The position numbers were made by a program, and so were the translations under genes. A stretch of DNA of 64,000 nucleotides. Source: Nocardioides yefusunii. GTDB taxonomy: Bacteria > Actinomycetota > Actinomycetes > Propionibacteriales > Nocardioidaceae. The notes beneath the pieces are model-generated. The model was not told the DNA's origin. It worked only from the letters and a program-made list of their open reading frames with translations, and did not search any database. Positions 1 through 64,000 of the stretch are shown piece by piece. Where the stretch lies: the NCBI RefSeq assembly GCF_004014875.1, contig NZ_CP034929.1:2976001-3040000 (forward strand). Direction: 5' to 3'. Numbering within the stretch: position 1 is the stretch's first letter; each line of letters starts with the position of its first letter.

Positions 1-540
1 GATGACGTAGAAGACGTAGGCGGGGCCGGATCCGGAGACCGCGGTGACGGCGTCCATCTGCTTCTCGGGAACGACGACGACCGTGCCGCAGGCGCTCATG
101 AGCTCTTCGGCGGCTGCGACCTGGGCGCCCGTGGCAGCGAGGCCACCGGAGAGCGCAGAGATGCCCTCGGAGACCAGTGCGGGAGTGTTCGGCATGACGC
201 GGACGACCGCGACGCCGGCCGGGACCCGGGCCTCGATGGAGGCGATGGTGACACCCGCAGCGATCGAGATGACGGTCTGACCGGCAGCCAGCGACGGAGC
301 GATCTCGTCGAGGACGGCGAAGATGTCCTGCGGCTTGACGGCCAGGAGGACCTGCTCGGCACCCGCAACGACGCCGAGGTCGTCGGAGACGGTGACGCCG
401 TGCGCGGCGACGAGTTCAGCGGCACGCTCGGCACGCTTCTCCACCACGACGAGGGAGTCAGCAGGACGTCCCGACTTCAGGAGTCCAGCGAGGATCGCCT
501 CACCCATCGCACCTGCACCGACCAGCACCGTCTTCGTCAT
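1..540 (-). CDS. proC: Pyrroline-5-carboxylate reductase, 5' part only
   Basis: Catalyses the last step of proline synthesis, NAD(P)H reduction of 1-pyrroline-5-carboxylate, in the cytoplasm. The N-terminal 180 residues are visible; the C-terminus lies beyond the left edge. It starts with an NAD(P)-binding Rossmann motif (GAGAMG, residues 8-13). Mid-protein it has the family pattern VMPNTPALV followed by the SGSGPAYVF stretch near the left edge, which belongs to the ProC signature. It is transcribed away from the lipoprotein/PKD cassette, so the short gap to that cassette is divergent. No frame break is seen in the visible part. Family assignment is firm; completeness cannot be judged. Confidence 0.95.
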   Translation of the reverse strand, partial: MTKTVLVGAGAMGEAILAGLLKSGRPADSLVVVEKRAERAAELVAAHGVTVSDDLGVVAGAEQVLLAVKPQDIFAVLDEIAPSLAAGQTVISIAAGVTIASIEARVPAGVAVVRVMPNTPALVSEGISALSGGLAATGAQVAAAEELMSACGTVVVVPEKQMDAVTAVSGSGPAYVFYVI

Positions 541-574
541 GGCGTCATTGTGCCCCTCCCCCACGACGGCGGTG

Positions 575-733
575 TCCACAGGCACCGCGGACACGCTGCC
601 GCGGGACGGTCCCGAACCGCTACCTTCGGCGCCGGGAGCACTCGGGAGGGGTCATGGGGATGAAGAGGTTGGTCGCAGCGCTCAGCGCTGTCGCGCTGCT
701 GGGGGCGTGCAGTGCAGAGGCTGAGCCGAAAAC
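575..733 (+). repeat. Direct repeat A, copy 1 (cassette leader)
   Basis: About 159 bp running from upstream of the first lipoprotein gene through its signal peptide and lipobox. It matches 2031-2189 at a constant offset of 1456 with only scattered substitutions. It carries the leader, the GGGAGG ribosome-binding site and the first 26 or so codons, so each cassette has its own start region. Confidence 0.9.
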
Positions 734-1187
734 AGACGTTGCCCCGCCACACCCGACACCCTCCCCCAGCGAGACGCAGCAGACAGAAGAACCACGGCGA
801 ACTGATACCCCGGAGAACACCATCCGGACCTGGTTCAACGAGCTCGATAACGCTCAGGCCACAGGAAACACAGAACGCCTTAAGTCCTTGATCACGCCGG
901 CCTGTTCATTCTGTGAACTCATCATCGAAGTGATCGATGAAGTCTGGGCCGCGGGCGGAGAGATTCAGACCGGACCCGAACGAATCATCGAGTGCAAGGA
1001 ACTTCCCACTGAGGGCCTCGACAAGAATGCTCGCGCTTTCAGCGTCCTCTCGGAAACTCCCCCGACCGTGCTCTTCTACGGCGACGAAGATCCCCGAACT
1101 GAGTCAACGGGGGTTTCCAGAGTCAGATACACATTGTTCCTTACCCACCAAGACAACGAGTGGCTTCTCGCATCCATGGATTCGTGA
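654..1187 (+). CDS. DUF6318-type lipoprotein, cassette 1
   Basis: A 177-residue predicted lipoprotein. The N-terminus has a short positive start, a hydrophobic core and lipobox LGAC with Cys19, so it should be exported and lipid-anchored on the outer face of the membrane. A Pro/Ser/Thr-rich linker (about 28-52) leads into a domain resembling DUF6318: a TPENTIRTWF start, a small-protein-like helix, a CSFC (CxxC) pair and an AAGGEI segment. The function of that family is unknown to me. A second in-frame ATG at 660 lies 10 nt after the GGAGG and may be the true start. The stop is followed one base later by the start of the secreted PKD-like gene, so the two are certainly cotranscribed. The paralog at 2110 has near-identical first residues but a very different body. 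Confidence 0.85.
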   Translation: MGMKRLVAALSAVALLGACSAEAEPKTDVAPPHPTPSPSETQQTEEPRRTDTPENTIRTWFNELDNAQATGNTERLKSLITPACSFCELIIEVIDEVWAAGGEIQTGPERIIECKELPTEGLDKNARAFSVLSETPPTVLFYGDEDPRTESTGVSRVRYTLFLTHQDNEWLLASMDS

Positions 1188-1188
1188 C

Positions 1189-2022
1189 ATGCGCGGATCG
1201 ATTCCCAAGGCCGCACTCAGCCTCAGTGCCCTAGCAACCGTCTTGGTGGCCCCGGCCGCCCACGCAAGCGACAGAGCCCGAGACCTCGAGTTTTCAAACC
1301 CCAACTTGATTGAGACGAAAGCCAGAGAGCGACAAGCCAAGCGATTCCCAGGCGCAACCCCCTCGCGGGGGAATATCCCCGAGCCCACCCAGACTCTGTA
1401 CCGGCCGATGTGCGACTTTGACGAACTCTCCGACCAAGAATTCCAAGAGTGTGCAAGGAACTGCCTGCACACACCCGGTCGAATCTTGGGCCCGCACTAC
1501 GTGGACTTCCGCGATTACGACGCGGCCACCGGCTCCTACGGAGCGTGGCGTGCAGGAACAGTCGCATGCATGCCGCAGGGTCCCAATGAGTTCGATCCCC
1601 GCGAAGCACTGCTTGCCTTCGAGAACCATTCCTGGCCCAAAGCCGCACTCACCCTCGACCCCTCCCACGGCCTCACCCTCGTCAACAAAACCACCACCGC
1701 AACCACGGTGAACCCCGGCCCCATCACCAAGGACTTCACCCTCCTCGGACAAGCCGTCACCATCGAAGCCACCCCGAAGTCATGGACCTGGCACTGGGGC
1801 GACAACACCACCGAAACCACCACCCACCCCGGAACCGACGGCACCATCAGCCACGCCTACCCACGCGCAGGGCAGAACCTCAACCCACGCGTCGACGTCA
1901 CCTACACCGGACGCTGGAAACTCGCCGACGGCGCATGGCAGACCATCCCCACCACCCACACCGTCACCGGCAACGCACTCAACCTCGACGTCCACGAAGC
2001 CGTCATCCACCTCACCCGCTGA
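1189..2022 (+). CDS. Secreted PKD-like domain protein, cassette 1
   Basis: 277 residues. I chose the ATG that directly follows the lipoprotein stop, since it opens a good Sec signal peptide ending in APAAHA (about residue 26); the reading frame extends upstream without such a signal. The middle (about 60-150) is Cys-containing and has no recognised domain. The C-terminal 125 residues hold a PKD-like beta-sandwich pattern, with WTWHWGDN then ISHAYPRAG, as in extracellular adhesion or binding modules. No membrane anchor is visible, so it may associate with the partner lipoprotein. The last 376 coding bases are almost identical to those of the paralog at 2640, with two mismatches in the whole repeat by my reading, while the first halves share little. 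Function unknown. Confidence 0.8.
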   Translation: MRGSIPKAALSLSALATVLVAPAAHASDRARDLEFSNPNLIETKARERQAKRFPGATPSRGNIPEPTQTLYRPMCDFDELSDQEFQECARNCLHTPGRILGPHYVDFRDYDAATGSYGAWRAGTVACMPQGPNEFDPREALLAFENHSWPKAALTLDPSHGLTLVNKTTTATTVNPGPITKDFTLLGQAVTIEATPKSWTWHWGDNTTETTTHPGTDGTISHAYPRAGQNLNPRVDVTYTGRWKLADGAWQTIPTTHTVTGNALNLDVHEAVIHLTR

Positions 2023-2028
2023 CCTGCC
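1647..2028 (+). repeat. Direct repeat B, copy 1 (PKD-like 3' end)
   Basis: 382 bp covering the C-terminal PKD-like domain and stop of the first secreted protein. It matches 3158-3539 at offset 1511, with two substitutions seen (a GAA/GAC codon change and a CGC/CAC change). Identity of this degree next to unrelated centres suggests recent duplication or gene conversion. Confidence 0.92.
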
Positions 2029-2030
2029 TC

Positions 2031-2189
2031 TCCACAGGCACCGCGGACACGCTGCCGCGTCACGGTCCAGAACCGCTACCTTCGGCGCCGGGAGCACTCG
2101 GGAGGGGTCATGGGGATGAAGAGGTTGATCGCAGCACTCAGCGCTGTCGCGCTGCTGGGAGCGTGCAGCGCAGAGGCTGAGCCGAAAAC
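2031..2189 (+). repeat. Direct repeat A, copy 2 (cassette leader)
   Basis: Second copy of the cassette leader. It begins 8 bases after the stop codon of cassette 1 and runs through the lipobox of the second lipoprotein. Confidence 0.9.
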
Positions 2190-2643
2190 TGAACCGCCTG
2201 CGCCCTCCACCACCCCGACGCCCAGTGCGACTGCGACAGCCGGCGAATCCCTTCCGAGCGACACACCGGAAAAGGCGATACGTAAGTGGGTCAAGGCAGA
2301 TTCACGCATGCAGAACACTGGAGACTCCACGCAGTACCTGGCATTGACCACCGGCGACTGCCAGCCGTGCATCGCCTGGGCCAACAGAGTCGCCGAGACC
2401 TACTCCGCAGGAGGGCGAGCTCAAGGCGTGGAATTGACCGTCGACTCCGTCGTCCCTTTCTCGCTGGAGGAAGAGCGATGGCACATGCTCCAGATCTCGT
2501 CACCTCGGTGGACTCTGTATGAAGAATCAGGGTCCGAACCGACGGAATTCGACGGGGGAACCCAAGGCATAGCTGTTCAACTCAAGCGCGTTGAGGGGCG
2601 ACTTCTCGTACGCAATTTCTTGTTGCAGGGAAGTGCATCATGA
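2110..2643 (+). CDS. DUF6318-type lipoprotein, cassette 2
   Basis: 177 residues, the same length as the cassette 1 lipoprotein. The signal peptide and lipobox (LGAC, Cys19) are nearly identical to the first copy. After a short Pro/Thr linker the sequence diverges but keeps the family layout: DTPEKAIRKWV start, TGD segment, CQPC pair, YSAGGRAQG and a beta-rich C-terminus ending in a basic stretch. The conserved CxxC suggests a structural disulfide outside the cell. Its stop overlaps the next start by four bases (ATGA), so translation is coupled to the PKD-like partner. The same two-gene order in both cassettes argues that the two products act together. Function unknown. Confidence 0.85.
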   Translation: MGMKRLIAALSAVALLGACSAEAEPKTEPPAPSTTPTPSATATAGESLPSDTPEKAIRKWVKADSRMQNTGDSTQYLALTTGDCQPCIAWANRVAETYSAGGRAQGVELTVDSVVPFSLEEERWHMLQISSPRWTLYEESGSEPTEFDGGTQGIAVQLKRVEGRLLVRNFLLQGSAS

Positions 2644-3533
2644 GCGTCCCTTCCCTGGCGGCAAAGACCACCCTGATAGCACTGACCTCGTCCGCCGTCG
2701 CCATGGCTTACGCGTGGCCTGCCTCTGCAAGCGAACCTTCAGATTCCATGCGCGCTGACCCCGCACCCTCCACGCCTCAGGCTCGCTGCTCGCAGGGAAC
2801 TCTGTGGATCAGTGCCCACGCCAGATGCACCACGCCCAGCAGGGATGCCACCGATCGTGCGCCAGCGCCTAACGGCCAGCCCCGCGAATACCCGAAGGTT
2901 TCCTTGGTTCCCGCTTGCGCTCAGCGAACGGGCGGCTTCTTCATACACGTCGAGTGTTCTGCGGGATCCGCATGCACAGACAGCGAAGGAAACCCCAACA
3001 CCTTCTACCTGCGACTAACGATTCACTCCGAAGATCCCCGGGACCGCGAACTGGCAAGCGTGCCCCAATGTGGCCTTGGCACCGATCCCCCTGAAGGTGG
3101 CCCGACAGAATCGGAGGCTGCCGAGGCTTTCCGCTCGTACTCCTGGCCTGGCGCTGAACTCACCCTCGACCCCTCCCACGGCCTCACCCTCGTCAACAAA
3201 ACCACCACCGCAACCACGGTGAACCCCGGCCCCATCACCAAGGACTTCACCCTCCTCGGACAAGCCGTCACCATCGAAGCCACCCCGAAGTCATGGACCT
3301 GGCACTGGGGCGACAACACCACCGACACCACCACCCACCCCGGAACCGACGGCACCATCAGCCACGCCTACCCACACGCAGGGCAGAACCTCAACCCACG
3401 CGTCGACGTCACCTACACCGGACGCTGGAAACTCGCCGACGGCGCATGGCAGACCATCCCCACCACCCACACCGTCACCGGCAACGCACTCAACCTCGAC
3501 GTCCACGAAGCCGTCATCCACCTCACCCGCTGA
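2640..3533 (+). CDS. Secreted PKD-like domain protein, cassette 2
   Basis: 297 residues. The signal peptide ends near ASAS (about residue 31). The central part (about 40-170) contains eight or so cysteines and differs completely from that of the paralog, including in composition, with more A/T at third positions than the C-terminal part. The last 125 residues are the shared PKD-like domain (WTWHWGDN, ISHAYPHAG). The protein therefore looks like an exchangeable N-terminal module on a constant C-terminal module. It is cotranscribed with the upstream lipoprotein through an ATGA overlap and followed by a long hairpin. What the variable module binds is unknown; adhesion, cell-wall attachment and toxin-like roles are all open. 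Confidence 0.8.
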   Translation: MSVPSLAAKTTLIALTSSAVAMAYAWPASASEPSDSMRADPAPSTPQARCSQGTLWISAHARCTTPSRDATDRAPAPNGQPREYPKVSLVPACAQRTGGFFIHVECSAGSACTDSEGNPNTFYLRLTIHSEDPRDRELASVPQCGLGTDPPEGGPTESEAAEAFRSYSWPGAELTLDPSHGLTLVNKTTTATTVNPGPITKDFTLLGQAVTIEATPKSWTWHWGDNTTDTTTHPGTDGTISHAYPHAGQNLNPRVDVTYTGRWKLADGAWQTIPTTHTVTGNALNLDVHEAVIHLTR

Positions 3534-3539
3534 CCTGCG
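3158..3539 (+). repeat. Direct repeat B, copy 2 (PKD-like 3' end)
   Basis: Second copy of the 382-bp C-terminal repeat. Homology to copy 1 stops six bases after the TGA, where sequence unrelated to cassette 1 begins. Confidence 0.92.
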
Positions 3540-3542
3540 TAA

Positions 3543-3607
3543 CCAAACATGCAAAGGTGCTGTTCAGCGCCTTCCAGGGCCGTTCTGACGGACCTTTGCA
3601 TGTTTGG
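3543..3607. terminator. Long hairpin after cassette 2, convergent genes
   Basis: A perfect 16-bp inverted repeat (CCAAACATGCAAAGGT and its complement) encloses a 33-nt loop. It sits between the PKD-like gene and the convergent isomerase-like gene, so it could end transcription in both directions. There is no clear T-tract. The AT-rich stem is unlike typical terminators in this window. Confidence 0.6.
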
Positions 3608-3620
3608 CTACGGTCTGCGT

Positions 3621-4424
3621 TCAGGTCCGCACGAGCCCCAGGTGCTCGCGGGCGAACTCCAGCGACTCACGCAGGTCAGCCAGCCGCTCCTCACGGGAGT
3701 CGGCCTTGCGCGTGGTGATCTCCACGACCACGTTCCCGTCGAAACCGGTCGCCACGAGGTGCCGCAGGAACGCGTCGACCTGCATGTGCCCCCGGCCCGG
3801 CACGAGGTGTTCGTCCTTGGCGCTGCCGGTCCCGTCGGTCAGGTGGATGTGCTGCAACCTCGACCCCATCCGTTCCGCCATCGCGATCACGTCGTCACCG
3901 GCGATCGCGGCATGGGAGACGTCGATCGTGGTGTGGGCGTACGGCCCGAGTGAGGTGTCCCAGTGCGGCAGGTACATCTCCATCCCGCGCAGGTCACGGC
4001 CGCGGGCGGTCGCCCGCCACGGGTACATGTTCTCGACGCAGAAGTCGATGCCGGTCTCGTCCTCCAGCCGTGCGATCCCGCCGGCGAACCCGGCGGCGTA
4101 CTCCTTCTGCCACCGGAACGGCGGGTGCACGACGACACTGGGCGCCCCCAACACCTGGGCGAGCTTCGCGGAGCGTTCGAGCTTGCCCCACGGTTCGGTG
4201 CCCCAGACGCGTTGGGTCCACAGCAGGCACGGGGCATGCACCGCGCTGACCGGCATCTGGTGGTGATCGACGAGCTGGGCCAGGGCAGAGGCCTGCTGGG
4301 CGAGGCGGTCCATCCCTACCATCACCTCGACGGAGTCGTAGCCGAGCTCGGCGGCGTACCCGAATCCGGCTGCGGTCGATTCGGGGAACACCGAGATGGT
4401 GGACAGTCCCACTCCGAGCGCCAC
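3621..4424 (-). CDS. Sugar phosphate isomerase/epimerase-like TIM barrel
   Basis: 267 residues with the layout of the AP-endonuclease-2/xylose isomerase-like family: repeated beta-alpha units and metal-ligand-type motifs VHPPF, CVENMYPW, TTIDVSHAA, HIHLTDG and VVVEITTRK. Such proteins bind a divalent metal and isomerise or epimerise small sugars or sugar phosphates; the substrate here cannot be told. The start is a GTG with AAAGGGA five bases ahead. It lies downstream of the Ppx/GppA gene on the same strand with a 49-base gap. A Ppx/GppA - isomerase - proC neighbourhood is common in Actinobacteria, so linkage to stress or proline physiology is possible but unproven. Confidence 0.8.
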   Translation of the reverse strand: MALGVGLSTISVFPESTAAGFGYAAELGYDSVEVMVGMDRLAQQASALAQLVDHHQMPVSAVHAPCLLWTQRVWGTEPWGKLERSAKLAQVLGAPSVVVHPPFRWQKEYAAGFAGGIARLEDETGIDFCVENMYPWRATARGRDLRGMEMYLPHWDTSLGPYAHTTIDVSHAAIAGDDVIAMAERMGSRLQHIHLTDGTGSAKDEHLVPGRGHMQVDAFLRHLVATGFDGNVVVEITTRKADSREERLADLRESLEFAREHLGLVRT

Positions 4425-4473
4425 TCACATCCCTTTCGTCGTCGTACCCACCACCCTCACCCGCGGGGCAGCG

Positions 4474-5403
4474 TCAGTCCAGCACCGAGATCTGGTCGAA
4501 CCGCTCGAGGATGACGCCTTCGCGCAGCGCCCACGGGCAGATCTCCAGTTCTTCGACGTCGAAGACGTCCATGACGGCCTCGGCGACCAACGCACCCGGC
4601 ACCACCTGGTGGCTGCGTCCGGTCGAGACGCCGGGGAGGCTGGGGAGTTCTTCGGGCGGCATCGCCACGAGTCGTGGCACCCAGGCTCGCAGGTCGTCGC
4701 GGCGCAGCACCCGGGGCACCAGCGAGCCTTCCGACGACGGTGCCGCCCCACAGATCCGGGCCAGGGTGCGGAACGTCTTGGAGGTGGCGGCAGCCCGGTC
4801 GGGGCGTCCGCCTCGCAGCAGGTCCCCGGCATCTCTCGCCAGTTCAGCCCGCAACTGCAGACGCAGGTCCTCGACACGGTCGGCGGTGAGGTCCCACGTC
4901 GACCACCGTCGTGCCAGCCGTGCGGCTCCCAGTGGCACCGACCACGCGACGTCGGGCGACTCGTCCGGCCCACCGGCGATCTCCAGGGAGCCGCCGCCTA
5001 TGTCGAAGACGGCCAGACGTCCGGCCGACCAGCCGAACCAGCGCCGCACCGCGAGGAACGTCAGCCGGGCCTCGTCCTCACCTGACAGGACGTGGATACG
5101 GGTCCCGGTCTCGGCCTGCACGGCGTCGAGCACCTCGTCGGTGTTGTCGGCCTCGCGCACCGCGGAGGTCGCGAACGCCATCGTCTCCACGCAACCGCGT
5201 TCGACGGCGAACCGCATCGCGTGCCGGGTGAACTCGGTGAGCGCCTCGATCCCGACGCGGGTGACGTGGCCGTCCTCGATGTGTTCGGCCAGACGCAACG
5301 GCTCCTTGTAGGAGGCGGCGGGCAGCGGCGCGGCGCCGCCCCGGGCGTCGACCACGAGCAGGTGACCGGTGTTCGAGCCGATGTCGAGGACTCCCAGACG
5401 CAT
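4474..5403 (-). CDS. Ppx/GppA family exopolyphosphatase
   Basis: 309 residues. Ppx/GppA proteins of the actin-like ATPase fold hydrolyse polyphosphate or pppGpp. Visible family motifs are the first phosphate loop [15 protein letters not shown] at the N-terminus, [11 protein letters not shown], and the second loop [11 protein letters not shown] around residue 137. The length matches the short actinobacterial form that lacks the extra C-terminal HD-like domain. A TAGCGT hexamer lies 6 nt before the ATG and no Shine-Dalgarno is present, so the mRNA is probably leaderless. Whether the main substrate is polyphosphate or pppGpp cannot be read from sequence. Confidence 0.87.
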
Positions 5404-5409
5404 GCCGCC

Positions 5410-5415
5410 ACGCTA
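5410..5415 (-). promoter_or_regulatory. Leaderless -10 for Ppx/GppA gene
   Basis: TAGCGT six bases before the ATG, no ribosome-binding site. Confidence 0.5.
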
Positions 5416-5438
5416 CCTGCCGCCGAGCCTCCGCGACC

Positions 5439-5444
5439 TACGAT
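5439..5444 (+). promoter_or_regulatory. Leaderless -10 for the Cys-rich protein gene
   Basis: TACGAT six bases before the GTG at 5451. It decides that start over the GTG at 5445. Confidence 0.5.
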
Positions 5445-5450
5445 GTGGGG

Positions 5451-6212
5451 GTGCCTGAAGTCGACCCCGTGTTCCCCCGTGTCTGGGTCGAGTTCCGCGA
5501 CCCCGCCGACTCCGAGCAGATGTTCCGCTGCGACCTGACGTGGCTGACGTCATCCTGGACCTGCATCTTCGGTTCGGGGTGCGCAGGCATCTACGACACC
5601 TCCCCCGACGTGGGCTGCTGCACGCTGGGCGCGCACTTCTCCGACGACGAGGACGAGGAACGCGTCGCCGGGTTCGTGGCGCAGTTGACGCCGCAGACGT
5701 GGCAGCAGCACCCGGGCCGCGAGGTCCGCGTCGAGGACTGGGTCGAGATCGACGACGACGGCGACCGCAAGACCGCCGTCTCCGACTTCGAGGGTCAGCC
5801 GGCGTGCGTCTTCTCCAACCGGCCGTCGTTCGGCGACCGTGCGGGGTGTGCGTTGCACGGGCTCGCGCTCGACCTCGGACTCAAGCACCTGGAGACGAAG
5901 CCGGACGTGTGCTGGCAGCTCCCGATCCGCCGGACGTACCGGACGGTCGAGGTCGGCGACGACACCTCGTACCTGGAGATCTCGATCGGCGAGTACGAGC
6001 GTTCGGGCTGGGGACCGGGCGGCCACGACCTCGACTGGTACTGCACCGGCAACACCGACGCGCACGTCGCACCCGATCCGGTCTACGTCACCCACGAGGA
6101 CGAATTGACCGAGCTGATGGGCGCCGAGGCGTACGCAGAGCTGGTTCGCCTGTGTGACGACCGCCTGCGTTCACGGTCGCTCCTTGCGATCCATCCTGCC
6201 TCGCGCCACTGA
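5451..6212 (+). CDS. Cysteine-rich conserved protein (YkgJ/DUF3109-like)
   Basis: About 253 residues, soluble. Ten or so cysteines form a pattern that suggests a metal or iron-sulfur site: CIFGSGC, GCC, ACVF, GCALHG, VCWQLP and YCTG. This resembles the UPF0153/YkgJ or DUF3109 type of cysteine cluster protein, whose role is not established. The N-terminal half is acidic ([11 protein letters not shown]). It is divergent from the Ppx/GppA gene, whose start is only about 47 bases away, so both promoters overlap. The GTG start is supported by a TACGAT hexamer at leaderless spacing. The exact family is uncertain. Confidence 0.7.
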
Positions 6213-6414
6213 CCTTCCAGATGGGAACATTTCCGCCCTGACCTGCGGCGATGAGCACGCACTGGGATTTTTCGGTACAAACTGAGACAGCGTTCCACTG
6301 TGCGTGAAATCATGGTCACGATCACCCACGACCTCTTGACGCGGAGAACCTCGACATCAAGAGAGATCGACCCCGACGTTGCATGCCCGCAGCCGGGTGG
6401 GTTCAATGCTTGGC

Positions 6415-7053
6415 ATGCGCCTGGACCACCTCTCCTACGCCGCCGGCCCCGACGGACTCGCCGCCACTGCAGCTCGCATTGGCGAACTTCTCGGCGGAGA
6501 ATTCGTCGACGGTGGCGTCCACCCCCGTTTCGGAACCCGCAACATGACCCTCGCCCTGGCGAACACGGTCTACCTGGAAGTCGTGGAGGTCCTCGACCAC
6601 CCGGCCTCCGACAAGGCCCCGTTCGGTCAGGCAGTGCGCCAGCGCTCCGCGCTCGGTGGCGGTTGGCTCGGCTGGGTCGTCGCGGTCAAGGACCTCGGAG
6701 CAGTCGAGACCCGTCTCGGCCGCGAAGCAGTCCCCGGCAACCGTCGTCGTTTCGACGGCGAGGAGCTCCGCTGGAAGCAGATCGGCGTCAACGGCCTGAT
6801 CGCCGACGCCCAGCTGCCGTTCTTCGTGCACTGGGAGACCGGACTCGACCTGCACCCCTCCACCGGTGGCGACGGCTCCATCGCGCTCACCGCCCTGGAC
6901 ATCGCCGGCGACCCGCAGCGTGTCTCCGACTGGCTCGGCGAGCCCGTCGACCGCCCGCTCAAGGACGTCTCGGTCAACTGGATCGCCCCCAACGGCACCC
7001 CCGGCCTGATGGCTGCGCAGTTCCACACGCGCAACGGCCTCGTCCGCATCTGA
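6415..7053 (+). CDS. VOC superfamily / glyoxalase-like domain protein
   Basis: 212 residues starting MRLDHLSYAAG, the typical first strand of the vicinal oxygen chelate fold, with paired beta-alpha-beta-beta-beta modules. It resembles the Glyoxalase_3-like family (NTVYLEVVEVLDHP, PFFVHWE, ALDIAGDP). Members include lyases, dioxygenases and resistance proteins, so no reaction is assigned. The frame is open further upstream, but the chosen ATG is where the fold begins. The 200 bases before it hold no other gene and are less GC-rich, so they probably contain the promoter. The methyltransferase follows 25 bases after the stop and may be cotranscribed. Confidence 0.78.
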   Translation: MRLDHLSYAAGPDGLAATAARIGELLGGEFVDGGVHPRFGTRNMTLALANTVYLEVVEVLDHPASDKAPFGQAVRQRSALGGGWLGWVVAVKDLGAVETRLGREAVPGNRRRFDGEELRWKQIGVNGLIADAQLPFFVHWETGLDLHPSTGGDGSIALTALDIAGDPQRVSDWLGEPVDRPLKDVSVNWIAPNGTPGLMAAQFHTRNGLVRI

Positions 7054-7078
7054 CGCACTGCGTCGCACAGGTTCCACG

Positions 7079-7813
7079 ATGACGGGTTTTCGGGCCACCG
7101 CGCCTGCCGGGGTGCGCCCGAGCCCGAACATCTGGCACCACACCTCCACCTACGAGGTGGAGAACCGGGCCGTCGACCCTGACGGCCGTCTCGAAGCAGC
7201 CCTGCGCGAGACCGCCTCCTGGCGGGGACGCACCGTCCTCGACCTGGGCTGCGGCTCCGGCTTCCACCTGCCGTTCTTCGCCGAGGAGGCCGCGCAGGTG
7301 ATCGGCATCGAGCCGCACCCGCCACTGGTCGGGCTGGCCCGCCGACGCACCCGTCGGATCCCGCACGTCTCAGTGCTGCAGGGCACCGCCCAGTCGATCC
7401 CGCTGCCCGACGACTCCGTCGACGTCGTGCACGTGCGGTGGGCCTACTTCTTCGGCCCCGGCGCAGAGCCCGGCCTGGCCGAACTCGCCCGCGTCGTGCG
7501 TCGCGGTGGCACCGCGATGGTGATCGACAACGACGCCACCCGCTCGACGTTCGGCGAGTGGTTCCGTCGCGGCTACGCCGGCTACGACGCCGACGAGGTC
7601 GAACGGTTCTGGTCGGCCCAGGGCTGGACGCGTCGCAGTGTCGACATGGACTGGGGCTTCGAGTCGTGGGAGGACCTCGAGGCCGTCGTGCGGATCGAGT
7701 TCGACCCCGCGACCGCCGACGCCGTGCTCGCGCAGTGGCGCGCCCGTCACGGGGACTCCCCCGACGGCCTGCGCGTGGACTACGCGGTCAACCTCTTCTC
7801 CAAGGACTTCTGA
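7079..7813 (+). CDS. Class I SAM-dependent methyltransferase
   Basis: 244 residues. The Rossmann-like SAM site is clear: motif I VLDLGCGSG (about residues 53-61), an acidic residue ending strand 2 (IGIEPHP), then ALQGTAQSIPLPDDSVDVVHVRW and a hydrophobic strand after RVVRRGGTAMVID. This is the Methyltransf_11/25 pattern, and the substrate cannot be inferred. No membrane segment. It lies between the VOC gene and radA, all on the plus strand; the gap to radA (70 bases) contains that gene's own promoter-like hexamer. Confidence 0.85.
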   Translation: MTGFRATAPAGVRPSPNIWHHTSTYEVENRAVDPDGRLEAALRETASWRGRTVLDLGCGSGFHLPFFAEEAAQVIGIEPHPPLVGLARRRTRRIPHVSVLQGTAQSIPLPDDSVDVVHVRWAYFFGPGAEPGLAELARVVRRGGTAMVIDNDATRSTFGEWFRRGYAGYDADEVERFWSAQGWTRRSVDMDWGFESWEDLEAVVRIEFDPATADAVLAQWRARHGDSPDGLRVDYAVNLFSKDF

Positions 7814-7871
7814 GCGTCCTTCTGAGCACGTCCACCACACCGCTGGCCACGAAGGTGTCGGTGCCGTCGCC

Positions 7872-7877
7872 TAGCGT
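7872..7877 (+). promoter_or_regulatory. Leaderless -10 for radA
   Basis: TAGCGT six bases before the radA ATG; no Shine-Dalgarno sequence. Confidence 0.5.
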
Positions 7878-7883
7878 GCTCCC

Positions 7884-9278
7884 ATGAGCAAAGCCCGGGT
7901 GCGCGCCGTCTACCGCTGTTCCGAGTGCGGTTGGGAGACGGCCAAGTGGGTCGGTCGCTGTGGCGAGTGCCAGGCCTGGGGGTCGGTGGCCGAGGCTGCC
8001 AACGCGCCTGCCGGACGCACCCCTGCCGCCCCGGTGACGACGCCTGCCGTCCCGATCGGTCAGGTCTCGGTCAAGGACTCCGAGTTCCGCACCAGCGGCG
8101 TGCCCGAGCTCGACCGCGTCCTGGGCGGCGGCTTGGTCCCCGGCGCCGCGATCCTGTTGGCCGGCGAGCCCGGCGTCGGCAAGTCGACCTTGCTGCTCGA
8201 GGTGGCCGCCAAGACCGCCCAGCAGCGCGAGCGCGTCCTCTACGTCACGGGCGAGGAGTCGGCCTCCCAGGTGCGGCTGCGCGCCGACCGCACCCACTCC
8301 GTCCACGACGAGCTCTACCTCGCCGCAGAGACCGATCTCGGCGCGCTCCTGAGCCACATCGAGGCGGTACGGCCCACCCTGCTGGTGGTCGACTCCGTGC
8401 AGACCATCAACGCCTCCGGCACCGAGGGTGTCCCCGGCGGCGTCAGCCAGGTCAAGGAGGTCGCCGCCGCACTGGTGCGCACCGCCAAGACCCGCAACAT
8501 CACCACCGTGCTGGTCGGCCACGTCACCAAGGAGGGCTCGATCGCGGGGCCGCGCGTCCTGGAGCACCTGGTCGACGTCGTCCTGCACTTCGAGGGCGAC
8601 CGCAACTCCCGTTTCCGCATGGTCCGAGCCATGAAGAACCGCTTCGGCCCGATCGACGAGGTCGGCTGCTTCGACCTCGGCGCGGCCGGCATCACCGCCG
8701 TCTCCGACCCCACCGGCCTCTTCGTCGAGCACCACTCCGTCCAGGTTCCCGGCACCTGCGTCGCGGTGACGATGGAAGGCCGACGACCGATGCTCGCCGA
8801 GGTGCAGGCGCTCGTCACCCCCACCACCTCCGAGCGTCCCCGTCGCACCACCTCGGGCATCGACTCCTCACGTCTCTCGATGGTCCTGGCGGTGCTCCAG
8901 CAGCACTGCGGCATTCGCCTGCACCAGCACGACGTCTTCGTCTCCACCGTCGGCGGCGCCAAGCTCGTGGAGCCCGCCAGCGACCTCGCCGTCGCGGTCG
9001 CGGTGGCCGGAGCCTGCTTCAACATCGCCGCACCGATGGGCGTCGTCGCGATGGGGGAGATCGGTCTGGCCGGCGAACTGCGCCGTGTCCGGGACCTCCC
9101 CCAACGCGTCGCCGAGGCCGCCCGTCTGGGCTTCAAGGTCGCGGTCGTCCCCACCGAACGCGGACGCCAGAACGGGCCCCGACGCCCTGAGTCGTGGACC
9201 GTCGACGGGATGCAGGTCCTCGACGTCGCCAACGTGTTGCACGCTCTGACGTTGCTGCGCCTGACCCGCCAGCAGTGA
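7884..9278 (+). CDS. radA: DNA repair protein RadA
   Basis: 464 residues, a RecA-like ATPase that promotes branch migration in recombinational repair. Domains in order: a zinc finger with C12-x2-C15 and C26-x2-C29; a RecA-like ATPase with Walker A GEPGVGKST at 94-102 and the RadA-specific KNRFG motif near 251; and a C-terminal Lon-protease-like domain without protease function. Length is standard. It precedes disA by 118 bases on the same strand, the arrangement conserved in many Actinobacteria and Firmicutes that links DNA repair to the DNA-scanning c-di-AMP synthase. A leaderless-type promoter hexamer precedes it. Confidence 0.97.
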   Translation: MSKARVRAVYRCSECGWETAKWVGRCGECQAWGSVAEAANAPAGRTPAAPVTTPAVPIGQVSVKDSEFRTSGVPELDRVLGGGLVPGAAILLAGEPGVGKSTLLLEVAAKTAQQRERVLYVTGEESASQVRLRADRTHSVHDELYLAAETDLGALLSHIEAVRPTLLVVDSVQTINASGTEGVPGGVSQVKEVAAALVRTAKTRNITTVLVGHVTKEGSIAGPRVLEHLVDVVLHFEGDRNSRFRMVRAMKNRFGPIDEVGCFDLGAAGITAVSDPTGLFVEHHSVQVPGTCVAVTMEGRRPMLAEVQALVTPTTSERPRRTTSGIDSSRLSMVLAVLQQHCGIRLHQHDVFVSTVGGAKLVEPASDLAVAVAVAGACFNIAAPMGVVAMGEIGLAGELRRVRDLPQRVAEAARLGFKVAVVPTERGRQNGPRRPESWTVDGMQVLDVANVLHALTLLRLTRQQ

Positions 9279-9396
9279 GTCGCCTTTCTCCCCTACACTG
9301 AGGATGGCGTGTTGACGCGTGCGCGCCGACTCGTGTCCCTGGCACGACGACAGCGCGACAGCAGGTGGGCGCAACGCCCAGAACGGGAGGATCCGC

Positions 9397-10482
9397 GTGG
9401 TCAACATCGAGCGCAGCGAAGAGAGTCTGCGACTGCGAGCAACGCTCGCCTCGATCGCCCCGGGTACCTCCCTCCGAGACGGCCTCGACCGCATCCTGCG
9501 TGGCCGTACCGGTGCACTGATCGTGTTCGGCTACGACAAGCTCGTCGAGTCCATCTCCACGGGTGGTTTCACCCTCGACGTCCCGTTCTCGGCCACCGGT
9601 CTGCGTGAGCTCGCCAAGATGGACGGCGCGATCGTCATCGACAAGGACGTCTCGCGCATCCACCGCGCCAACGTTCACCTGATGCCCGATCACACGATCC
9701 ACTCCGAGGAGACCGGCACCCGGCACCGCACCGCCGACCGCGTCGCCAAGCAGACCGGTTTCCCGGTGATCTCGGTGTCCCAGTCGATGCAGATCATTGC
9801 CGTCTACGTCGGTGAGACCCGCTACGTGCTCGAGGACTCCGGCCAGATCCTGTCGCGCGCCAACCAGGCCCTCGCCACCCTCGAGCGCTACAAGATGCGT
9901 CTCGACGAGGTGGCCTCCACGCTGTCCGCCCTCGAGATCGAGGACCTCGTCACCGTGCGCGACGTCGCCGTCGTGGTCCAGCGCCTCGAGATGGTGACCC
10001 GGATCGGCGCGGAGATCGAGGACTACGTGCTCGAACTCGGCACCGAGGGTCGTCTGCTGTCGCTGCAGTTGGAGGAGCTCGTGACCGGCGTCGACGCCGA
10101 CCGTGAACTCGTCATCCGCGACTACCTCCCCACCGGCAAGAAGGCCAAGGAGCCCGCGGACGTCCTCAGCTCCCTCGGGGCGCTCTCCGCGACCGAGCTC
10201 GTCGACCCCGCCGCCGTGGCCAAGGCGCTCGGCATGGGTGCCGCCGACCACCTCGACGGTGCCGTGGCCCCGCGCGGCTACCGTCTGCTCGCCAAGGTCC
10301 CGCGTCTGCCCGGCACGGTCGTGGACCGTCTCGTCGAGCACTTCGGTGGCCTGCAGCAGCTCCTGTCGGCCGGCATCGACGACCTCCAGGCCGTCGACGG
10401 CGTCGGTGAACTCCGTGCCCGCTCGGTCCGCGAAGGCCTCTCGCGTCTGGCCGAGTCGAGCATCCTCGAACGCTACGTCTGA
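9397..10482 (+). CDS. disA: DNA integrity scanning diadenylate cyclase DisA
   Basis: 361 residues. Makes cyclic di-AMP from two ATP and stalls at branched DNA. The diadenylate cyclase domain shows DGA in MDGAIVIDKD (about residue 76) and RHR in GTRHRT (107-112). A helical linker and a C-terminal helix-hairpin-helix DNA-binding region follow (LQAVDGVGELRARSV). I set the start at the GTG seven bases after GGGAGG; the frame runs 26 codons further up but without conserved sequence. A c-di-AMP target riboswitch (ydaO type) was looked for upstream of the NlpC/P60 gene and not found, so the effector in this window is unknown. Confidence 0.96.
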   Translation: MVNIERSEESLRLRATLASIAPGTSLRDGLDRILRGRTGALIVFGYDKLVESISTGGFTLDVPFSATGLRELAKMDGAIVIDKDVSRIHRANVHLMPDHTIHSEETGTRHRTADRVAKQTGFPVISVSQSMQIIAVYVGETRYVLEDSGQILSRANQALATLERYKMRLDEVASTLSALEIEDLVTVRDVAVVVQRLEMVTRIGAEIEDYVLELGTEGRLLSLQLEELVTGVDADRELVIRDYLPTGKKAKEPADVLSSLGALSATELVDPAAVAKALGMGAADHLDGAVAPRGYRLLAKVPRLPGTVVDRLVEHFGGLQQLLSAGIDDLQAVDGVGELRARSVREGLSRLAESSILERYV

Positions 10483-10510
10483 GCCACCGGCTCCCTGACG
10501 ACGCAGCAGG

Positions 10511-11377
10511 TCAGCGGTCAGCAGGCTCCACGGCGCCTTCGCCGGCCTCCGAGGCGGTCGGTGAGGACGGCGAGGGCTGGGGCTTCGGCGTGACCGTGTG
10601 CGTCACGGTGACCGGCTGCAGGCGGGTCAGCTCGAACTGGATGTCGGACGGCTCACCACCGTAGGTCGCTGCCTGCGCGTGGTACCAGCCCGACTTGGCC
10701 CACGAGGTGTCGGTGGAGCAGGTCTTGTCCGAACGGCGACCGCTCCACACGACCGGGACGGTGGTCTCGTGGTCCTTGTAGACCGTGATCTCCTGGGTGG
10801 GGATGGCATCGGTGCAGTACTGCGACTGCCACACGACGTCGGGACGGTTGCGCTGACCGGAGTCGATCTTCATCGTGACCGTGTCGGGCGAGACCGTGAA
10901 CGTGCACGCCGGCACCGTGGTGCTGGTGAGCGTCAGGCCGAACGTCACCTTCAACGTGGTGCGCAGGGCCGGGGACTCAGGCACGACCTTCACCTCGGCC
11001 GGCTTGCACTCACCACTCGGAAGCGGCTTGGGGGTTTCGGTGGGCGTCGGGGTCGGCTCCGTCGAAGCCGGCGTGGTCCCTGCGACGGTGGAGGCGGCGG
11101 GCTGAGTGCCGTCGCTCGGCGCCGGGGCGCCGCTGGGTGCGGGCGCCTCTCCCCCACCAGCTGCCTTCTCTCCAGCTGCCTTCTCTCCAGCAGCCTGCGT
11201 CGCCGGGTCGCTCGTCCGGGCGACCTGCGCGACGTCGCTGGCGTCAGAGTCGTCGCTGGTCGCGAAGATCCTCGCTGTCCCGAAGACGACGAGGAACAGG
11301 GTGCCGAACACCATCATGCGGCGCACCCAGTAGACGCGTGCCGGCAACGGACCCGTGGGGGAGGTCAGCGCAGTCAT
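10511..11377 (-). CDS. Membrane-anchored extracytoplasmic protein, unknown function
   Basis: 288 residues. One N-terminal transmembrane segment (about 20-40) is followed by a long Ala/Pro/Thr/Ser/Glu-rich low-complexity linker (about 60-120) with small repeats (GEKAAGEKAAGG, PTPTPTETP). A compact domain (about 120-255) then holds two cysteine pairs typical of an exported fold, and a Pro-rich tail follows. This suggests a surface protein held by a flexible stalk. It lies convergent to disA, which ends 28 bases away. A TAACGT hexamer six bases before the ATG suggests leaderless transcription. I do not recognise the domain; a DUF4232-like fold is only a guess. Confidence 0.75.
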   Translation of the reverse strand: MTALTSPTGPLPARVYWVRRMMVFGTLFLVVFGTARIFATSDDSDASDVAQVARTSDPATQAAGEKAAGEKAAGGGEAPAPSGAPAPSDGTQPAASTVAGTTPASTEPTPTPTETPKPLPSGECKPAEVKVVPESPALRTTLKVTFGLTLTSTTVPACTFTVSPDTVTMKIDSGQRNRPDVVWQSQYCTDAIPTQEITVYKDHETTVPVVWSGRRSDKTCSTDTSWAKSGWYHAQAATYGGEPSDIQFELTRLQPVTVTHTVTPKPQPSPSSPTASEAGEGAVEPADR

Positions 11378-11383
11378 GGGGTC

Positions 11384-11389
11384 ACGTTA
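11384..11389 (-). promoter_or_regulatory. Leaderless -10 for membrane-anchored protein
   Basis: TAACGT six bases before the ATG. Confidence 0.5.
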
Positions 11390-11511
11390 GTCACCGTCAC
11401 CGCCCAAGCCGCGCAGGCACTCCGGTGTCACACGATCTCCACCCCGAAAGATCGTCCGGAGGGGGCCGATCGGGCACCTTCCACGACAACGGTCCTGCCC
11501 GTGCGCACGGT

Positions 11512-11517
11512 TAGCAT
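11512..11517 (+). promoter_or_regulatory. Leaderless -10 for mutY
   Basis: TAGCAT eight bases before the mutY ATG; no Shine-Dalgarno. Confidence 0.45.
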
Positions 11518-11525
11518 CGACGGCG

Positions 11526-12392
11526 ATGAGCACCCTGCACGCCCCGGTCCTGGCCTGGTACGACGCGAACCAACGCGACCTCCCTTGGCGTCGCCCCGAG
11601 GCGAGCGCCTGGTCGGTGATGGTCAGCGAGTTCATGCTCCAGCAGACTCCTGTTGCGCGCGTCCTCCCGGTCTGGGAACAGTGGATGGAGCGCTGGCCCA
11701 CGCCCGCCGACCTCGCCGCGGAGTCCACGGGTGAGGCGGTCCGGATGTGGGGACGTCTGGGCTACCCGCGTCGAGCCCTGCGCCTGCACGGTGCCGCGAC
11801 CGCGATCGCCGAGCAGCACGACAACGTCGTGCCGGCCGACTACGACGACCTGCTCGCCCTGCCCGGCGTCGGTGACTACACCGCCGCCGCGATCGCCTCC
11901 TTCGCCTACGGACGCCGCCACGTCGTCCTGGACACCAACGTGCGGCGCGTCTTCGCCCGGGCCGTCAGCGGCGTCGAGTTCCCGACGACCTCCCCCACCC
12001 GCGCGGAACGCGACCTGGCCAGTGACCTCGTGCCCGACGACGCCCCCACCGCTGCCACCTGGGCAGTCGCGGTGATGGAGCTGGGTGCACTGGTGTGCAC
12101 CGCGAAGGAGGCCCGTTGCGGCGAGTGCCCGATCGCCCAGGAGTGCGCCTGGCTGACGGCAGGCCGCCCGGCCTACGACGGACCGCCGCGCAAGGGACAG
12201 GCCTGGGACGGCACCGACCGACAGTGCCGTGGACGGCTGATGGCCGTGCTGCGCGGCTCCGAGGGTCCCGTGCACGTCACCAGCCTGGTCACGGCGTGGG
12301 AACGCACCGACCAACGCGAACGTTGCATCGACTCGCTCCTGGCCGACGGGCTGATGGTCCGCGCCGGCGACGAGACCTACGCCCTCCCCTGA
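11526..12392 (+). CDS. mutY: A/G-specific adenine glycosylase MutY
   Basis: 288 residues. Removes adenine mispaired with 8-oxoguanine. It contains the helix-hairpin-helix LPGVGDYTAAAI (about 117-128), the catalytic-region Asp in VLDTNVRRV, and a 4Fe-4S cluster site with spacing C-x6-C-x2-C-x5-C (CTAKEARCGECPIAQEC). The C-terminal NUDIX-like domain is shorter than in E. coli, as is usual for actinobacterial forms. It is convergent with clpC, and a strong hairpin and one palindromic repeat lie between them. Confidence 0.94.
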   Translation: MSTLHAPVLAWYDANQRDLPWRRPEASAWSVMVSEFMLQQTPVARVLPVWEQWMERWPTPADLAAESTGEAVRMWGRLGYPRRALRLHGAATAIAEQHDNVVPADYDDLLALPGVGDYTAAAIASFAYGRRHVVLDTNVRRVFARAVSGVEFPTTSPTRAERDLASDLVPDDAPTAATWAVAVMELGALVCTAKEARCGECPIAQECAWLTAGRPAYDGPPRKGQAWDGTDRQCRGRLMAVLRGSEGPVHVTSLVTAWERTDQRERCIDSLLADGLMVRAGDETYALP

Positions 12393-12405
12393 GGTGTTCT
12401 TCTCC

Positions 12406-12455
12406 CGGACGTCATAGGAATCGGGGCCTACGGCCCACGATTCCTATGACGTCCG
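12406..12455. repeat. GACGTCAT palindrome family, copy 1
   Basis: 50 bp with an 18-bp perfect stem (CGGACGTCATAGGAATCG and its complement) around a 14-nt GC-rich loop that can itself pair. The same stem recurs at four other sites in the window. Here it lies between the convergent genes mutY and clpC, just before a conventional terminator hairpin. Confidence 0.85.
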
Positions 12456-12489
12456 CGGGGTCCTGAACGGGGTGAGAGCCCAGGAACGG

Positions 12490-12527
12490 CCGAAGGCCCG
12501 GTCCCCTCGCGGGGACCGGGCCTTCGG
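12490..12527. terminator. Bidirectional terminator hairpin mutY/clpC
   Basis: A perfect 17-bp stem (CCGAAGGCCCGGTCCCC and complement) with a TCGC tetraloop between two convergent genes. There is no T-tract, as is common in high-GC Actinobacteria. Confidence 0.8.
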
Positions 12528-12545
12528 TGTGGAGTCAGGTGAGGC

Positions 12546-15113
12546 TCAGGCCTCGTCGCCGGACTCGTCGTTCTTCTCGAGCGAGGGGAACTCCGGAGCG
12601 TCGACGACGTCGGCCACCTCGAGCGGCGGGACGTCGGGGATGACGGAGTTCTTCTGGCCGAGGAAGGTGAACTTCGCGTCCTTGCCCTCGCCGTCGATGT
12701 CCACGAGCACGATCTGGCCGGGGCCGACCTCGCCGTAGAGCATCTTCTCGGCCAGGACGTCCTCGATCTCGCGCTGGACCGTGCGGCGCAGCGGGCGGGC
12801 ACCCAGGACCGGGTCGAAGCCACGCTGGGCCAGGACGGCCTTGGCGCGGTCGGTGACCTCGATCGTCATGTCGCGGTCGCGGAGACGCTTGTCGACCGAC
12901 GCGATCATGTTGTCGACCATCGCGACGATCTGCTCCTGCGTCAGCGGCGGGAAGACGATCGTCTCGTCGACACGGTTGAGGAACTCGGGGCGGAAGTGCT
13001 GCTTGAGCTCCTCGGCGACCTTGTTCTTCATCTTCTCGTAGGTGGACTGGGAGTCTCCGGTGTTGCCGAAGCCCAGGCTCATGCCCTTGCTGATGTCGCG
13101 CGAGCCAAGGTTCGTCGTCATGATGATGACGGTGTTCTTGAAGTCGACGACGCGGCCCTGCGAGTCGGTCAGGCGACCTTCCTCGAGGATCTGCAGCAGC
13201 GAGTTGAAGATGTCCGGGTGGGCCTTCTCGACCTCGTCGAAGAGGACGACGGAGAACGGCTTGCGGCGCACCTTCTCGGTGAGCTGGCCGCCCTCCTCGT
13301 ACCCCACGTAGCCGGGGGGCGAACCGAAGAGGCGCGAGACGGTGTGCTTCTCGGAGAACTCCGACATGTCGAGCTGGATCAGGGAGTCCTCGTCGCCGAA
13401 GAGGAACTCGGCGAGCGTCTTGGACAGCCAGGTCTTACCGACACCGGACGGACCGGCGAAGATGAACGAACCGCCGGGGCGCTTGGGGTCCTTCAGACCG
13501 GCACGGGTACGACGGATCGCACGGGAGAGCGCCTTGACGGCCTCGTCCTGACCGATGACGCGCTTGTGGAGCTCGTCCTCCATCTTGAGCAGACGGGTGG
13601 ACTCCTCCTCCGAGAGCTTCACAATCGGGATGCCGGTCGCGACGGCCAGCACCTCGGCGATGAGCTCCTCGTCGACCTCGGCGATCTCGTCGAGGTCGTT
13701 GGAGCGCCACTGCTTCTCACGCTCGGCCTTGGCGGCGGTGAGCTGCTTCTCCTCGTCACGCAGACGCGCGGCGGCCTCGAAGTCCTGACCGTCGATGGCG
13801 GCTTCCTTGCGGACCCGCACCTCGGCGATCTTGTCGTCGAACTCGCGCAGGTCGGCGGGAGCAGTCATACGACGGATGCGCAGACGCGAACCGGCCTCGT
13901 CGATCAGGTCGATCGCCTTGTCCGGGAGGAAGCGGTCGGAGATGTAGCGGTCGGCCAGCGTCGCCGCCGAGACCAAGGCCTCGTCGGTGATGGTGACGCG
14001 GTGGTGCGCCTCGTAGCGGTCACGCAGGCCCTTGAGCATCTCGATCGTGTTGGCGATGGAGGGCTCAGCCACCTGGATCGGCTGGAAACGACGCTCGAGA
14101 GCGGCGTCCTTCTCGAGGTGCTTGCGGTACTCGTCCAGGGTGGTGGCACCGATGGTCTGCAGCTCACCGCGGGCCAGCATCGGCTTGAGGATGCTGGCGG
14201 CGTCGATCGCACCCTCGGCGGCACCCGCACCGACGAGGGTGTGGATCTCGTCGATGAACAGGACGATGTCGCCGCGGGTCTTGATCTCCTTGAGCACCTT
14301 CTTGAGGCGCTCCTCGAAGTCACCGCGGTAGCGGGAACCAGCGACCAGCGAACCGAGGTCGAGGGTGTAGATCTGCTTGTCGTGCAGGGTGTCGGGGACG
14401 TTGCCCTTGACGATGTCCTGCGCGAGACCCTCGACGACGGTGGTCTTGCCGACGCCGGGCTCACCGATGAGAACGGGGTTGTTCTTGGTGCGGCGCGAGA
14501 GCACCTGCATCACGCGCTCGATCTCCTTCTCACGCCCGATGACCGGGTCGAGCTTGCCCTCGCGGGCAGCCTGCGTGAGGTTGCGACCGAACTGGTCGAG
14601 GACGAGCGACGACGACGGGGTCTCCGCGGCAGCGGTGGAGCTCGCGCCGGCGGCGGCACCGGCCGCCTCCTTGCCCTGGAAGCCGGAGAGCAGCTGGATG
14701 ACCTGCTGGCGGACGCGGTTGAGGTCAGCGCCCAGCTTCTGCAGGACCTGCGCGGCGACGCCCTCGCCCTCGCGGATCAGGCCGAGCAGGATGTGCTCGG
14801 TGCCGATGTAGGAGTGGCCGAGCTGCAGCGCCTCGCGCAGGGACAGCTCGAGCACCTTCTTCGCGCGCGGGGTGAAGGGGATGTGGCCGGACGGGGCCTG
14901 CTGGCCCTGACCGATGATCTCCTCGACCTGGGCGCGCACGGCCTCGAGGGAGATGTCGAGCGACTCGAGCGCCTTGGCGGCGACGCCTTCGCCCTCGTGG
15001 ATGAGGCCGAGCAGGATGTGCTCGGTCCCGATGTAGTTGTGCGAGAGCATGCGGGCCTCTTCTTGGGCCAGCACGACAACTCGTCGGGCTCGGTCGGTGA
15101 ACCGCTCGAACAT
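12546..15113 (-). CDS. clpC: Clp protease ATPase subunit ClpC
   Basis: 855 residues. A hexameric AAA+ unfoldase that feeds substrates to ClpP. In order: Clp N-domain repeats (about 1-145), D1 ATPase with Walker A GEPGVGKT near 215, a middle coiled-coil/UVR-like region (about 425-470), D2 ATPase with Walker A GPSGVGKT near 553, and a C-terminal D2-small domain with an acidic tail. Length is normal for ClpC1. Upstream there is an inverted repeat that could be an operator. It neighbours lsr2, as in mycobacteria. Confidence 0.98.
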
Positions 15114-15457
15114 GTGCGCCTCGATTCTTGTCCGTGCACAGGTGGATCTCGTCCGCCTCTGCTCCCACCCTGCCAGTGCGGTGGTCGTGGGTGCATCCGG
15201 GTGGACGCCTCTTCCAACTATCAGCCAAGCCTACGTGTTCCCGCCTGAACGACCCATCTCCATCCGCTGTCAGCGAACAGGGTCGTCGTCACACAGGAGT
15301 CGGCGAGGACTCCCCCGTGACTCCGCACTCACTTCAGCGGCCGGAGGGCGGCCCCAACGGGGGCTTGTGGGGAGTGGATCAGGGCCCGTCGCCGAGGTGC
15401 GGCGACGAGCCCTGCGCTCGTGGTGCAGCACTCACGCGGAGTGCTCGCGAGCGACGA
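15114..15457. other. Intergenic clpC-lsr2, promoter plus possible terminators
   Basis: 344 bases without a convincing gene; both flanking genes read on the minus strand. The part next to clpC must hold its promoter and contains GTTC-N6-GAAC (15237-15250), a possible operator. The part next to lsr2 has small GC-rich hairpins, such as CGTCGCCG/CGGCGACG at 15388-15408 and AGCACTC/GAGTGCT near 15427-15445, that may end lsr2 transcripts. No RNA gene recognised. Confidence 0.5.
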
Positions 15458-15793
15458 TCAGTGCGCGGCCTCGTAGGCGGCGCGGATCTCCTCGGGGACG
15501 CGGCCGCGCTCGGAGAGCTCGTGGCCGTTCGCGATCGCCCAGGCGCGGATCTCCTTGGGGGTCGGGCCGTCGTTGGAGGCAGCCGACTTCTTGGATCCGC
15601 CGCGCTTGGCGGGAGCGCCGGTGACCTTGCGGGCGTGGCCGACGAACGGAGCAATCGCCTCGCGCAGCAGTTCAGCGTTGTCGTCGTTCAGGTCGATTTC
15701 GTACGAGGTGCCGTCGAGACCGAAAGAAACGGTCTGGGTTGCCTCGCCACCGTCGATGTCGTCAACGAGGACGATCGTGACCTTCTGAGCCAT
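15458..15793 (-). CDS. lsr2: Nucleoid-associated silencer Lsr2
   Basis: 111 residues. Binds AT-rich minor groove, bridges DNA and silences foreign genes, the actinobacterial counterpart of H-NS. The start MAQKVTIVLVDDIDG is characteristic; upstream codons in the same frame are not conserved, and AGGGAG lies 9 bases before this ATG. The N-terminal dimerisation strand region, a Lys/Ala-rich linker (GAPAKRGGSKKSA) and the C-terminal DNA-binding helix pair with the RGR minor-groove motif (SERGRVPEEIRAAYEAAH) are all present. In mycobacteria lysS lies between lsr2 and coaX; here coaX follows directly. Confidence 0.97.
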   Translation of the reverse strand: MAQKVTIVLVDDIDGGEATQTVSFGLDGTSYEIDLNDDNAELLREAIAPFVGHARKVTGAPAKRGGSKKSAASNDGPTPKEIRAWAIANGHELSERGRVPEEIRAAYEAAH

Positions 15794-15990
15794 TTGCTTT
15801 TCTCCCTGCGCAAAAGAATTACCTACCCCGGAATTGAAACACATTCCGAGGCCCACGAGAAGGTCCCGGACTCGTTCACCACGGTGGTTCGGTCCACCCG
15901 GTCACAATTCAGCGACACCCGTGACCTGCTATTCCCCGAGAGCGGGCTTCTCAACCATTCCGGCCGCGGCGGCCCGAAAGGGAAGCATTC

Positions 15991-16776
15991 TCAGCGTGCG
16001 TTGCGCTCGAAGACGAGTCGAAGACCCTGCAACGTCAGCCACGGCTCATGATCGGTGAAGACTCGGCATTCGTCGTAGACCAGCGGGGCAAGATGGCCGG
16101 TGGCCACGACGGCGAGATCATCGACCTGTTCACCGAGCTCTTCGGCAATGCGGGCCACCATTCCGTCGACCTGGGCCGCCAGACCGAAAAGAAGACCCGA
16201 CTGAAGTGCCTCGACGGTGTTGCGTGCAATGACCTGACGCGGACGCTTCAATTCGACCATCCGCAACTGCGCCCCGCGACGCCCCAATGCCTCCAGGGAG
16301 ATCTGCACACCGGGTGCAATCGCGCCGCCGACATAGGCCCCACGCGCGTTCACGACGTCAAACGTGGTGGCGGTGCCGAAGTCGACCACCACCGCCGGGC
16401 CACCGAAATAGTGCGCCGCGGCGACCGCATTCACGATGCGGTCACTTCCCACCTCGCGTGGGTTGTCGGTCATGACACCGATTCCGGTGCGAACCCCGGG
16501 CTCAACCACGACGGCCGCAATTCCGCCGAAGTGGGAATTCAGCATCTGACGCCATTCCGCCAGCACCGACGGAACCGCCGAGCAGACGGAGAAACCACGC
16601 ACGTCACGCAGGTCGACGGCGTCGGACTCGGCGAGCAGTCCACGCAGCAGCACGGCCCACTCGTCCGCGGTACGTCGTTCGTCGGTGGAGACACGCCACG
16701 TCGCCACGACCTCGTCGCCGTCGAGCACGCCGAGGGTGGTGTGTCCGTTGCCGATGTCGGCCGTGACGAGAGGCAT
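15991..16776 (-). CDS. coaX: Type III pantothenate kinase CoaX
   Basis: 261 residues. Phosphorylates pantothenate, the first committed step to CoA, and is not feedback-inhibited. It has the ASKHA fold. The first phosphate motif reads DIGNGHTTLG rather than the more usual DxGNTxT, a modest variation. REVGSDR carries the catalytic Asp region and VDFGTATTFDV is the second phosphate motif. It is the last gene of the operon and overlaps the nadC stop by one base (TGATG). The second half uses more A/T-ending codons (AAT, ATT, GGA) than its neighbours. Grouping with panC and panD makes a pantothenate-to-phosphopantothenate unit. Confidence 0.93.
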   Translation of the reverse strand: MPLVTADIGNGHTTLGVLDGDEVVATWRVSTDERRTADEWAVLLRGLLAESDAVDLRDVRGFSVCSAVPSVLAEWRQMLNSHFGGIAAVVVEPGVRTGIGVMTDNPREVGSDRIVNAVAAAHYFGGPAVVVDFGTATTFDVVNARGAYVGGAIAPGVQISLEALGRRGAQLRMVELKRPRQVIARNTVEALQSGLLFGLAAQVDGMVARIAEELGEQVDDLAVVATGHLAPLVYDECRVFTDHEPWLTLQGLRLVFERNAR

Positions 16777-17765
16777 CAGTCCTCCTGCAGGTCCAGCCCG
16801 AGGTCGAAGACGACGACCGAGTGGGTCAGCGCGCCGACGGAGATGAAGTCGACGCCGGTCTCGGCGACCTCACGGGCACGCTCCAGCGTCAGGCCGCCCG
16901 ACGCCTCCAGGACGGTGCGGCCCGCAGCGATCTCGACCGCCTCACGCATGGCGTCGGTCGACATGTTGTCGAGCAGGACGCGTTCGACGCCCACCTCGAG
17001 CAGGTCCCGCAGGGCGTCGAGGGTGTCCACCTCGACCTCCACCGGCAGACCGGGGAACGTGCGGCGGACGGCCTCCAGCGCGGGGACGTGGCCGCCGGCA
17101 GCTGCAACGTGGTTGTCCTTGACCATCGCCATGTCGGAGAGCGAGAAGCGGTGGTTGACGCCGCCGCCCATCCGCACGGCGTACTTCTGCAGGGCTCGCC
17201 AGCCCGGCAGCGTCTTACGGGTGTCGAGGACCTTCGCCTTCGTCCCCTCCAACGCATCGACCCAGTGCGAGGTCGCGGTGGAGACGGCCGAGAGGTGCGA
17301 GGCGAAGTTGAGGGCGGTGCGTTCGGCGGTCAGCAGGCCGCGGACCGGGCCGGCGACCGTCATCACGCGGTCCCCCGCCGCGACGCGGGTGCCGTCGGCG
17401 ACGCGGTGGGAGATCGTGACGGTGTCGCCCATGACCTCGGCGAAGACCAGCGCCGCGACCCCGAGACCGGAGACGACGCCGGGTTCGCGGGCGTTGAAAT
17501 GCGCGACCGCCGTCTGCGCCTCGCCCAAGGTGGCGACCGAAGTGGTGTCGAGACCGGCAGCGGCGCCCAGGGCAGCGTCAAGCGGGAGGTCCTCCTCGAG
17601 CGCGACCCGGATGTGGCGCAGTTGCGCCTCGGGGTCGAGGCCGGCGGCCTCCAGCTCGGCCCTCAGGTCGGCACCGAGCGCGGAGGTGTCGGCGAACGAC
17701 GGCAGACGGGACGCGGCGGCGTGGGTGCCGGCGCTCGGCGCTCCGCCGTGGGAGTGCTGGGTCAT
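16776..17765 (-). CDS. nadC: Nicotinate-nucleotide pyrophosphorylase (quinolinate PRTase)
   Basis: 329 residues. Converts quinolinate and PRPP to nicotinate mononucleotide in de novo NAD synthesis. The NadC fold shows EEDLPLDAALGA near the start, RTALNFASHLSAVST, DTRKTLPGWRALQKYAVRMGGGVNHR (the PRPP/quinolinate site, in two blocks), KDNHV and the C-terminal barrel strands. A non-conserved N-terminal extension of about 40 residues makes it longer than the usual 280-290. It overlaps nadB by four bases and coaX by one, so it is translationally coupled on both sides. Confidence 0.95.
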   Translation of the reverse strand: MTQHSHGGAPSAGTHAAASRLPSFADTSALGADLRAELEAAGLDPEAQLRHIRVALEEDLPLDAALGAAAGLDTTSVATLGEAQTAVAHFNAREPGVVSGLGVAALVFAEVMGDTVTISHRVADGTRVAAGDRVMTVAGPVRGLLTAERTALNFASHLSAVSTATSHWVDALEGTKAKVLDTRKTLPGWRALQKYAVRMGGGVNHRFSLSDMAMVKDNHVAAAGGHVPALEAVRRTFPGLPVEVEVDTLDALRDLLEVGVERVLLDNMSTDAMREAVEIAAGRTVLEASGGLTLERAREVAETGVDFISVGALTHSVVVFDLGLDLQED

Positions 17766-19462
17766 CGGACTCCTTCGGTGACGGGCGCGATCAGGCTGCC
17801 CGGGACGTGGTCGGTGGTGTCGGTGGCACGGGCCGCGGAGAACGTCGTCTCCAGGCGCAGGCTTTCGGCGTTGCCGACCAGACGGGTGTCGAGGTTGCCG
17901 GCCCAGGCGACGTCGTCGCGGTCAGGGTGGTCCTCACGCCAGTGCGAACCGCGGGTCTCCTCGCGGGCCTGCGCGGCGAGTGCGAGCGCGGTGGAAACGG
18001 TCAGCAGATTGGTGGCCTCCCAGGCCTCCAGCTGCGGGGAGGCGTCGCGGTCGGCACCGATCGCGCCGAGCGCCGTGACGGCGTCGGCCAGCCCCTCCGC
18101 GGTGCGCAGCACGCCGACCTTCGACGTCATGACTTCCTGGATCACCGTGCGGGACTCCCCCGGCACCAGGCCGGACGGTTCGCGGGCGTCGGCGACGTCG
18201 GCCCAGGGACGCAGTTCGTCGGGCAGGACGGCGGCGATCCGGCGCGCGAAGACGAGGCCTTCGAGCAACGAGTTGGACGCCAGACGGTTGGCGCCGTGCA
18301 CGCCCGAGCAGGCGACCTCGCCGGTGGCGTAGAGCCCGGGGACGTCGGCGCGGCCGTGGATGTCGGTGCGGACGCCACCCGATGCGTAGTGCTGGGCAGG
18401 GGCGACGGGGATCAGGTCGACGGCCGGATCGATGCCGTGCTGGCGGCAGGTGGCGAGGATCGTCGGGAACCGGTGCTCCCAGAACTCCGCGCCGAGGTGA
18501 CGGGCGTCGAGCCACATGTGCGGCTTCTGCGTCTCCTCCATCCGGCGGTGGATCGCCTTGGCAACGACGTCGCGCGGGGCAAGGTCGGCGAGCTCGTGGA
18601 CGCCCTGCATGAACCGGTTGCCGTCGAAGTCGACGAGGAACGCGCCCTCGCCGCGGACGGCCTCGGAGATCAGCGGCTGCTGACCGCGGGCACCGTCGCC
18701 GAGGTACATGACGGTGGGGTGGAACTGGACGAACTCGAGGTCACGCAGGGTCGCGCCGGCGCGCAGTGCCACCGCCATGCCGTCTCCGGTGGAGACCCGC
18801 GGGTTGGTGGTCTGACTGAAGACCTGGCCGAGGCCGCCGGAGGCGAGGACGACCGCTCGACAGTGGACGGCACCGACGCCGTCGCGCTGCCCCTCCCCCA
18901 TCACGTGCAGGGTGATCCCGGCGACGCCACCGTCGGCGGCGAGCAGGAGGTCGACAGCCAGGGCGTGCTCGATCACCTCGATGTCGTCGGTGCGGTGCAC
19001 CGCGGCGATCAGGGCGCGCTGGATCTCGGCGCCCGTGGCGTCGCCGCCGGCGTGCGCGATCCGGTCACGGTGGTGGCCGCCCTCGCGGGTCAGCGACAGG
19101 TGGCCGTCGTGGGAGTCGAAGACGGTGCCGAGCGCGATGAGTTCGCGCACCGCGTCGGGGCCCTCGGTGACCAGGGCGCGCACGGCGTCGAGGTCGCAGG
19201 CACCCGCGCCGGCGACGAGGGTGTCGTGCTCGTGCTGCTCGGGGGTGTCTCCGGGGCCGAGGGCTGCGGCGATGCCGCCCTGCGCCCACTGCGTGGACCC
19301 CGCGGACAGGACGTCCTTGGTGACCACGAGGACCTTCAGCGCCGGGTCGGCCGCCTCGATCCGCAGAGCGGCGGTGAGGCCGGCGATGCCGGAGCCGACG
19401 ACGACGACGTCGGCCTGCGTGGTCCACCCGGGGGTGGGGGCGGTCAGACGGTGCGGGAGCAA
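17762..19462 (-). CDS. nadB: L-aspartate oxidase
   Basis: 566 residues. A flavoenzyme that oxidises aspartate to iminoaspartate, the first NAD-specific step. It has an N-terminal FAD motif VVVGSGIAGLTAALR (Gly23, Gly25, Gly28), the conserved GSTQWAQGGIAAAL segment, TREGGHHRDRIAHAGGDATG, and the RxR/HYASGG(V)RTD region of the succinate dehydrogenase flavoprotein superfamily. The most upstream start is a TTG with no clear ribosome-binding site, so the exact N-terminus is unsure. No nadA (quinolinate synthase) is in the window, so that partner must be elsewhere. Confidence 0.95.
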   Translation of the reverse strand: MLPHRLTAPTPGWTTQADVVVVGSGIAGLTAALRIEAADPALKVLVVTKDVLSAGSTQWAQGGIAAALGPGDTPEQHEHDTLVAGAGACDLDAVRALVTEGPDAVRELIALGTVFDSHDGHLSLTREGGHHRDRIAHAGGDATGAEIQRALIAAVHRTDDIEVIEHALAVDLLLAADGGVAGITLHVMGEGQRDGVGAVHCRAVVLASGGLGQVFSQTTNPRVSTGDGMAVALRAGATLRDLEFVQFHPTVMYLGDGARGQQPLISEAVRGEGAFLVDFDGNRFMQGVHELADLAPRDVVAKAIHRRMEETQKPHMWLDARHLGAEFWEHRFPTILATCRQHGIDPAVDLIPVAPAQHYASGGVRTDIHGRADVPGLYATGEVACSGVHGANRLASNSLLEGLVFARRIAAVLPDELRPWADVADAREPSGLVPGESRTVIQEVMTSKVGVLRTAEGLADAVTALGAIGADRDASPQLEAWEATNLLTVSTALALAAQAREETRGSHWREDHPDRDDVAWAGNLDTRLVGNAESLRLETTFSAARATDTTDHVPGSLIAPVTEGVR

Positions 19463-19562
19463 GGTCTACTCAGCTCTGGTCGGCCCCGCCACGCGTCCGG
19501 CCGGGGCCGGAGGCGTCAGCGGGGATCGGATCAGTGGTGCGGGGAAGGTGTCAGCGAGCAGT

Positions 19563-19979
19563 TCAACGGGCGGCGAGGTCGCCGCGCACCAGGTCGTCGG
19601 CACCGAAGGTGTCGGCCGGGTCCGCGGAGGTGCCCATGATCTTGTTGTCGCGGTCGACGAAGACGACCTTGGGCTCGTAGGCCTTGGCCTCGGCGGTCTC
19701 CATCTGGCCGTAGGCGATCAGGATGACCAGGTCGCCGGGGTGCACCAGTCGGGCCGCGGCACCGTTGATGCCGATGATGCCGGAGCCACGCTCGCCGGCG
19801 ATCGTGTACGTCTCCAGTCGGGCACCGTTGTCGATGTCGACGATGTGGACGAGCTCGCCCGGCAGGATGTCGGAGGCGTCCAGCAGGTCCTCGTCGACGG
19901 TCACGGAGCCGACGTAGTGCAGGTCGGCCTGGGTGACGGTCGCGCGGTGGATCTTGGACTTCATCATCGTGCGCAGCAT
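19563..19979 (-). CDS. panD: Aspartate 1-decarboxylase
   Basis: 138 residues. Makes beta-alanine for pantothenate from aspartate using a pyruvoyl cofactor. The self-cleavage site is exactly where expected, Gly24-Ser25 in [11 protein letters not shown], with Tyr58-type sequence [22 protein letters not shown] following. Length is standard. It is 37 bases downstream of panC and 100 bases upstream of nadB. Since NadB also consumes aspartate, the operon places two aspartate-using enzymes side by side. Confidence 0.96.
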
Positions 19980-20016
19980 GGGTTTCTCCTTAGGGGTGCT
20001 GCTGGGAAGCGGTGTC

Positions 20017-20985
20017 TCAGGCCTGGGCCGGCGCGGGGGCGCCGATCACCAGGGGCATGTTGTCGATCAGGCGGGTCGCGCCGACGCGCGCCGCGATCAG
20101 GATCCGGGCCTCGGTGCCGGGGGCCACGTCGGCGGGGACCGGGGAGAGGTCCGGGAGGCGGATCTCGAGGTAGTCGAGGTCCACCTTGTGGGCGCTGCGC
20201 AGCTCGGCGCGGGCCTCCAGCAGAGCGGTCTCCAGGCCGTGGCGGGCGCCGTTCTGGGCGGCACGCAGGACGCGGCTGAGCGCGAGGGACGCGGTGCGCT
20301 GTTCGGGGGTGAGGTAGCGGTTGCGGCTGGACTTCGCCAGGCCGTCGTCCTCGCGGACGGTCTCGGCGCCGACGACGTCGATACCCATGCAGAGGTTCTG
20401 CGCCATCGCGCGGATCAGGACCAGCTGCTGGTAGTCCTTCTGGCCGAAGACGGCGACGTCGGGACGCACCAGGCCGAACAGCTTCGCAACGACGGTGAGG
20501 ACGCCACGGAAGTGGATCGGGCGGGTGGCGCCTTCGAGGACGGAACCGAGCGGGCCCGGCTCGACGGTGATCTGCTCGTCGGTCTCGCCGGCACGGACGC
20601 CGCCGGGGTAGACCTCCTCGGCGGTGGGCGCGAAGACGATGTCGACGCCACGGGCGCCGGCGAGCTCGAGGTCGGCGTCCAGAGTGCGGGGGTAGCGGTC
20701 GAGGTCCTCGCCGGGCGCGAACTGCAGCGGGTTGACGAAGATCGACACCACGACCTGGCCGGTCTCGCCGACGCGGGCGCGGGCCTCGGTCATCAGCGAG
20801 CCGTGGCCCTCGTGCAGGGCACCCATGGTGGGCACCAGGCCGACCTTGGCGCCGGCGGCACGGGCGGGTGCCAGGAACTCGGCGAGCTCGGCGCGCGAAC
20901 GGGCGACCTTGGGGAGCGTGGCGGCGGAAGACTGGCTCTGGGCCGGGTCCTGGGCCTGGGTCTGGGTCTGGGTCTGGGTGGTCAC
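20017..20985 (-). CDS. panC: Pantothenate synthetase
   Basis: 322 residues. ATP-dependent ligation of pantoate and beta-alanine. It has the HIGH-type nucleotidyltransferase motifs [21 protein letters not shown] and GQKDYQQL plus [13 protein letters not shown] (KMSKS-like). An extra N-terminal stretch is Gln/Thr-rich ([16 protein letters not shown], about 3-19), encoded by a short imperfect hexamer-like repeat, and is likely disordered. The start overlaps the stop of the DUF2520 gene by four bases, so the two are coupled. Confidence 0.96.
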
Positions 20986-21893
20986 CGGATCTCCTCGGGG
21001 GTGACGGCGCGCAGCTCACCGCGTTCGGCTGCGTCGAGCAGCTCGGAGATGCGGGCGGCGCGGATGGGAAGCAGACGTCCGTCGGTGACGACGCGGCTCA
21101 GCGTGGCGCGAGCCATAGCCAGGTACGACGTGAGCGTCTGCGGGGCGTTGGACGAGATGTCGTCCAGGTGGGCGGCGACGGTCTGGACGTCGCCACGCAC
21201 GATCGGGCCGGTCAACGCGGCGTCGCCGGCGTCGAGGGCGTTGTCGAGCGCTGCGGTGAGCAACGGACGCAGGGTGCCGGCGGGGTCGTCCGCCCCGGCA
21301 GCGCGCAGGATCTCCATCGCCTCGGTGACGAGGGTGACGAGGTGGTTCGCGCCGTGCGCGAGACCTGCGTGGTAGAGGGTGCGGCGCTCTTCGTCGACCC
21401 ACATCAGCCGTCCGCCGAGGTCGGCGACGAGCTGCATCGCGAGGTCGCGTTCGGTGGGTCGGGTGGTGACGCCGAAGACGCAGCCGGTCAGGCGCGGGAG
21501 GTCGACGTCGGTGCCGGTGAACGTCATCGCGGGGTGGAGCGCGACGACGCGGGCGCCGAGCGCCTCGGCCGGCGCGAGCACGGAGAGACCGTGGCGGCCC
21601 GAGGTGTGCACGACGACCTGGCCCTCGCGGATCGCGCCGGAGTCGGCCAGGACGGTGACGACGTTGCCGAGCATGTCGTCGGGGACCGTCAGGAGCAGCA
21701 GGTCGGCAGCACGCGCGACGTCGCTGGGCTTGGCCGTGGGTACGCCGGGCAGCAGCGCGTCGATCCGGGCGCGCGAAGCGTCGGACTCTCCCGCAGCAGC
21801 CACGACGTCGTGGCCTGCAGCGCGCAGGGCAGCGGACAGGACGGCGCCGACTCGGCCGGCACCGACCACGCCCACCGTGAAGGTGGTGCTCAT
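20982..21893 (-). CDS. Rossmann-like DUF2520 protein (possible ketopantoate reductase substitute)
   Basis: 303 residues. An N-terminal NAD(P)-binding domain (VGVVGAGRVGAVLSAALRAAG) resembles those of ProC and beta-hydroxyacid dehydrogenases. It is followed by a DUF2520 C-terminal domain with the conserved HPAMTFTG and AHGANHLVTLV segments. Mycobacteria have the same gene directly upstream of panC. Family function is not firmly known. Coupled translation with panC, and the absence of a panE here, suggest a dehydrogenase step in pantoate supply; this is inference. It is the first gene of the minus-strand pan/nad/coaX operon, so the operon promoter should lie just upstream. Confidence 0.88.
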   Translation of the reverse strand: MSTTFTVGVVGAGRVGAVLSAALRAAGHDVVAAAGESDASRARIDALLPGVPTAKPSDVARAADLLLLTVPDDMLGNVVTVLADSGAIREGQVVVHTSGRHGLSVLAPAEALGARVVALHPAMTFTGTDVDLPRLTGCVFGVTTRPTERDLAMQLVADLGGRLMWVDEERRTLYHAGLAHGANHLVTLVTEAMEILRAAGADDPAGTLRPLLTAALDNALDAGDAALTGPIVRGDVQTVAAHLDDISSNAPQTLTSYLAMARATLSRVVTDGRLLPIRAARISELLDAAERGELRAVTPEEIR

Positions 21894-22244
21894 TCAAGGC
21901 CTCCCGTTCCAGTCCCTCCGACCACCCCTGACGGGGCCGGTGTGGGTACCAGACGATTCGCTCTGACTGATGGGTCAACGTAGACGCTACGCCTGCCTGT
22001 TCCGGGGCAACACCCGCAGGGGGTGTGACCTGGACCACTGGTCCGGACGGCTCGGTGACGTGACCGGAGCCAACCGCAAGCAACCGACCGCGTACGCCGA
22101 CCTCGTTTCCGCAGGCAGTCGCGCCGACGACGAGTGACAGCGCACCGATCTCTCTGGCGGACCGGGAGCGGACCGACTTCCGGAAGGGGCTGGGATCCCC
22201 GGTTCACCGGACGGCGACACCTGGACGCGGGGAGAATCCCCCCC
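21894..22244. other. Divergent intergenic region (pan operon / membrane protein)
   Basis: 351 bases with no convincing gene. It must contain the promoter of the DUF2520-panC-panD-nadB-nadC-coaX operon and that of the membrane protein. A 13-bp palindrome GGACCACTGGTCC (22032-22044) is a possible operator. Short in-frame reading stretches cover it on both strands but lack start signals. Confidence 0.5.
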
Positions 22245-22694
22245 GTGAACTCGACCCGGACCTCAAGCCCTTCCTTCCTCCCGGCTCGTCAGGCGATCGG
22301 CTACGTGCTCGCCCTCGCCGGCATCCTGTGGTGCCTGATGAGTCTGAGTGAGCGTTCCGGGTCGACGGTCACCGTGACCACCCACATGGTCGGACTGTTC
22401 CTCATCGCCACGATGGCGACCCTGTGGCCCCGGCGCCCCGGAACCCGCCTGACCACGCGCCATGTCCTGACGGTGATGGCTGTCGCAGTCGTGATCTGGC
22501 TCGTCTACTCCGTCGCCCTGCCCGAGGACCTCGGCGAGGTGCCGGGCGTGGTCGCGGTGGCCCTAGGGATCGTGCTGCTCCTCGCGGGTACCGCCGCCTT
22601 GTGGAGGGACAGCAGCCGGCGCGACCGTTGGTTCCTCGCAATGACCGTCGGCGTCTCAGCGCTGGCCACCGTCACGGCCCAGGTGCTCGCCTGA
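22245..22694 (+). CDS. Small integral membrane protein, unknown function
   Basis: 149 residues with four predicted transmembrane helices (about 15-33, 43-60, 73-90 and 100-117) and probably a fifth at the end, with short charged loops. I chose the GTG about 12 bases after a GGGGA; the frame extends further upstream without hydrophobic sequence. No family recognised. It and the glycosyltransferase that follows 53 bases later interrupt the order DUF2520-DUF3180 that I recall from other Actinobacteria. Confidence 0.7.
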   Translation: MNSTRTSSPSFLPARQAIGYVLALAGILWCLMSLSERSGSTVTVTTHMVGLFLIATMATLWPRRPGTRLTTRHVLTVMAVAVVIWLVYSVALPEDLGEVPGVVAVALGIVLLLAGTAALWRDSSRRDRWFLAMTVGVSALATVTAQVLA

Positions 22695-22735
22695 GCACGC
22701 CCCGCTGACGTTCCTGCTCCGCCACGGCGGAGCGG

Positions 22736-22741
22736 TAATCT
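22736..22741 (+). promoter_or_regulatory. Leaderless -10 for glycosyltransferase gene
   Basis: TAATCT six bases before the ATG; no ribosome-binding site. Confidence 0.5.
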
Positions 22742-22747
22742 CGCGGC

Positions 22748-23932
22748 ATGGTCTTCGAGCTCCCGCGTCACCCCGACGGTCGCCCGCGCATGGTCACCCG
22801 CGTGGTGCGCCGGGCCCTCAAGCCGACGGTCGGCGTCGTCGTTCCGGCCTACGGCGTCGAGGCCTACCTCGCCGCGACCCTGGACTCGCTGATCGCCCAG
22901 ACGTACCCGCACTGGCGATGCGTCGTCGTCGACGACGGGTCCCCCGACCGCTCCGGTGAGATCGCCGACGCCTACGCCGCCCAGGACAGGCGGATCACCG
23001 TCCTGCACACCGACAACGGTGGCCTGGGGGCGGCCCGCAACCGCGGCACGAAGGCCGTGAAGGGCGAGTACCTGGCCTACCTCGACTCCGACGACGTCCT
23101 CGCGCCCGACGCTCTCGAACACCTCGTCGCCACCGCTGAGGAGTCCGGTTCGGACTTCGTCGCCGCCGTGCTGCAGCGGGTCGAGGCCGAGCCTCCGGCC
23201 GGTGAGGGCACGTTCGTCCCGGAGTGGTTGGCGAACCTGCACTCCGAGCCGCGTCGTCGGATCCGGATCGAGGACCACTGCGAGATGCTCGGTGACGTCT
23301 TCGCGGTCACCAAGCTGTGGCGTCGTCGGTTCTGGGACGCCGAGCGCCTCTCGTGGCCCGAGCGGATCCGCTACGAGGACCAGCCCACCACCACCCGCGC
23401 CTTCCTGGCTGGCACCTTCGACGTCACCACGCACGTGGTCTACGACTGGGTGATCCGCACCGACGGCACCTCGATCACGCAGCAGCGCCACACCGTCGCC
23501 GACCTGCTGGACCGTTGGCGCACCAAGGAGTGGACGGTCGCGTCGGTGGAGGCGCACGGCGACGCCCACGTCACCGAGGTGTTCTGGACGAAGATCCTGC
23601 CCGGCGACCTCTGGATGTACTTCTCCCAGATCCCCGGCGCCGACGACGAGTGGTGGACCGAGCTCCACGGCGGCCTGACCCGGATCTGGGGCGAGCGTTC
23701 CCTGCTCGACTCGATCCTGGTGCCGCACGAGCGGATCACCGGATGGCTGGTGCAGCAGGGACGACGTGCCGACGCCGAACGCTTGGTCTCCTACGTCGAA
23801 CAGGTGGGCGCCGACGCGCTGCCGCACTCCGCCGACGGCCTGCGTCTGGCTCTACCTGCCGACGTCCTGGACCTGAAGACGCTTCCCGCTGACGTCGACG
23901 TCCTGCGTGAGTGGGAGATCCGCGTCTCCTGA
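22748..23932 (+). CDS. Family 2 glycosyltransferase
   Basis: 394 residues. GT-A fold with VGVVVPAYGVEAYLAATLDSL at the start, nucleotide-binding DDG (62-64) in VVVDDGSPDRSG, HTDNGGLGAARNRG, and the metal-binding DSDD (113-116). A later ED-Q-type catalytic region reads RIRYEDQPTTTRAF. The C-terminal 150 residues are typical of teichoic-acid or wall-polymer transferases of the TagF/CPS kind, but the acceptor is unknown. No membrane anchor. It is flanked on its 3' side by two palindromic repeats and a terminator, and appears to be an accessory insertion between the pan operon and folate operon. Confidence 0.88.
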   Translation: MVFELPRHPDGRPRMVTRVVRRALKPTVGVVVPAYGVEAYLAATLDSLIAQTYPHWRCVVVDDGSPDRSGEIADAYAAQDRRITVLHTDNGGLGAARNRGTKAVKGEYLAYLDSDDVLAPDALEHLVATAEESGSDFVAAVLQRVEAEPPAGEGTFVPEWLANLHSEPRRRIRIEDHCEMLGDVFAVTKLWRRRFWDAERLSWPERIRYEDQPTTTRAFLAGTFDVTTHVVYDWVIRTDGTSITQQRHTVADLLDRWRTKEWTVASVEAHGDAHVTEVFWTKILPGDLWMYFSQIPGADDEWWTELHGGLTRIWGERSLLDSILVPHERITGWLVQQGRRADAERLVSYVEQVGADALPHSADGLRLALPADVLDLKTLPADVDVLREWEIRVS

Positions 23933-23956
23933 CGCCTCCCCCGACGCTTCGCCCCG

Positions 23957-24006
23957 CGGACGTCATAAGAATCGTGGGTTCTGACCCCGGATCCTTATGA
24001 CGTCCG
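23957..24006. repeat. GACGTCAT palindrome family, copy 2
   Basis: 50 bp with stem CGGACGTCATAAG/CTTATGACGTCCG plus further pairing and a loop containing GGG/CCC. It is the first of a tandem pair, with starts 64 bp apart. Confidence 0.85.
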
Positions 24007-24020
24007 AGCAACGCCACTGC

Positions 24021-24070
24021 GGGACGTCATAAAGATCGTGGCCTGTGGGCCTCGATTCTTATGACGTCCG
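24021..24070. repeat. GACGTCAT palindrome family, copy 3
   Basis: 50 bp with the same stem (GGACGTCATAA and CTTATGACGTCC) and a self-pairing GGCC loop. Second of the tandem pair downstream of the glycosyltransferase. Confidence 0.85.
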
Positions 24071-24088
24071 GGGGAAGTGGGCGGAAAT

Positions 24089-24124
24089 GCCGAAGGCCCC
24101 CGGAGAGATCCGGGGGCCTTCGGC
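24089..24124. terminator. Bidirectional terminator hairpin
   Basis: A perfect 16-bp stem (GCCGAAGGCCCCCGGA and complement) with a GAGA loop, between the convergent glycosyltransferase and coiled-coil protein genes. It resembles the mutY/clpC terminator in its GCCGAAGG base. Confidence 0.8.
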
Positions 24125-24159
24125 GTATGACTTCGGGTGCTGCGGGGCGGAGCGGGGGC

Positions 24160-24762
24160 TCAGGCGCCCTTGCGCTTCTCCTGACGAGCAGCGGTCTTCC
24201 AGGAGTCCAGCTCGGAACGCAGGGTGTCGATCTCGGCCTCGAGCTCGGCAACGCGGACGATCGCCTCGGCCGCGCGGGTGTCGGACTCGTCCAGCTGGAG
24301 CGCGAGCTCCTTGTGGGCCTTCTCCGACAGGTCGGCACGACGGGCCTCGGAGTTCATCTTCAGCGTCGCAGTGGCAGCACGCTCCAGAGCCTTGCTGAGC
24401 TCGGTCTCGAGCTGGGAGATGACTTCCTGACGCGCAGCGATGCGGGCCTGCATCGTCTCGGCGAACTCCATGTTCTCCTTCGCCCGGCGCGCAGTGATGT
24501 CGCGGTAGGCCGCTGCCTGCTTGGCGCGATCCTCGGCGGCGTCGCGACGGGTCTGCAGCAGCTCGGAGTGGGTGATCTTCACCGAGCCGGCGCCCAACGC
24601 GACGGCGACGAACGCCGACACGACCACCAGCGCATTGTTGCCCGAGGCGACAGAGCCCAGGACGACGACAGCGGCGAGCGCGATCAGCGCGACGGCGACG
24701 GTCACACGGGTGCTCCGCTGACGGCGTCGGGAGACGGAAGTGGCGGCGGTCGGGGAAGTCAT
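24160..24762 (-). CDS. Membrane protein with long coiled coil
   Basis: 200 residues. Two hydrophobic segments near the N-terminus (about 20-38 and 43-62) are followed by about 130 residues of charged heptad-like helix (LLQTRRDAAEDRAKQ ... LDESDTRAAEAIVRVAELEAEIDTL), ending in a basic tail. It is probably a membrane-anchored cytoplasmic coiled coil. It lies 10 bases downstream of the DUF3180 gene, yet has a TAGCCT hexamer seven bases before its ATG, overlapping that gene's stop codon, so it may also be transcribed alone. No family recognised. Confidence 0.75.
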   Translation of the reverse strand: MTSPTAATSVSRRRQRSTRVTVAVALIALAAVVVLGSVASGNNALVVVSAFVAVALGAGSVKITHSELLQTRRDAAEDRAKQAAAYRDITARRAKENMEFAETMQARIAARQEVISQLETELSKALERAATATLKMNSEARRADLSEKAHKELALQLDESDTRAAEAIVRVAELEAEIDTLRSELDSWKTAARQEKRKGA

Positions 24763-24769
24763 GCCCTAC

Positions 24770-24775
24770 AGGCTA
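24770..24775 (-). promoter_or_regulatory. Leaderless -10 overlapping the DUF3180 stop
   Basis: TAGCCT seven bases before the coiled-coil protein ATG; its TAG is the DUF3180 stop codon. Confidence 0.4.
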
Positions 24776-25306
24776 GGGGGCGCCGTGTCCTCGTGGTATT
24801 CGACACGCAATTTCGAGCAACTTTCCACCGGCCGTCACACTGAGAGCGCCCAGCGCCGCGAGCAGGGCCACGCCCACACGCTCCAGACGCAGGTCCGGGC
24901 TGCCGGAGAGCCACGTCAGGCCGAAGCCGACGTGTCCCCCTGCGAGAAGTGCACCGGCCACCGCGCACGCGCGTCCCAGTACCAGCCGGTTCACCATGCG
25001 TTCGGGATCCAGGGTTGCCCTGCCACGCACTGCCCGGCGGGTCACGCGGGCAACCCCCACGAGCACCGCGCCGATGAACCAGAGCCCCAGCACCGGCAGC
25101 CATCCGACCGGACGGGCGTCACCGAGGGAGTCGGCCAGGACCCGCCAGCCCCACCCGAGCACACCGCCCAGGACCACCGCGGCGACCAACGTCGCCCAGC
25201 CGATCGGGCTCAGGCGCCCCGGCGAGTAGTCGTCGGACTCCTCGCCGGGCGTCTGGCCTGAGGCGTGGTCGGGATCGCCGTGCGGCGGCAGGTGGGAGTC
25301 CCTCAC
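24773..25306 (-). CDS. DUF3180 membrane protein
   Basis: 177 residues. A short hydrophilic N-terminus is followed by four transmembrane helices (about 35-53, 68-86, 112-130 and 145-163). It matches in size, topology and position the DUF3180 protein found after folK in mycobacteria (Rv3605c-like). I start it at the GTG that overlaps the folK stop (GTGA), since upstream sequence in this frame is just antisense-like arginine-rich read-through of folK. Function unknown; genetic linkage to folate synthesis is conserved but unexplained. Confidence 0.82.
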   Translation of the reverse strand: MRDSHLPPHGDPDHASGQTPGEESDDYSPGRLSPIGWATLVAAVVLGGVLGWGWRVLADSLGDARPVGWLPVLGLWFIGAVLVGVARVTRRAVRGRATLDPERMVNRLVLGRACAVAGALLAGGHVGFGLTWLSGSPDLRLERVGVALLAALGALSVTAGGKLLEIACRIPRGHGAP

Positions 25307-25872
25307 GGAAGTTCGAGGACGATGTCCTCGCGCAGCACCACACCGGTGCGGTCGGTCGCTTCGATCAGTTCGGCCACCGGGCCGTGGTCGACGAGCAGTG
25401 CGTCGGCCTCCAGGTCGAGCCACGGCTGCAGCACGAAGGCACGCTCGTGGGCGCGCGGGTGGGGCAGCTGGAGCGCCTCGGTGTTGGAACGACGCTCACC
25501 GAGCTGAACGATGTCGACGTCGAGGGTGCGGGGCGCGTTGCGCACCTCGCTGCGCTCACGGTCGAAGGCCTCCTCGATGCTCAGGCAACGCTCGAGCAGA
25601 CGACGGGCCGGGAGCGTCGTGTCGATCAGGACCACGGCGTTGAGGTACGACGGCGAACCCTCGGGCGCACCGACCGGCGCGGTCTCGTAGACCGGGGAGA
25701 CGTCAGTCAGCCACAGGTCCGGGGTGTCACCCAGGGCGTTGATCGCGCCCTGCAGAGCAGCGCGGCGTTCGCCGAGGTTGGAGCCCAGGGAGATGACACC
25801 CCGACGGATCGGGTGCATCTCGCCGGTCAGGGCGTCGGTGTCGATCAGGTGCGGGTTGGGCGATTCGGTCAC
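25303..25872 (-). CDS. folK: 6-hydroxymethyl-7,8-dihydropterin pyrophosphokinase
   Basis: 189 residues. Transfers pyrophosphate from ATP to the pterin before DHPS acts. Motifs GVISLGSNLGERRA, VSPVYETAPVG, SYLNAVV and the HPPK signature RNAPRTLDVDIV, then LPHPRAHERAFVLQPW. A 25-residue N-terminal extension is not part of the fold. The start overlaps the folB stop by four bases. Confidence 0.96.
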   Translation of the reverse strand: MTESPNPHLIDTDALTGEMHPIRRGVISLGSNLGERRAALQGAINALGDTPDLWLTDVSPVYETAPVGAPEGSPSYLNAVVLIDTTLPARRLLERCLSIEEAFDRERSEVRNAPRTLDVDIVQLGERRSNTEALQLPHPRAHERAFVLQPWLDLEADALLVDHGPVAELIEATDRTGVVLREDIVLELP

Positions 25873-26330
25873 TTCTTCGTCCTCTGCTTCCTGGTGATGC
25901 TCAACGTCACGTCACCGAAGGTCGCCTGGATGGGCGCGTCCGGCTTGTGCAGGGTCACACGGACCCATTCAACACGGCTGTAGGTGAGCGCCACGTCGGC
26001 GATCCGCTGCGCGACGGTCTCGATGAGGTCCACGGGGTCACGCTCGACAGCGGACTTCACCGCGTCGACGAGCTCGCCGTAGTGGACCGTTTCGGCCAGG
26101 TCGTCGCTCGCCGCGGCCGGGCGGGTGTCGATGCCGAGGGTGAGGTCGACGACGAAGATCTGGCCTTCGCGACGTTCGAAGTCGAAGACACCGTGGTGGC
26201 CGTAGCACTCGATGCCGGTCACGGTCAGTTCGTCGACGCTGTGTTCGTCAACGCTGTGTTCGTCCGGTCCGTGCTCGTCGCGCAAGGCTTCTTCACACAC
26301 TGCTGGCGCCTCTTTCTCGACGGGGGGCAA
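25869..26330 (-). CDS. folB: Dihydroneopterin aldolase
   Basis: 153 residues; the conserved protein is about 118 (ELTVTGIECYGHHGVFDFERREGQ onward), with active-site Lys in VTLHKPDAPI. The first 35 residues are acidic and contain DEHSVDEHSVDEL, encoded by two 15-bp tandem units. The real start may therefore be further in, but the ATG chosen lies 30 bases after folP. Works as an octamer to release glycolaldehyde from dihydroneopterin. Confidence 0.92.
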   Translation of the reverse strand: MPPVEKEAPAVCEEALRDEHGPDEHSVDEHSVDELTVTGIECYGHHGVFDFERREGQIFVVDLTLGIDTRPAAASDDLAETVHYGELVDAVKSAVERDPVDLIETVAQRIADVALTYSRVEWVRVTLHKPDAPIQATFGDVTLSITRKQRTKK

Positions 26331-26360
26331 GGGGGGACGGTCGATGACCGTCCGAGAAAA

Positions 26361-27224
26361 CTACGTGAGGGCTGCGACCCGGCGCCAGACCTTCAACACG
26401 TCCTGGGTGGCGGTGACGTCGTGGACCCGCACGCCCCACACGCCGCGTTGGGCGAGCAGGAGGGTGAGTGCTGCGCCGGCGTGCTCCCGTCCTGAGACGG
26501 GACGGGGGGTGCCGTCGGCGTCGGCGAGCAACGCGCCGAGGAAGCTCTTGCGCGACGCGCCCACCAGCAGCGGGAACCCCAACGACTCGATCTCGTCGAG
26601 TGCCTCGACCAGGAGCCAGTTGTCGTCGGCGGTCTTCGCGAAGCCCAGGCCGGGATCGAGGATGATCCGGTCCTCGGCGATCCCGGCGGCGCGGTACGCC
26701 TCCAGACGCGACTCCAGCTCACGACGCACTCCCGCGACGACGCCGCCGTCGTAGTGGGTGAACGCCTCGGACTGCATGTCGGTGGAGTGCGCCCGCCAAT
26801 GCATGCCCAGGTAGAGCGCACCGGTGGAGGCGGCGACGTCGAGGATCTCGGGGTCGGCAAGACCCCCGGAGACGTCGTTGACGACAGCTGCGCCCGCAGC
26901 CACGGCAGCAGCCGCGACCTCGGAACGCATCGTGTCGACCGAGATCACCGCACCGGCCGCAGCCAGGGCAGTGATGACGGGGACGACGCGGTCCAGTTCC
27001 TCCTCCAGCACCGGGCGGGTCGCGCCCGGGCGGGTGGACTCCCCACCGATGTCGAGGACGTCGGCACCGGCAGCCATCAGCTCGAGGCCGTGGGCCACCG
27101 CCGCCTCGGTGTGGGCGAAGCGGCCACCGTCGGAGAACGAGTCAGGGGTGACGTTGACGATGCCCATCACCACCGGCCCGGGAAGCCCCGGGACAGGCAA
27201 GGAAGGGAGGGTCTGCTCGGTCAC
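26361..27224 (-). CDS. folP: Dihydropteroate synthase
   Basis: 287 residues. Condenses the pterin pyrophosphate with p-aminobenzoate, the sulfonamide target. TIM barrel with signature 1 VMGIVNVTPDSFSDGGRF, signature 2 DIGGESTRPGA, VVNDVSGG, and SRKSFLGAL near the C-terminus. Four bases separate it from folE. No change is evident in the sulfonamide-contact loops that I can read. Confidence 0.96.
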   Translation of the reverse strand: MTEQTLPSLPVPGLPGPVVMGIVNVTPDSFSDGGRFAHTEAAVAHGLELMAAGADVLDIGGESTRPGATRPVLEEELDRVVPVITALAAAGAVISVDTMRSEVAAAAVAAGAAVVNDVSGGLADPEILDVAASTGALYLGMHWRAHSTDMQSEAFTHYDGGVVAGVRRELESRLEAYRAAGIAEDRIILDPGLGFAKTADDNWLLVEALDEIESLGFPLLVGASRKSFLGALLADADGTPRPVSGREHAGAALTLLLAQRGVWGVRVHDVTATQDVLKVWRRVAALT

Positions 27225-27228
27225 CGGG

Positions 27229-27846
27229 TCAGCGCGGGTGATTCATGATCAGGGCCATCGCCTCGGAGCGGGTGGCCGCGTCACGCATCTGGCCACGGAC
27301 CGCGGAGGTGATGGTGCGGGCGCCGGCCTTGCGGACGCCGCGCATCGTCATGCAGAGGTGTTCGGCCTCGATCACCACGATCACGCCACGCGCTTCGAGG
27401 ATCTCCACCATCGCCTCGGCGATCTGGGTGGTGAGTCGCTCCTGGACCTGCGGACGACGCGAGTACACGTCGACCAGGCGGGCCATCTTGGACAGGCCGG
27501 TGATCTTGCCCGTCGCCGAAGGGATGTACCCGACGTGCGCGACGCCGTGGAACGGCACCAGGTGGTGCTCGCACATCGACCACAGCTCGATGTCCTTGAC
27601 CAGCACCATCTCGTCGTGACCGAGGTCGAAGGTGGTGGTCAGGACGTCCTCGGGACGCTGACGCAGCCCCTGGGTGAGCTCGGCATACGCACGCGCGACG
27701 CGGGCCGGGGTGTCGTGCAGGCCCTCGCGGGTGACGTCCTCGCCCATCGCGGCCAGCAGCTCACGCACTGCCGCCTCGGCGCGGGCGTGGTCGAACTCGG
27801 GAATGTCCGCAGGGTCGCGGTCGGGAAGGCCGATCGGGTCGGTCAT
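27229..27846 (-). CDS. folE: GTP cyclohydrolase I
   Basis: 205 residues. First step of folate synthesis, GTP to dihydroneopterin triphosphate. It has zinc ligands in [19 protein letters not shown] (Cys and His) and the later Cys in EHLCMTMRG, with catalytic His in the first block. Length typical. The start is 5 bases after ftsH, so it is read from the ftsH promoter. Confidence 0.97.
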
Positions 27847-27851
27847 GGGGT

Positions 27852-29912
27852 TCAGGACTCCTGGGTCGGGGCCGGACCGCCGTGGACGTCACCGTCCGGG
27901 CCGGGAGGGGTGATCACGTCAGCCGCCTCGTCCTGACCCTTGTCGAGGACGACAGCGTTGGGGTTGGCGGCCGCAGCGAGGGCGGCGTCGCGGTCACGGA
28001 CGTACTGCGGGACCTCGACCGGCGGCAGGGTGGAGGGCACACGGCGCTCCGAACCCGTCCAGGCCGGACGCGCAGGACGACGCCGCAGCGGCTCGAAGAT
28101 CTTCGCGACCTGCGCCTTGTCGAGAGTCTCCTTGTCGAGGAGTTCCAGGACGAGGGCGTCGAGGACGTCGCGGTTCTCGACGAGGATCTCGAACGCCTCG
28201 TGGTGGGCGTCGGTGAGCAGGGTCCGGACCTCGAGGTCGACCTGTGCGGCGACGGCTTCGGAGTAGTCGCGGGAGTGACCCATGTCGCGGCCCAGGAACG
28301 GCTCGGAGTTGTTGGAACCGAGCTTCACCGCGCCCAGGGAGGAGGTCATGCCGTACTCGGTGACCATCGCTCGGGCAGTGCCGGTGGCCTTCTCGATGTC
28401 GTTGCCGGCGCCCGTGGTGGGGTCGTGGAAGACGAGCTCCTCGGCGGCGCGGCCACCGAGCATGTAGGCGAGCTTGTCGAGCAGCTCGGAGCGGGTCTGG
28501 GAGTACTTGTCCTCGTCGGGCAGCACCATCGTGTAGCCCAGCGCGCGACCGCGCGGGAGGATCGTGACCTTGTGGACCGGGTCGGTGCCGGGAAGGGCCG
28601 CTGCGACCAGGGCGTGGCCGCCCTCGTGGTACGCGGTCACGAGCTTCTCGTGGTCGCTCATGATCCGGGTGCGACGCTGCGGACCGGCGATGACGCGGTC
28701 GATCGCCTCGTCGAGGAAGTCCTTGGTGATCAGGTCGGCGCCGCTGCGGGCGGTGAGCAGCGCGGCCTCGTTGAGGACGTTCGCGAGGTCGGCACCGGTG
28801 AAGCCGGGGGTGCGACGCGCGACGGTCTGCAGGTCGACGTCGGGGCCGATCGGCTTGCCCTTGGCGTGGACCTGGAGGATCTTGTGACGGCCGTCGAGGT
28901 TGGGGGCGTCGACCTGGATCTGGCGGTCGAAGCGGCCCGGACGCAGCAGTGCGGGGTCGAGGACGTCGGGACGGTTGGTCGCGGCGATCAGGATGACGCC
29001 ACCGCGGACGTCGAAGCCGTCCATCTCGACGAGCAGCTGGTTGAGGGTCTGCTCGCGCTCGTCGTGACCGCCACCCATGCCGGCGCCACGGTGACGACCC
29101 ACGGCGTCGATCTCGTCGATGAAGACGATCGCGGGGGCGTTCTCCTTGGCCTGCTCGAACAGGTCGCGGACACGGGAGGCACCGACACCGACGAACATCT
29201 CGACGAAGTCGGAGCCGGACATCGTGTAGAACGGCACGCCGGCCTCACCGGCGACGGCGCGTGCGAGCAGCGTCTTTCCGGTGCCGGGGGGGCCGTAGAG
29301 CAGGACGCCCTTGGGGATCTTGGCGCCGACGGCCTGGAACTTCGCGGGCTCGGCGAGGAACTCCTTGATCTCCGCGAGCTCCTCGAGCGCCTCCTCGGCG
29401 CCGGCCACGTCGGCGAACGTGGTCTGGGGCATGTCCTTGGTGATGAGCTTGGCCTTGGACTTGCCGAACTGCATGACGCCGCGGCCGCCACCGCCCTGGG
29501 CCTGGTTCATCAGGAAGATGAACAGGAGCACGATCAGCGCGAACGGGAGAAGAGTCATCAGCAGCGATCCGAGCAGGCTGGCCTGCGGGACCTCGGTGTT
29601 GTACTTCTCGACCTTGCCGGCCTCGAACTGCTCCTGGACGGCGCGCTCGATGTCGTCCTGGGTGGAGGTCAGCCAGTAGGAGCGGACCTTCTCGGAGCCC
29701 TTGCGGGCGTCCTTGTGGAGGGTCGCCTCAATCTCCTGGTCGCCGTCGACGAAGGTGATCTCCTTGACCTTGCCCTCGGCGATGAACGAGTTCATCTCAG
29801 AGGTGGTCACCTCGTCGTACCCGTCGTCGGGCGCGAACAACTGGATGGCCAGCAGGACGCCGAGCGCCGCGATGACCATCCACAACCAGGGGCCCTTGAA
29901 AATGCGCTTCAC
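27852..29912 (-). CDS. ftsH: ATP-dependent zinc metalloprotease FtsH
   Basis: 686 residues. Membrane-bound AAA+ protease for membrane-protein and regulator turnover. Two transmembrane helices (about 9-26 and 108-130) flank an extracytoplasmic domain. Walker A GPPGTGKT is near 207, and the second region of homology is [21 protein letters not shown] (in two blocks). The zinc site HEGGH is near 428. The C-terminus is Pro/Asp-rich. It heads the ftsH-folE-folP-folB-folK-DUF3180 operon, as in mycobacteria. Confidence 0.98.
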
Positions 29913-30128
29913 AGGCTTCTTTCCACTCCGGGTTCAACCACTCGTCCGACTCCGGCGACGCTACACCGGGGCACCGACAGTGACCCCCGCGCAGCACGAC
30001 AGGGTCGGCGCACCCTCCCAGTCTCGCAGGCGAGCCGAAATCTTGCTGCCCCGACACCACGGCGAAGCACGGTTCGCCACACTCGGATCAACCTCCGCGG
30101 CAGTGCCCTGGCCGTCCCGGAAGACGAC

Positions 30129-30160
30129 AGCACCCCGCCCGGCGAACCGGACGGGGTGCT
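30129..30160 (-). terminator. Terminator hairpin after hpt
   Basis: A 14-bp stem with one mismatch (AGCACCCCGCCCGG against CCGGACGGGGTGCT) and a CGAA loop, 48 bases after the hpt stop and upstream of ftsH. It would separate hpt transcripts from the ftsH-fol operon. The rest of 29913-30207 should hold the ftsH promoter; I see nothing else in it. Confidence 0.75.
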
Positions 30161-30207
30161 GACAGGAGGGGGGAACGGCTCGTGCGGAGCCGGTGATCCG
30201 CGAGGGA

Positions 30208-30759
30208 TCAGGAGTAGACGTGGGGCGCGAGGGTGCCGATGTCGCGCATGTTGCGGTACTTCTCGTTGTAGTCGAGGCCGTAGCCGACGACGAACTCGTT
30301 GGGGATGTCCCAGCCGACGTACTTCGGCTCGACCGGCATCGCCAGCGCCTCGGGCTTGCGCAGCAGGGTGGCGATCTCCACCGAGCGCGGGCCGCGGTTG
30401 CGCAGCGAGTTGACCAGCCAGGACAGGGTGAGACCGGTGTCGATGATCTCGTCGACGATCAGGACGTCGCGTCCCGAGATGTCGCTGTCGAGGTCCTTGA
30501 GGATGCGCACGACGCCGGAGGACTTGGTGCCCGATCCGTACGAGGAGATGGCCATCCAGTCCATCTCGATGTGACGCGGCATCGCGCGGGACAGGTCAGC
30601 CATGACCATGACGGCGCCGCGAAGGACACCGACGACCACCAGGTCGCGTCCCTCGTAGTCGGCGGTGATCTGCTCGGCCATCTCGGCCAGGCGAGCCTGG
30701 ATCTGCTCCTCGGTGAAGAGGATGTTCACCAGGTCGTTCTCTACGTGGGAGGACTCCAT
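30208..30759 (-). CDS. hpt: Hypoxanthine phosphoribosyltransferase
   Basis: 183 residues. Salvages hypoxanthine and guanine with PRPP. The PRTase motif VLIVDEIIDTGLTL (PRPP loop) is near residues 96-109, with LRGAVMVMADL and YVGWDIPNEFVVGYGLDY at purine-site positions. The start ATG follows a TATCGT hexamer by seven bases without a Shine-Dalgarno. It follows tilS by 68 bases, the usual tilS-hpt order. Confidence 0.95.
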   Translation of the reverse strand: MESSHVENDLVNILFTEEQIQARLAEMAEQITADYEGRDLVVVGVLRGAVMVMADLSRAMPRHIEMDWMAISSYGSGTKSSGVVRILKDLDSDISGRDVLIVDEIIDTGLTLSWLVNSLRNRGPRSVEIATLLRKPEALAMPVEPKYVGWDIPNEFVVGYGLDYNEKYRNMRDIGTLAPHVYS

Positions 30760-30766
30760 GACTCCG

Positions 30767-30772
30767 ACGATA
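30767..30772 (-). promoter_or_regulatory. Leaderless -10 for hpt
   Basis: TATCGT seven bases before the hpt ATG, in the tilS-hpt gap. Confidence 0.45.
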
Positions 30773-30827
30773 CCGCCACCCCCGCGGCGCTGCCGAGCGG
30801 GCGGGCCCTGTCCCGCTCCGGTGTGGC

Positions 30828-31841
30828 TCAGGAGTCGAGCGACGGTGCCCGCTCGAAGATCACGACCCCGTCACGACGCAGGCCGCGCAGGTGCCCGGGC
30901 AGGTCGATCCACCGCTGGCCACGCCATGCGGTGACCAGTTCCTCCAGTGCCAGGACGTGACCGTGGAACAGTTCGGCATCAATCGCACCGGACGCCACCG
31001 CGGCGCTGCGCAACACCCGTCGGCGCAGGGCCGCAGGCAATTGCGACAGCCCGTCGACGGCGAGGGCGTCGGGCTGTCGCAGCCAGTTGTCGGCCATCGC
31101 GTCGAGGGCCTCCATGTCGACCCGCAACGACTCCGCGGTGCGGGCCAGCGTCTCCGCGACGCCGGGACCGAGCTCGCGCTCCAGCACCGGCAGGACGTCC
31201 ATCCGCACCCGCGAGCGCAGGTAGCGCGGGTCGGTGTTGTGGGGGTCGGACCAGAAGTCGAGCTCCTCGTGGCGGCAGGCCGCCTCGGTCTGGCTGCGGC
31301 GGATGCCGAGCAGCGGACGCCGGTAGCGGTCGAAGCCGGGGCGCATGCCGGCGATCGACCTGCCGCCCGAGCCGCGCGTCAGCCCCAGCAGGACGGTCTC
31401 GGCCTGGTCGTCGAGGGTGTGACCCAGGAAGACGGCGTCGGCGGAGAACTTCTCCGCAACCTGGTCGAGGACGGCGTACCTGGCCTGACGGGCCGCGGCT
31501 TCGGGACCCTGACCTGCACCTTCGACCTGGACCCGGATCCCGACGGTCTCGTCGACCCCGATCGCCCGCATCTGGGCGAGCACCTTCTGGGCCTGCTCCG
31601 CGGAGCCGTCCTGGAGGCCGTGGTCGACGGTCGCGCCGACCACCTTCCACGCGCTGCGGCGGGTCTCGAAGACGGTCGCGGCGAGCAGTGCGAGCGAGTC
31701 CGCTCCCCCGCTGACGGCAACCACGACGACAGGGTCGCCGGCGGCACCGTCGAGGGCGGACGGGCCGCGGGCGGCCTCGAGGTCGGTGAGTTCACGACGA
31801 ACGGCCAACCGCACCGCGGCGACGTCGGACTGCAGCGTCAC
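30828..31841 (-). CDS. tilS: tRNA(Ile)-lysidine synthase
   Basis: 337 residues. Adds lysine to C34 of tRNA-Ile(CAU), so AUA is read correctly; essential. The N-type ATP pyrophosphatase loop SGGADS is at 44-49, with GHTLDDQAETVLLGLTRGSG and RPLLGIRRSQTE following. The C-terminal region is the short actinobacterial form. I start it at the GTG overlapping the metalloprotease stop (GTGA); sequence upstream in this frame is arginine/glycine-rich read-through of the neighbour. Confidence 0.94.
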   Translation of the reverse strand: MTLQSDVAAVRLAVRRELTDLEAARGPSALDGAAGDPVVVVAVSGGADSLALLAATVFETRRSAWKVVGATVDHGLQDGSAEQAQKVLAQMRAIGVDETVGIRVQVEGAGQGPEAAARQARYAVLDQVAEKFSADAVFLGHTLDDQAETVLLGLTRGSGGRSIAGMRPGFDRYRRPLLGIRRSQTEAACRHEELDFWSDPHNTDPRYLRSRVRMDVLPVLERELGPGVAETLARTAESLRVDMEALDAMADNWLRQPDALAVDGLSQLPAALRRRVLRSAAVASGAIDAELFHGHVLALEELVTAWRGQRWIDLPGHLRGLRRDGVVIFERAPSLDS

Positions 31842-32929
31842 TCGGACTGCTCCTGTTCTGCGTTCTGGGGGTGGATCCGGGCGATCCAGGCGTCCGGGTC
31901 GAGGATCTCGGCCTTGCTCGGCAACGTCTCGGGGCTGCTGAAGACGGCGTTGAAACCGTCCTTGCCGACCTGCCCGACGACGGTCTCCACGAAGCGGTAC
32001 CCGTCGCGGTACTGGGCGGCCTTGGCCTCGAGTCCCAGGAGGCGTCGCACCAGTTTGTCGATGCTGCCCAGGCCCTTGCGTCGTTCGTTGAACTTGGCGC
32101 GCACCACGGCGACCGCGTCGGGGCCGATCGCCTCGTTGCCCACGGCGTCCATCACGAAGTCGGCGTGGCCCTCCAGCAACGACATCACGCCGGTGACCTC
32201 GTCGATCAGCGCACGTTGCGCGGGCGAGGAGAGCGCCTCGGCGAGACCGCCACTGGGACGCTCGGCGTTGCCGCGCACGGTGGCGAGGACGTCCTTGATC
32301 TTCTCGGGCGTGAAGGACGAGGTGTCGACGGTCTCGGTGAGGCGCTGCACGAGGCCACGGACGTGGTCGGCCAGCCACGGCACCGAGGTGAACTGCACCC
32401 GGTGGGCCTCTTCGTGGAGGCAGACCCAGAGGCGGAAGACAGCCGGGTCGACGTCGAGGTCGCGTTCCACCTGGACGACGTTGGGAGCGACCAGCATCAG
32501 CCTGCCGTGCTCACCGTGGAAGGGGTCGAACTGGCCCAGGATCCGCGAGGACAGGAAACCGAGCAGGGCGCCGACCTCGCCGCCGGTGGCCTTGGAACCG
32601 ATGGCGTGGGTGATGCCGCGGCGCGCGGACTTCGAGGTGATCCGGTCGACCATCGGCTCGGTCATCATCGCGAACGTGCTCGCGTTGGCTCGGATCCATC
32701 CCTCACGGTCGACGACGAGGAGCGGGGCGAGACCGACCTCCCCACCGAGTTCGCACCAGTCGTTGACGAGCTCGGCCGAACGCGCCGCTCCGGCACGGAG
32801 CTCGGCGACCGCCTGGGCAGCGTCCTCGGGGGTGATCTCCGGTGGCCGCTTCGCGGTGCGCGCACCGAAGCTGACGGCGAAGTCCCAGTCGATCATCGAC
32901 GGCTGGTCGGTGGCGCTGCGCTCACTCAT
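31838..32929 (-). CDS. Zinc-dependent metalloprotease-like protein (zincin)
   Basis: 363 residues. It has the HExxH zincin motif HEEAH at 172-176, in a segment WVCLHEEAHRVQFTSVPWL. It matches the actinobacterial family called zinc-dependent or F420-biosynthesis-associated metalloprotease (zincin_2), always next to tilS and dacB. No signal peptide, so it is cytoplasmic. Substrate unknown. A leaderless TACTGT lies six bases before the ATG. It is translationally coupled to tilS. Confidence 0.88.
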   Translation of the reverse strand: MSERSATDQPSMIDWDFAVSFGARTAKRPPEITPEDAAQAVAELRAGAARSAELVNDWCELGGEVGLAPLLVVDREGWIRANASTFAMMTEPMVDRITSKSARRGITHAIGSKATGGEVGALLGFLSSRILGQFDPFHGEHGRLMLVAPNVVQVERDLDVDPAVFRLWVCLHEEAHRVQFTSVPWLADHVRGLVQRLTETVDTSSFTPEKIKDVLATVRGNAERPSGGLAEALSSPAQRALIDEVTGVMSLLEGHADFVMDAVGNEAIGPDAVAVVRAKFNERRKGLGSIDKLVRRLLGLEAKAAQYRDGYRFVETVVGQVGKDGFNAVFSSPETLPSKAEILDPDAWIARIHPQNAEQEQSE

Positions 32930-32935
32930 GCCCCG

Positions 32936-32941
32936 ACAGTA
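32936..32941 (-). promoter_or_regulatory. Leaderless -10 for the zincin-tilS pair
   Basis: TACTGT six bases before the zincin ATG. Confidence 0.45.
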
Positions 32942-32968
32942 TCTGGCACCGGGTCAGCGCGGGGCTGC

Positions 32969-34423
32969 TCAGGAAGGTGAGCAGACGCAGCCGGCGAGCG
33001 CGGCGGCGAACTGGTCGAGGGTGGCGCGGGCCTGCAGCGTCTTCTCGACCGGGACCTTGTCGGCACCGACGACGAACAGCATCGGGACGCCGGCTGCATC
33101 GGTGGTGATGCCGGCCAGGACGTGGACGCCGGTCAGCGTGCCGGTCTTGGCGCGGACCTTGCCCAGACCGTCGTCGGCGGCGACGTCGAAGCGGCTGTTC
33201 AGCGATCCGGTGAACCCGGCCACCGGCAGGCCGTCGATGGCCGGACGCAGGCGGGGGTCGTCGTCGGAGGCAGCCAGGGCCAGCGCCGCGACGAGCGTGG
33301 TGGCGCTGAGGTGGTTCTTGCGGGAGAGGCCGGAGCCGTCGAGGAGGACGTCACCGGAGACGTCGACGCCCAGCTCGGTCAGGGTGGACAGCACCGACTC
33401 CGAGCCGGCGACGAACGAGCCGTCGTCCTCGACCGCGATCCCGACGTGGCGCGAGAGCACCTCGGCGCCCTCGTTGTCGGAGACCTCCAGGACCCGCTCG
33501 ACGATCTGGGAGACGGGTGCGGAGTCGACGCTGGCCAGCACCTCGGCGTCGGCGGCGACCTCACCGGACTGCGGACCGGAGACGGAGACGCCCCGCTTCT
33601 CCAGTGCGTCGGCGAAGACCTGGGCTGCCGCGGCGGCGGAATCGGGGACGCGTCGTCCGGAGTCGGGATCGACGCCGCGATCGACCCAGAGCGCACTGAT
33701 CGGGGAGACGACCTCCTCACCGACGTAACCGGCCTCCCACTCGGGGTTGTCGGCCGGACCGGTGAAGAGGGAGGCGTCGTAGGAGAGCTTGACCGACGTA
33801 GTGCCACGTTCAGTGAGCGCGGTGGCGGTCTCGAACGCGAGCGTCGTCAGGTCGGCCTGCTCGGGGAACGAACCGTTCGGGGCGGGCTCGGCGCGGAGGT
33901 AGGGGTCTCCGCCGCCGACCAGGACGATCTCGTCGACGTCGGCACCGACCTCGACGCTCGTGGTGAAGCGGTGGTCGGGCCCCAGGGTCTCCAGGGCAGC
34001 GACACCGGTGAGGATCTTTGCGGTGGACGCGGGCGTGAGCCGGTCGTCCCCGGAGGAGAAGACGGGGGTGCCGTCCAGCGTCGCAACGAGGGAAACCACG
34101 TGCTTGCCCAGGGAGTCGTCGCGCAGCGCCGAACGGGTGGCCTTGCGGATCGCTGCCGCGTCGAGCGCGGCCTCGGGTGCTTCGTCGGCGACAGCAGGTG
34201 CCGTGGGCACCGCGCCGAGGCCGAGGATCTCAGGTGCGGCGACGGGGCCGTCGCTCACGGCGTCGCTCGTCCACCCCAGATAGCGGGGCCCCCAGGCGAA
34301 GTGGTCCGCGGCGACAGCGACACCGAGGACACCGACCACCAGCACCGTGGGCGCCCAGATCGCGACCCGTCTCGGGGCGCGACGACTCCCGCGCGTACCG
34401 TTCCGTTGGTCACGTCGGCTCAC
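32969..34423 (-). CDS. dacB: D-alanyl-D-alanine carboxypeptidase (PBP4/S13 type)
   Basis: 484 residues. A penicillin-binding protein trimming peptidoglycan stem peptides outside the membrane. After a basic N-terminus, a single hydrophobic helix (about 22-42) acts as signal or anchor. Active-site motifs are SxxK in TPASTAKILTG, SDN in EVSDNEGAEVLSR, and KTG in RAKTGTLTG. I use the GTG with AAGGGGA about 6 bases ahead; the frame extends some 57 codons further, including an ATG at 34456. It is divergent from ppa. Confidence 0.9.
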   Translation of the reverse strand: MSRRDQRNGTRGSRRAPRRVAIWAPTVLVVGVLGVAVAADHFAWGPRYLGWTSDAVSDGPVAAPEILGLGAVPTAPAVADEAPEAALDAAAIRKATRSALRDDSLGKHVVSLVATLDGTPVFSSGDDRLTPASTAKILTGVAALETLGPDHRFTTSVEVGADVDEIVLVGGGDPYLRAEPAPNGSFPEQADLTTLAFETATALTERGTTSVKLSYDASLFTGPADNPEWEAGYVGEEVVSPISALWVDRGVDPDSGRRVPDSAAAAAQVFADALEKRGVSVSGPQSGEVAADAEVLASVDSAPVSQIVERVLEVSDNEGAEVLSRHVGIAVEDDGSFVAGSESVLSTLTELGVDVSGDVLLDGSGLSRKNHLSATTLVAALALAASDDDPRLRPAIDGLPVAGFTGSLNSRFDVAADDGLGKVRAKTGTLTGVHVLAGITTDAAGVPMLFVVGADKVPVEKTLQARATLDQFAAALAGCVCSPS

Positions 34424-34617
34424 GAATGTCCCCTTCGAGTGTGTTCTGGGGGCCATTGTGCGCGAGACTGGACGATGGCTGTGCCTCGACACCCCATGCG
34501 GAGATCCTCCGGAGCAGGTGCGGGTTCCACGGCAGGTGACGCACGAGGCTCCGCACCGGAGCGTTCGCGACGCCGCCCCCATTCTTTGCAACACACGATG
34601 ACTGAGGTGAAAGAAGC

Positions 34618-35103
34618 ATGTCGTTCGACGTCACGGTCGAGATCGCCAAGGGCGACCGCAACAAGTACGAGGTCGACCACGAGACCGGGCGTGTCCGCCT
34701 GGACCGTTACCTCTTCACTTCCTTCGGTTACCCGACCGACTACGGCTACATCGAGGACACCCTCGGCAACGACGGCGACCCGCTGGACGCCATGCTGCTC
34801 CTGCCGCAGTCGGTCTTCCCGGGTGTCCTGGTCGAGGCTCGCGCCATCGGCATGTTCAAGATGGTCGACGAGGCCGGCGGCGACGACAAGGTTCTCTGCG
34901 TCCCCACCGACGTGCGTTTCGACCACATCCAGGACCTGAGCGACGTCTCCCAGTTCGAGCTGGACGCGATCAAGCACTTCTTCGAGCGTTACAAGGACCT
35001 CGAGCCGAACAAGCACGTCATCGGCGCCGACTGGGTCGGCAAGGCCGAGGCCGAGGCCGAGATCGAGGCCTCCCGCAAGCGCTTCGCCGAGGCCGGTCAC
35101 TGA
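34618..35103 (+). CDS. ppa: Inorganic pyrophosphatase
   Basis: 161 residues. Family I soluble pyrophosphatase driving biosynthetic reactions. Metal-binding signature [11 protein letters not shown] (the D-x-D-P-x-D pattern), with the [14 protein letters not shown] and [14 protein letters not shown] blocks. Small actinobacterial form. A purine-rich GAGGTGAAAGAAG leader precedes the ATG. The 194-base divergent gap to dacB holds both promoters. A strong terminator hairpin follows. Confidence 0.97.
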
Positions 35104-35119
35104 GACCCACAGCCTGACG

Positions 35120-35157
35120 ACGAGGGCTCCGCACACTTCGGTGTGCGGGGCCCTCGT
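35120..35157 (+). terminator. Terminator hairpin after ppa
   Basis: A 16-bp stem with one G-T pair (ACGAGGGCTCCGCACA against TGTGCGGGGCCCTCGT) and a short CTTCGG loop, 16 bases after the stop. Confidence 0.85.
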
Positions 35158-35186
35158 GGCTTGTGCCCGCGGATTTCCCGCGGAAC

Positions 35187-35234
35187 TGTCGGATTGATGC
35201 GCTGACACGCCGTGGCAGTGGCATCAATCCGACA
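35187..35234. repeat. Single long palindrome between ppa and acyl-CoA oxidase
   Basis: 48 bp with a perfect 14-bp outer stem (TGTCGGATTGATGC and complement) and an inner stem CTGaCACG/CGTGgCAG with one mismatch. It is the same size and architecture as the GACGTCAT family but with an unrelated sequence. Directly before it is a CCGCGG-CCGCGG inverted repeat. Confidence 0.75.
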
Positions 35235-35243
35235 ATTGCGCCA

Positions 35244-35259
35244 GCGAGCGGAGCGAGCG
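35244..35259 (-). repeat. CGCTCGCTCCGCTCGC motif after stop, copy 2
   Basis: The same 16-mer on the minus strand, four bases after the acyl-CoA oxidase stop. Confidence 0.6.
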
Positions 35260-35263
35260 AGCG

Positions 35264-37264
35264 TCAGGAACGCAGGGCCTCGGCGCGGAGCAGTTCCTCG
35301 GGCACCGCGAACGCGTCGACCAGGTCGGTGGCGATCGGGCGGACCTTGCGGCACAGGTTGTTGACCTCGACGGTGATCTGCTTCGAACGCGGCGTCGAGA
35401 GGCGGCCGTGCTCGATGAACCAGGCGCGGTCGGCCTCGATCGTCGAGAGGGCGTGCAGGTCGAGGAGCAGCTCCATCGCGTAGCGCTCGTCGCCGTCTTC
35501 CATCGCCTTGACCTTGTCGACGAACGCCTCGAACACCAGTCGCTCGACGTGGGCGCGGGCCGTGGCCAGGACGTGGTCCTGGACGTCGGAGAAGACCTCC
35601 CCGGGGTTACGTCCGGCCTTCACCCCACCCTGGATCCGTCGGGCAGCGGTCTCGACGAGGTGTTCCTCGCGGAACCGGAACATCGCCAGCTGGTAGTCGG
35701 TGTCGAGGATCCCGGCCTCGACGTCCCAGTGGTCCTCCTTGCCGCCGGGCAGGACGTCCTTGACCCGCTCCAGGAGGCGTCGGGCAGCGGTCCTCTCCAC
35801 GACGGTGTCGACGGCGAGGCCCGCCACGAACTTCACCATCCCGAACTGGTCGAGGTTGCTGAATCCGCCGGAGTAGTCGGTGAGCAGGCCCTTGGCGACC
35901 AGCTGCAGCAGGACGTGGTTGTCGCCCTCGAACGTCGTGAAGACGTCGGTGTCGGCCTTGAGCGCCGCGAACCGGTTGACGCTCAGGTACCCCGCTCCGC
36001 CGCACGCCTCGCGGCACTCCTGGATGGTGCGGGTGGCGTGCCAGGTGGCCAGCGCCTTCGTGCCCGCCGCACGGGACTCCAACAGCTTGCGGTCCTTCTC
36101 GTCGACCTCCTGGCCGTTCGCGCTGGCGGTGAAGACGCTGTGCAGGTTGCCGACCAAGACCTCCTGGGCGAAGTTGAGGGCGTAGGTGCGCGCGATCAGC
36201 GGCAGCAGGCGACGCTGGTGCATGCCATAGTCGAGGAGGAGCTGCTCGACGCCCTTCTCCCCCGCCTCGAACTGACGACGACGGTCGGCGTAGTTCACCG
36301 CGATCGTCAGCGCGACCTTCGACGCCGTCACGCCGGCGCCGCCGACGGAGACGCGGCCCTGCACGAGCGTGCCGAGCATGGTGAAGAAGCGGCGTCCCTG
36401 GGACTCGATCGGCGAGGAGTAGACGCCCTCGGCACTGACCGAGGCGAAGCGGTCGAGCAGGTTCTCCCGCGGGACCCGGACGTCGTCGAACCAGAGGCGT
36501 CCGTTGTCGACGCCGTTGAGGCCCAGCTTGTGGCCGCAGTCCTCGATCCGGACGCCCGGAGCGGGCTGGCCGTCGACGCGGATCGGGACGACGAGGGCGT
36601 GCACGCCGTGGCGTTCGCCGTTGACCTCGAGCTGGGCGAAGACGACGGCGAGCTCACCGTGGGCGGCAGCGTTGCCGATGTAGTCCTTGCGCGAGGCGTC
36701 GTCGGGGGTGGTGACGACGAACTCGTCGGTGGCGGCGTCGTAGCGAGCCACCGTGCCGACCGAGGCGACGTCGGAGCCGTGGCCGGTCTCCGTCATCGCG
36801 AAGCAACCCAGGAGACGTCCGCCGACGATGTCGGCCATCCACCGGTCGTGGTGCTTCGCGGTGCCGAGCTGCAGGATCGCGCCGCCGAAGAGGCCGAACT
36901 GGACGCCGACCTTCGTCATCACCGACAGGTCGCCGTTGGCGAGGGTCTCGAACGCGGCGATCGACGCCCCGATGTCGCCGCCTCCGCCGTACGCGGTGGG
37001 CAGGCCGAGCACCGTGTGGCCGTCAGCAGTGAGGTCGAGGACAGTCTCCTTGACCCGTTCGCGGAACGCCTCCTTGGGCAACGTCTCGGCCTCGGCGAGG
37101 AGGTCGGCGTGCTCGGGCAGGACCTCGCGAACCCTCTGGCGGACGGCTGCGTACTCACCGTCGAGGAGCGCGGTGAGGGATGCGACGTCGGGCCGCGGCG
37201 TAGTGGCTGCAGGAGCGTCGGCAGCGGTGTCGGTCGGACGGACGGCGGCGTTCTCGTCACTCAT
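35264..37264 (-). CDS. Acyl-CoA oxidase/dehydrogenase family protein
   Basis: 666 residues, the long acyl-CoA oxidase layout: N-terminal helical domain, beta domain with CFAMTETGHGSDV and the flavin-contact region, then a duplicated C-terminal helical half (RTYALNFAQEVLVG, CGGAGYLSVNRFAALKADTDVFTTFEGDN, in separate blocks). The catalytic Glu is probably in the TTFEGDN segment, as in peroxisomal acyl-CoA oxidases. Acts in fatty-acid beta-oxidation with FAD; whether O2 or ETF is the electron acceptor cannot be told. A leaderless TAGCCT precedes the ATG. It stands alone between ppa and the NlpC gene. Confidence 0.9.
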   Translation of the reverse strand: MSDENAAVRPTDTAADAPAATTPRPDVASLTALLDGEYAAVRQRVREVLPEHADLLAEAETLPKEAFRERVKETVLDLTADGHTVLGLPTAYGGGGDIGASIAAFETLANGDLSVMTKVGVQFGLFGGAILQLGTAKHHDRWMADIVGGRLLGCFAMTETGHGSDVASVGTVARYDAATDEFVVTTPDDASRKDYIGNAAAHGELAVVFAQLEVNGERHGVHALVVPIRVDGQPAPGVRIEDCGHKLGLNGVDNGRLWFDDVRVPRENLLDRFASVSAEGVYSSPIESQGRRFFTMLGTLVQGRVSVGGAGVTASKVALTIAVNYADRRRQFEAGEKGVEQLLLDYGMHQRRLLPLIARTYALNFAQEVLVGNLHSVFTASANGQEVDEKDRKLLESRAAGTKALATWHATRTIQECREACGGAGYLSVNRFAALKADTDVFTTFEGDNHVLLQLVAKGLLTDYSGGFSNLDQFGMVKFVAGLAVDTVVERTAARRLLERVKDVLPGGKEDHWDVEAGILDTDYQLAMFRFREEHLVETAARRIQGGVKAGRNPGEVFSDVQDHVLATARAHVERLVFEAFVDKVKAMEDGDERYAMELLLDLHALSTIEADRAWFIEHGRLSTPRSKQITVEVNNLCRKVRPIATDLVDAFAVPEELLRAEALRS

Positions 37265-37270
37265 GCACGG

Positions 37271-37276
37271 AGGCTA
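37271..37276 (-). promoter_or_regulatory. Leaderless -10 for acyl-CoA oxidase gene
   Basis: TAGCCT six bases before the ATG. Confidence 0.5.
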
Positions 37277-37360
37277 ACCGCTCCTCCCCCCGATCGGGGA
37301 GGGTGACGTGCGACTCCTGCACCCGAAGTCCTGCACCCGGGCTCCGCTGGACGCCGAGCG

Positions 37361-38230
37361 TCAGGGACGGCCGTGGAAGTCGGCCGGGCGCCAGTAGCCG
37401 ATCGATTCCTTGACCACAGGGCGCCCGGTGCGCGGGGCGTGGATGATCTGGCCGTCGCCGACGTAGAGAGCGACGTGGAAGATCGTCGACGGCTTCGCGG
37501 GGTCGTTGGCCCAGAAGACGAGGTCACCGGGGCGCAGCGCCGTGGCTGCGACGGGCGTCGAGGCGAGGTACTGGTCGACGGAACGACGCGCCAGGGTCTT
37601 GCCGCCGGCCTTCCACGCCGCACCGGTGAGGCCGGAGCAGTCCCAGGCGTCAGGGCCGGTGGCGCCGTAGAGGTAGGGGTCGCCGATCTGGGCCGCGGCG
37701 AAGGCGATCGCCTTGGCGGCCGACGCGGTGGCCTTGGCCTCGGTCGCGGGGGCCTCGTAGGGGACGCCGTAGGTCGCCATGTCGGCCAGGCTGAGTCCGA
37801 CGCCGGCGCCGTCGTCGGCGATCGACTGCGGCTGCGCACCGGCGACGGGGATCTGCGCGATGGCTTCGAGCAGGCCGAGTCCGGTGCGGGCCGCGGGACG
37901 TTTGGCGAGGGTCTTCACGCTGTCGCGCTGGCGGGCGATGCGGGCCAGGACGGCGCGGGCCACTTCGGGACGGTCCTGGACGAGGGCGAGGGCTTCGGAC
38001 GGTGCCGCGACGGTGCCGCGAGCGAGCACCTGGGCAGCGGTGGGACGCTCGAACTCTGCCCGCTGGGCCTCAGCGTTCGGGGCAGTGGTTCCGAGGCCGA
38101 TCGTCTGGACGGTGCCGGCCGCCAGCGCCAGGACTGCGACTGCAGCGGCGAGGCGACGCAGCGGGCGTCGGGCAGAGCGGGTGGCGGCGCTGGCTCGGAG
38201 CTCCGGCTCGCACTGGTGCAGGTCCTGCAC
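37361..38230 (-). CDS. NlpC/P60 family peptidoglycan endopeptidase
   Basis: 289 residues, secreted. A basic N-terminus and hydrophobic core (about 27-45) form a long signal peptide. The middle is Ala-rich, probably helical. The C-terminal NlpC/P60 domain has catalytic Cys198 in WDCSGL, His252 in FHVALYVGDG and third residue His264 in QIIHAP. It would cut within stem peptides during growth or separation. The upstream region is long (see 38231-38614) and probably regulatory. Confidence 0.93.
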   Translation of the reverse strand: MQDLHQCEPELRASAATRSARRPLRRLAAAVAVLALAAGTVQTIGLGTTAPNAEAQRAEFERPTAAQVLARGTVAAPSEALALVQDRPEVARAVLARIARQRDSVKTLAKRPAARTGLGLLEAIAQIPVAGAQPQSIADDGAGVGLSLADMATYGVPYEAPATEAKATASAAKAIAFAAAQIGDPYLYGATGPDAWDCSGLTGAAWKAGGKTLARRSVDQYLASTPVAATALRPGDLVFWANDPAKPSTIFHVALYVGDGQIIHAPRTGRPVVKESIGYWRPADFHGRP

Positions 38231-38428
38231 GGCGTCACCTCGCTCCTGAGAAGTTGGATGCCGCGGCAGGCCCTGGGGTCACTTGCGTGGGGGCCCGCCG
38301 CGGCGGATGCGCACTCGAACGGCTTCCCCACCATCCGGTGCAACATGGAGAACGCTAGGTCGCTCACGCCCCATCGACCACATCTTTACTGAAGAAATCT
38401 CGCCCCTACGGCGTGTCCCCTTGACGGA

Positions 38429-38462
38429 CTACATCGGTGTAGTTTTCGAGTTACACGCGTGT
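38429..38462. promoter_or_regulatory. Overlapping palindromes, possible operator for the NlpC gene
   Basis: Three inverted repeats share bases: ACTACA/TGTAGT, GTGTA/TACAC, and the self-complementary ACACGCGTGT. They lie about 200 bases upstream of the NlpC start, where promoters and operators of such genes sit. Binding protein unknown. Confidence 0.45.
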
Positions 38463-38524
38463 CATTACGCGGTGACCTGCGCCGATCCTCACCACTCCCC
38501 CGGGACTCCCTCCGAGCGAAGGCA

Positions 38525-38586
38525 CGAAAAAAGGTCCCCGGAAATGTCTGGACCCCGCTCCCCCAGACGGGGAAACGGGGTCCAGC
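38525..38586 (-). terminator. Rho-independent terminator after the PAP2 gene
   Basis: Reading on the minus strand, CTGGACCCCG pairs with CGGGGTCCAG around an inner CCCC/GGGG hairpin. It is followed 15 bases later by a run of six T. It ends the PAP2 transcript before the NlpC regulatory region. Confidence 0.8.
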
Positions 38587-38614
38587 ACTGCTCACGAGAG
38601 CCGCGGAACAGAAC

Positions 38615-39739
38615 TCAGCTGACGCCGGCGCTCTCCGACTTCGCAGAGGCAGCAGCCTTCTCGGCCTTCTCGGCTGCACGCTCCGCCTTGCGCTCGGCCT
38701 TGAGCTGCTTCTCGATCGCACGCTCGGCCCGGTTGGGGACGTTGAGCCCCTCCTTGGTGAACGTGATCCCCGCAGCCCACCCGGCGATCAGGAAGGAGAC
38801 CATCGCGATCGCGGCACCGGCGATGTCGTCGGCGATGTAGTGCCAACCGAAGTACAGGGTCGCCACGACGGTGATGACGAAGTTGCCCCACGCGATGATC
38901 TTCAGGACCAACGACTTCGTCGTGTACTGGATCATCAGCGCCCAGATCAGGGTCACGCCGGTGTGCAGCGACGCAAACGCGGCGATCGACTGGACCGCGT
39001 CGTCCACCCCGCCGTGGGTGATCTTGGCGCGGCCGTAGAAGAGGGCGTCGAGCAGGTCGCCGGCCCCCGTCGTCGGGAGGTCGGAGTACAGCCACGGGTA
39101 GCGGTAGCCGGGGCCCAGGGTGGGCAGGCAGTAGTACATCGCGGTGCCGAGGGTCCAGATCAGGACCTGGCCGCCCACGAACCAGTAGCCGAAGCGGATG
39201 TTCTTCGACCACACCGCGTAGATCGCCACCATCACCGCGACCAGCGGCAGGAACGTCACGTAGATGGTCGAGAGGATGTGCGCCGCGATGCCGGTGCCCA
39301 GGACGTCGTGCAGCACCGTCGCCGGCTCGTGGCCGAAGAAGAGCGCCCGGTCGAGGACGTGCAACTCACGGTCGTACTTGTCCTCACCCATGATGAACGG
39401 CAGGTACGACTTCACGTTCCGGTAGGAGACGTAGGTGATGTAGAAGCAGGCGATGCCCAGGACCACCAGGGCCCAACGCTCCTTGGTCCAGTGCTCCTTC
39501 CAGCGCGCCTTGATCGCAGCCCACCCGGGACCGGGACGGGCACGCCCCTTCCAGAAGAACTGCGGAACCATGTCGGCCACCAGGGCGAACAGGATCAGCA
39601 TCGGCAGTCGCACCCAGCTCGGGCCGAGGAAGCCGTCCGGGTCGACGAGGGCGCGGTCCAGCCACAAGGAGCAGAACAGCGCGGTGAGGCCTATCAAGGC
39701 GGTGGTCGCCAGCATGACGACGGAGGCACGGCGGTACAC
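38615..39739 (-). CDS. PAP2 superfamily membrane protein (AUR1-like)
   Basis: 374 residues with six or more transmembrane helices. The C-terminal half holds the PAP2 phosphatase/transferase core: SLHTG (His259) and GWHYIADDIAG (His300, Asp304). The layout resembles inositol-phosphorylceramide synthase-like PAP2_3 proteins; in Actinobacteria such enzymes act on lipid phosphates, but the substrate is unknown. The tail (about 330-370) is a Lys/Ala/Glu-rich helix that is probably cytoplasmic. The start is a GTG six bases after a TAGACT hexamer with no ribosome-binding site, so probably leaderless. Confidence 0.85.
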   Translation of the reverse strand: MYRRASVVMLATTALIGLTALFCSLWLDRALVDPDGFLGPSWVRLPMLILFALVADMVPQFFWKGRARPGPGWAAIKARWKEHWTKERWALVVLGIACFYITYVSYRNVKSYLPFIMGEDKYDRELHVLDRALFFGHEPATVLHDVLGTGIAAHILSTIYVTFLPLVAVMVAIYAVWSKNIRFGYWFVGGQVLIWTLGTAMYYCLPTLGPGYRYPWLYSDLPTTGAGDLLDALFYGRAKITHGGVDDAVQSIAAFASLHTGVTLIWALMIQYTTKSLVLKIIAWGNFVITVVATLYFGWHYIADDIAGAAIAMVSFLIAGWAAGITFTKEGLNVPNRAERAIEKQLKAERKAERAAEKAEKAAASAKSESAGVS

Positions 39740-39745
39740 CCCGTC

Positions 39746-39751
39746 AGTCTA
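39746..39751 (-). promoter_or_regulatory. Leaderless -10 for PAP2 gene
   Basis: TAGACT six bases before the GTG start. Confidence 0.5.
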
Positions 39752-39814
39752 AGGGTGCAGGGGTGAGCCCGAGGGTGTCCTCGACCACGCAGGAGAAGAG
39801 GTGTGGCGCGCGGC

Positions 39815-40879
39815 TCAGCCGACGACGGCGACCCGGTTCACGTCGACCCGCAGCCGGACCTGCGCGCCCACCACCGCTCCGGCATCCAGCGGGGCGACCG
39901 CGTCGAGGCTCCCGGCGCCGTCCACCTCGACCCGCAGTCGGACCTGCTCCGGCGTGGAGGCCAACGCCGTCACCTGCGCCTCCAGCGCCGCTCCCGGACG
40001 CCCGGGCTCCATGAGGCGCAGCGCCGAACGACGCACCGCGAGCACCCCGGCCGGTCCGAGGGCGACGCCGGCCGCTGCCGCGACGGTGCGGGCCGCGTCG
40101 TCACGCAGGACGTGGGCGTATCCCAGGAACGCTGCCGCGCGCGGCGTTGCAGGAGCAGCCCACACCTGTGCGATCGGCCCCTCCTGCTCGAGGTGTCCGT
40201 CGAAGAGGACCGCGAGCCGGTCGGCGACCGCGAACGCCTCCTCGTGGTCGTGGGTGACCATGACGGCCGTCGTCCCCGAGGCCCGCAGGATCCGACGCAG
40301 GTCGTCGGCGAGGCTCTCGCGCAGTGCCGCGTCGAGGGCGGAGAGAGGTTCGTCGAGCAGCAACAGTCGCGGCTCGACCGCCAGGGCGCGGGCCAGGGCG
40401 ACGCGCTGACGTTCGCCGCCCGAGAGCTGGGCCGGGCGACGCGAGCCGTAGCCGGCGAGCCCCACGAGGTCGAGGAGTTCGGTGACGCGGGCGGCGACCT
40501 TCGCCTTCGGCACCCGACGCAGCCCCAGGGCGTAACCGACGTTGCCGGCGACGTCGAGGTGGTCGAAGAGCTGACCGTCCTGGAACATCAGCGCGAACCC
40601 GCGACGGTGGGTGGGGACGCGAGCGAGGTCGTCACCGTCGAAGGTGACCCGACCGGCGGTGACGGGTTCGAGGCCGGCGACCGCTCGCAGCAACGTCGAC
40701 TTCCCCGAGCCCGACGGGCCGAGCACGGCCAGCACCTCGCCGCGCGGCAATGTCAGGGAGACGTCACGGACGAAGTCGGCGCCGTCGTAGGCGACGTTGA
40801 CGTGCTCGACGGCCAGAGCCACCTCCGGCGGAACAACACCCGTCGGAGCCGCGTCATCAGCAGGGTGATCGGCACTCAT
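39815..40879 (-). CDS. Thiamine ABC transporter ATP-binding protein
   Basis: 354 residues. Energises the importer encoded with it. Walker A GPSGSGKST (54-62), signature LSGGERQRVALARAL, Walker B LLLLDEP, His switch VMVTHDHEEA, and a C-terminal TOBE-like beta domain (about 240-354) of the iron/thiamine/spermidine class. The start overlaps the permease stop by one base. Thiamine is inferred from the TPP riboswitch ahead of the operon; iron would be the alternative from homology alone. Confidence 0.9.
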   Translation of the reverse strand: MSADHPADDAAPTGVVPPEVALAVEHVNVAYDGADFVRDVSLTLPRGEVLAVLGPSGSGKSTLLRAVAGLEPVTAGRVTFDGDDLARVPTHRRGFALMFQDGQLFDHLDVAGNVGYALGLRRVPKAKVAARVTELLDLVGLAGYGSRRPAQLSGGERQRVALARALAVEPRLLLLDEPLSALDAALRESLADDLRRILRASGTTAVMVTHDHEEAFAVADRLAVLFDGHLEQEGPIAQVWAAPATPRAAAFLGYAHVLRDDAARTVAAAAGVALGPAGVLAVRRSALRLMEPGRPGAALEAQVTALASTPEQVRLRVEVDGAGSLDAVAPLDAGAVVGAQVRLRVDVNRVAVVG

Positions 40880-42543
40880 CAGAACGCTCCTTGGGCCGGC
40901 ACCCGCAGGCGCTCGACGAGGGACATCACCGTCGCGGTCACGACGGCCAGGACGACGGCGGCCGCGAGCGCGGTGCCATAGTTGCTCGCACCGGGTTGCC
41001 CCAGGAGCCGGAAGATCACCAGCGGTAGCGTGACGTCGTCGCCGCGGGCCAGGAACGACGTGGCACCGAACTCGCCCAGCGACGTCGCGAACGCGAACCC
41101 GCTGGCTGCCAGCAGCGGCTTCCAGACCACTGGCAGGTCGACGGTGGCCAGCGTTCGCAACGGGCCTGCCCCCAGCGAGGCGGCGGCCTGACGTTGCCGG
41201 TCGTCGATCCCGGAGAGCACCGGCACCAGGACCCGCACCACCAGCGGCAACGCCACCAGCGCCTGGGCCAGCGGCACCAGCAGCGGCGAGTTGCGCAGGT
41301 CCAGCGGCGGTTCGTCGAGGGTGATCAGCAGACCGAAACCGAGCGTCACCGCGGAGACGCCGAGCGGCAGCATGAAGAGGCCGTCCAGGACGGCGCGGGC
41401 GCGTCGTTCACCGCGGGTGCGCGAGGGGCGGGTCGCGACCAGCGCGACCAGTGCTCCCAGCAGCAGCGCCATCCAGGTCGCGTCGACGGCGGTGCGCAGC
41501 GAGGTGCCGAGCGCGTCGAGCACCGGGGCCGCGAGGGTGGGTGCAGCCGGACCGGACCCGGCCAGCGCGCGGTAGTTGTCGAGCCCCCAGACGTAGCCCT
41601 CAGGTGTGTTGACCCGCAGCGACCCCTGGAGCAGCGCGAAGAGCGGGGCCAGGACGAGGAGCAGCAGGAGCGCGGTCACGACGAGCGCCGGCAGGTCGCG
41701 CCGGGACGGACGACGCGGCGCGACGCTGCGGCGCTGGACCCGGGCCGCCGGGACCCGGGCCTTGGCGCTGACCAGGAGCAGCACCGTCACCACCAGCAAC
41801 TGCACCACCGACAGCGCAGCCGCACCGGGGAGATCGAAGAGGGTGGTGGTGAGCAGGTAGATCTCGGTCTCCACCGTCGAGTACCGCACGCCGCCCAAGG
41901 TCAGGACGATGCCGAACGCGGTCGCACAGAAGAGGAAGACCACCGACGCGGCGGAGACCACCGAAGGGCGCAGCGACGGCCATGTCACCGTCCGCAGCAC
42001 CTGCAGCGGGGTCGCCCCCAGCGCTGCAGCGGCCTCGGCAGGACGCGGGTCGAGCGACTCCCAGGCCGCACCGACAGTGCGGATCACCACCGAGGCGTTG
42101 AAGAAGGCCAGGCCGAGCACGATCGCGGTCAGGGTGCCGTCGACCCCGAGGAACCCGAGCGGACCGCCCTCCCCCAGCAACTGCCGGAACGCCGCGCCCA
42201 CCACCACGGTGGGCAGCACGAACGGCACCAGCAGCAGTGACCGCAACGCCCGTCGTCCGGGCAGATCGAGGCGGCTCAGGCAGTACGCCGCGGGCAGCCC
42301 CAACAGCAACGAGAAGGACGTGCCCGCGACCGCGAGTCCGAGCGTCGTGGCCAGGACCCGCCCGGTGCGTTCGCGGGTCAGGACGTCGAGCGCCGGGGCG
42401 AGGGTGAAGGAGCCGTCGACGACGAAGCCCTGGGCGACCATCCCGGCCACGGGCAGGAGGAAGAAGATCCCCAGCACCGCGACCGGGAGGGCCGCCAGAA
42501 CGACGAACGTGAGTGGACGACGCCACCCGAGGGGTGCGTTCAC
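40879..42543 (-). CDS. thiP: Thiamine ABC transporter permease (ThiP-like, fused)
   Basis: 554 residues forming two homologous membrane halves of six helices each, joined by a Arg/Ala-rich cytoplasmic stretch (about 260-290). Both halves carry the EAA-type loop (AAAALGATPLQVLRTVTWPSL and QAAASLGAGPLRTLATVDLP) that docks to the ATPase. This is the fused FbpB/ThiP layout. It follows the binding-protein gene by 49 bases. Confidence 0.9.
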   Translation of the reverse strand: MNAPLGWRRPLTFVVLAALPVAVLGIFFLLPVAGMVAQGFVVDGSFTLAPALDVLTRERTGRVLATTLGLAVAGTSFSLLLGLPAAYCLSRLDLPGRRALRSLLLVPFVLPTVVVGAAFRQLLGEGGPLGFLGVDGTLTAIVLGLAFFNASVVIRTVGAAWESLDPRPAEAAAALGATPLQVLRTVTWPSLRPSVVSAASVVFLFCATAFGIVLTLGGVRYSTVETEIYLLTTTLFDLPGAAALSVVQLLVVTVLLLVSAKARVPAARVQRRSVAPRRPSRRDLPALVVTALLLLLVLAPLFALLQGSLRVNTPEGYVWGLDNYRALAGSGPAAPTLAAPVLDALGTSLRTAVDATWMALLLGALVALVATRPSRTRGERRARAVLDGLFMLPLGVSAVTLGFGLLITLDEPPLDLRNSPLLVPLAQALVALPLVVRVLVPVLSGIDDRQRQAAASLGAGPLRTLATVDLPVVWKPLLAASGFAFATSLGEFGATSFLARGDDVTLPLVIFRLLGQPGASNYGTALAAAVVLAVVTATVMSLVERLRVPAQGAF

Positions 42544-42592
42544 GTCACCAGACCATCACGGATCGGGGCCGTCACCGATGTCGAGCGCGTCG

Positions 42593-43678
42593 TCAGCGGG
42601 TGACGACGTCGTTCCAGGCCCGCAGCCAGGTCTCGCGGTTCTCAGCGATCTCGGCAGGGCTGACGGCCAGCACCTTCTCGGGGTCCGGCTGAACGGCGTG
42701 CTTGGCCCAGTCGGCGGGCAGGGTCGCGTCGTCGGAGACCGGGAAGACGTACATCGAGTCCGGGAGGACGTCCTGGACGTCCTTGCTGAGCAGGAAATCC
42801 AGCAGCTTCTTCGCGTTCTCGGGGTGCTCGGCGCCGCGGAGGACTCCGGCGTACTCGACCTGCGCGAAGCAGGTGTCGAGCAGTGCCGCGGTGGTGCTGC
42901 GGTCGCCGTCGAGGGTGAAGGCGGGCGAGGAGTCGTAGGAGACGACGATCGGCCGGTTGCCCTTCTCCGACGCGGCGGTGAAGTCGGTGTAGTAGGCCTC
43001 GGTCCAGCCGTCGACGACCTTCGCGCCGTTGCCGAGGAGGCCGGCCCAGTACTCCTGCCAGTCGTCGCCCTGCGCGGCGATCGTGGCGAGCAGGAACGAC
43101 AGACCCGGAGACGACGTGCTCGCGCCCGGCACCACGAGCAGGTCGCGGTAGGTGGGGTCGAGGAGGTCGTCGAGCGTCTTCGGGGGCTCGATCTTCTGCT
43201 TCGTGAACCAGTCGGTGTCGACGTTGACGCAGACGTTGGCCTCGTCGACGGGGACGAGACGGTCGGCACCCTCGGCGAGCGCGTACTTCTCCGCGCCCGC
43301 CGGGAGGGTGACGCCGTGAGCGGCGAACGCGCCGGCGTCGAGGACCCGGGAGGCGAAGGTGGTGTCGATCCCGAAGACGACGTCGCCTCGCGGGTTGTCG
43401 GGGTTGAGTGCGAGCTCGGTGGCGATCGACCCGGCGTCGCCTGCGGCGATCACCCGGAGCTCCAGGCCGGTGGTCGACTCGAACTCCGCGATCACGTCGT
43501 CGGGCAGTTCGAACGACTCGTGGGTGAGGAGGCTGACGACGTTCTCCTGCGGCGCGTCGCCGTCGTTGCCGCCGAGGACGCTGCACCCGCTGACGGACAG
43601 CGTGGCCGCGACGAGCGTGGCGGTGAGGGCCGCGAGACGGCCGGTGGGACGAAGGTGGGCATGCGTGCGCACGGTCAT
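42593..43678 (-). CDS. thiB: Thiamine ABC transporter substrate-binding lipoprotein
   Basis: 361 residues. Signal peptide with lipobox LSVSGC (Cys32), then a periplasmic-binding-protein type 2 fold: VVSLLTHESFELPDDV, FGIDTTFASRVLD and the later PFxVSDD-like stretch are close to ThiB/TbpA. Captures thiamine or its phosphates for import. The ATG lies just after a TPP riboswitch whose 3' strand overlaps the GGGAG ribosome-binding site, giving translational control by thiamine pyrophosphate. Confidence 0.93.
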   Translation of the reverse strand: MTVRTHAHLRPTGRLAALTATLVAATLSVSGCSVLGGNDGDAPQENVVSLLTHESFELPDDVIAEFESTTGLELRVIAAGDAGSIATELALNPDNPRGDVVFGIDTTFASRVLDAGAFAAHGVTLPAGAEKYALAEGADRLVPVDEANVCVNVDTDWFTKQKIEPPKTLDDLLDPTYRDLLVVPGASTSSPGLSFLLATIAAQGDDWQEYWAGLLGNGAKVVDGWTEAYYTDFTAASEKGNRPIVVSYDSSPAFTLDGDRSTTAALLDTCFAQVEYAGVLRGAEHPENAKKLLDFLLSKDVQDVLPDSMYVFPVSDDATLPADWAKHAVQPDPEKVLAVSPAEIAENRETWLRAWNDVVTR

Positions 43679-43683
43679 CGATG

Positions 43684-43788
43684 GACTCCCTATCGCCGGT
43701 GCTAACCGGATCAGGTTCGGAGGGTCTGCGGCGGTTCCGCACTCTCAGCACGCTTGGCCGACCGTTGCCGGCCGACGTGCTCCCCTGT
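43684..43788 (-). promoter_or_regulatory. TPP riboswitch (THI element)
   Basis: On the minus strand the conserved blocks occur in order: GGGGAGCACG (P1/P2 5' side), the CTGAGAG box, ACCCTCCGAACCTGATC, and CCGGTTAGCACCGGCGATAGGGAG. These are the TPP aptamer core sequences. The last GGGAG is also the thiB ribosome-binding site, so TPP binding would hide it. A variable P3 arm (GTCGGCCGGCAACGGTCGGCC) is GC-rich, split here by the block order. Confidence 0.95.
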
Positions 43789-43886
43789 CTGTTGCCGCAC
43801 ACCCTAGCCGTGGGCCTCGGGCCCGCCGGAAACGGGTTGTTCACCGGACGCGGGGAGTGTTCATGCAACCGGACCAGAGCCACAAC

Positions 43887-43913
43887 ATTGTTGAAACATC
43901 AAAGTTCAACAAT
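43887..43913. promoter_or_regulatory. 9-bp inverted repeat, likely operator for the Rid gene
   Basis: ATTGTTGAA-N9-TTCAACAAT, a perfect dyad in an AT-rich pocket 53 bases before the Rid ATG. The form suggests a dimeric regulator (MarR-, TetR- or GntR-like). It could equally serve the divergent thiamine operon, whose riboswitch lies 100 bases away. Confidence 0.6.
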
Positions 43914-43965
43914 TCTTTCGTCCGGTTCTCCTCCACCGGGTGCCCCCCACCGAAAGGACCCTCCC

Positions 43966-44376
43966 ATGGCCCAGCGCGAACTCGTCTGCCCCGAAGAGAT
44001 GGCCCACCTCGTCGAGCGCTTCAACTACGCCCCCGCGGTCAAGGTCGGCCAGATGGTCTACGCCGCTGGTCAGGTGGGACGCGACTCCGAGATGAACGTC
44101 ATCGACTCCTCGCTCGAGGACCACATCACCGCGGCGTGGGAGAACGTCGGCAAGGTGCTGGCCGCCGCCGGCTGCGGCTACGAGGACATCGTCGAGATGA
44201 CCACCTTCCACGTCGACCTGCAGGAGCAGTTGCCCACGTTCCTCGCGGTCAAGGACAAGTTCATCCCGCGTCAGGACGTTCCCCCGGCCTGGACCGCGAT
44301 CGGCATCACCGAGTTGACCTTCCCCGGCCAGCTCGTCGAGATCAAGGTGATCGCCTGCGTCCCTGACGCAGCCTGA
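43966..44376 (+). CDS. RidA/YjgF-family protein lacking the catalytic Arg
   Basis: 136 residues, the trimeric Rid fold (VYAAGQVGRD, AWENVGKVLAAAGCGYEDIVEMTTFHVD in blocks, VEIKVIA at the end). In RidA proper an Arg near 105, in a P-A-R-S context, deaminates 2-aminoacrylate. Here the aligned segment reads PPAWTAIGI, so Trp replaces that Arg and enamine deamination is doubtful. This is a Rid4-7-like member of unknown role. ATG preceded by GAAAGGACC. A perfect inverted repeat upstream suggests a dedicated repressor. Confidence 0.88.
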   Translation: MAQRELVCPEEMAHLVERFNYAPAVKVGQMVYAAGQVGRDSEMNVIDSSLEDHITAAWENVGKVLAAAGCGYEDIVEMTTFHVDLQEQLPTFLAVKDKFIPRQDVPPAWTAIGITELTFPGQLVEIKVIACVPDAA

Positions 44377-44405
44377 GCACGACCCGAGCAGAACCAGGGC
44401 AGAAC

Positions 44406-44448
44406 CAGGGCCCCTGGGACGACCATGCCGGTCGCCCCGGGGGCCCTG
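44406..44448. terminator. Bidirectional terminator between Rid gene and Lcp-like gene
   Basis: A nearly perfect stem of about 18 bp (CAGGGCCCC-GGG-GACC against GGTC-CCC-GGGGCCCTG with small bulges) between convergent genes. Short direct repeats (AGCAGAACCAGGGC-like) precede it. Confidence 0.7.
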
Positions 44449-44498
44449 TCGTTCGCCTTCAGCCCGAGCCCCGACACGAGAGCCTCAGGGCCCAGACC

Positions 44499-45725
44499 TC
44501 ACGGGTGCGCCGGGTTGTTGACCACCGGGATCTGGATCTGGATCTTGCGGAACTCACTCATGTACAGCAGGACGAACTGCCGCAGGATCTCGTCGAACGC
44601 CCAGGCCATCGCCGGCATGAACGGCAGCGGCAGGATGCCTTCACGGACCGCGACGAACGGCCGCCACGCCACCTTCAGGAGCGTGTCCCAGAGCGGCTGC
44701 CGGGTGAGCTTGAGCCAGGACGCGATCTGTTCACCGAGCATGTAGCGGGTCAGGGCCTCGAGCACGCCGCGGGTCAGCAGCGTGCCGTCGATCTGCTTGC
44801 CGAGGTCGAGGAGCGCGTCGGCGAGCTTGAGACCTTCAGGAGTGGGACGCAGGATCGGGTCGAAGACGATCTTGGCCTGCGCCTCCGCGGCGGCCCAGCT
44901 CTTGGGGATGTACTCCTCCCGGAGTCCGAGCATGTAGCCGCTGACCTGCCAGGAGTGCAGGAACCCTTCGGACTCCTTGGCCGGGATCGGCACCTTCCAG
45001 TCGTTGAGCATCCGCATGACGAGGGTGGGCAGGCTGTGCCAGGTGACGAGGAGGTCGGCCTGGGAGATCGGGACGTCCTCGGGGGCACGGCCGGTCCAGG
45101 TATGCGACTGCGGCAGCAGGTACCGGACACCGGCGTGGGCCAGGCGGGTCTTGACCGCGGTCACGATCATCTCGCCGCCGGGTTTGTAGGCGTTGAGTGA
45201 ACCGATGTCGTAGCCGAACTTGGCGGTCTTGGAGATGCGGTCCTTCAGGTTGTAGCCGCCCTTGGAGTAGTAGACGGCGAGGGCTTCCTGGGGAATGACG
45301 GTGCTGACCATCCCGGAGACGAACCCGTACAGAACACCCAGGTAGAGGCCGCGCTTGGTGTTGAAGGTGACGGCGTCGGCGAGCTTCTTCTCGTCCGCCC
45401 ACGACGGAAGTTTGCGGGCCTTCTCGAGGAAGGCGACGAGGTCGGCGGGGAGGCCGGCTGGCAGGGGGTCGCTGTTCTTGACCCACTTCTTGAGGAGGTC
45501 GTTGACGCGTGCGACCTCACCGCGTTCGAAGAGGGCACGGACGACGGTGTCGGCCTCGTCGTCCCAGACGTGCTTGGGGTCGGTCTGGGCGGCTGTTCCG
45601 GCGTTGGCTCCGGCGAGGGATCCGGCCGGTGACCACGCCCAGGTGGGCGCGGCCATGCCGACGGTCCCGACGGCCGCTGCGGCCCCCGAGGCTCGCAGGA
45701 GATTGCGTCTGCTGAGTTCTTCCAT
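44499..45725 (-). CDS. Tat-exported DUF2236/Lcp-like oxygenase
   Basis: 408 residues. The N-terminus is a twin-arginine signal (SRRNLLRASGAAAAVG) cleaved near WAWS. The body matches the DUF2236 fold of latex-clearing protein and MpaB, haem b oxygenases: a helical core with an R194 LAHAGVRYLL helix, TWHSLP and the axial-His candidate His257 in GFLHSWQVSGYMLGLREEY. Lcp cleaves polyisoprene; that this one does so is only possible. The ATG at MEEL is favoured because the Tat motif follows closely with GAGG upstream; an ATG 33 bases up also exists. An alpha/beta hydrolase lies divergently next to it. Confidence 0.85.
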   Translation of the reverse strand: MEELSRRNLLRASGAAAAVGTVGMAAPTWAWSPAGSLAGANAGTAAQTDPKHVWDDEADTVVRALFERGEVARVNDLLKKWVKNSDPLPAGLPADLVAFLEKARKLPSWADEKKLADAVTFNTKRGLYLGVLYGFVSGMVSTVIPQEALAVYYSKGGYNLKDRISKTAKFGYDIGSLNAYKPGGEMIVTAVKTRLAHAGVRYLLPQSHTWTGRAPEDVPISQADLLVTWHSLPTLVMRMLNDWKVPIPAKESEGFLHSWQVSGYMLGLREEYIPKSWAAAEAQAKIVFDPILRPTPEGLKLADALLDLGKQIDGTLLTRGVLEALTRYMLGEQIASWLKLTRQPLWDTLLKVAWRPFVAVREGILPLPFMPAMAWAFDEILRQFVLLYMSEFRKIQIQIPVVNNPAHP

Positions 45726-45915
45726 GTGTTCCGTCCTCAAAGAGCGGTCAGGGAGCAAAGCGAGAGCGGATACGTATGCGCCTTTTCAGGACTATCAGCG
45801 GCCGAACGTGAATCGCAATGTACTTTTTTCGGAATATGCACTGTTCGGATGACCCTTTTTCATGATGAACAAGAAGATTCACTGTTCACCGAAACGCCCC
45901 CGCATCAGCGGCCGC

Positions 45916-45921
45916 TACGGT
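45916..45921 (+). promoter_or_regulatory. Leaderless -10 for esterase gene
   Basis: TACGGT six bases before the GTG at 45928; it decides that start over upstream ATGs. Confidence 0.45.
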
Positions 45922-45927
45922 GTCGTC

Positions 45928-46923
45928 GTGGCCAGAGAGACCCGACGCAACGCCCCCGACGCACCCCCCGCCGCGGGCCGTGCCGGACGCACCCGCCCCA
46001 GCCGTGCGCATGCCGTCGTCGGGCGCGTCGTGTCCCGACCGCGACGCGGCACCACCGACCCCGACCCCGACGCGATGCTGCGCGCCTTCACCGCCCGCCA
46101 CATCCGCGAGACCGCACACGGCCCCCGGCCCCTGCCCACCGGCGTCGTCCCTGGCTTCCGCCGTCGTTTCGACCTCGTCGTCGACGACTCCGCCGGCTTC
46201 CCCACCTACGTCTTCGCGCCCGCGGGACGCACCCCCACCCGCACGGTGATGCACCTGCACGGCGGCAGCTACGTCTCCGGACTCAGCCCGTTCCACCTGC
46301 TCTGGACGAGCCGGCTCGCGAACGCTCTCGACGCCCGGATCGTGCTGCCCGACTACCCGCTCGCGCCCGTGCACACCTGGCGTGACTCGCACTCCGCGCT
46401 GGTGGAGACCGCTGCCCGGTGGGCGGCACACGCGTCCCGGGTCGGCGAGCGTCCGGTCACGCTCTCGGGCGACTCCGCGGGCGGCGGCTACGCGCTCTCG
46501 ATCGCCCAGGGGCTGCGCGACCACGGCGGCCCGCAGCCGGAGCGACTCCTGCTGCACGCGCCGTGGGTGGACCTGACGGTCTCCACGCCAGAGACGTACG
46601 AGGTCGCGAAGGTTGACCCGTGGCTCGACATCGACGAGGGCAACGTCCAGGCCGCATGGTGGGCCGGCGGCGACGACCTCGCGCGGTGGGAACTCTCCCC
46701 CGTCTTCGGTGACCTCACCGGGCTGCCGCGCGCGCTGCAGCTCTACGGCACCCGCGACCTGTTGATGCCCGGCTGCCGACTCCTGCAGAAGCGGGCCGAC
46801 GCGGCCGGCTGGAACCTGACCTCGATCGAGGAACCGGACCTGCTGCACGTCTACTCGATCTTCCCGCCGTTCGTGCCCGAAGCACGGCGTGCGTTCACCC
46901 AGGTGCTCGACTTCCTGGCCTGA
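45928..46923 (+). CDS. Alpha/beta hydrolase, HSL-type esterase
   Basis: 331 residues. Carboxylesterase of the hormone-sensitive lipase group: oxyanion motif HLHGGSYVSG, nucleophile elbow GDSAGG, Asp region GTRDLLMPG and His in LLHVYSIF. It is cytoplasmic by sequence (no signal peptide), and the basic Arg-rich N-terminus may be unstructured. The frame extends 22 codons up but the GTG fits a leaderless promoter. The AT-rich gap of about 200 bases to the divergent Lcp-like gene should hold both promoters. Confidence 0.87.
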   Translation: MARETRRNAPDAPPAAGRAGRTRPSRAHAVVGRVVSRPRRGTTDPDPDAMLRAFTARHIRETAHGPRPLPTGVVPGFRRRFDLVVDDSAGFPTYVFAPAGRTPTRTVMHLHGGSYVSGLSPFHLLWTSRLANALDARIVLPDYPLAPVHTWRDSHSALVETAARWAAHASRVGERPVTLSGDSAGGGYALSIAQGLRDHGGPQPERLLLHAPWVDLTVSTPETYEVAKVDPWLDIDEGNVQAAWWAGGDDLARWELSPVFGDLTGLPRALQLYGTRDLLMPGCRLLQKRADAAGWNLTSIEEPDLLHVYSIFPPFVPEARRAFTQVLDFLA

Positions 46924-46929
46924 GGTTCC

Positions 46930-46945
46930 CGCTCGCTCCGCTCGC
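46930..46945 (+). repeat. CGCTCGCTCCGCTCGC motif after stop, copy 1
   Basis: A 16-mer seven bases after the esterase stop. The same 16-mer in gene sense follows the acyl-CoA oxidase stop at 35244-35259. Confidence 0.6.
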
Positions 46946-46994
46946 GCGAGGGCACGGAACGGCCACAGCCGCCCCGCCGAGGCCGTCGCACCCC

Positions 46995-47000
46995 TAGGCT
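46995..47000 (+). promoter_or_regulatory. Leaderless -10 for cardiolipin synthase gene
   Basis: TAGGCT seven bases before the GTG start. Confidence 0.45.
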
Positions 47001-47007
47001 CGGCGCC

Positions 47008-48495
47008 GTGCAGCTGTCCGACTGGACCACCTGGCCCGTCCTCGCCGCCGCCACCTGGGTGGTGGTGGACCTCTCCATGCGCTTCGTCGCGCTCGGGGTG
47101 ATCCCGGGGCGCCGCAAACCGTCCACCGGCATGGCGTGGCTGCTGCTGGTGCTGCTCAACCCCGTCATCGGCCTGCTGGGGTTCTCGTTCTTCGGCACCA
47201 ACCGGGTGGGGCGTCGTCGTCACGACAAGATCGCGCAGGTCAACGAACTCATCCGCAGCCGGACCGAGGACGTCCCCGAACCCGCCACCGCGTCACACTT
47301 CCGGCCCGCCGTGCACGGCACGGTCGCCCTGAACCGCCAGCTCGGAGCACTCCCGTTGCTGGCCGACAACACGATCCGGTTCGAGCCCGACTACACCGCC
47401 GCACTCGCCGCGATGACCCGTCGGGTCGAGGCCGCCCAGCACTACGTCGACGTCGAGTTCTACATCGCTGCCCTCGACGACGAGACCCGCCCGTTCTTCA
47501 CCGCGCTGGCCGACGCCGTGCAGCGCGGCGTGACGGTGCGGTTCCTCTTCGACCACATCGGTTCACGCGGGATCCCCGGGCACGAACACATGGTGAAGTT
47601 CCTCGACGAGGCCGGCATCGACTGGCACGCGATGCTGCCGATCAAGCCACTCAAGGGGAAGTTCCGCCGCCCCGACCTGCGCAACCACCGCAAGCTCGTC
47701 GTCGTCGACGGACAGGTGGGGTTCACCGGGTCGCTCAACCTCACCGAGCCCGGCTACAACAAGCCGAAGAACCACAAGGCCGGACGGAAATGGGTCGAGC
47801 TCGTCGTCGAACTCGAGGGCCCGGCGGTCGCGTCGTTGGAGGCCGTCTTCGCCTCCGACTGGTGGGTCGAGACCGACGAGGTCCTGCACGTGCGCCACCA
47901 GGGCGCGACCGGTCAGGTGGCGGCACTCGACGGAGCAATCAGCGAGGTCACCACCCAGCTGGTGCCCTCGGGCCCGGGCTACCCCACCGACAACACACTG
48001 CGGCTGTTCACGTCACTGATGTACGCCGCCGAACGACGTCTCTCGATCACCAGCCCGTACTTCGTGCCCGACGAGTCGCTGCTCTACGCGGTGACGACGG
48101 CGGCCCAACGGGGCGTCGAGGTGGAGCTCTTCGTCTGCGAGCAGGCCGACCAGTTCATGGTGGGCCACGCCCAGGCGTCGTACTACCGCGAACTCCTGGA
48201 GGCCGGGGTCCGGATCCACCTCTACCCCAAGCCGTACGTCCTGCACTCGAAGCACTTCAGCGTCGACGACGACGTCGCGGTGATCGGCTCCTCCAACATG
48301 GATCCGCGTTCGTTCGCGCTCAACTACGAACTGTCGCTGGTGCTCTTCGACGATCGGGCCGTGACCGCGATGCGGGGCGTCGAGGACACCTACCGCGAAC
48401 TGTCGCGGGAGCTGACGCTGGCGGCGTGGGAGAGCCGTCCCCGACGTCAGAAGTACCTCGACAACGTCTTCCGTCTCACCAGCGCACTGCAGTGA
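47008..48495 (+). CDS. cls: Cardiolipin synthase, PLD type
   Basis: 495 residues. Joins two phosphatidylglycerols (or uses CDP-DAG in some bacteria) to make cardiolipin. Two N-terminal transmembrane helices (about 8-30 and 40-60) are followed by two phospholipase D repeats, with HKD motifs HRKLVVVDGQVGFTGSLN (near 227) and HSKHFSVDDDVAVIGSSN (near 412). Length and topology are typical. GTG start. A 55-bp palindrome follows the stop. Confidence 0.93.
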   Translation: MQLSDWTTWPVLAAATWVVVDLSMRFVALGVIPGRRKPSTGMAWLLLVLLNPVIGLLGFSFFGTNRVGRRRHDKIAQVNELIRSRTEDVPEPATASHFRPAVHGTVALNRQLGALPLLADNTIRFEPDYTAALAAMTRRVEAAQHYVDVEFYIAALDDETRPFFTALADAVQRGVTVRFLFDHIGSRGIPGHEHMVKFLDEAGIDWHAMLPIKPLKGKFRRPDLRNHRKLVVVDGQVGFTGSLNLTEPGYNKPKNHKAGRKWVELVVELEGPAVASLEAVFASDWWVETDEVLHVRHQGATGQVAALDGAISEVTTQLVPSGPGYPTDNTLRLFTSLMYAAERRLSITSPYFVPDESLLYAVTTAAQRGVEVELFVCEQADQFMVGHAQASYYRELLEAGVRIHLYPKPYVLHSKHFSVDDDVAVIGSSNMDPRSFALNYELSLVLFDDRAVTAMRGVEDTYRELSRELTLAAWESRPRRQKYLDNVFRLTSALQ

Positions 48496-48500
48496 CTCGG

Positions 48501-48555
48501 ACCCCACCGGTTTGAGTCGTGATTTCGTCGAAATGACGACTCAAACCGGTGGGGT
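48501..48555. terminator. Very long palindrome between convergent genes
   Basis: A perfect 20-bp inverted repeat (ACCCCACCGGTTTGAGTCGT and complement) whose 15-nt loop is itself palindromic (ATTTCG/CGAAAT). The whole 55 bp is thus an almost perfect palindrome. It lies 5 bases after cls and 14 bases after the stop of the convergent gene. Probably a bidirectional terminator or a single-copy intergenic repeat. Confidence 0.7.
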
Positions 48556-48569
48556 TCGTGGCGGAGGGG

Positions 48570-49058
48570 TCAGCCGAGGGTGAGTTCGAGATCCGTCACG
48601 AGCATGTCCCGGACGTCGGCCCACTTCTCGTCGCCCTCACCGCGCGCGGCAGCGGCCAGACGACGCGAGTAGGCGCCGAAGCGGCGCATCCGGGCCACCA
48701 ACGCGTCGGTCGCAGCCAGCACCGCCGCCTGGTCGTCGCCGGAGTCGCCCCCGGCCCGGGTGACGGCGTCCAGGGTGGCGCGCACGAGCGCCTCGGTGCC
48801 GGGTTCGTCGTGCTCGAGGGCGTCGAGTTCACGACGGACCCGCTTGGCGTGCTCGGCTCGGCCCAGGTCGGTGATCCGCCACCCGGCCGAACCGCCGCCC
48901 CACTTGGCCAGGCCGGTCGCGGCGAGGTCGAGGAACTCCGCCTCGCAGTCCTCCGCGGGCAGGTCGCTGACGTGCGCGACGTCGTACTCAGTCGCCTCAC
49001 CCAAGAGGGACATGAAGACGAGGACCTGGAGGTGAATGTCGGTGAGGTGCTGGGTCAC
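48570..49058 (-). CDS. Small helical protein, possible winged-helix regulator
   Basis: 162 residues. The N-terminal third (HLTDIHLQVLVFMSLLGEATEYDVAHVSDLPAEDCEAEFLDLAATGLAKW, read in parts, then GWRITDLGRAEHAKRV) looks like a winged helix with a terminal wing, as in MarR/PadR-like proteins. The rest is helical and acidic. I start at the second of two adjacent GTGs, placed six bases after TATTTT. Thirty-one bases after the GH65 gene on the same strand; a regulatory link is possible but not shown. Confidence 0.65.
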   Translation of the reverse strand: MTQHLTDIHLQVLVFMSLLGEATEYDVAHVSDLPAEDCEAEFLDLAATGLAKWGGGSAGWRITDLGRAEHAKRVRRELDALEHDEPGTEALVRATLDAVTRAGGDSGDDQAAVLAATDALVARMRRFGAYSRRLAAAARGEGDEKWADVRDMLVTDLELTLG

Positions 49059-49064
49059 CACCCC

Positions 49065-49070
49065 AAAATA
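49065..49070 (-). promoter_or_regulatory. Leaderless -10 for the winged-helix-like gene
   Basis: TATTTT six bases before the chosen GTG. Confidence 0.4.
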
Positions 49071-49089
49071 ACCCGTACAACCTGACCGA

Positions 49090-51681
49090 TCAGTCGGCGA
49101 GGTCGTGCCAGTCCGCGTACGGGTCCAGCGTCTCGTGACGGTCCTCGGCGCTGCTCGGCACCCCGGCGGTGATCCGCGAGCCGTCGGCGCGCAGGCCACC
49201 GATGTGCGGCTTGTCGCCCAGCAACCCGTCGATCCGCGGCCCGTGGTCTGCCAGCGGCACCGTCGTGGTCTCTCCCGGGAGGACCTCGACAGCCTTCCCG
49301 CGCACCCACACCGTCATCGCTCGACCACCGTCGCGGACCATCAGGTCGATCGCCTCCTGACGCACCACGACGTCGAGCCGCGACCCCTTCCACGCGACGG
49401 TGAACGACAACGACGTCCAGTCCGCAGGCAGACGTGGGTCGAAGGCGAGGCGAGCTCCGTAGTCGGGCAGGTTCTCGTCCCGCACGGCGTGGTCGCGCAT
49501 GCCACCGAACCCGAAGACGAGCCCGCTCCACACCCCGCCCGCGGACGCGACGTGGATCCCGTCGACGGTGTTGGAGTGCAGGTCACCGAGGTCGGTGTCG
49601 AGAGCCTTGGCGAAGTACGCCGATGCCACCTCGTGGTACCCGACCTCGGCGGCCATGATCGACTGCACGACCGCCGAGAGCGTGGAGTCGCCGGTGGTGA
49701 TCGGGTCGTAGTACTCGAAGTCGGCACGCTTCTGCTCGGAGGTGAAGCGGTCGCCGTGCAGGAACAACGCCAGGACGACGTCGGCCTGCTTGAGCACCTG
49801 GAAGCGGTAGATCACCAGCGGGTGGTAGTTGAGCAGCAGTGGGCGCTTCTCCGGTGGGGTGCGGGTCAGGTCCCACACCTCGCGGTCCAGGAACGCGTCG
49901 TCCTGGGGGTGGACGCCGAGGCCTTCGTCGAACGGGATCTTCATCAACGTCGCGCAGCGTTCCCAGCTGTCCACCTCGGCGCGGGTGACACCGAGACGCT
50001 CCACCAGCATCCGGTGCCCGTCAGGGTCACTGACCCGCATCCGTCGCAGCACCCGGTAGGCGGCCTCCAGGTTGAACTGGGCCATCAGGTTGGTGAAGAG
50101 GTTGTTGTTGACCACCGTCGTGTACTCGTCGGGTCCGGTGACGGAGTGGATCTCGAAGCGTTCCTTGCCCTCGCGTCGGGAGAAGAACCCGAGGTCGTGC
50201 CACATCCGGGCGGTCTCGACGAGGATGTCGGCGCCCTCGCCACGCAGGAACTCGATGTCGCCCGAGGCGAGGACGTACTTCATCAACGCGTAGACGATGT
50301 CGCCGTTGATGTGCATCTGGGCGGTGCCGGCGGCGTAGTAGGCCGAGGCCTCCTCGCCGTTGATGGTGCGCCATGGGAAGAGGGCTCCGGACTGCGCCAT
50401 CTCTGCGGCCCGATTGCGGGCAGCGGGCAGCATCGTGCGCCGGAAGTGCAGGGCGTTGCGGGCTGCGTGCGGAAGTGTGTACGTCAGGAACGGGACGACG
50501 TAGATCTCGGTGTCCCAGAAGTAGTGGCCCTCGTACCCGGAGCCGCTGACACCCTTGGCGGCGATCCCGAGGCCGTCGGCGCGAGCGGACTGCTGGACCA
50601 GCGCGAACAGGTTGAACCGGACGGCCTGCTGCATGCGGCCGGCCTGGTCGGCGTCGGCGCCGTCGGTCTGCACCCGGACGTCGGCGACGTCCCAGAAGCC
50701 GTCGAACCAGGCCCGCTGCTCGGCGTGCAGCGCCTCGACCCCGGCCTCCAGGGCCCGGTCGAGGGTGCGGTCGCACCGGTCGGCGAGCTCTCCGGCGGCG
50801 ACCTCCGGAGCGGTGTGGTGGACGACGAACTTCTCGATCCGCACCGGGGCGCCCTCACGACCGGTGAACCGGAAGACGGCCTTGGCGCGGTCGTGGGAGG
50901 AACCCAGACGGAGGTCGAGGTCGTCGTCGGCGACCCCGTGGACGCGGTGTTCGGCGGCCACCGCGACCGCGACCTGGGAGGAGTGGGTGACGAAGCCGAG
51001 CGCCAGACGTCCGTCATCGTGGCCGTGGTGCGCGGGGTGCAGGACACGTCCTTCCAACGCACCGGCCTTGCGCGGGTCGGCGAGCGCCTCGACCGGCAAC
51101 TCCCCGTCCTCGGGGCGGTTGACGTGGTAGTCGTCCTGTCCGTCCTGGCGGTTGAGGAGTTGGGAGGAGACGACCACCGGGGCGTCGCCGTCGAGGACGG
51201 TCACCTCCAGCGTGAGCACCGAGAGGTGGCGCTGCTCCATCGACACCATCCGGGTGGACTCCACCCGCACCCGACGCCCCGACGGGGTGCGCCACACCAA
51301 CGAGCGACGCAGCAGCCCCGCCTCCATGTCGAGGACGCGGGAGAAGGTCTCGACCTCGGACTCACCGATGACGAGCGGCTCGTCATCGACGTACACCTTC
51401 ATCACGGTCGCGTCGGGGGCGTTGAGGATGGTCTGACCGGTCCGGGCGAAGGCGTAGGCGGCCTCGGCGTGCTTGATCGGCCAGGTCTCGTGGAAGCCGT
51501 TGAGGAACGTCCCGGGTGCGACCGCGACGCGGCCCTCCTCGGGCGTCGCCCGGACCCCGAGGTAGCCGTTGCCGAGGGAGAAGAGGGTCTCGTCGGTGCC
51601 GAAGTGGGCCGGGTCGACGACCTCCTGGACCAGCCGCCACGGGTCGGAGCCGAACCGGTGCTCGGGGATCTCGGTGCGCAT
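49090..51681 (-). CDS. Glycoside hydrolase family 65 disaccharide phosphorylase
   Basis: 863 residues. GH65 enzymes split maltose, trehalose or kojibiose with phosphate, giving beta-glucose-1-phosphate. N-terminal beta-sandwich (ETLFSLGNGYLGVRATPEEG), an (alpha/alpha)6 barrel with FWDTEIYVVPFLTYTLPHAARNAL (two blocks) and the catalytic acid Glu near 519 in HSVTGPDEYTTVVNNN, and a C-terminal beta domain. The exact disaccharide cannot be told. It overlaps the upstream HAD gene by one base, the same pair as mycobacterial Rv3400/Rv3401, so the beta-G1P product should go straight to beta-phosphoglucomutase. Confidence 0.92.
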   Translation of the reverse strand: MRTEIPEHRFGSDPWRLVQEVVDPAHFGTDETLFSLGNGYLGVRATPEEGRVAVAPGTFLNGFHETWPIKHAEAAYAFARTGQTILNAPDATVMKVYVDDEPLVIGESEVETFSRVLDMEAGLLRRSLVWRTPSGRRVRVESTRMVSMEQRHLSVLTLEVTVLDGDAPVVVSSQLLNRQDGQDDYHVNRPEDGELPVEALADPRKAGALEGRVLHPAHHGHDDGRLALGFVTHSSQVAVAVAAEHRVHGVADDDLDLRLGSSHDRAKAVFRFTGREGAPVRIEKFVVHHTAPEVAAGELADRCDRTLDRALEAGVEALHAEQRAWFDGFWDVADVRVQTDGADADQAGRMQQAVRFNLFALVQQSARADGLGIAAKGVSGSGYEGHYFWDTEIYVVPFLTYTLPHAARNALHFRRTMLPAARNRAAEMAQSGALFPWRTINGEEASAYYAAGTAQMHINGDIVYALMKYVLASGDIEFLRGEGADILVETARMWHDLGFFSRREGKERFEIHSVTGPDEYTTVVNNNLFTNLMAQFNLEAAYRVLRRMRVSDPDGHRMLVERLGVTRAEVDSWERCATLMKIPFDEGLGVHPQDDAFLDREVWDLTRTPPEKRPLLLNYHPLVIYRFQVLKQADVVLALFLHGDRFTSEQKRADFEYYDPITTGDSTLSAVVQSIMAAEVGYHEVASAYFAKALDTDLGDLHSNTVDGIHVASAGGVWSGLVFGFGGMRDHAVRDENLPDYGARLAFDPRLPADWTSLSFTVAWKGSRLDVVVRQEAIDLMVRDGGRAMTVWVRGKAVEVLPGETTTVPLADHGPRIDGLLGDKPHIGGLRADGSRITAGVPSSAEDRHETLDPYADWHDLAD

Positions 51682-52478
51682 CAGGCCTCTCCCTGCTCGG
51701 AGGCAGCACGCGCGGCAGCGACGACGTCGGCCGGCAGCAGTTCGGCGAGGTCGGAGACCACCAGGTCGGCGCCGGCAGCGAACAGCACGTCGGGGCCAGC
51801 ACCCCGGTCCACGCCGACGACGGCCCGGAACCCGCCCGCGGCACCGGCCTTGACCCCCGAGACGGCGTCCTCGACGACGACGCAGTCGGCCGACGGCACC
51901 CCCAGCAGCGCCGCGGCGTGCAGGAACATGTCGGGGGCAGGTTTGCCGGGCAGCCCGCGCTCCTCGGCGGTGGCGCCGGTGACGACCACTTCGAACCGGT
52001 CCGCGAGCCCGGCTGCGGCGAGCACCACGGGCGCGTTGCGCGAGGACGACACCACCGCGACCGGGGTTCCGGCATCACGCAGGGCGTCGAGCAGCAGCAC
52101 CGAACCGGGGTAGGCCTGCACCCCGTCACGGGCCAGGACGGCGTTGAACGCGTCGTTCTTGCGGGCGCCGAGCCCACGCACGGTGACGTCGCCGGGGCCG
52201 TCGTCGGGAGAGCCCTCCGGGAGCGCGATCCCGCGGGTGGCGAGGAAGTCGCGGACCCCGTCGAAGCGCGCCTTGCCGTCGACGTGGGCGTGGTAGTCGG
52301 CGTCGCTCCAGGGGCGGGCGTCGACGTCGAGCGCCCCGCCGAGCCCGACGTCGTCACGCGTGAGGAACTCGTCGAACATCTCGCCCCAGGCACGCATGTG
52401 CACCTGGGCCGTGGGGGTCAACACCCCGTCGAGGTCGAACAGGAACGCACCCACCCGCAGGTTCACCGTCTGGCTCAT
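51681..52478 (-). CDS. HAD-family beta-phosphoglucomutase-like enzyme
   Basis: 265 residues. Motif I FDLDGVLT (Asp15 nucleophile, Asp17), a helical cap domain (about 25-110), motif II VVSSSRNAPVV, Lys in GLPGKPAPDMF and motif IV VVVEDAVSGVKAG. With the coupled GH65 phosphorylase this suggests conversion of beta-glucose-1-phosphate to glucose-6-phosphate. A trehalose-phosphatase role is a less likely alternative. A TAGGGT hexamer sits six bases before the ATG. Confidence 0.9.
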   Translation of the reverse strand: MSQTVNLRVGAFLFDLDGVLTPTAQVHMRAWGEMFDEFLTRDDVGLGGALDVDARPWSDADYHAHVDGKARFDGVRDFLATRGIALPEGSPDDGPGDVTVRGLGARKNDAFNAVLARDGVQAYPGSVLLLDALRDAGTPVAVVSSSRNAPVVLAAAGLADRFEVVVTGATAEERGLPGKPAPDMFLHAAALLGVPSADCVVVEDAVSGVKAGAAGGFRAVVGVDRGAGPDVLFAAGADLVVSDLAELLPADVVAAARAASEQGEA

Positions 52479-52484
52479 TCCCCG

Positions 52485-52490
52485 ACCCTA
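52485..52490 (-). promoter_or_regulatory. Leaderless -10 for the HAD-GH65 operon
   Basis: TAGGGT six bases before the HAD ATG. Confidence 0.5.
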
Positions 52491-52570
52491 GATCGGTGCT
52501 GGTGGATGGGCGAGGGCGTTCCACGCGAGTTCACACACCTGCAACACCGTCCCTCCCCCACACCCCACCT

Positions 52571-52624
52571 CCGGGACGTCATAGGAATCGGGTCCTTGAG
52601 CCCTCGATCCTTATGACGTCCCGG
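52571..52624. repeat. GACGTCAT palindrome family, copy 4
   Basis: A 20-bp stem (CCGGGACGTCATAGGAATCG against CGATCCTTATGACGTCCCGG, one G-T/mismatch position) with a 14-nt loop. First of a tandem pair in a divergent promoter region. Confidence 0.85.
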
Positions 52625-52638
52625 AGATCACGGCGGCG

Positions 52639-52686
52639 GGACGTCATAGGAATCGCGGCTCTGGGCCCGCGATCCTGATGACGTCC
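52639..52686. repeat. GACGTCAT palindrome family, copy 5
   Basis: A 20-bp imperfect stem (GGACGTCATAGGAATCGCGG against CCGCGATCCTGATGACGTCC). Compensating changes are partly present, and the outer GGACGTCAT is unchanged. It starts about 66 bp after copy 4, the same spacing as copies 2 and 3. Confidence 0.85.
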
Positions 52687-52803
52687 GCCAGAGGTGCGAC
52701 CCAGAGGTGCGACGCAGGGGGTGAGCAGGGTCCGGTCGCCACATCGGGTGCCGCAGGTCACACTGTCCCCTGGAGGGACACCCCGGACGAGCGGAGCGCA
52801 CGC

Positions 52804-54516
52804 GTGATCGGCACCAGCAGCAGCGACAAGCACTACGACACCGTCGTGGTGGGCTCGGGCCTGGGAGGCCTGTCCACCGCCGCGTTCCTGGCCACCAACG
52901 GCCAGAAGGTGCTCGTGCTGGAGCAGAACCAGGTGGTCGGCGGCTGCTCGCAGGTGTTCCGTCGCAAGGGCAACAAGTTCGAGTTCGACGTCGGCGTCCA
53001 CTACATCGGCGAGTGCGAACCGGGCGGCAAGGTCCGCACCCTGATGGGCGCCCTCGGCATCGACGACCGCATCGAGTGGTGCCGCCTCGACCCCGACGGC
53101 TTCTCCGTCATCACCACCCCCGAGGTGAGCTTCCGGGTCCCCGCCGGCTGGGACGCGTATGCCCGACGCCTGGAGGAGACCTTCCCCGACGAGGCCGCCA
53201 ACGTCCGGGCCGTCGTCTCGACGTTGCGCCAGGTCGCGACCGAGATGAAGCGCGACACCCCGCGTGGCCCCCTCGGCGGCGTCCGCAAGAACCTTTCCTC
53301 GCCGTCACTGCTGCGCTGGGGCCTGCGCCCACTGGCGACGCTCTTCGACAAGTACCAGCTCTCGCAGGTGGCGCGCACGGTGATCGCGGGCGAGTGCGGC
53401 GACTACTCCGCGCCCCCGTCGAAGGCGACCGTCGGCGTGCACGCCGGGTTCCTCGACCACTACCTGATCTCGGGCGCCTGGTACCCGCACGGCGGCGGGC
53501 AGGTGATCCCGGCCCGCCTGGTCGAGGTGATCCAGGCTCACGGCGGCGAGGTCCGCACCAAGACGCTGGTGGACCGGATCATGATCGAGAAGGGCCGCGC
53601 CGTGGGCGTCACCCTGCTCGACGGCACCGAGATCCGCGCCGAGGCGGTGGTCTCCAACGCCGACCCGCAGCGCACCTACCTGGGCCTGGTGGGTCGCGAG
53701 CACCTGCCGAAGCCGCTGCTGCGCAAGGCCGAGAACTGGACGCCCGCGCTGCCGCTGGTGACGGTCTACCTCGCGCTCGACGTCGACGTCCGGGACCTGC
53801 TGTCCAACGCGACGCAGTGGATCTACCCGCACTCCGACCTCGAGGCGTTCTACACCGAGGCCTACGAGGGCCGGATCGGTGAGCAGGTGCCGGTCTTCAT
53901 GACCTCGGGCACCCTCAAGGACCCCACCTCGACCCACACCGCGCCGGCCGGTTTCTCGACGCTGGAACTGGTGACGATCGCGCCGCCGCAGTACTACGCG
54001 TGGTCCCTGCGCGCCGGTGGCCCGCACGCGGGTGAGAAGTACTCCCGCCATCCCGAGTACCTGGAGCTGAAGGAACGCATCACCCAGGCCGTCATCGACA
54101 CCGCCTGCCTGGTGGTGCCGGACCTGCGCGAGCACCTGGTGCACGTGGAGGCCTCCACCCCGATCACCCAGGAACGTTTCACCCTGGCCACCCACGGCAC
54201 GGTCTACGGCCTGGAGATGACGTGGGACCAGATCGGTCCGTTCCGTCCCGACGTCACCTCGCCGGTCCCCGGACTGTTCCTGGCCGGCGCCGGCACCAAG
54301 CACATGCACGGGATCGTCTCCACCCTCAACGGTGGCGCCGGTACGGCAGGCGCGGTGCTGGGCCGCGACCTGTTCGCCGAGATGGCTGACGGGCGGCGGT
54401 ACGGGCGGCCCGAGGTCCTGCCCGTCGACGGCCCCGATTGGGATCCGCTGGTGGTCTCCAAGCCGGGATCGGTGGTGCGTCGGGACACGCGTCCCGACCG
54501 TCACCCGGTGAGGTGA
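52804..54516 (+). CDS. FAD-dependent CrtI/RetSat-like oxidoreductase
   Basis: 570 residues. N-terminal dinucleotide motif VVVGSGLGGLSTAAFLA (G17-x-G19-x2-G22) with VLVLEQNQVVGGC after strand 2. The C-terminal FAD-contact segment PGLFLAGAGTKHMHGIVSTLNGGAGTAG (in two blocks) is of the phytoene desaturase / retinol saturase group. The substrate is probably a polyprenoid or long-chain lipid; no carotenoid genes are nearby. The GTG fits the domain start; an ATG 126 bases up is in frame but lacks conservation and lies inside the palindrome region. Confidence 0.88.
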   Translation: MIGTSSSDKHYDTVVVGSGLGGLSTAAFLATNGQKVLVLEQNQVVGGCSQVFRRKGNKFEFDVGVHYIGECEPGGKVRTLMGALGIDDRIEWCRLDPDGFSVITTPEVSFRVPAGWDAYARRLEETFPDEAANVRAVVSTLRQVATEMKRDTPRGPLGGVRKNLSSPSLLRWGLRPLATLFDKYQLSQVARTVIAGECGDYSAPPSKATVGVHAGFLDHYLISGAWYPHGGGQVIPARLVEVIQAHGGEVRTKTLVDRIMIEKGRAVGVTLLDGTEIRAEAVVSNADPQRTYLGLVGREHLPKPLLRKAENWTPALPLVTVYLALDVDVRDLLSNATQWIYPHSDLEAFYTEAYEGRIGEQVPVFMTSGTLKDPTSTHTAPAGFSTLELVTIAPPQYYAWSLRAGGPHAGEKYSRHPEYLELKERITQAVIDTACLVVPDLREHLVHVEASTPITQERFTLATHGTVYGLEMTWDQIGPFRPDVTSPVPGLFLAGAGTKHMHGIVSTLNGGAGTAGAVLGRDLFAEMADGRRYGRPEVLPVDGPDWDPLVVSKPGSVVRRDTRPDRHPVR

Positions 54517-54622
54517 AACGGCCACGCCGGTCTGCGCCTGCGACCTAGAGTTCTGCCTGCGGGTCCGGCTGTACGGGGCCCCGCCCAGGTGCAGCTCAAC
54601 GACGAGGCAGGACCACCCCCAC

Positions 54623-55717
54623 ATGCGCGCGACGGCTCTGGTGATGACCACCGGGGGGACGGGTCCGTACCTGTGCCCGGCGGCCGACGACGAACTCGGC
54701 CATCTGCTGCGCGGGCCCTACGACTCGTTCGAGCTGATCGACGGTCTCCTCGCGCACGTCAACCCGCGCGCCTCGGCCTTGAAGTGGGCGATCAACATCG
54801 ACGCCCACGAGTTCATGTACGCCCTGCGGATGCGGCCGGTGCCGGTGCTGCACGGCCCGGTGGTGGTGACCGCGGTCGACGGCGGGGAGCGCTGCGACCT
54901 GACGCCGGGCACCGTCGACCTCGCCCGACGCACCTTGTCCCCGCAGGACCATGTCCTGCCCACGGCCGACGCCCCGCTCCCGCGCCTGCACGCCGCCGTG
55001 CAGGCCGACGACCACGAGTCGGTGCGTGAACTGCTGCGGGAGTTCCCCGACGGGCGGTTCGAGGTGCGCGAGGCCTACGGCTGGTTCCCGCACTCCTTCG
55101 GCCTCCCGAAGGGTCCGTTCGCCTCACCGACGGTGGAGGTGAGCGACCTCCCGGGGCTGGCCGAACTGGTGGAACAGGTCGACGAGCAGACGATCGTCAC
55201 CCGTCGAGTACACGGTGCCGACGACCTGGACGATCCGTGGCGGGCGCTGGTCAGCCGTCTCGGGGTCCATCTGGCCGACGCCACGCACCGGGCGGAGGAA
55301 GGCCGCACCGTCGTCTCCCTGACCTACCTCGACCCCGTCTCGGGCTGCCCCCGTGACACCGGACGTCCGACGTTGATCCTGGCCACCTACGACTCCGGCC
55401 TGGTGCAGTCCGAGCTGAGCAGCAACGACCAGGTGCTGCCGGAGCTGCGTCCCGGCCAGCTCGCGCAACGTCGTCTGGTCCGTCACGGCTGGCAGCTCGC
55501 CGACGCCGGCGAGGCCCACGTCCTGCTCGGTGACCTCAGTGGCCTGTCGCGGCACGTCGACCGTTCGGTCGAAGCGTTGCGCACCACGTTCGGCGTCGCG
55601 ACGCCGGAGCACCTGGCGATCACCCTGCACGTGGGGGGACGTTCGGTGCGCGCCTCCGACCGGCTCGCGCTACTGTCCTCGGCGCGTCCGGCACTGCTCG
55701 AACCCGTCCGCCGCTGA
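54623..55717 (+). CDS. Unrecognised protein, single ankyrin-like segment
   Basis: 364 residues, soluble, no signal peptide. Not recognised. Residues about 122-155 (LHAAVQADDHESVRELLREF) look like one ankyrin-type helix pair, which may be coincidence. The C-terminal part has a well-ordered alternation of strands and helices. It follows the oxidoreductase by 106 bases on the same strand. Codon use is like that of its neighbours, so it is very likely real. Confidence 0.65.
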   Translation: MRATALVMTTGGTGPYLCPAADDELGHLLRGPYDSFELIDGLLAHVNPRASALKWAINIDAHEFMYALRMRPVPVLHGPVVVTAVDGGERCDLTPGTVDLARRTLSPQDHVLPTADAPLPRLHAAVQADDHESVRELLREFPDGRFEVREAYGWFPHSFGLPKGPFASPTVEVSDLPGLAELVEQVDEQTIVTRRVHGADDLDDPWRALVSRLGVHLADATHRAEEGRTVVSLTYLDPVSGCPRDTGRPTLILATYDSGLVQSELSSNDQVLPELRPGQLAQRRLVRHGWQLADAGEAHVLLGDLSGLSRHVDRSVEALRTTFGVATPEHLAITLHVGGRSVRASDRLALLSSARPALLEPVRR

Positions 55718-55859
55718 CGGATTGTGAGCGACACACGTCCGTCTGGACAGGCCTTCAGGCGATGCCACCCCCAAGCGGGGTGTGATCCGAGTCCCGTTGT
55801 TGCACGAATGTTTCCAAAACCGCCTCGCGGAAGTGACGGGGCGACCCTTTGCGGTCAAA

Positions 55860-56708
55860 ATGAATCGGGTGACCACGACGCAGGGACCGTCGCAGCGCGA
55901 AGAAGCGCATGCGCTCATCTGTCGACTCCTCCCCGAACGCCTCCAGCGACTGCACCGCGCCAGCGGACTGCCGGTCGTCTTCGGTGGCGCCATCCGCTGG
56001 GACGGCACCGGCGCACGCCTGGTGATCAGCCGTCTCGTCGGAGCCCAGGGTGACGGACTCGACGGGCTCGTCATCGAGCCCGGACGTGGCCTCGGTGGCC
56101 GCGTCATCAAGGAGGGCACGGAGGCGCGCGTCGACCTCTACGCCGACAACGACGAGATCACCCACGACTTCGACTCCGTGATCGTCGACCAGGAACGACT
56201 GACGTCCTTGGTCGCCGTCCCGGTGATGGTCCAGGGCCTCGTCCAGGGCGTCCTCTACGGCGGTAACCGCGACAACGAGCCCGTCAGCATGCGTGCGATC
56301 CGCTCCGCGCACACCGTGGCACGTGGCTTGCAGCGCGACGTCGAGAAGTCGCTGCGCGGCGAACCCGCACCCGCCGGACCCAACCCGCGTGCCGCACTGG
56401 CCGACCTCGCGCGCCTGATCGCCGAGACCCCGGACCCCGCGATGCGGATGCGCCTCAACCGGATCCACGCCGACCTCGGCGGCTCGCTGCCGCCGCAGCG
56501 TCCCGACTTCGCCGAGCTCACCCCGCGTGAGATCGACGTCCTGCGGATCGTCGGTTTCGGTGCCACCAACGTCGAGGTCGCGGCCGAGCTCGGGCTCAGC
56601 CCCGAGACGGTCAAGGCCTACCTGCGTTCGACGATGCGCAAGCTCGGTGCCTCCAACCGCACCATCGCAGCCCGCACCGCCGTCCAGTGGGGCCTGCTCG
56701 ACAAGTGA
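55860..56708 (+). CDS. GAF-domain LuxR-type transcription regulator
   Basis: 282 residues. The N-terminal about 45-170 resembles a GAF sensor (GGAIRWDGTGARLVISRLVG, VVAVPVMVQGLVQGVLYGG). A linker leads to a C-terminal LuxR helix-turn-helix (LTPREIDVLRIVGFGATNVEVAAELGLSPETVKAYLRS, in blocks). The start is uncertain: an ATG with a weak leader is used, and the frame reaches back to a GTG at 55782. A strong terminator follows, so it does not read into the guanidine exporter. Ligand unknown. Confidence 0.88.
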   Translation: MNRVTTTQGPSQREEAHALICRLLPERLQRLHRASGLPVVFGGAIRWDGTGARLVISRLVGAQGDGLDGLVIEPGRGLGGRVIKEGTEARVDLYADNDEITHDFDSVIVDQERLTSLVAVPVMVQGLVQGVLYGGNRDNEPVSMRAIRSAHTVARGLQRDVEKSLRGEPAPAGPNPRAALADLARLIAETPDPAMRMRLNRIHADLGGSLPPQRPDFAELTPREIDVLRIVGFGATNVEVAAELGLSPETVKAYLRSTMRKLGASNRTIAARTAVQWGLLDK

Positions 56709-56720
56709 CCTGACGCAGGA

Positions 56721-56755
56721 GGCCGCACCGGGATGACCCGGTGCGGCCTTTTTGC
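56721..56755 (+). terminator. Rho-independent terminator after the LuxR regulator
   Basis: A perfect 13-bp stem (AGGCCGCACCGGG and complement) with an ATGA loop, followed directly by a TTTTT run: the most classical terminator of the window. Confidence 0.92.
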
Positions 56756-56786
56756 TACCGTCGACAGCGGTGCCGCCACCGGCGCC

Positions 56787-56828
56787 CCGGACGAGGCGAG
56801 CCGTACCCGGACAGCGACAAGACGGCCA
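56787..56828 (+). promoter_or_regulatory. Guanidine-III riboswitch
   Basis: The sequence CCGGACGAGG-CGAGCCGTACCCGG-ACAGCGACAAGACGGC follows the guanidine-III (mini-ykkC-III) consensus that I know from actinobacteria such as Thermobifida: P1 CCGG/CCGG, the GACGAGG and GCCGTAC blocks, and ACAAGACGGC forming the pseudoknot. It ends 18 bases before the SMR exporter ATG, next to its GAGGTG ribosome-binding site, so guanidine should switch translation on. Confidence 0.93.
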
Positions 56829-56846
56829 CCGAAGAGGTGAAGCGTC

Positions 56847-57161
56847 ATGGCTTGGATCGTTCTCGTGATCTCCGGAGTCCTGGAAGCCGTGTGGGCCACG
56901 GCCCTGGGCCGCTCCGAAGGGTTCAGCAAACTCGGCCCGAGCGTCGTCTTCGGCGTCGCGATCCTGGCCTCGATGGCCGGACTGGCCTACGCGATGCGCA
57001 CCCTGCCCATCGGGACGGCGTACGCAGTGTGGGTGGGGATCGGTGCGTCTCTGACGGTGACCTGGGCGATGGCCACCGGCGACGAGACCGTGAGTCTGCT
57101 CAAGATCGCCCTGATCGTGGGTCTGATCGGCTGCGTCATCGGCCTCAAGCTGGCTCACTGA
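56847..57161 (+). CDS. gdx: Guanidinium exporter, SMR family (SugE/Gdx)
   Basis: 104 residues, four transmembrane helices, small multidrug resistance fold working as an antiparallel dimer. The essential Glu13 lies in helix 1 (ISGVLEAVWATALG), in the G-x-x-E-x-x-W pattern typical of the Gdx subtype rather than of the polyaromatic EmrE type. The guanidine-III riboswitch just upstream fixes the physiological substrate as guanidinium. Confidence 0.95.
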   Translation: MAWIVLVISGVLEAVWATALGRSEGFSKLGPSVVFGVAILASMAGLAYAMRTLPIGTAYAVWVGIGASLTVTWAMATGDETVSLLKIALIVGLIGCVIGLKLAH

Positions 57162-57246
57162 AGACGTTTCGGGTGTCGCGAACAGGACACGAGCAATCCC
57201 TGCATTCCGTCCACGAATGACGGCGAACGGTGACAAAATCGCTCGT

Positions 57247-57726
57247 GTGACGAAATCCGAGACCTCCCGCCGTCAACTGTTGCGTGCAGCAGCCTGGACC
57301 ATGCCCGCCGTGACCGTGGCCGCGACGGCCCCCGCGTTCGCGACCTCCACCGTTCCTTCGGCCGGGCAGGCGAAGGTTGCCTTCACCCCCTCGAGCACCG
57401 ACCCGCACGAGGCCGGCGAGATCACCGTCACCAACCCCAGCGCCGAGGACCTCACCGTCACGCTCAACTTCAGCCCGGTGCCGGACGAGGACACCCCGTC
57501 CTCGCTGATGTCCTACTCGGGCTTCGAAGGGTTCACCCAGGTCTCCACCAGCACCGAGTTCCTGCTGCGTGGCACCATCCGTGCAGGCCAGAGCACCAAC
57601 GGCTGGTGCTGGTGGCGTGAGGAGGCGGGGCGTCAGGCCGTCACCACCGTGACCGCGACCATCGAGGGCAGCGATGGCACGGCGACCCCGGCGCCACTGA
57701 AGATCACCATCGGCGAACCCGCCTGA
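57247..57726 (+). CDS. Small Tat-secreted protein, unknown function
   Basis: 159 residues. Twin-arginine signal (SRRQLLRAAAWTMP) ending near APAFA. The mature part is all-beta, Ser/Thr-rich, like an immunoglobulin- or CARDB-type surface domain (TVTNPSAEDLTVTLNFS). It has one Cys and Trp cluster, GWCWWREE. GTG start with CAAAAT nearby; an ATG 30 bases up is possible but lengthens the Tat n-region without reason. No family recognised. Confidence 0.75.
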   Translation: MTKSETSRRQLLRAAAWTMPAVTVAATAPAFATSTVPSAGQAKVAFTPSSTDPHEAGEITVTNPSAEDLTVTLNFSPVPDEDTPSSLMSYSGFEGFTQVSTSTEFLLRGTIRAGQSTNGWCWWREEAGRQAVTTVTATIEGSDGTATPAPLKITIGEPA

Positions 57727-57755
57727 GACTGCTCCAGCAGCAGTGACCTGAGGCG

Positions 57756-58217
57756 TCAGAACCCTTCGAGGCCCTCGAGCGAGTCGGGGACCTGGAAGTC
57801 GGCGAGCGCCTTCTCGATGTCGTCCTCGGACTCGGCCTTGAGCAGACCGTCGGGGTCGCGGCGGACCGGGAGCTTGTCGAGGGCGACCTCGACGAGCGCA
57901 ACCGTCATCGCGACCGCAGCCTTGCGGCGCAGCTTGCCGCCGGCGTCACCGATGACCTGCTCGACGGTCGCGGTGACCTGCTCACGCGTGAAGGTGGCCT
58001 TGGTGTTGGCGGCGACCTCGACGTCGGGCAGCGCGATCAGGACCGGCAGCAGCTGGCTGCCCAGGCCCTCGAGCAGCTGGTAGCGCTCGAACTTGTCCAT
58101 CGTGCTCCACAGGACCTCGACGTCGACCTTGCCCTTGCGCACGTCCTTGCGAGACGAGAGGACCGACTTGGCGGCGCCGTGCAGGGCCTGGGTGAGTTCG
58201 TGCTCGGTGAAACGCAT
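57756..58217 (-). CDS. Conserved hypothetical helical protein
   Basis: 153 residues starting MRFTEHELTQALHGAAKSVLSS. All helical, mixed charged, with a C-terminal acidic region (ESEDDIEKALADF). I take the first ATG with conserved-looking sequence; upstream codons in this frame are just Pro/Arg-rich read-through. Convergent with the Tat-secreted protein gene (29 bases). It resembles small uncharacterised actinobacterial proteins; function unknown. Confidence 0.65.
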   Translation of the reverse strand: MRFTEHELTQALHGAAKSVLSSRKDVRKGKVDVEVLWSTMDKFERYQLLEGLGSQLLPVLIALPDVEVAANTKATFTREQVTATVEQVIGDAGGKLRRKAAVAMTVALVEVALDKLPVRRDPDGLLKAESEDDIEKALADFQVPDSLEGLEGF

Positions 58218-58404
58218 GGGTCCATTGTCACCCATCCTCGACGTCCTCGCCTGCTGTGCGTCGGCGATGTGCGTCGGGGATGTAAAACCCCGGTTCGTCT
58301 GTGTGAACTCCGTGTGAGATCCCTTCCGCCGGGGCCATGGGGGACGGAAGGTGGGATCGCGACTTCCCTGCCCGTCTCCAGGACCCCCATGACGGAGGCA
58401 CACC

Positions 58405-59376
58405 ATGACGACGACCGCCGACCCCGTTCATCCGCCCACCACCTCCGGCCCCTCCCCTGACGCTGCGCCTGACCCTGGGCCTGACGCTGGGCCTGACGCT
58501 GGGCCTGACGCTGGGCCTGACGCTGGAGGGCCACGCGCCACTCTGGTGCGCACCTTCACCGTGGGCCGCGCCGGACAGTTCCGCGGCGACGACGGCACCG
58601 GCGGACGTCTGGCACCAGCCCTGCACTACGCCTCCCGGATGGCAGCCCAGCTCGACCGCGTCCTGGGCACGGGACCGCTGCAGCGCGTCGTCGTCGACGG
58701 GCCGCGTGCGATCACCGCGGCCGTGGAGTGGAGCGCCAGCCACGAGCTGCTGCTGCACGCCTCGCTGAGCGCGGGCACCACGACTCCGTTCCTGCTGCCG
58801 CGCGACGACGAGGGCCCCCGCGCCCGGCACGCCTCGGAGGCGATCTGGGTCCGGGCCCGGCACGGCGCCGAGTCGATGGCCCGGATCGACGAGGTGCTGC
58901 GCGCGGTGCACGCCCACGCCGGTGCCGACTGGACGGTCCTGCTCGACGAGAACCTCACCGCGCTGCGCCTCTTCGGCACCCCCAGCGCCTCGACGCTGGC
59001 GATCGTCGCCAGCCGCTGCCACGGCGTGCTGCGCGGCCTGGGGCTGCCCGAGGTCCACAGCCTCACCCTCACCTACGCCAGCGGGTCGCTGGTGCTGCTG
59101 CCCTCCGACGACGTCATGACGTTGCTCTCCAGCCCGCACACCGACCCCGGCGCGCTCGTCGACGTCGTCGCGCGGGCGCACGCAGCCCTCGCCGACCCCG
59201 CCGCGGCCACCGCAGCAGCCCTGGACGCCACGCTGGGGCCAGCCGTGCGTGAGCCGGTCTACACGCCGCGACCTCGACCGGCGGAAGCCGCCGCGGCGGA
59301 ACCGGTCGTCGATCAGACGGACGCATCGATGCCGGAGACGCGGAAGACCCGGTGGCGCTGGGGGCGTCGGGCCTGA
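58405..59376 (+). CDS. Unrecognised protein with 12-bp tandem repeats near the start
   Basis: 323 residues. The N-terminus holds a disordered run of PDAG units. Residues about 80-260 form alternating helices and strands; LTLTYASGSLVLLPSDDVMTLLSS recalls the Roadblock/LC7 fold, but this is a weak guess. The C-terminus is Pro/Ala-rich with a basic RKTRWRWGRRA tail that could bind nucleic acid or membrane. Good ribosome-binding site GGAGG before the ATG. Preceded by a 190-base gap with an imperfect hairpin GATCCC-TTCCG/CGGAA-GGGATC. Confidence 0.65.
   Translation: MTTTADPVHPPTTSGPSPDAAPDPGPDAGPDAGPDAGPDAGGPRATLVRTFTVGRAGQFRGDDGTGGRLAPALHYASRMAAQLDRVLGTGPLQRVVVDGPRAITAAVEWSASHELLLHASLSAGTTTPFLLPRDDEGPRARHASEAIWVRARHGAESMARIDEVLRAVHAHAGADWTVLLDENLTALRLFGTPSASTLAIVASRCHGVLRGLGLPEVHSLTLTYASGSLVLLPSDDVMTLLSSPHTDPGALVDVVARAHAALADPAAATAAALDATLGPAVREPVYTPRPRPAEAAAAEPVVDQTDASMPETRKTRWRWGRRA
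58457..58528 (+). repeat. Six-copy 12-bp tandem repeat in coding sequence
   Basis: The unit CTGACGCTGGGC is repeated six times (two with changes), encoding PDAG-type tetrapeptides. In-frame units could change in number by strand slippage without breaking the gene. Confidence 0.9.
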
Positions 59377-59420
59377 GCCCGCTCCCCCGCACCACCGGGT
59401 CTACGTCAGTCGTTCTCCGC

Positions 59421-62400
59421 TCACGCGGGGGTGACCACCAGCACCAGGTCGCCGCCCTGGACGGCACGGGTACCGGCCACGGCGATCCGCTCCACGACAC
59501 CGGAGACGGCGGCGGTGATGGAGGCCTCCATCTTCATGGCCTCGATGACGGCGACGGTCTGACCGACCTCGACGGTGTCACCGACGGCGACCTTGACCGC
59601 GACGGTGCCGTCGAACGGGGCCGCGACGTGGCCGGGCACCGAGGAGTCAGCCTTCTCGGCGGCAGCGACCTCGGCGACCACCGAACGGTCGCGGACCGAG
59701 ACCGGGCGCAGCTGGCCGTCGGAGGTCAGCAGGACGGTGCGGAAACCGCGCTCGTCGGGCTCACCTATGGCCTCGAGGCCGACATTGATCTCGACGCCCT
59801 CCCACAGCTTCACGACGGTCTCGTGACCGCGCTTGAGGCCGTAGAGGTAGGCCGGGGTCGGGACGACGGAGACGTCACCGAACTGCTCGCGCGACTCGTG
59901 GAACTCACGCGTCGGGGCCGGGAACAGCAGGCGGTTGAGCATGTCGCGGCGCACGGCGGCGTCGTCGTTGACGAGTGCTGCCTCCTGCTCACCGGTGAGG
60001 ACCTCGACGGGCTTCTTCCAGGTGCGACCGGCCAGCGCCTTGGTGCGGAACGGCTCGGCCCAGCCACCGGGCGGGTCGCCCAGTTCGCCCGACAGGAAGC
60101 CGACCACGGAGTCGGGCAGGTCGTAGTTGCCGGGGTTCTCGGCGAAGTCGGCGACGTCGGCACCGACGGCGACGAGGTGCAGGGCGAGGTCGCCGATCAC
60201 CTTCGACGACGGGGTCACCTTGGGGACGTTGCCGAGGATGTCGTTGGCCGCGGCGTACATCTCCTCGACGGCCTCGAACTTCTCGCCCAGACCCAGCGCG
60301 ATCGCCTGCTGACGCAGGTTGCTCAGCTGGCCGCCGGGGATCTCGTGACGGTAGACGCGACCGGTCGGCGCGGGCAGACCCGACTCGAACGGCGCGTAGA
60401 CACGGCGAACCGCCTCCCAGTAGGGCTCGAGGGCGTTGACGGCCGCCAGGTCGAGGCCGGTCTCGCGCTCAGTGTGGTCGGTCGCCGCGACCAGCGCGGA
60501 GAGCGAGGGCTGGCTGGTGGTGCCGGCCATCGCGGCGCAGGCGGCGTCGACGGCGTCGACCCCGGCGTCGATGGCGGCGGTGAGGGTGGCCAGCTGGCCG
60601 CCGGTGGTGTCGTGGGTGTGCAGGTGCACCGGCAGGTCGAAGCGCTCACGCAGCGCGGTCACGAGGACCTTCGCGGCGGGGGCACGGAGCAGACCGGCCA
60701 TGTCCTTGATCGCGAGGACGTGCGCGCCGGCGTCGACGATCTTCTCGGCGAGCTCGAGGTAGTAGTCGAGGGTGTAGATCTTCTCGGCCGGGTCGAGCAG
60801 GTCGCCGGTGTAGCAGAGCGCGACCTCGGCCAGCGCGGTCCCGGTCTCGCGGACCGCCTGGATGGCGGGACGCATCTGCTCGACGTCGTTGAGGGCGTCG
60901 AAGATGCGGAAGATGTCGATGCCGGTGGCAGCCGCCTCCTTGACGAACGCGGTGGTCACCTCCGTCGGGTACGGGGTGTAGCCGACGGTGTTGCGACCAC
61001 GCAGCAGCATCTGAAGGTTGATGTTGGGGACGGCCTTGCGGAGCTCGGCCAGACGCTCCCACGGGTCTTCGGCGAGGAAGCGCAGTGCGACGTCGTAGGT
61101 GGCGCCGCCCCAGGCCTCCAGGGAGAGGAGCTCGGGGGTGGTGCGGGCGACGTGACCGGCGACGTTGACCAGGTCGCGGGTGCGCACGCGGGTGGCGAGC
61201 AGCGACTGGTGGGCGTCACGGAAGGTGGTGTCGGTGACGGCGACAGCCTTCTGGGCGCGCAGCGCGGCGGCGAAGCCCTCGGGGCCGAGCTCGAGGAGCT
61301 GCTGGCGCGAACCGGCCGGGACCGACTCGCCCTTGGCCAGCGGCGGCAACGTCGGGAGCTTGGTGATCGGGTCGACGGTGATGGTCGGCTTGCCGTACGG
61401 CTTGTTGACGGTGACGTCGGCCAGGAAGACGAGCAGCTTGGAGCCCCAGTCGCCGGTGCGACGGGCCTGCAGGAGCTGCGGGTGGGTCTCGATGAACGAG
61501 GTGGTGACGCGACCCGCGGCGAAGTCGGGGTCGGCCAGAACGGCCTCGAGGAACGGGATGTTGGAGGCGACGCCGCGGATCCGGAACTCGGCGACGGCGC
61601 GCTGGGCCTTCTCGACGGCCTTCTCGAAGGTGCGGCCGCGGCAGGTGAGCTTGGCCAGCAGGGAGTCGAAGTGGGCCGAGACGTTGGCGCCGGTGTAGGT
61701 GGTTCCACCGTCGACGCGGACGCCGGGGCCACCCGGGGAGCGGTAGGTGGTGATCTTGCCGGTGTCGGGGCGGAAGCCGTTGGCCGGGTCCTCGGTGGTG
61801 ATGCGGCACTGGAGTGCGGCACCGCGCAACTGGATGGTCTCCTGGGAGAGGCCGAGGTCGGCCAGGGTGGCGCCGGCTGCGATCCGCATCTGGGACTGCA
61901 CGAGGTCGACGTCGGTGACCTCTTCGGTGACCGTGTGCTCCACCTGGATGCGGGGGTTCATCTCGATGAAGACGTAGTTGCCGGCAGGGTCGAGCAGGAA
62001 CTCGACGGTGCCGGCGTTCTTGTAGCCGATCTCCTTCGCGAACCGCACCGCGTCGGCGCACATCGCGTCGCGGATCGCGGGGTCGAGGTTGGGCGCGGGA
62101 GCGATCTCGACGACCTTCTGGTGACGACGCTGCACCGAGCAGTCGCGCTCGAAGAGGTGGACGACGCCGCCCTGGCCATCGGCCAGGATCTGGACCTCGA
62201 TGTGGCGCGGCTCGACGACGGCCTGCTCGATGAAGACGGTCGGGTCGCCGAAGGCGGCCTCGCCCTCACGCATGCAGACCTCGATCGCCTCGCGCAGCGC
62301 GGCGCGGTCGTCGACGCGACGCATGCCTCGGCCACCGCCACCGGCGACGGCCTTGACGAAGAGCGGGGTCGGGATGGCCTCGGCGGCGACGACGAGGGCG

Positions 62401-62825
62401 TCGACGTCGGTGCCGGGCTCGACCGACTGCAGGGTCGGGACGCCGGCAGCCTTGGCCGCCGCGATCGCGCGGGCCTTGTTGCCGGTCAGGGTGAGCACGT
62501 CGGCGCCGGGACCGATGAAGGTGATGCCGGCCTCCGCGCACGCCTCGGCGAGCTCGGGGTTCTCCGACAGGAAGCCGTAACCGGGGTAGACGGCGTCAGC
62601 GCCGGCCTTCACGGCGACCTCGACGATGGCCTTGGCGTCGAGGTAGGCGCGGACCGGGTGGCCGAGATCCCCGATCTGGTACGCCTCGTCCGCGCGGAGG
62701 CGGTGCTCGGAGCCCCGGTCCTCGTGCGGGAAGACGGCGACGGTGGTCGCGCCGATCTCATGGGCGGCGCGGAAGGCTCGGATGGCGATCTCGCCACGGT
62801 TGGCTACGAGAACCTTGGAGAACAT
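59421..62825 (-). CDS. pyc: Pyruvate carboxylase
   Basis: 1134 residues. Makes oxaloacetate from pyruvate, bicarbonate and ATP, an anaplerotic enzyme. Domains in order: biotin carboxylase with ATP-grasp (about 1-450), carboxyltransferase TIM barrel (about 530-800, ATTDTTFRDAHQSLLATR-like), allosteric/PC region, and C-terminal biotinyl domain with the biotin Lys1098 in EAMKME. The ATG nine bases after GAGGTG is taken as start; a GTG four codons up is possible. Upstream it has a 7-bp inverted repeat that may be an operator. Confidence 0.97.
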   Translation of the reverse strand: MFSKVLVANRGEIAIRAFRAAHEIGATTVAVFPHEDRGSEHRLRADEAYQIGDLGHPVRAYLDAKAIVEVAVKAGADAVYPGYGFLSENPELAEACAEAGITFIGPGADVLTLTGNKARAIAAAKAAGVPTLQSVEPGTDVDALVVAAEAIPTPLFVKAVAGGGGRGMRRVDDRAALREAIEVCMREGEAAFGDPTVFIEQAVVEPRHIEVQILADGQGGVVHLFERDCSVQRRHQKVVEIAPAPNLDPAIRDAMCADAVRFAKEIGYKNAGTVEFLLDPAGNYVFIEMNPRIQVEHTVTEEVTDVDLVQSQMRIAAGATLADLGLSQETIQLRGAALQCRITTEDPANGFRPDTGKITTYRSPGGPGVRVDGGTTYTGANVSAHFDSLLAKLTCRGRTFEKAVEKAQRAVAEFRIRGVASNIPFLEAVLADPDFAAGRVTTSFIETHPQLLQARRTGDWGSKLLVFLADVTVNKPYGKPTITVDPITKLPTLPPLAKGESVPAGSRQQLLELGPEGFAAALRAQKAVAVTDTTFRDAHQSLLATRVRTRDLVNVAGHVARTTPELLSLEAWGGATYDVALRFLAEDPWERLAELRKAVPNINLQMLLRGRNTVGYTPYPTEVTTAFVKEAAATGIDIFRIFDALNDVEQMRPAIQAVRETGTALAEVALCYTGDLLDPAEKIYTLDYYLELAEKIVDAGAHVLAIKDMAGLLRAPAAKVLVTALRERFDLPVHLHTHDTTGGQLATLTAAIDAGVDAVDAACAAMAGTTSQPSLSALVAATDHTERETGLDLAAVNALEPYWEAVRRVYAPFESGLPAPTGRVYRHEIPGGQLSNLRQQAIALGLGEKFEAVEEMYAAANDILGNVPKVTPSSKVIGDLALHLVAVGADVADFAENPGNYDLPDSVVGFLSGELGDPPGGWAEPFRTKALAGRTWKKPVEVLTGEQEAALVNDDAAVRRDMLNRLLFPAPTREFHESREQFGDVSVVPTPAYLYGLKRGHETVVKLWEGVEINVGLEAIGEPDERGFRTVLLTSDGQLRPVSVRDRSVVAEVAAAEKADSSVPGHVAAPFDGTVAVKVAVGDTVEVGQTVAVIEAMKMEASITAAVSGVVERIAVAGTRAVQGGDLVLVVTPA

Positions 62826-63156
62826 GGGGGTTTTCACCTCGACGTGTCTGGGTGTGGACGGTCGACTGCAGGGGGTCGTGATCCGGGGTAGGTCGTCGGT
62901 AGTGACCGGTCCCCACGGTGGCAGGAGTCTCGCACCCCTCCCCTACGCGCGGGTACGCGCCCGGGGCGGCATCGTCGTGGAGGTGAGCGTTGAGTAACCT
63001 GTTGCGCTCAACGATACAAAGTGTCTCGCCAATGTGGCACCCGGCCTCCCCGTTCCCAGGTCACCGACGAGGTCATCACGCTCTCCGGTCAGGATCGTGA
63101 CCGGACCGCCACACTTCTCCCTGCCCCTTCGAGGCCGCCCGTGGCACACTCACGCC
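62826..63156. other. Divergent region pyc / AI-2E gene
   Basis: 331 bases without a gene, holding both promoters. It contains the dyad CGTTGAG-N12-CTCAACG (62988-63013), and otherwise I see nothing notable. Confidence 0.55.
62988..63013. promoter_or_regulatory. Inverted repeat upstream of pyc, possible operator
   Basis: CGTTGAG-N12-CTCAACG, centred about 175 bases before the pyc start and about 155 before the divergent gene. Binding protein unknown. Confidence 0.4.
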
Positions 63157-64000
63157 ATGCCAGAGCACACCCCTGAGAACGAACCCCGACCCCCACGGAT
63201 CGAGACGGGCGAGGGCCCTGACGTCCCCAGCCCGCCCCAGGCTGCAGTGGTCGCGGGCACCACGCCCCGGGTCGAGGTGGACGTGGCCGTACAGAGTGCC
63301 GCTGCGCCGAGCCGGGAGCGCGTCATCGGGGCCGGCATCTCGTGGCTGGCCACGTGGAGCGGTCGCTGGATCCTGATCGCGTTCGCCCTGGTGATCCTGG
63401 GCCTCGTCGTCGGCAAGGCCTGGACGATCCTGATGCCGGTCGCGCTGGCCCTGCTGATCAGCGCAGTGCTGGCACCGGTGTCGCGGGCCATGGAGCGGTT
63501 CCTGCGATTCCCGGCTGCACTGGCCGCGGTGACGACGCTGCTGGGCAGCGTGGCGTTGGTGATCTGGGCGTTCGTCCTGATGGCACCGTCGGTGGCGAGC
63601 CAGAGCACCGACATCGCCAACGACGCCGTCAAGGGCCTGCAGAAGGTCCAGGACTGGGTCCAGGACTCCAACCTCTTCAACAAGGAACAGATCGACGAGT
63701 TCATCGCGTCGGTCCAGAAGCGCCTCACCGACTCCGCCGACGTGATCGCCTCCGGCGTCCTGTCGGGTGTCGGCGCGGTGACGTCGGTGCTGATCAACCT
63801 CGTGGTGATCGCGTTCCTGACCTTCTTCTTCCTCAAGGACGGCCGCAAGTTCTTGCCCTGGCTGCGCGGCTCGACCGGCCCGTCGGTGGGTGCGCACCTG
63901 GTGGAGGTGCTGAGCCGGGCTTGGTACACGCTGGGCGGCTTCATCCGTACCCAGGCGATCGTCAGCGCGATCGACGCCGTGCTGATCGGCATCGGCCTGA
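63157..64000 (+). CDS. AI-2E family transporter, 5' part only
   Basis: 281 residues visible and open to the right edge. A hydrophilic Pro-rich N-terminus (about 1-70) is followed by membrane helices (about 73-90, 92-112 and 125-147), a helical extracytoplasmic-type segment rich in Gln/Asp (SQSTDIANDAVKGLQKV), then more helices (TSVLINLVVIAFLTFFFLKDG). This is the PF01594 pattern, whose members include sodium or small-molecule permeases; AI-2 export was only one suggested role. The ATG has no clear ribosome-binding site. It runs off the window before the C-terminal motif. Confidence 0.85.
   Translation, partial: MPEHTPENEPRPPRIETGEGPDVPSPPQAAVVAGTTPRVEVDVAVQSAAAPSRERVIGAGISWLATWSGRWILIAFALVILGLVVGKAWTILMPVALALLISAVLAPVSRAMERFLRFPAALAAVTTLLGSVALVIWAFVLMAPSVASQSTDIANDAVKGLQKVQDWVQDSNLFNKEQIDEFIASVQKRLTDSADVIASGVLSGVGAVTSVLINLVVIAFLTFFFLKDGRKFLPWLRGSTGPSVGAHLVEVLSRAWYTLGGFIRTQAIVSAIDAVLIGIGL

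What the first reader, a model, noticed from the sequence alone, without database searches (positions are those of the whole stretch)
575..3539. Tandem two-gene surface cassette with identical ends and unrelated centres
Two successive units each encode a DUF6318-like lipoprotein plus a secreted PKD-like protein. The first 159 bp (leader, signal peptide, lipobox) and last 382 bp (PKD domain; two mismatches) are shared, but the parts between are very different. This modular arrangement looks like gene conversion or cassette exchange that keeps export and C-terminal docking parts constant while varying the exposed module, as in polymorphic surface systems. I found no description of such a system in memory.
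Basis: partly seen in the sequence, partly recalled or inferred. Interest (0 to 1): 0.7.

Follow-up and report, generated by a model that had tools for sequence, protein, structure and literature searches.

The report
Swappable two-gene surface protein cassette
A pair of neighbouring genes for a membrane-anchored and a secreted protein, found in nearly every genome of this bacterial genus, keeps its two ends but exchanges its whole middle between genomes, which suggests a surface recognition system kept diverse by selection.

Summary
Each unit encodes a lipoprotein A (DUF6318; predicted NTF2-like head; CxxC) and a secreted protein B with a PKD-like tail. In the window the ends are recent copies (4-fold sites of the PKD part: 1 of 79 differ), while the centre, A head to B head, is saturated (11 of 13; 11 of 17). 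B relatives occur in 198 of 215 genomes of the genus, almost certainly Nocardioides. Other multi-copy genomes repeat the pattern. At orthologous loci the centre is replaced between near-identical genomes: G166/G167 have flanks of 99-100% and PKD 100%, but heads 60% and 53%. Centre classes are shared between species, are under purifying selection, and A and B heads mostly travel together. Ends are converted between loci. Exchange is therefore well supported. Corrections: the centres are diverged alleles of one family, not unrelated, and B's signal peptide lies inside the exchanged block. Function is inferred: a polymorphic surface recognition pair (phage or predator escape, kin recognition, or toxin-immunity). 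My paper searches found no description.

The parts
573..582 (+). DnaA-box-like TGTCCACAGG at the 5' edge of unit 1
   Evidence: TCCACA/TGTGGA in 77 of 86 leaders against 369 of 6306 tiled windows, and in 54 of 61 leaders of a second set
575..736 (+). 5' shared arm of unit 1 (leader, A1 signal peptide, lipobox)
   Evidence: 95.1% identical to 2031-2192
654..1187 (+). A1: lipoprotein, DUF6318 (start 654 or 660)
   Evidence: fold
737..1629 (+). centre of unit 1: A1 head, B1 signal peptide, B1 head
   Evidence: background identity to unit 2; saturated 4-fold sites
1189..2022 (+). B1: secreted protein with PKD-like tail
1630..2027 (+). 3' shared arm of unit 1 (PKD part, stop)
   Evidence: 98.0% identical to 3141-3538
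2029..2038 (+). DnaA-box-like TCTCCACAGG at the 5' edge of unit 2
2031..2192 (+). 5' shared arm of unit 2
2110..2643 (+). A2: lipoprotein, DUF6318-like below the cut-off (start 2110 or 2116)
2193..3140 (+). centre of unit 2: A2 head, B2 signal peptide, B2 head
2640..3533 (+). B2: secreted protein with PKD-like tail
   Evidence: fold
3141..3538 (+). 3' shared arm of unit 2

Best explanation
The window holds two tandem copies of a nearly universal, polymorphic two-gene cassette of its genus. A is a lipoprotein with a predicted NTF2-like head; B is a secreted protein with a variable N-terminal head and a PKD-like tail. The middle of the operon (A head, B signal peptide, at least the first part of the B head) behaves as one allele. 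SHOWN by comparison: this block is replaced at orthologous loci while the flanks stay nearly identical; its classes are shared across species; within a class it is under purifying selection; and the conserved arms are homogenised between copies of one genome, in one case visibly by conversion tracts. INFERRED: incoming DNA with another allele recombines through the conserved arms and either replaces the resident centre or adds a second unit, as in G116 against the single-copy G013. INFERRED with less certainty: A and B act together at the cell surface, the PKD tail is the constant attachment part, and rare-allele selection keeps many head types because another party recognises them. That party could be phages or predators, kin, or a cognate toxin. 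My preferred reading is a surface recognition pair under frequency-dependent selection; the confidence below is for the exchange, and for this function it is about 0.45.
For: Recent ends with old centres in the window and in other genomes: conserved 5' and 3' arms in tandem units of G002, G023, G099, G137, G138, G214, G200, G116 and G058 and in dispersed pairs of G064, G014, G009 and G032, more weakly G155 and G080. Swap at one locus: G166/G167, 1070 nt upstream 100%, 1160 nt downstream 99%, PKD 100%, A head 60%, B head 53%; also G086/G164 and G136/G135. 15 of 18 pairs. Trees: 13 of 13 recent-end pairs are sisters by PKD, 6 of 13 by A head; a foreign A head is nearer than the in-genome one in 6 of 13. 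Within-class dN/dS 0.04-0.24 (A head) and 0.12-0.44 (B head) in six pairs. A-head and first-half B-head similarity correlate at r 0.66 and 0.65 in two locus groups (partial 0.60, 0.64; Mantel p 0.001); 20 of 25 pairs with similar B heads have similar A heads. Conversion of ends: 13 of 20 PKD differences at the second G166/G167 locus make the G166 copy like the other locus, 5 the G167 copy, 2 neither. Centre G+C is below that of the flanks in 143 of 143 cassettes.
Against: In 7 of 13 recent-end pairs no foreign A head is nearer than the in-genome one, and 6 of 13 are sisters in the A-head tree, so exchange is not shown for each pair. The right edge of the block varies: in the 23-cassette locus group the later B head follows PKD (r 0.87). 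Of 42 pairs with similar A heads, 22 lack similar first-half B heads. A test of A-B pairing inside multi-copy genomes was weak: mean r 0.07, 12 of 22 positive. In several multi-copy genomes (G003, G005, G154, G094, one G002 copy) the PKD parts are diverged too. No donor with a near-identical centre was found; the nearest are 68-71%. No physical interaction, expression or phenotype was tested.
Confidence: 0.78

Rival explanations
1. Toxin-immunity (a functional rival inside the same exchange mechanism): B is a secreted toxin whose variable N-terminal head kills, A is its membrane-anchored immunity protein, and the block travels as a cognate pair.
For: Two exported products, A before B with overlapping or abutting genes, exchanged largely as a block; lower G+C of the centre.
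Against: The locus is in 198 of 215 genomes, while toxins are usually patchy (recalled). No match to a toxin or immunity family in Pfam scans of 79 A and 82 B proteins or to PADLOC for the window's four proteins. In four small-genome loci B stands without a recognisable A. The variable part of B is N-terminal, unlike most polymorphic toxins (recalled).
Confidence: 0.22
2. Plain duplication of one unit, followed by very fast point divergence of the centre under diversifying selection, without exchange.
For: In 6 of 13 recent-end pairs the two A heads are sisters.
Against: Within a class the heads are under purifying selection; B's signal peptide is as diverged as the heads; 4-fold sites are saturated in the centre and almost identical in the arms; the G166/G167 centre differs at 40-47% of sites between flanks of 99-100%; foreign heads are nearer in 6 of 13 pairs.
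Confidence: 0.06
3. Shared ends reflect strong purifying selection only, on two old paralogues.
For: The PKD tail and A signal region are the more conserved parts across genomes.
Against: Synonymous 4-fold sites: 1 of 79 differ within the window, median 0.52 against other genomes.
Confidence: 0.02
4. Antigenic variation inside one clone from a silent archive of centres, as in pilin loci.
For: Conserved ends around a variable middle; several units in some genomes.
Against: No further copy in the own genome by DNA, protein or family search; the swapped G166 and G167 centres are each found once in their own genome and not in the other (only two candidates a genome were scored there).
Confidence: 0.05
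5. The unit is a mobile element or gene cassette moved by a transposase or recombinase.
For: At most 5 of 48 long loci shared a neighbour in a first clustering; shared units are sharply bounded: the 5' edge lies 58-108 nt before A in 11 of 15 pairs and the 3' edge within -2 to +38 nt of the stop of B in 12 of 15.
Against: Two orthologous locus groups (23 and 19 cassettes) keep their position while centres change. No B relative in phage or plasmid records. The unit itself encodes no recombinase; its neighbours were not scanned systematically.
Confidence: 0.1

Closest known systems
ComQXPA pherotype locus of Bacillus (also agr of Staphylococcus, recalled)
   Same: A contiguous polymorphic block in an operon at a conserved position; in B. 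subtilis isolates with gyrA about 99% identical, comQ falls in three clusters only 65-70% identical (PMC4408185, passages read).
   Different: Those encode a pheromone maker, pheromone and membrane receptor; here both products are exported and no signalling domain was found. The unit also multiplies in tandem and at other sites.
DUF6318 (PF19843)
   Same: 62 of 79 A proteins match it at E 0.05 or better.
   Different: A family of unknown function; the name is in none of the held papers. The PKD partner and the allelic exchange are not part of its definition.
PKD domains (PF00801, PF18911)
   Different: The window's own two B proteins are below the cut-offs (B1) or without a match (B2).
Pilin-type antigenic variation (recalled)
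   Same: Conserved ends, variable middle, gene conversion.
   Different: No silent archive found; variation lies between genomes.
Polymorphic toxin-immunity systems (recalled)
   Same: Two-gene block of variable modules exchanged next to constant parts.
   Different: Nearly universal in the genus, variable part N-terminal in B, no toxin or immunity family match.

Membership tests
DUF6318 (PF19843) for A | profile match over the curated cut-off | tested here: met
   A1 27.7 bits against 23.8; A2 only 15.7 bits, below the cut-off; 62 of 79 members match at E 0.05
NTF2-like fold for A | cone-like alpha-beta fold of the superfamily | tested here: met
PKD domain for the B tail | Pfam match over the cut-off | tested here: not met
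   window B1 10.7-10.9 bits, below cut-off; B2 no match; 57 of 82 relatives match PF00801 at E 0.05
PKD domain for the B tail | PKD fold | tested here: met
ComQXPA/agr-type polymorphic signalling locus | signal peptide precursor, processing enzyme and receptor kinase | tested here: not met
   two exported proteins without such domains
ComQXPA/agr-type polymorphic signalling locus | polymorphic block with trans-lineage classes at a conserved locus | tested here: met
Pilin-type antigenic variation | silent archive of variable segments in the genome | tested here: not met
   G000; G166/G167: (two candidates a genome scored)
Polymorphic toxin-immunity | toxic B head neutralised by cognate A | not testable with these tools
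   needs expression; no family match
Mobile genetic element | recombinase, terminal repeats or target duplication | tested here: inconclusive
   none encoded in the unit; sharp edges; neighbours not scanned and no empty/filled site pair examined

The most novel reading that the evidence does not exclude
A bacterial counterpart of a trans-species balanced polymorphism such as MHC or self-incompatibility: an almost universal surface locus of a genus in which cognate A-head/B-head pairs define recognition types. The types are older than the species that carry them, are exchanged between genomes as blocks through conserved arms, and can be stacked in tandem, as in the window, so that one cell carries more than one type.
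Probability: 0.35. Interest if true: 0.9.

Novelty: new variant of a known kind. Interest (0 to 1): 0.74.

Why it matters
It gives two protein families without a known role (DUF6318 and its secreted PKD partner, whose relatives were found in 130 of 197 genomes sampled over the class) a clear evolutionary signature. Loci kept this polymorphic are usually interaction interfaces (general knowledge), so the centre marks where phages, predators, kin or rivals may touch these cells. G166/G167, G136/G135 and G086/G164 are natural swap pairs with which this can be tested directly.

Tried and rejected
Duplication plus point divergence, purifying selection alone and a silent archive were tested and disfavoured. 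A test inside multi-copy genomes of whether A and B heads prefer the same foreign relatives gave mean r 0.07, 12 of 22 positive and 66 of 110 sign agreements: no support for functional pairing beyond linkage. Searching the protein collection with the head of B2 found nothing, and with the head of B1 only itself; that tool needs shared exact words. I first thought the hypervariability absent in family f3 from one pair (G048/G038); the full set has the A head more than 15 points under PKD in 6 of 10 f3 pairs, so that was dropped. The DnaA-box-like motif as a special cassette end was weakened: G000 has 29 TNTCCACAGG sites against 8 for the reversed control, and several lie before other genes. PHROGs hits were marginal, E 0.005 or worse. 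A profile search of solved structures matched only the first 73 positions, that is signal and linker. Foldseek with the whole B model had no hit at E 0.001, which proves nothing about its low-confidence N-terminal half. Papers: DUF6318 in none; two searches listed none, searches gave listings; passages were read in two papers only. These cover open-licence papers only. Rows dropped: 4 of 147 cassette records (L047, L083 and both of L033) were left out of alignments because of doubtful or broken frames, leaving 143; in the first set 82 of 86. 9 of 95 B hits in the first set and 1 of 62 in the second had no A by my lipobox rule; some are contig ends or split frames. Of the 198 genus genomes with a B relative I fetched and analysed a part: 147 cassettes from 119 genomes, order relatives included.
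Full report
THE OBSERVATION. The window begins beside a proC-like gene on the other strand (named from recall) and holds two head-to-tail units, 575-2030 and 2031-3538. Each has a lipoprotein gene A followed by a secreted-protein gene B; A2 and B2 overlap by 4 nt and B1 starts 1 nt after A1. The 5' arms are 95.1% identical over 162 nt and the 3' arms 98.0% over 398 nt; 1647-2027 has two mismatches and the first 159 nt have seven. Between them identity is at background. At 4-fold sites the PKD parts differ at 1 of 79, the A domains at 11 of 13, the B N-terminal parts at 11 of 17 and the A signal-plus-linker at 6 of 18; the PKD part against 80 cassettes of other genomes differs at a median of 0.52, minimum 0.18. 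The ends are recent copies of each other and the centres are not. The own genome (3.32 Mb, one contig) has only these two units.

DISTRIBUTION. A relative of B is in 198 of 215 genomes of the genus, own included, and in 130 of 197 genomes drawn over the class. An A gene was found directly upstream at 86 of 95 and 61 of 62 B hits in two sets from the genus and its order. In 20 class-level loci an A profile match stands beside B in nine at E 3.4e-13 or better and in three more weakly; in four from small genomes I saw no A upstream. B2 has no tblastn match in the phage and plasmid records.

THE PATTERN RECURS. Tandem units in G002, G023, G099, G137, G138, G214, G200, G116 and G058, and dispersed pairs in G064, G014, G009 and G032 (more weakly G155 and G080), have conserved 5' and 3' arms with diverged centres. 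In 15 pairs with both arms, the 5' edge lies 58-108 nt before A in 11 and the 3' edge within -2 to +38 nt of the stop of B in 12. In 12 such pairs mean identity is 0.92-0.98 over the first 30 columns of A, 0.21-0.52 over A columns 81-187, 0.21-0.42 over B columns 1-60 (signal peptide included), 0.36-0.64 over columns 61-120 and 0.89-1.0 from column 131 on. Medians over all 22 within-genome pairs: A signal 0.85, A head 0.35, B head 0.35, PKD 0.86, against 0.35, 0.21, 0.19 and 0.45 between genomes. Not all multi-copy genomes have recent ends: in G003, G005, G154, G094 and for one G002 copy the PKD parts are diverged too.

REPLACEMENT AT ORTHOLOGOUS LOCI. G166 L173 and G167 L171: 1070 nt upstream 100%, 1160 nt downstream 99%, PKD 100%, A head 60%, B head 53%; the 40-nt windows from A294 to B799 are at 32-70%. 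G086/G164 has flank windows at 88-100% and centre windows at 33-61%; G136/G135 has centre windows at 45-70%. Over 18 pairs with flank identity of 85% or more, each cassette used once, 15 have an A head under 65%; similarity was found on one flank only in some, for example G012/G022, where PKD is diverged too. Counter-examples are the second G166/G167 locus, G017/G223 and G092/G232, whose A heads are 74-97%. G013 has one unit and G116 two: G013's upstream flank matches one G116 unit, while its downstream flank and its centre match the other, so a unit with another centre was added. The swapped G166 and G167 centres have relatives in different genomes (71% in G060; 69% and 68% in G217 and G209) and none in each other's genome.

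CLASSES AND LINKAGE. In two orthologous locus groups (23 and 19 cassettes) A heads fall into classes shared by several genomes. A-head and first-half B-head similarity correlate at r 0.66 and 0.65 (partial on PKD and A signal 0.60 and 0.64; Mantel p 0.001), against 0.36 and 0.17 with PKD and 0.08 and 0.13 with the A signal. The right edge of the block varies: in the first group the later B head follows PKD (r 0.87; 0.32 in the second). Of 10124 between-genome pairs, 25 have similar first-half B heads and 20 of these similar A heads (0.1 expected); 22 of 42 with similar A heads lack similar B heads at that threshold. This shows inheritance largely as a block, not binding; a test inside multi-copy genomes was weak. 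In six same-class pairs dN/dS is 0.04-0.24 for the A head and 0.12-0.44 for the B head, not unlike PKD in the same pairs (dS is near or beyond saturation in some): classes are old and conserved, not fast-mutating.

HOMOGENISATION OF ENDS. PKD trees join 13 of 13 recent-end pairs by genome, A-head trees 6 of 13. At the second G166/G167 locus, of 20 PKD differences 13 make the G166 copy like the other locus, 5 the G167 copy and 2 neither; the 13 are mostly clustered. This is what conversion tracts since the split of the two genomes would leave.

THE LEADER. TCCACA or its complement stands in 77 of 86 leaders (73 on the + strand, 69 of these 79-110 nt before A) against 369 of 6306 tiled windows, and in 54 of 61 leaders of a second set; the commonest context is TTNTCCACAGG. 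TTGTCCACA is listed as the high-affinity DnaA box of Streptomyces coelicolor and Mycobacterium tuberculosis (PMC4285127, passages read). The shared 5' arm of the window begins inside this motif. Similar sites precede other genes in G000, so a regulatory element is likelier than a cassette end. DnaA binding is untested.

MECHANISM. Incoming DNA with another allele most simply recombines through the conserved arms and replaces the centre; unequal events add a unit. This is inferred from the products; the route of the donor DNA is unknown. B's signal peptide being as diverged as the heads and the lower G+C of the centre in 143 of 143 cassettes (medians 0.627 against 0.700 in flanks) fit the exchange of a DNA block. 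Function is inferred: two exported products whose heads are kept polymorphic point to recognition by another party. I put phage or predator escape and kin recognition together first, toxin-immunity next.

NOVELTY. Exchange of variable blocks between conserved flanks is known in other settings (comQXPA: PMC4408185, passages; agr and pilins, recalled). A genus-wide two-gene exported cassette of DUF6318 and a PKD partner was not found in the held open-licence papers by my searches.

Noticed in passing
window 3543-3607: Strong hairpin (predicted -37.7 kcal/mol for 3539-3610) just after the last unit, terminator-like. Perfect stems of 10 or more within 120 nt after B in 25 of 143 cassettes against 3 of 143 in a control stretch inside B.
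   Followed up: partly
window 573-582 and 2029-2038; L095, L103, L106 (G000): DnaA-box-like TNTCCACAGG sites also stand before other genes of this genome, among them ORFs that look like recA and nrdR (named from recall); 29 sites against 8 for the reversed control.
   Followed up: partly
L033 (G023) 5767-8635: In both tandem units of G023 the PKD part is split over two reading frames, which would fit a break shared by conversion, or sequencing error.
   Followed up: no
L143, L144, L145, L158: In four loci from small genomes (1.3-2.2 Mb) the B relative stands without a recognisable A upstream, with a short cysteine-bearing N-terminal part.
   Followed up: no
L032 (G002) 6256-7638 and L082 (G191): Extra units in opposite orientation to their neighbours, with diverged PKD parts.
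   Followed up: no
L034 and L004 (G014): The shared 3' part of the two dispersed units runs about 1.4 kb beyond the stop of B, so here the copied stretch included downstream sequence.
   Followed up: no
window 737-1629 and 2193-3140; 143 cassettes: The centre has lower G+C than the flanks in 143 of 143 cassettes and lower than PKD in 139 of 143.
   Followed up: yes
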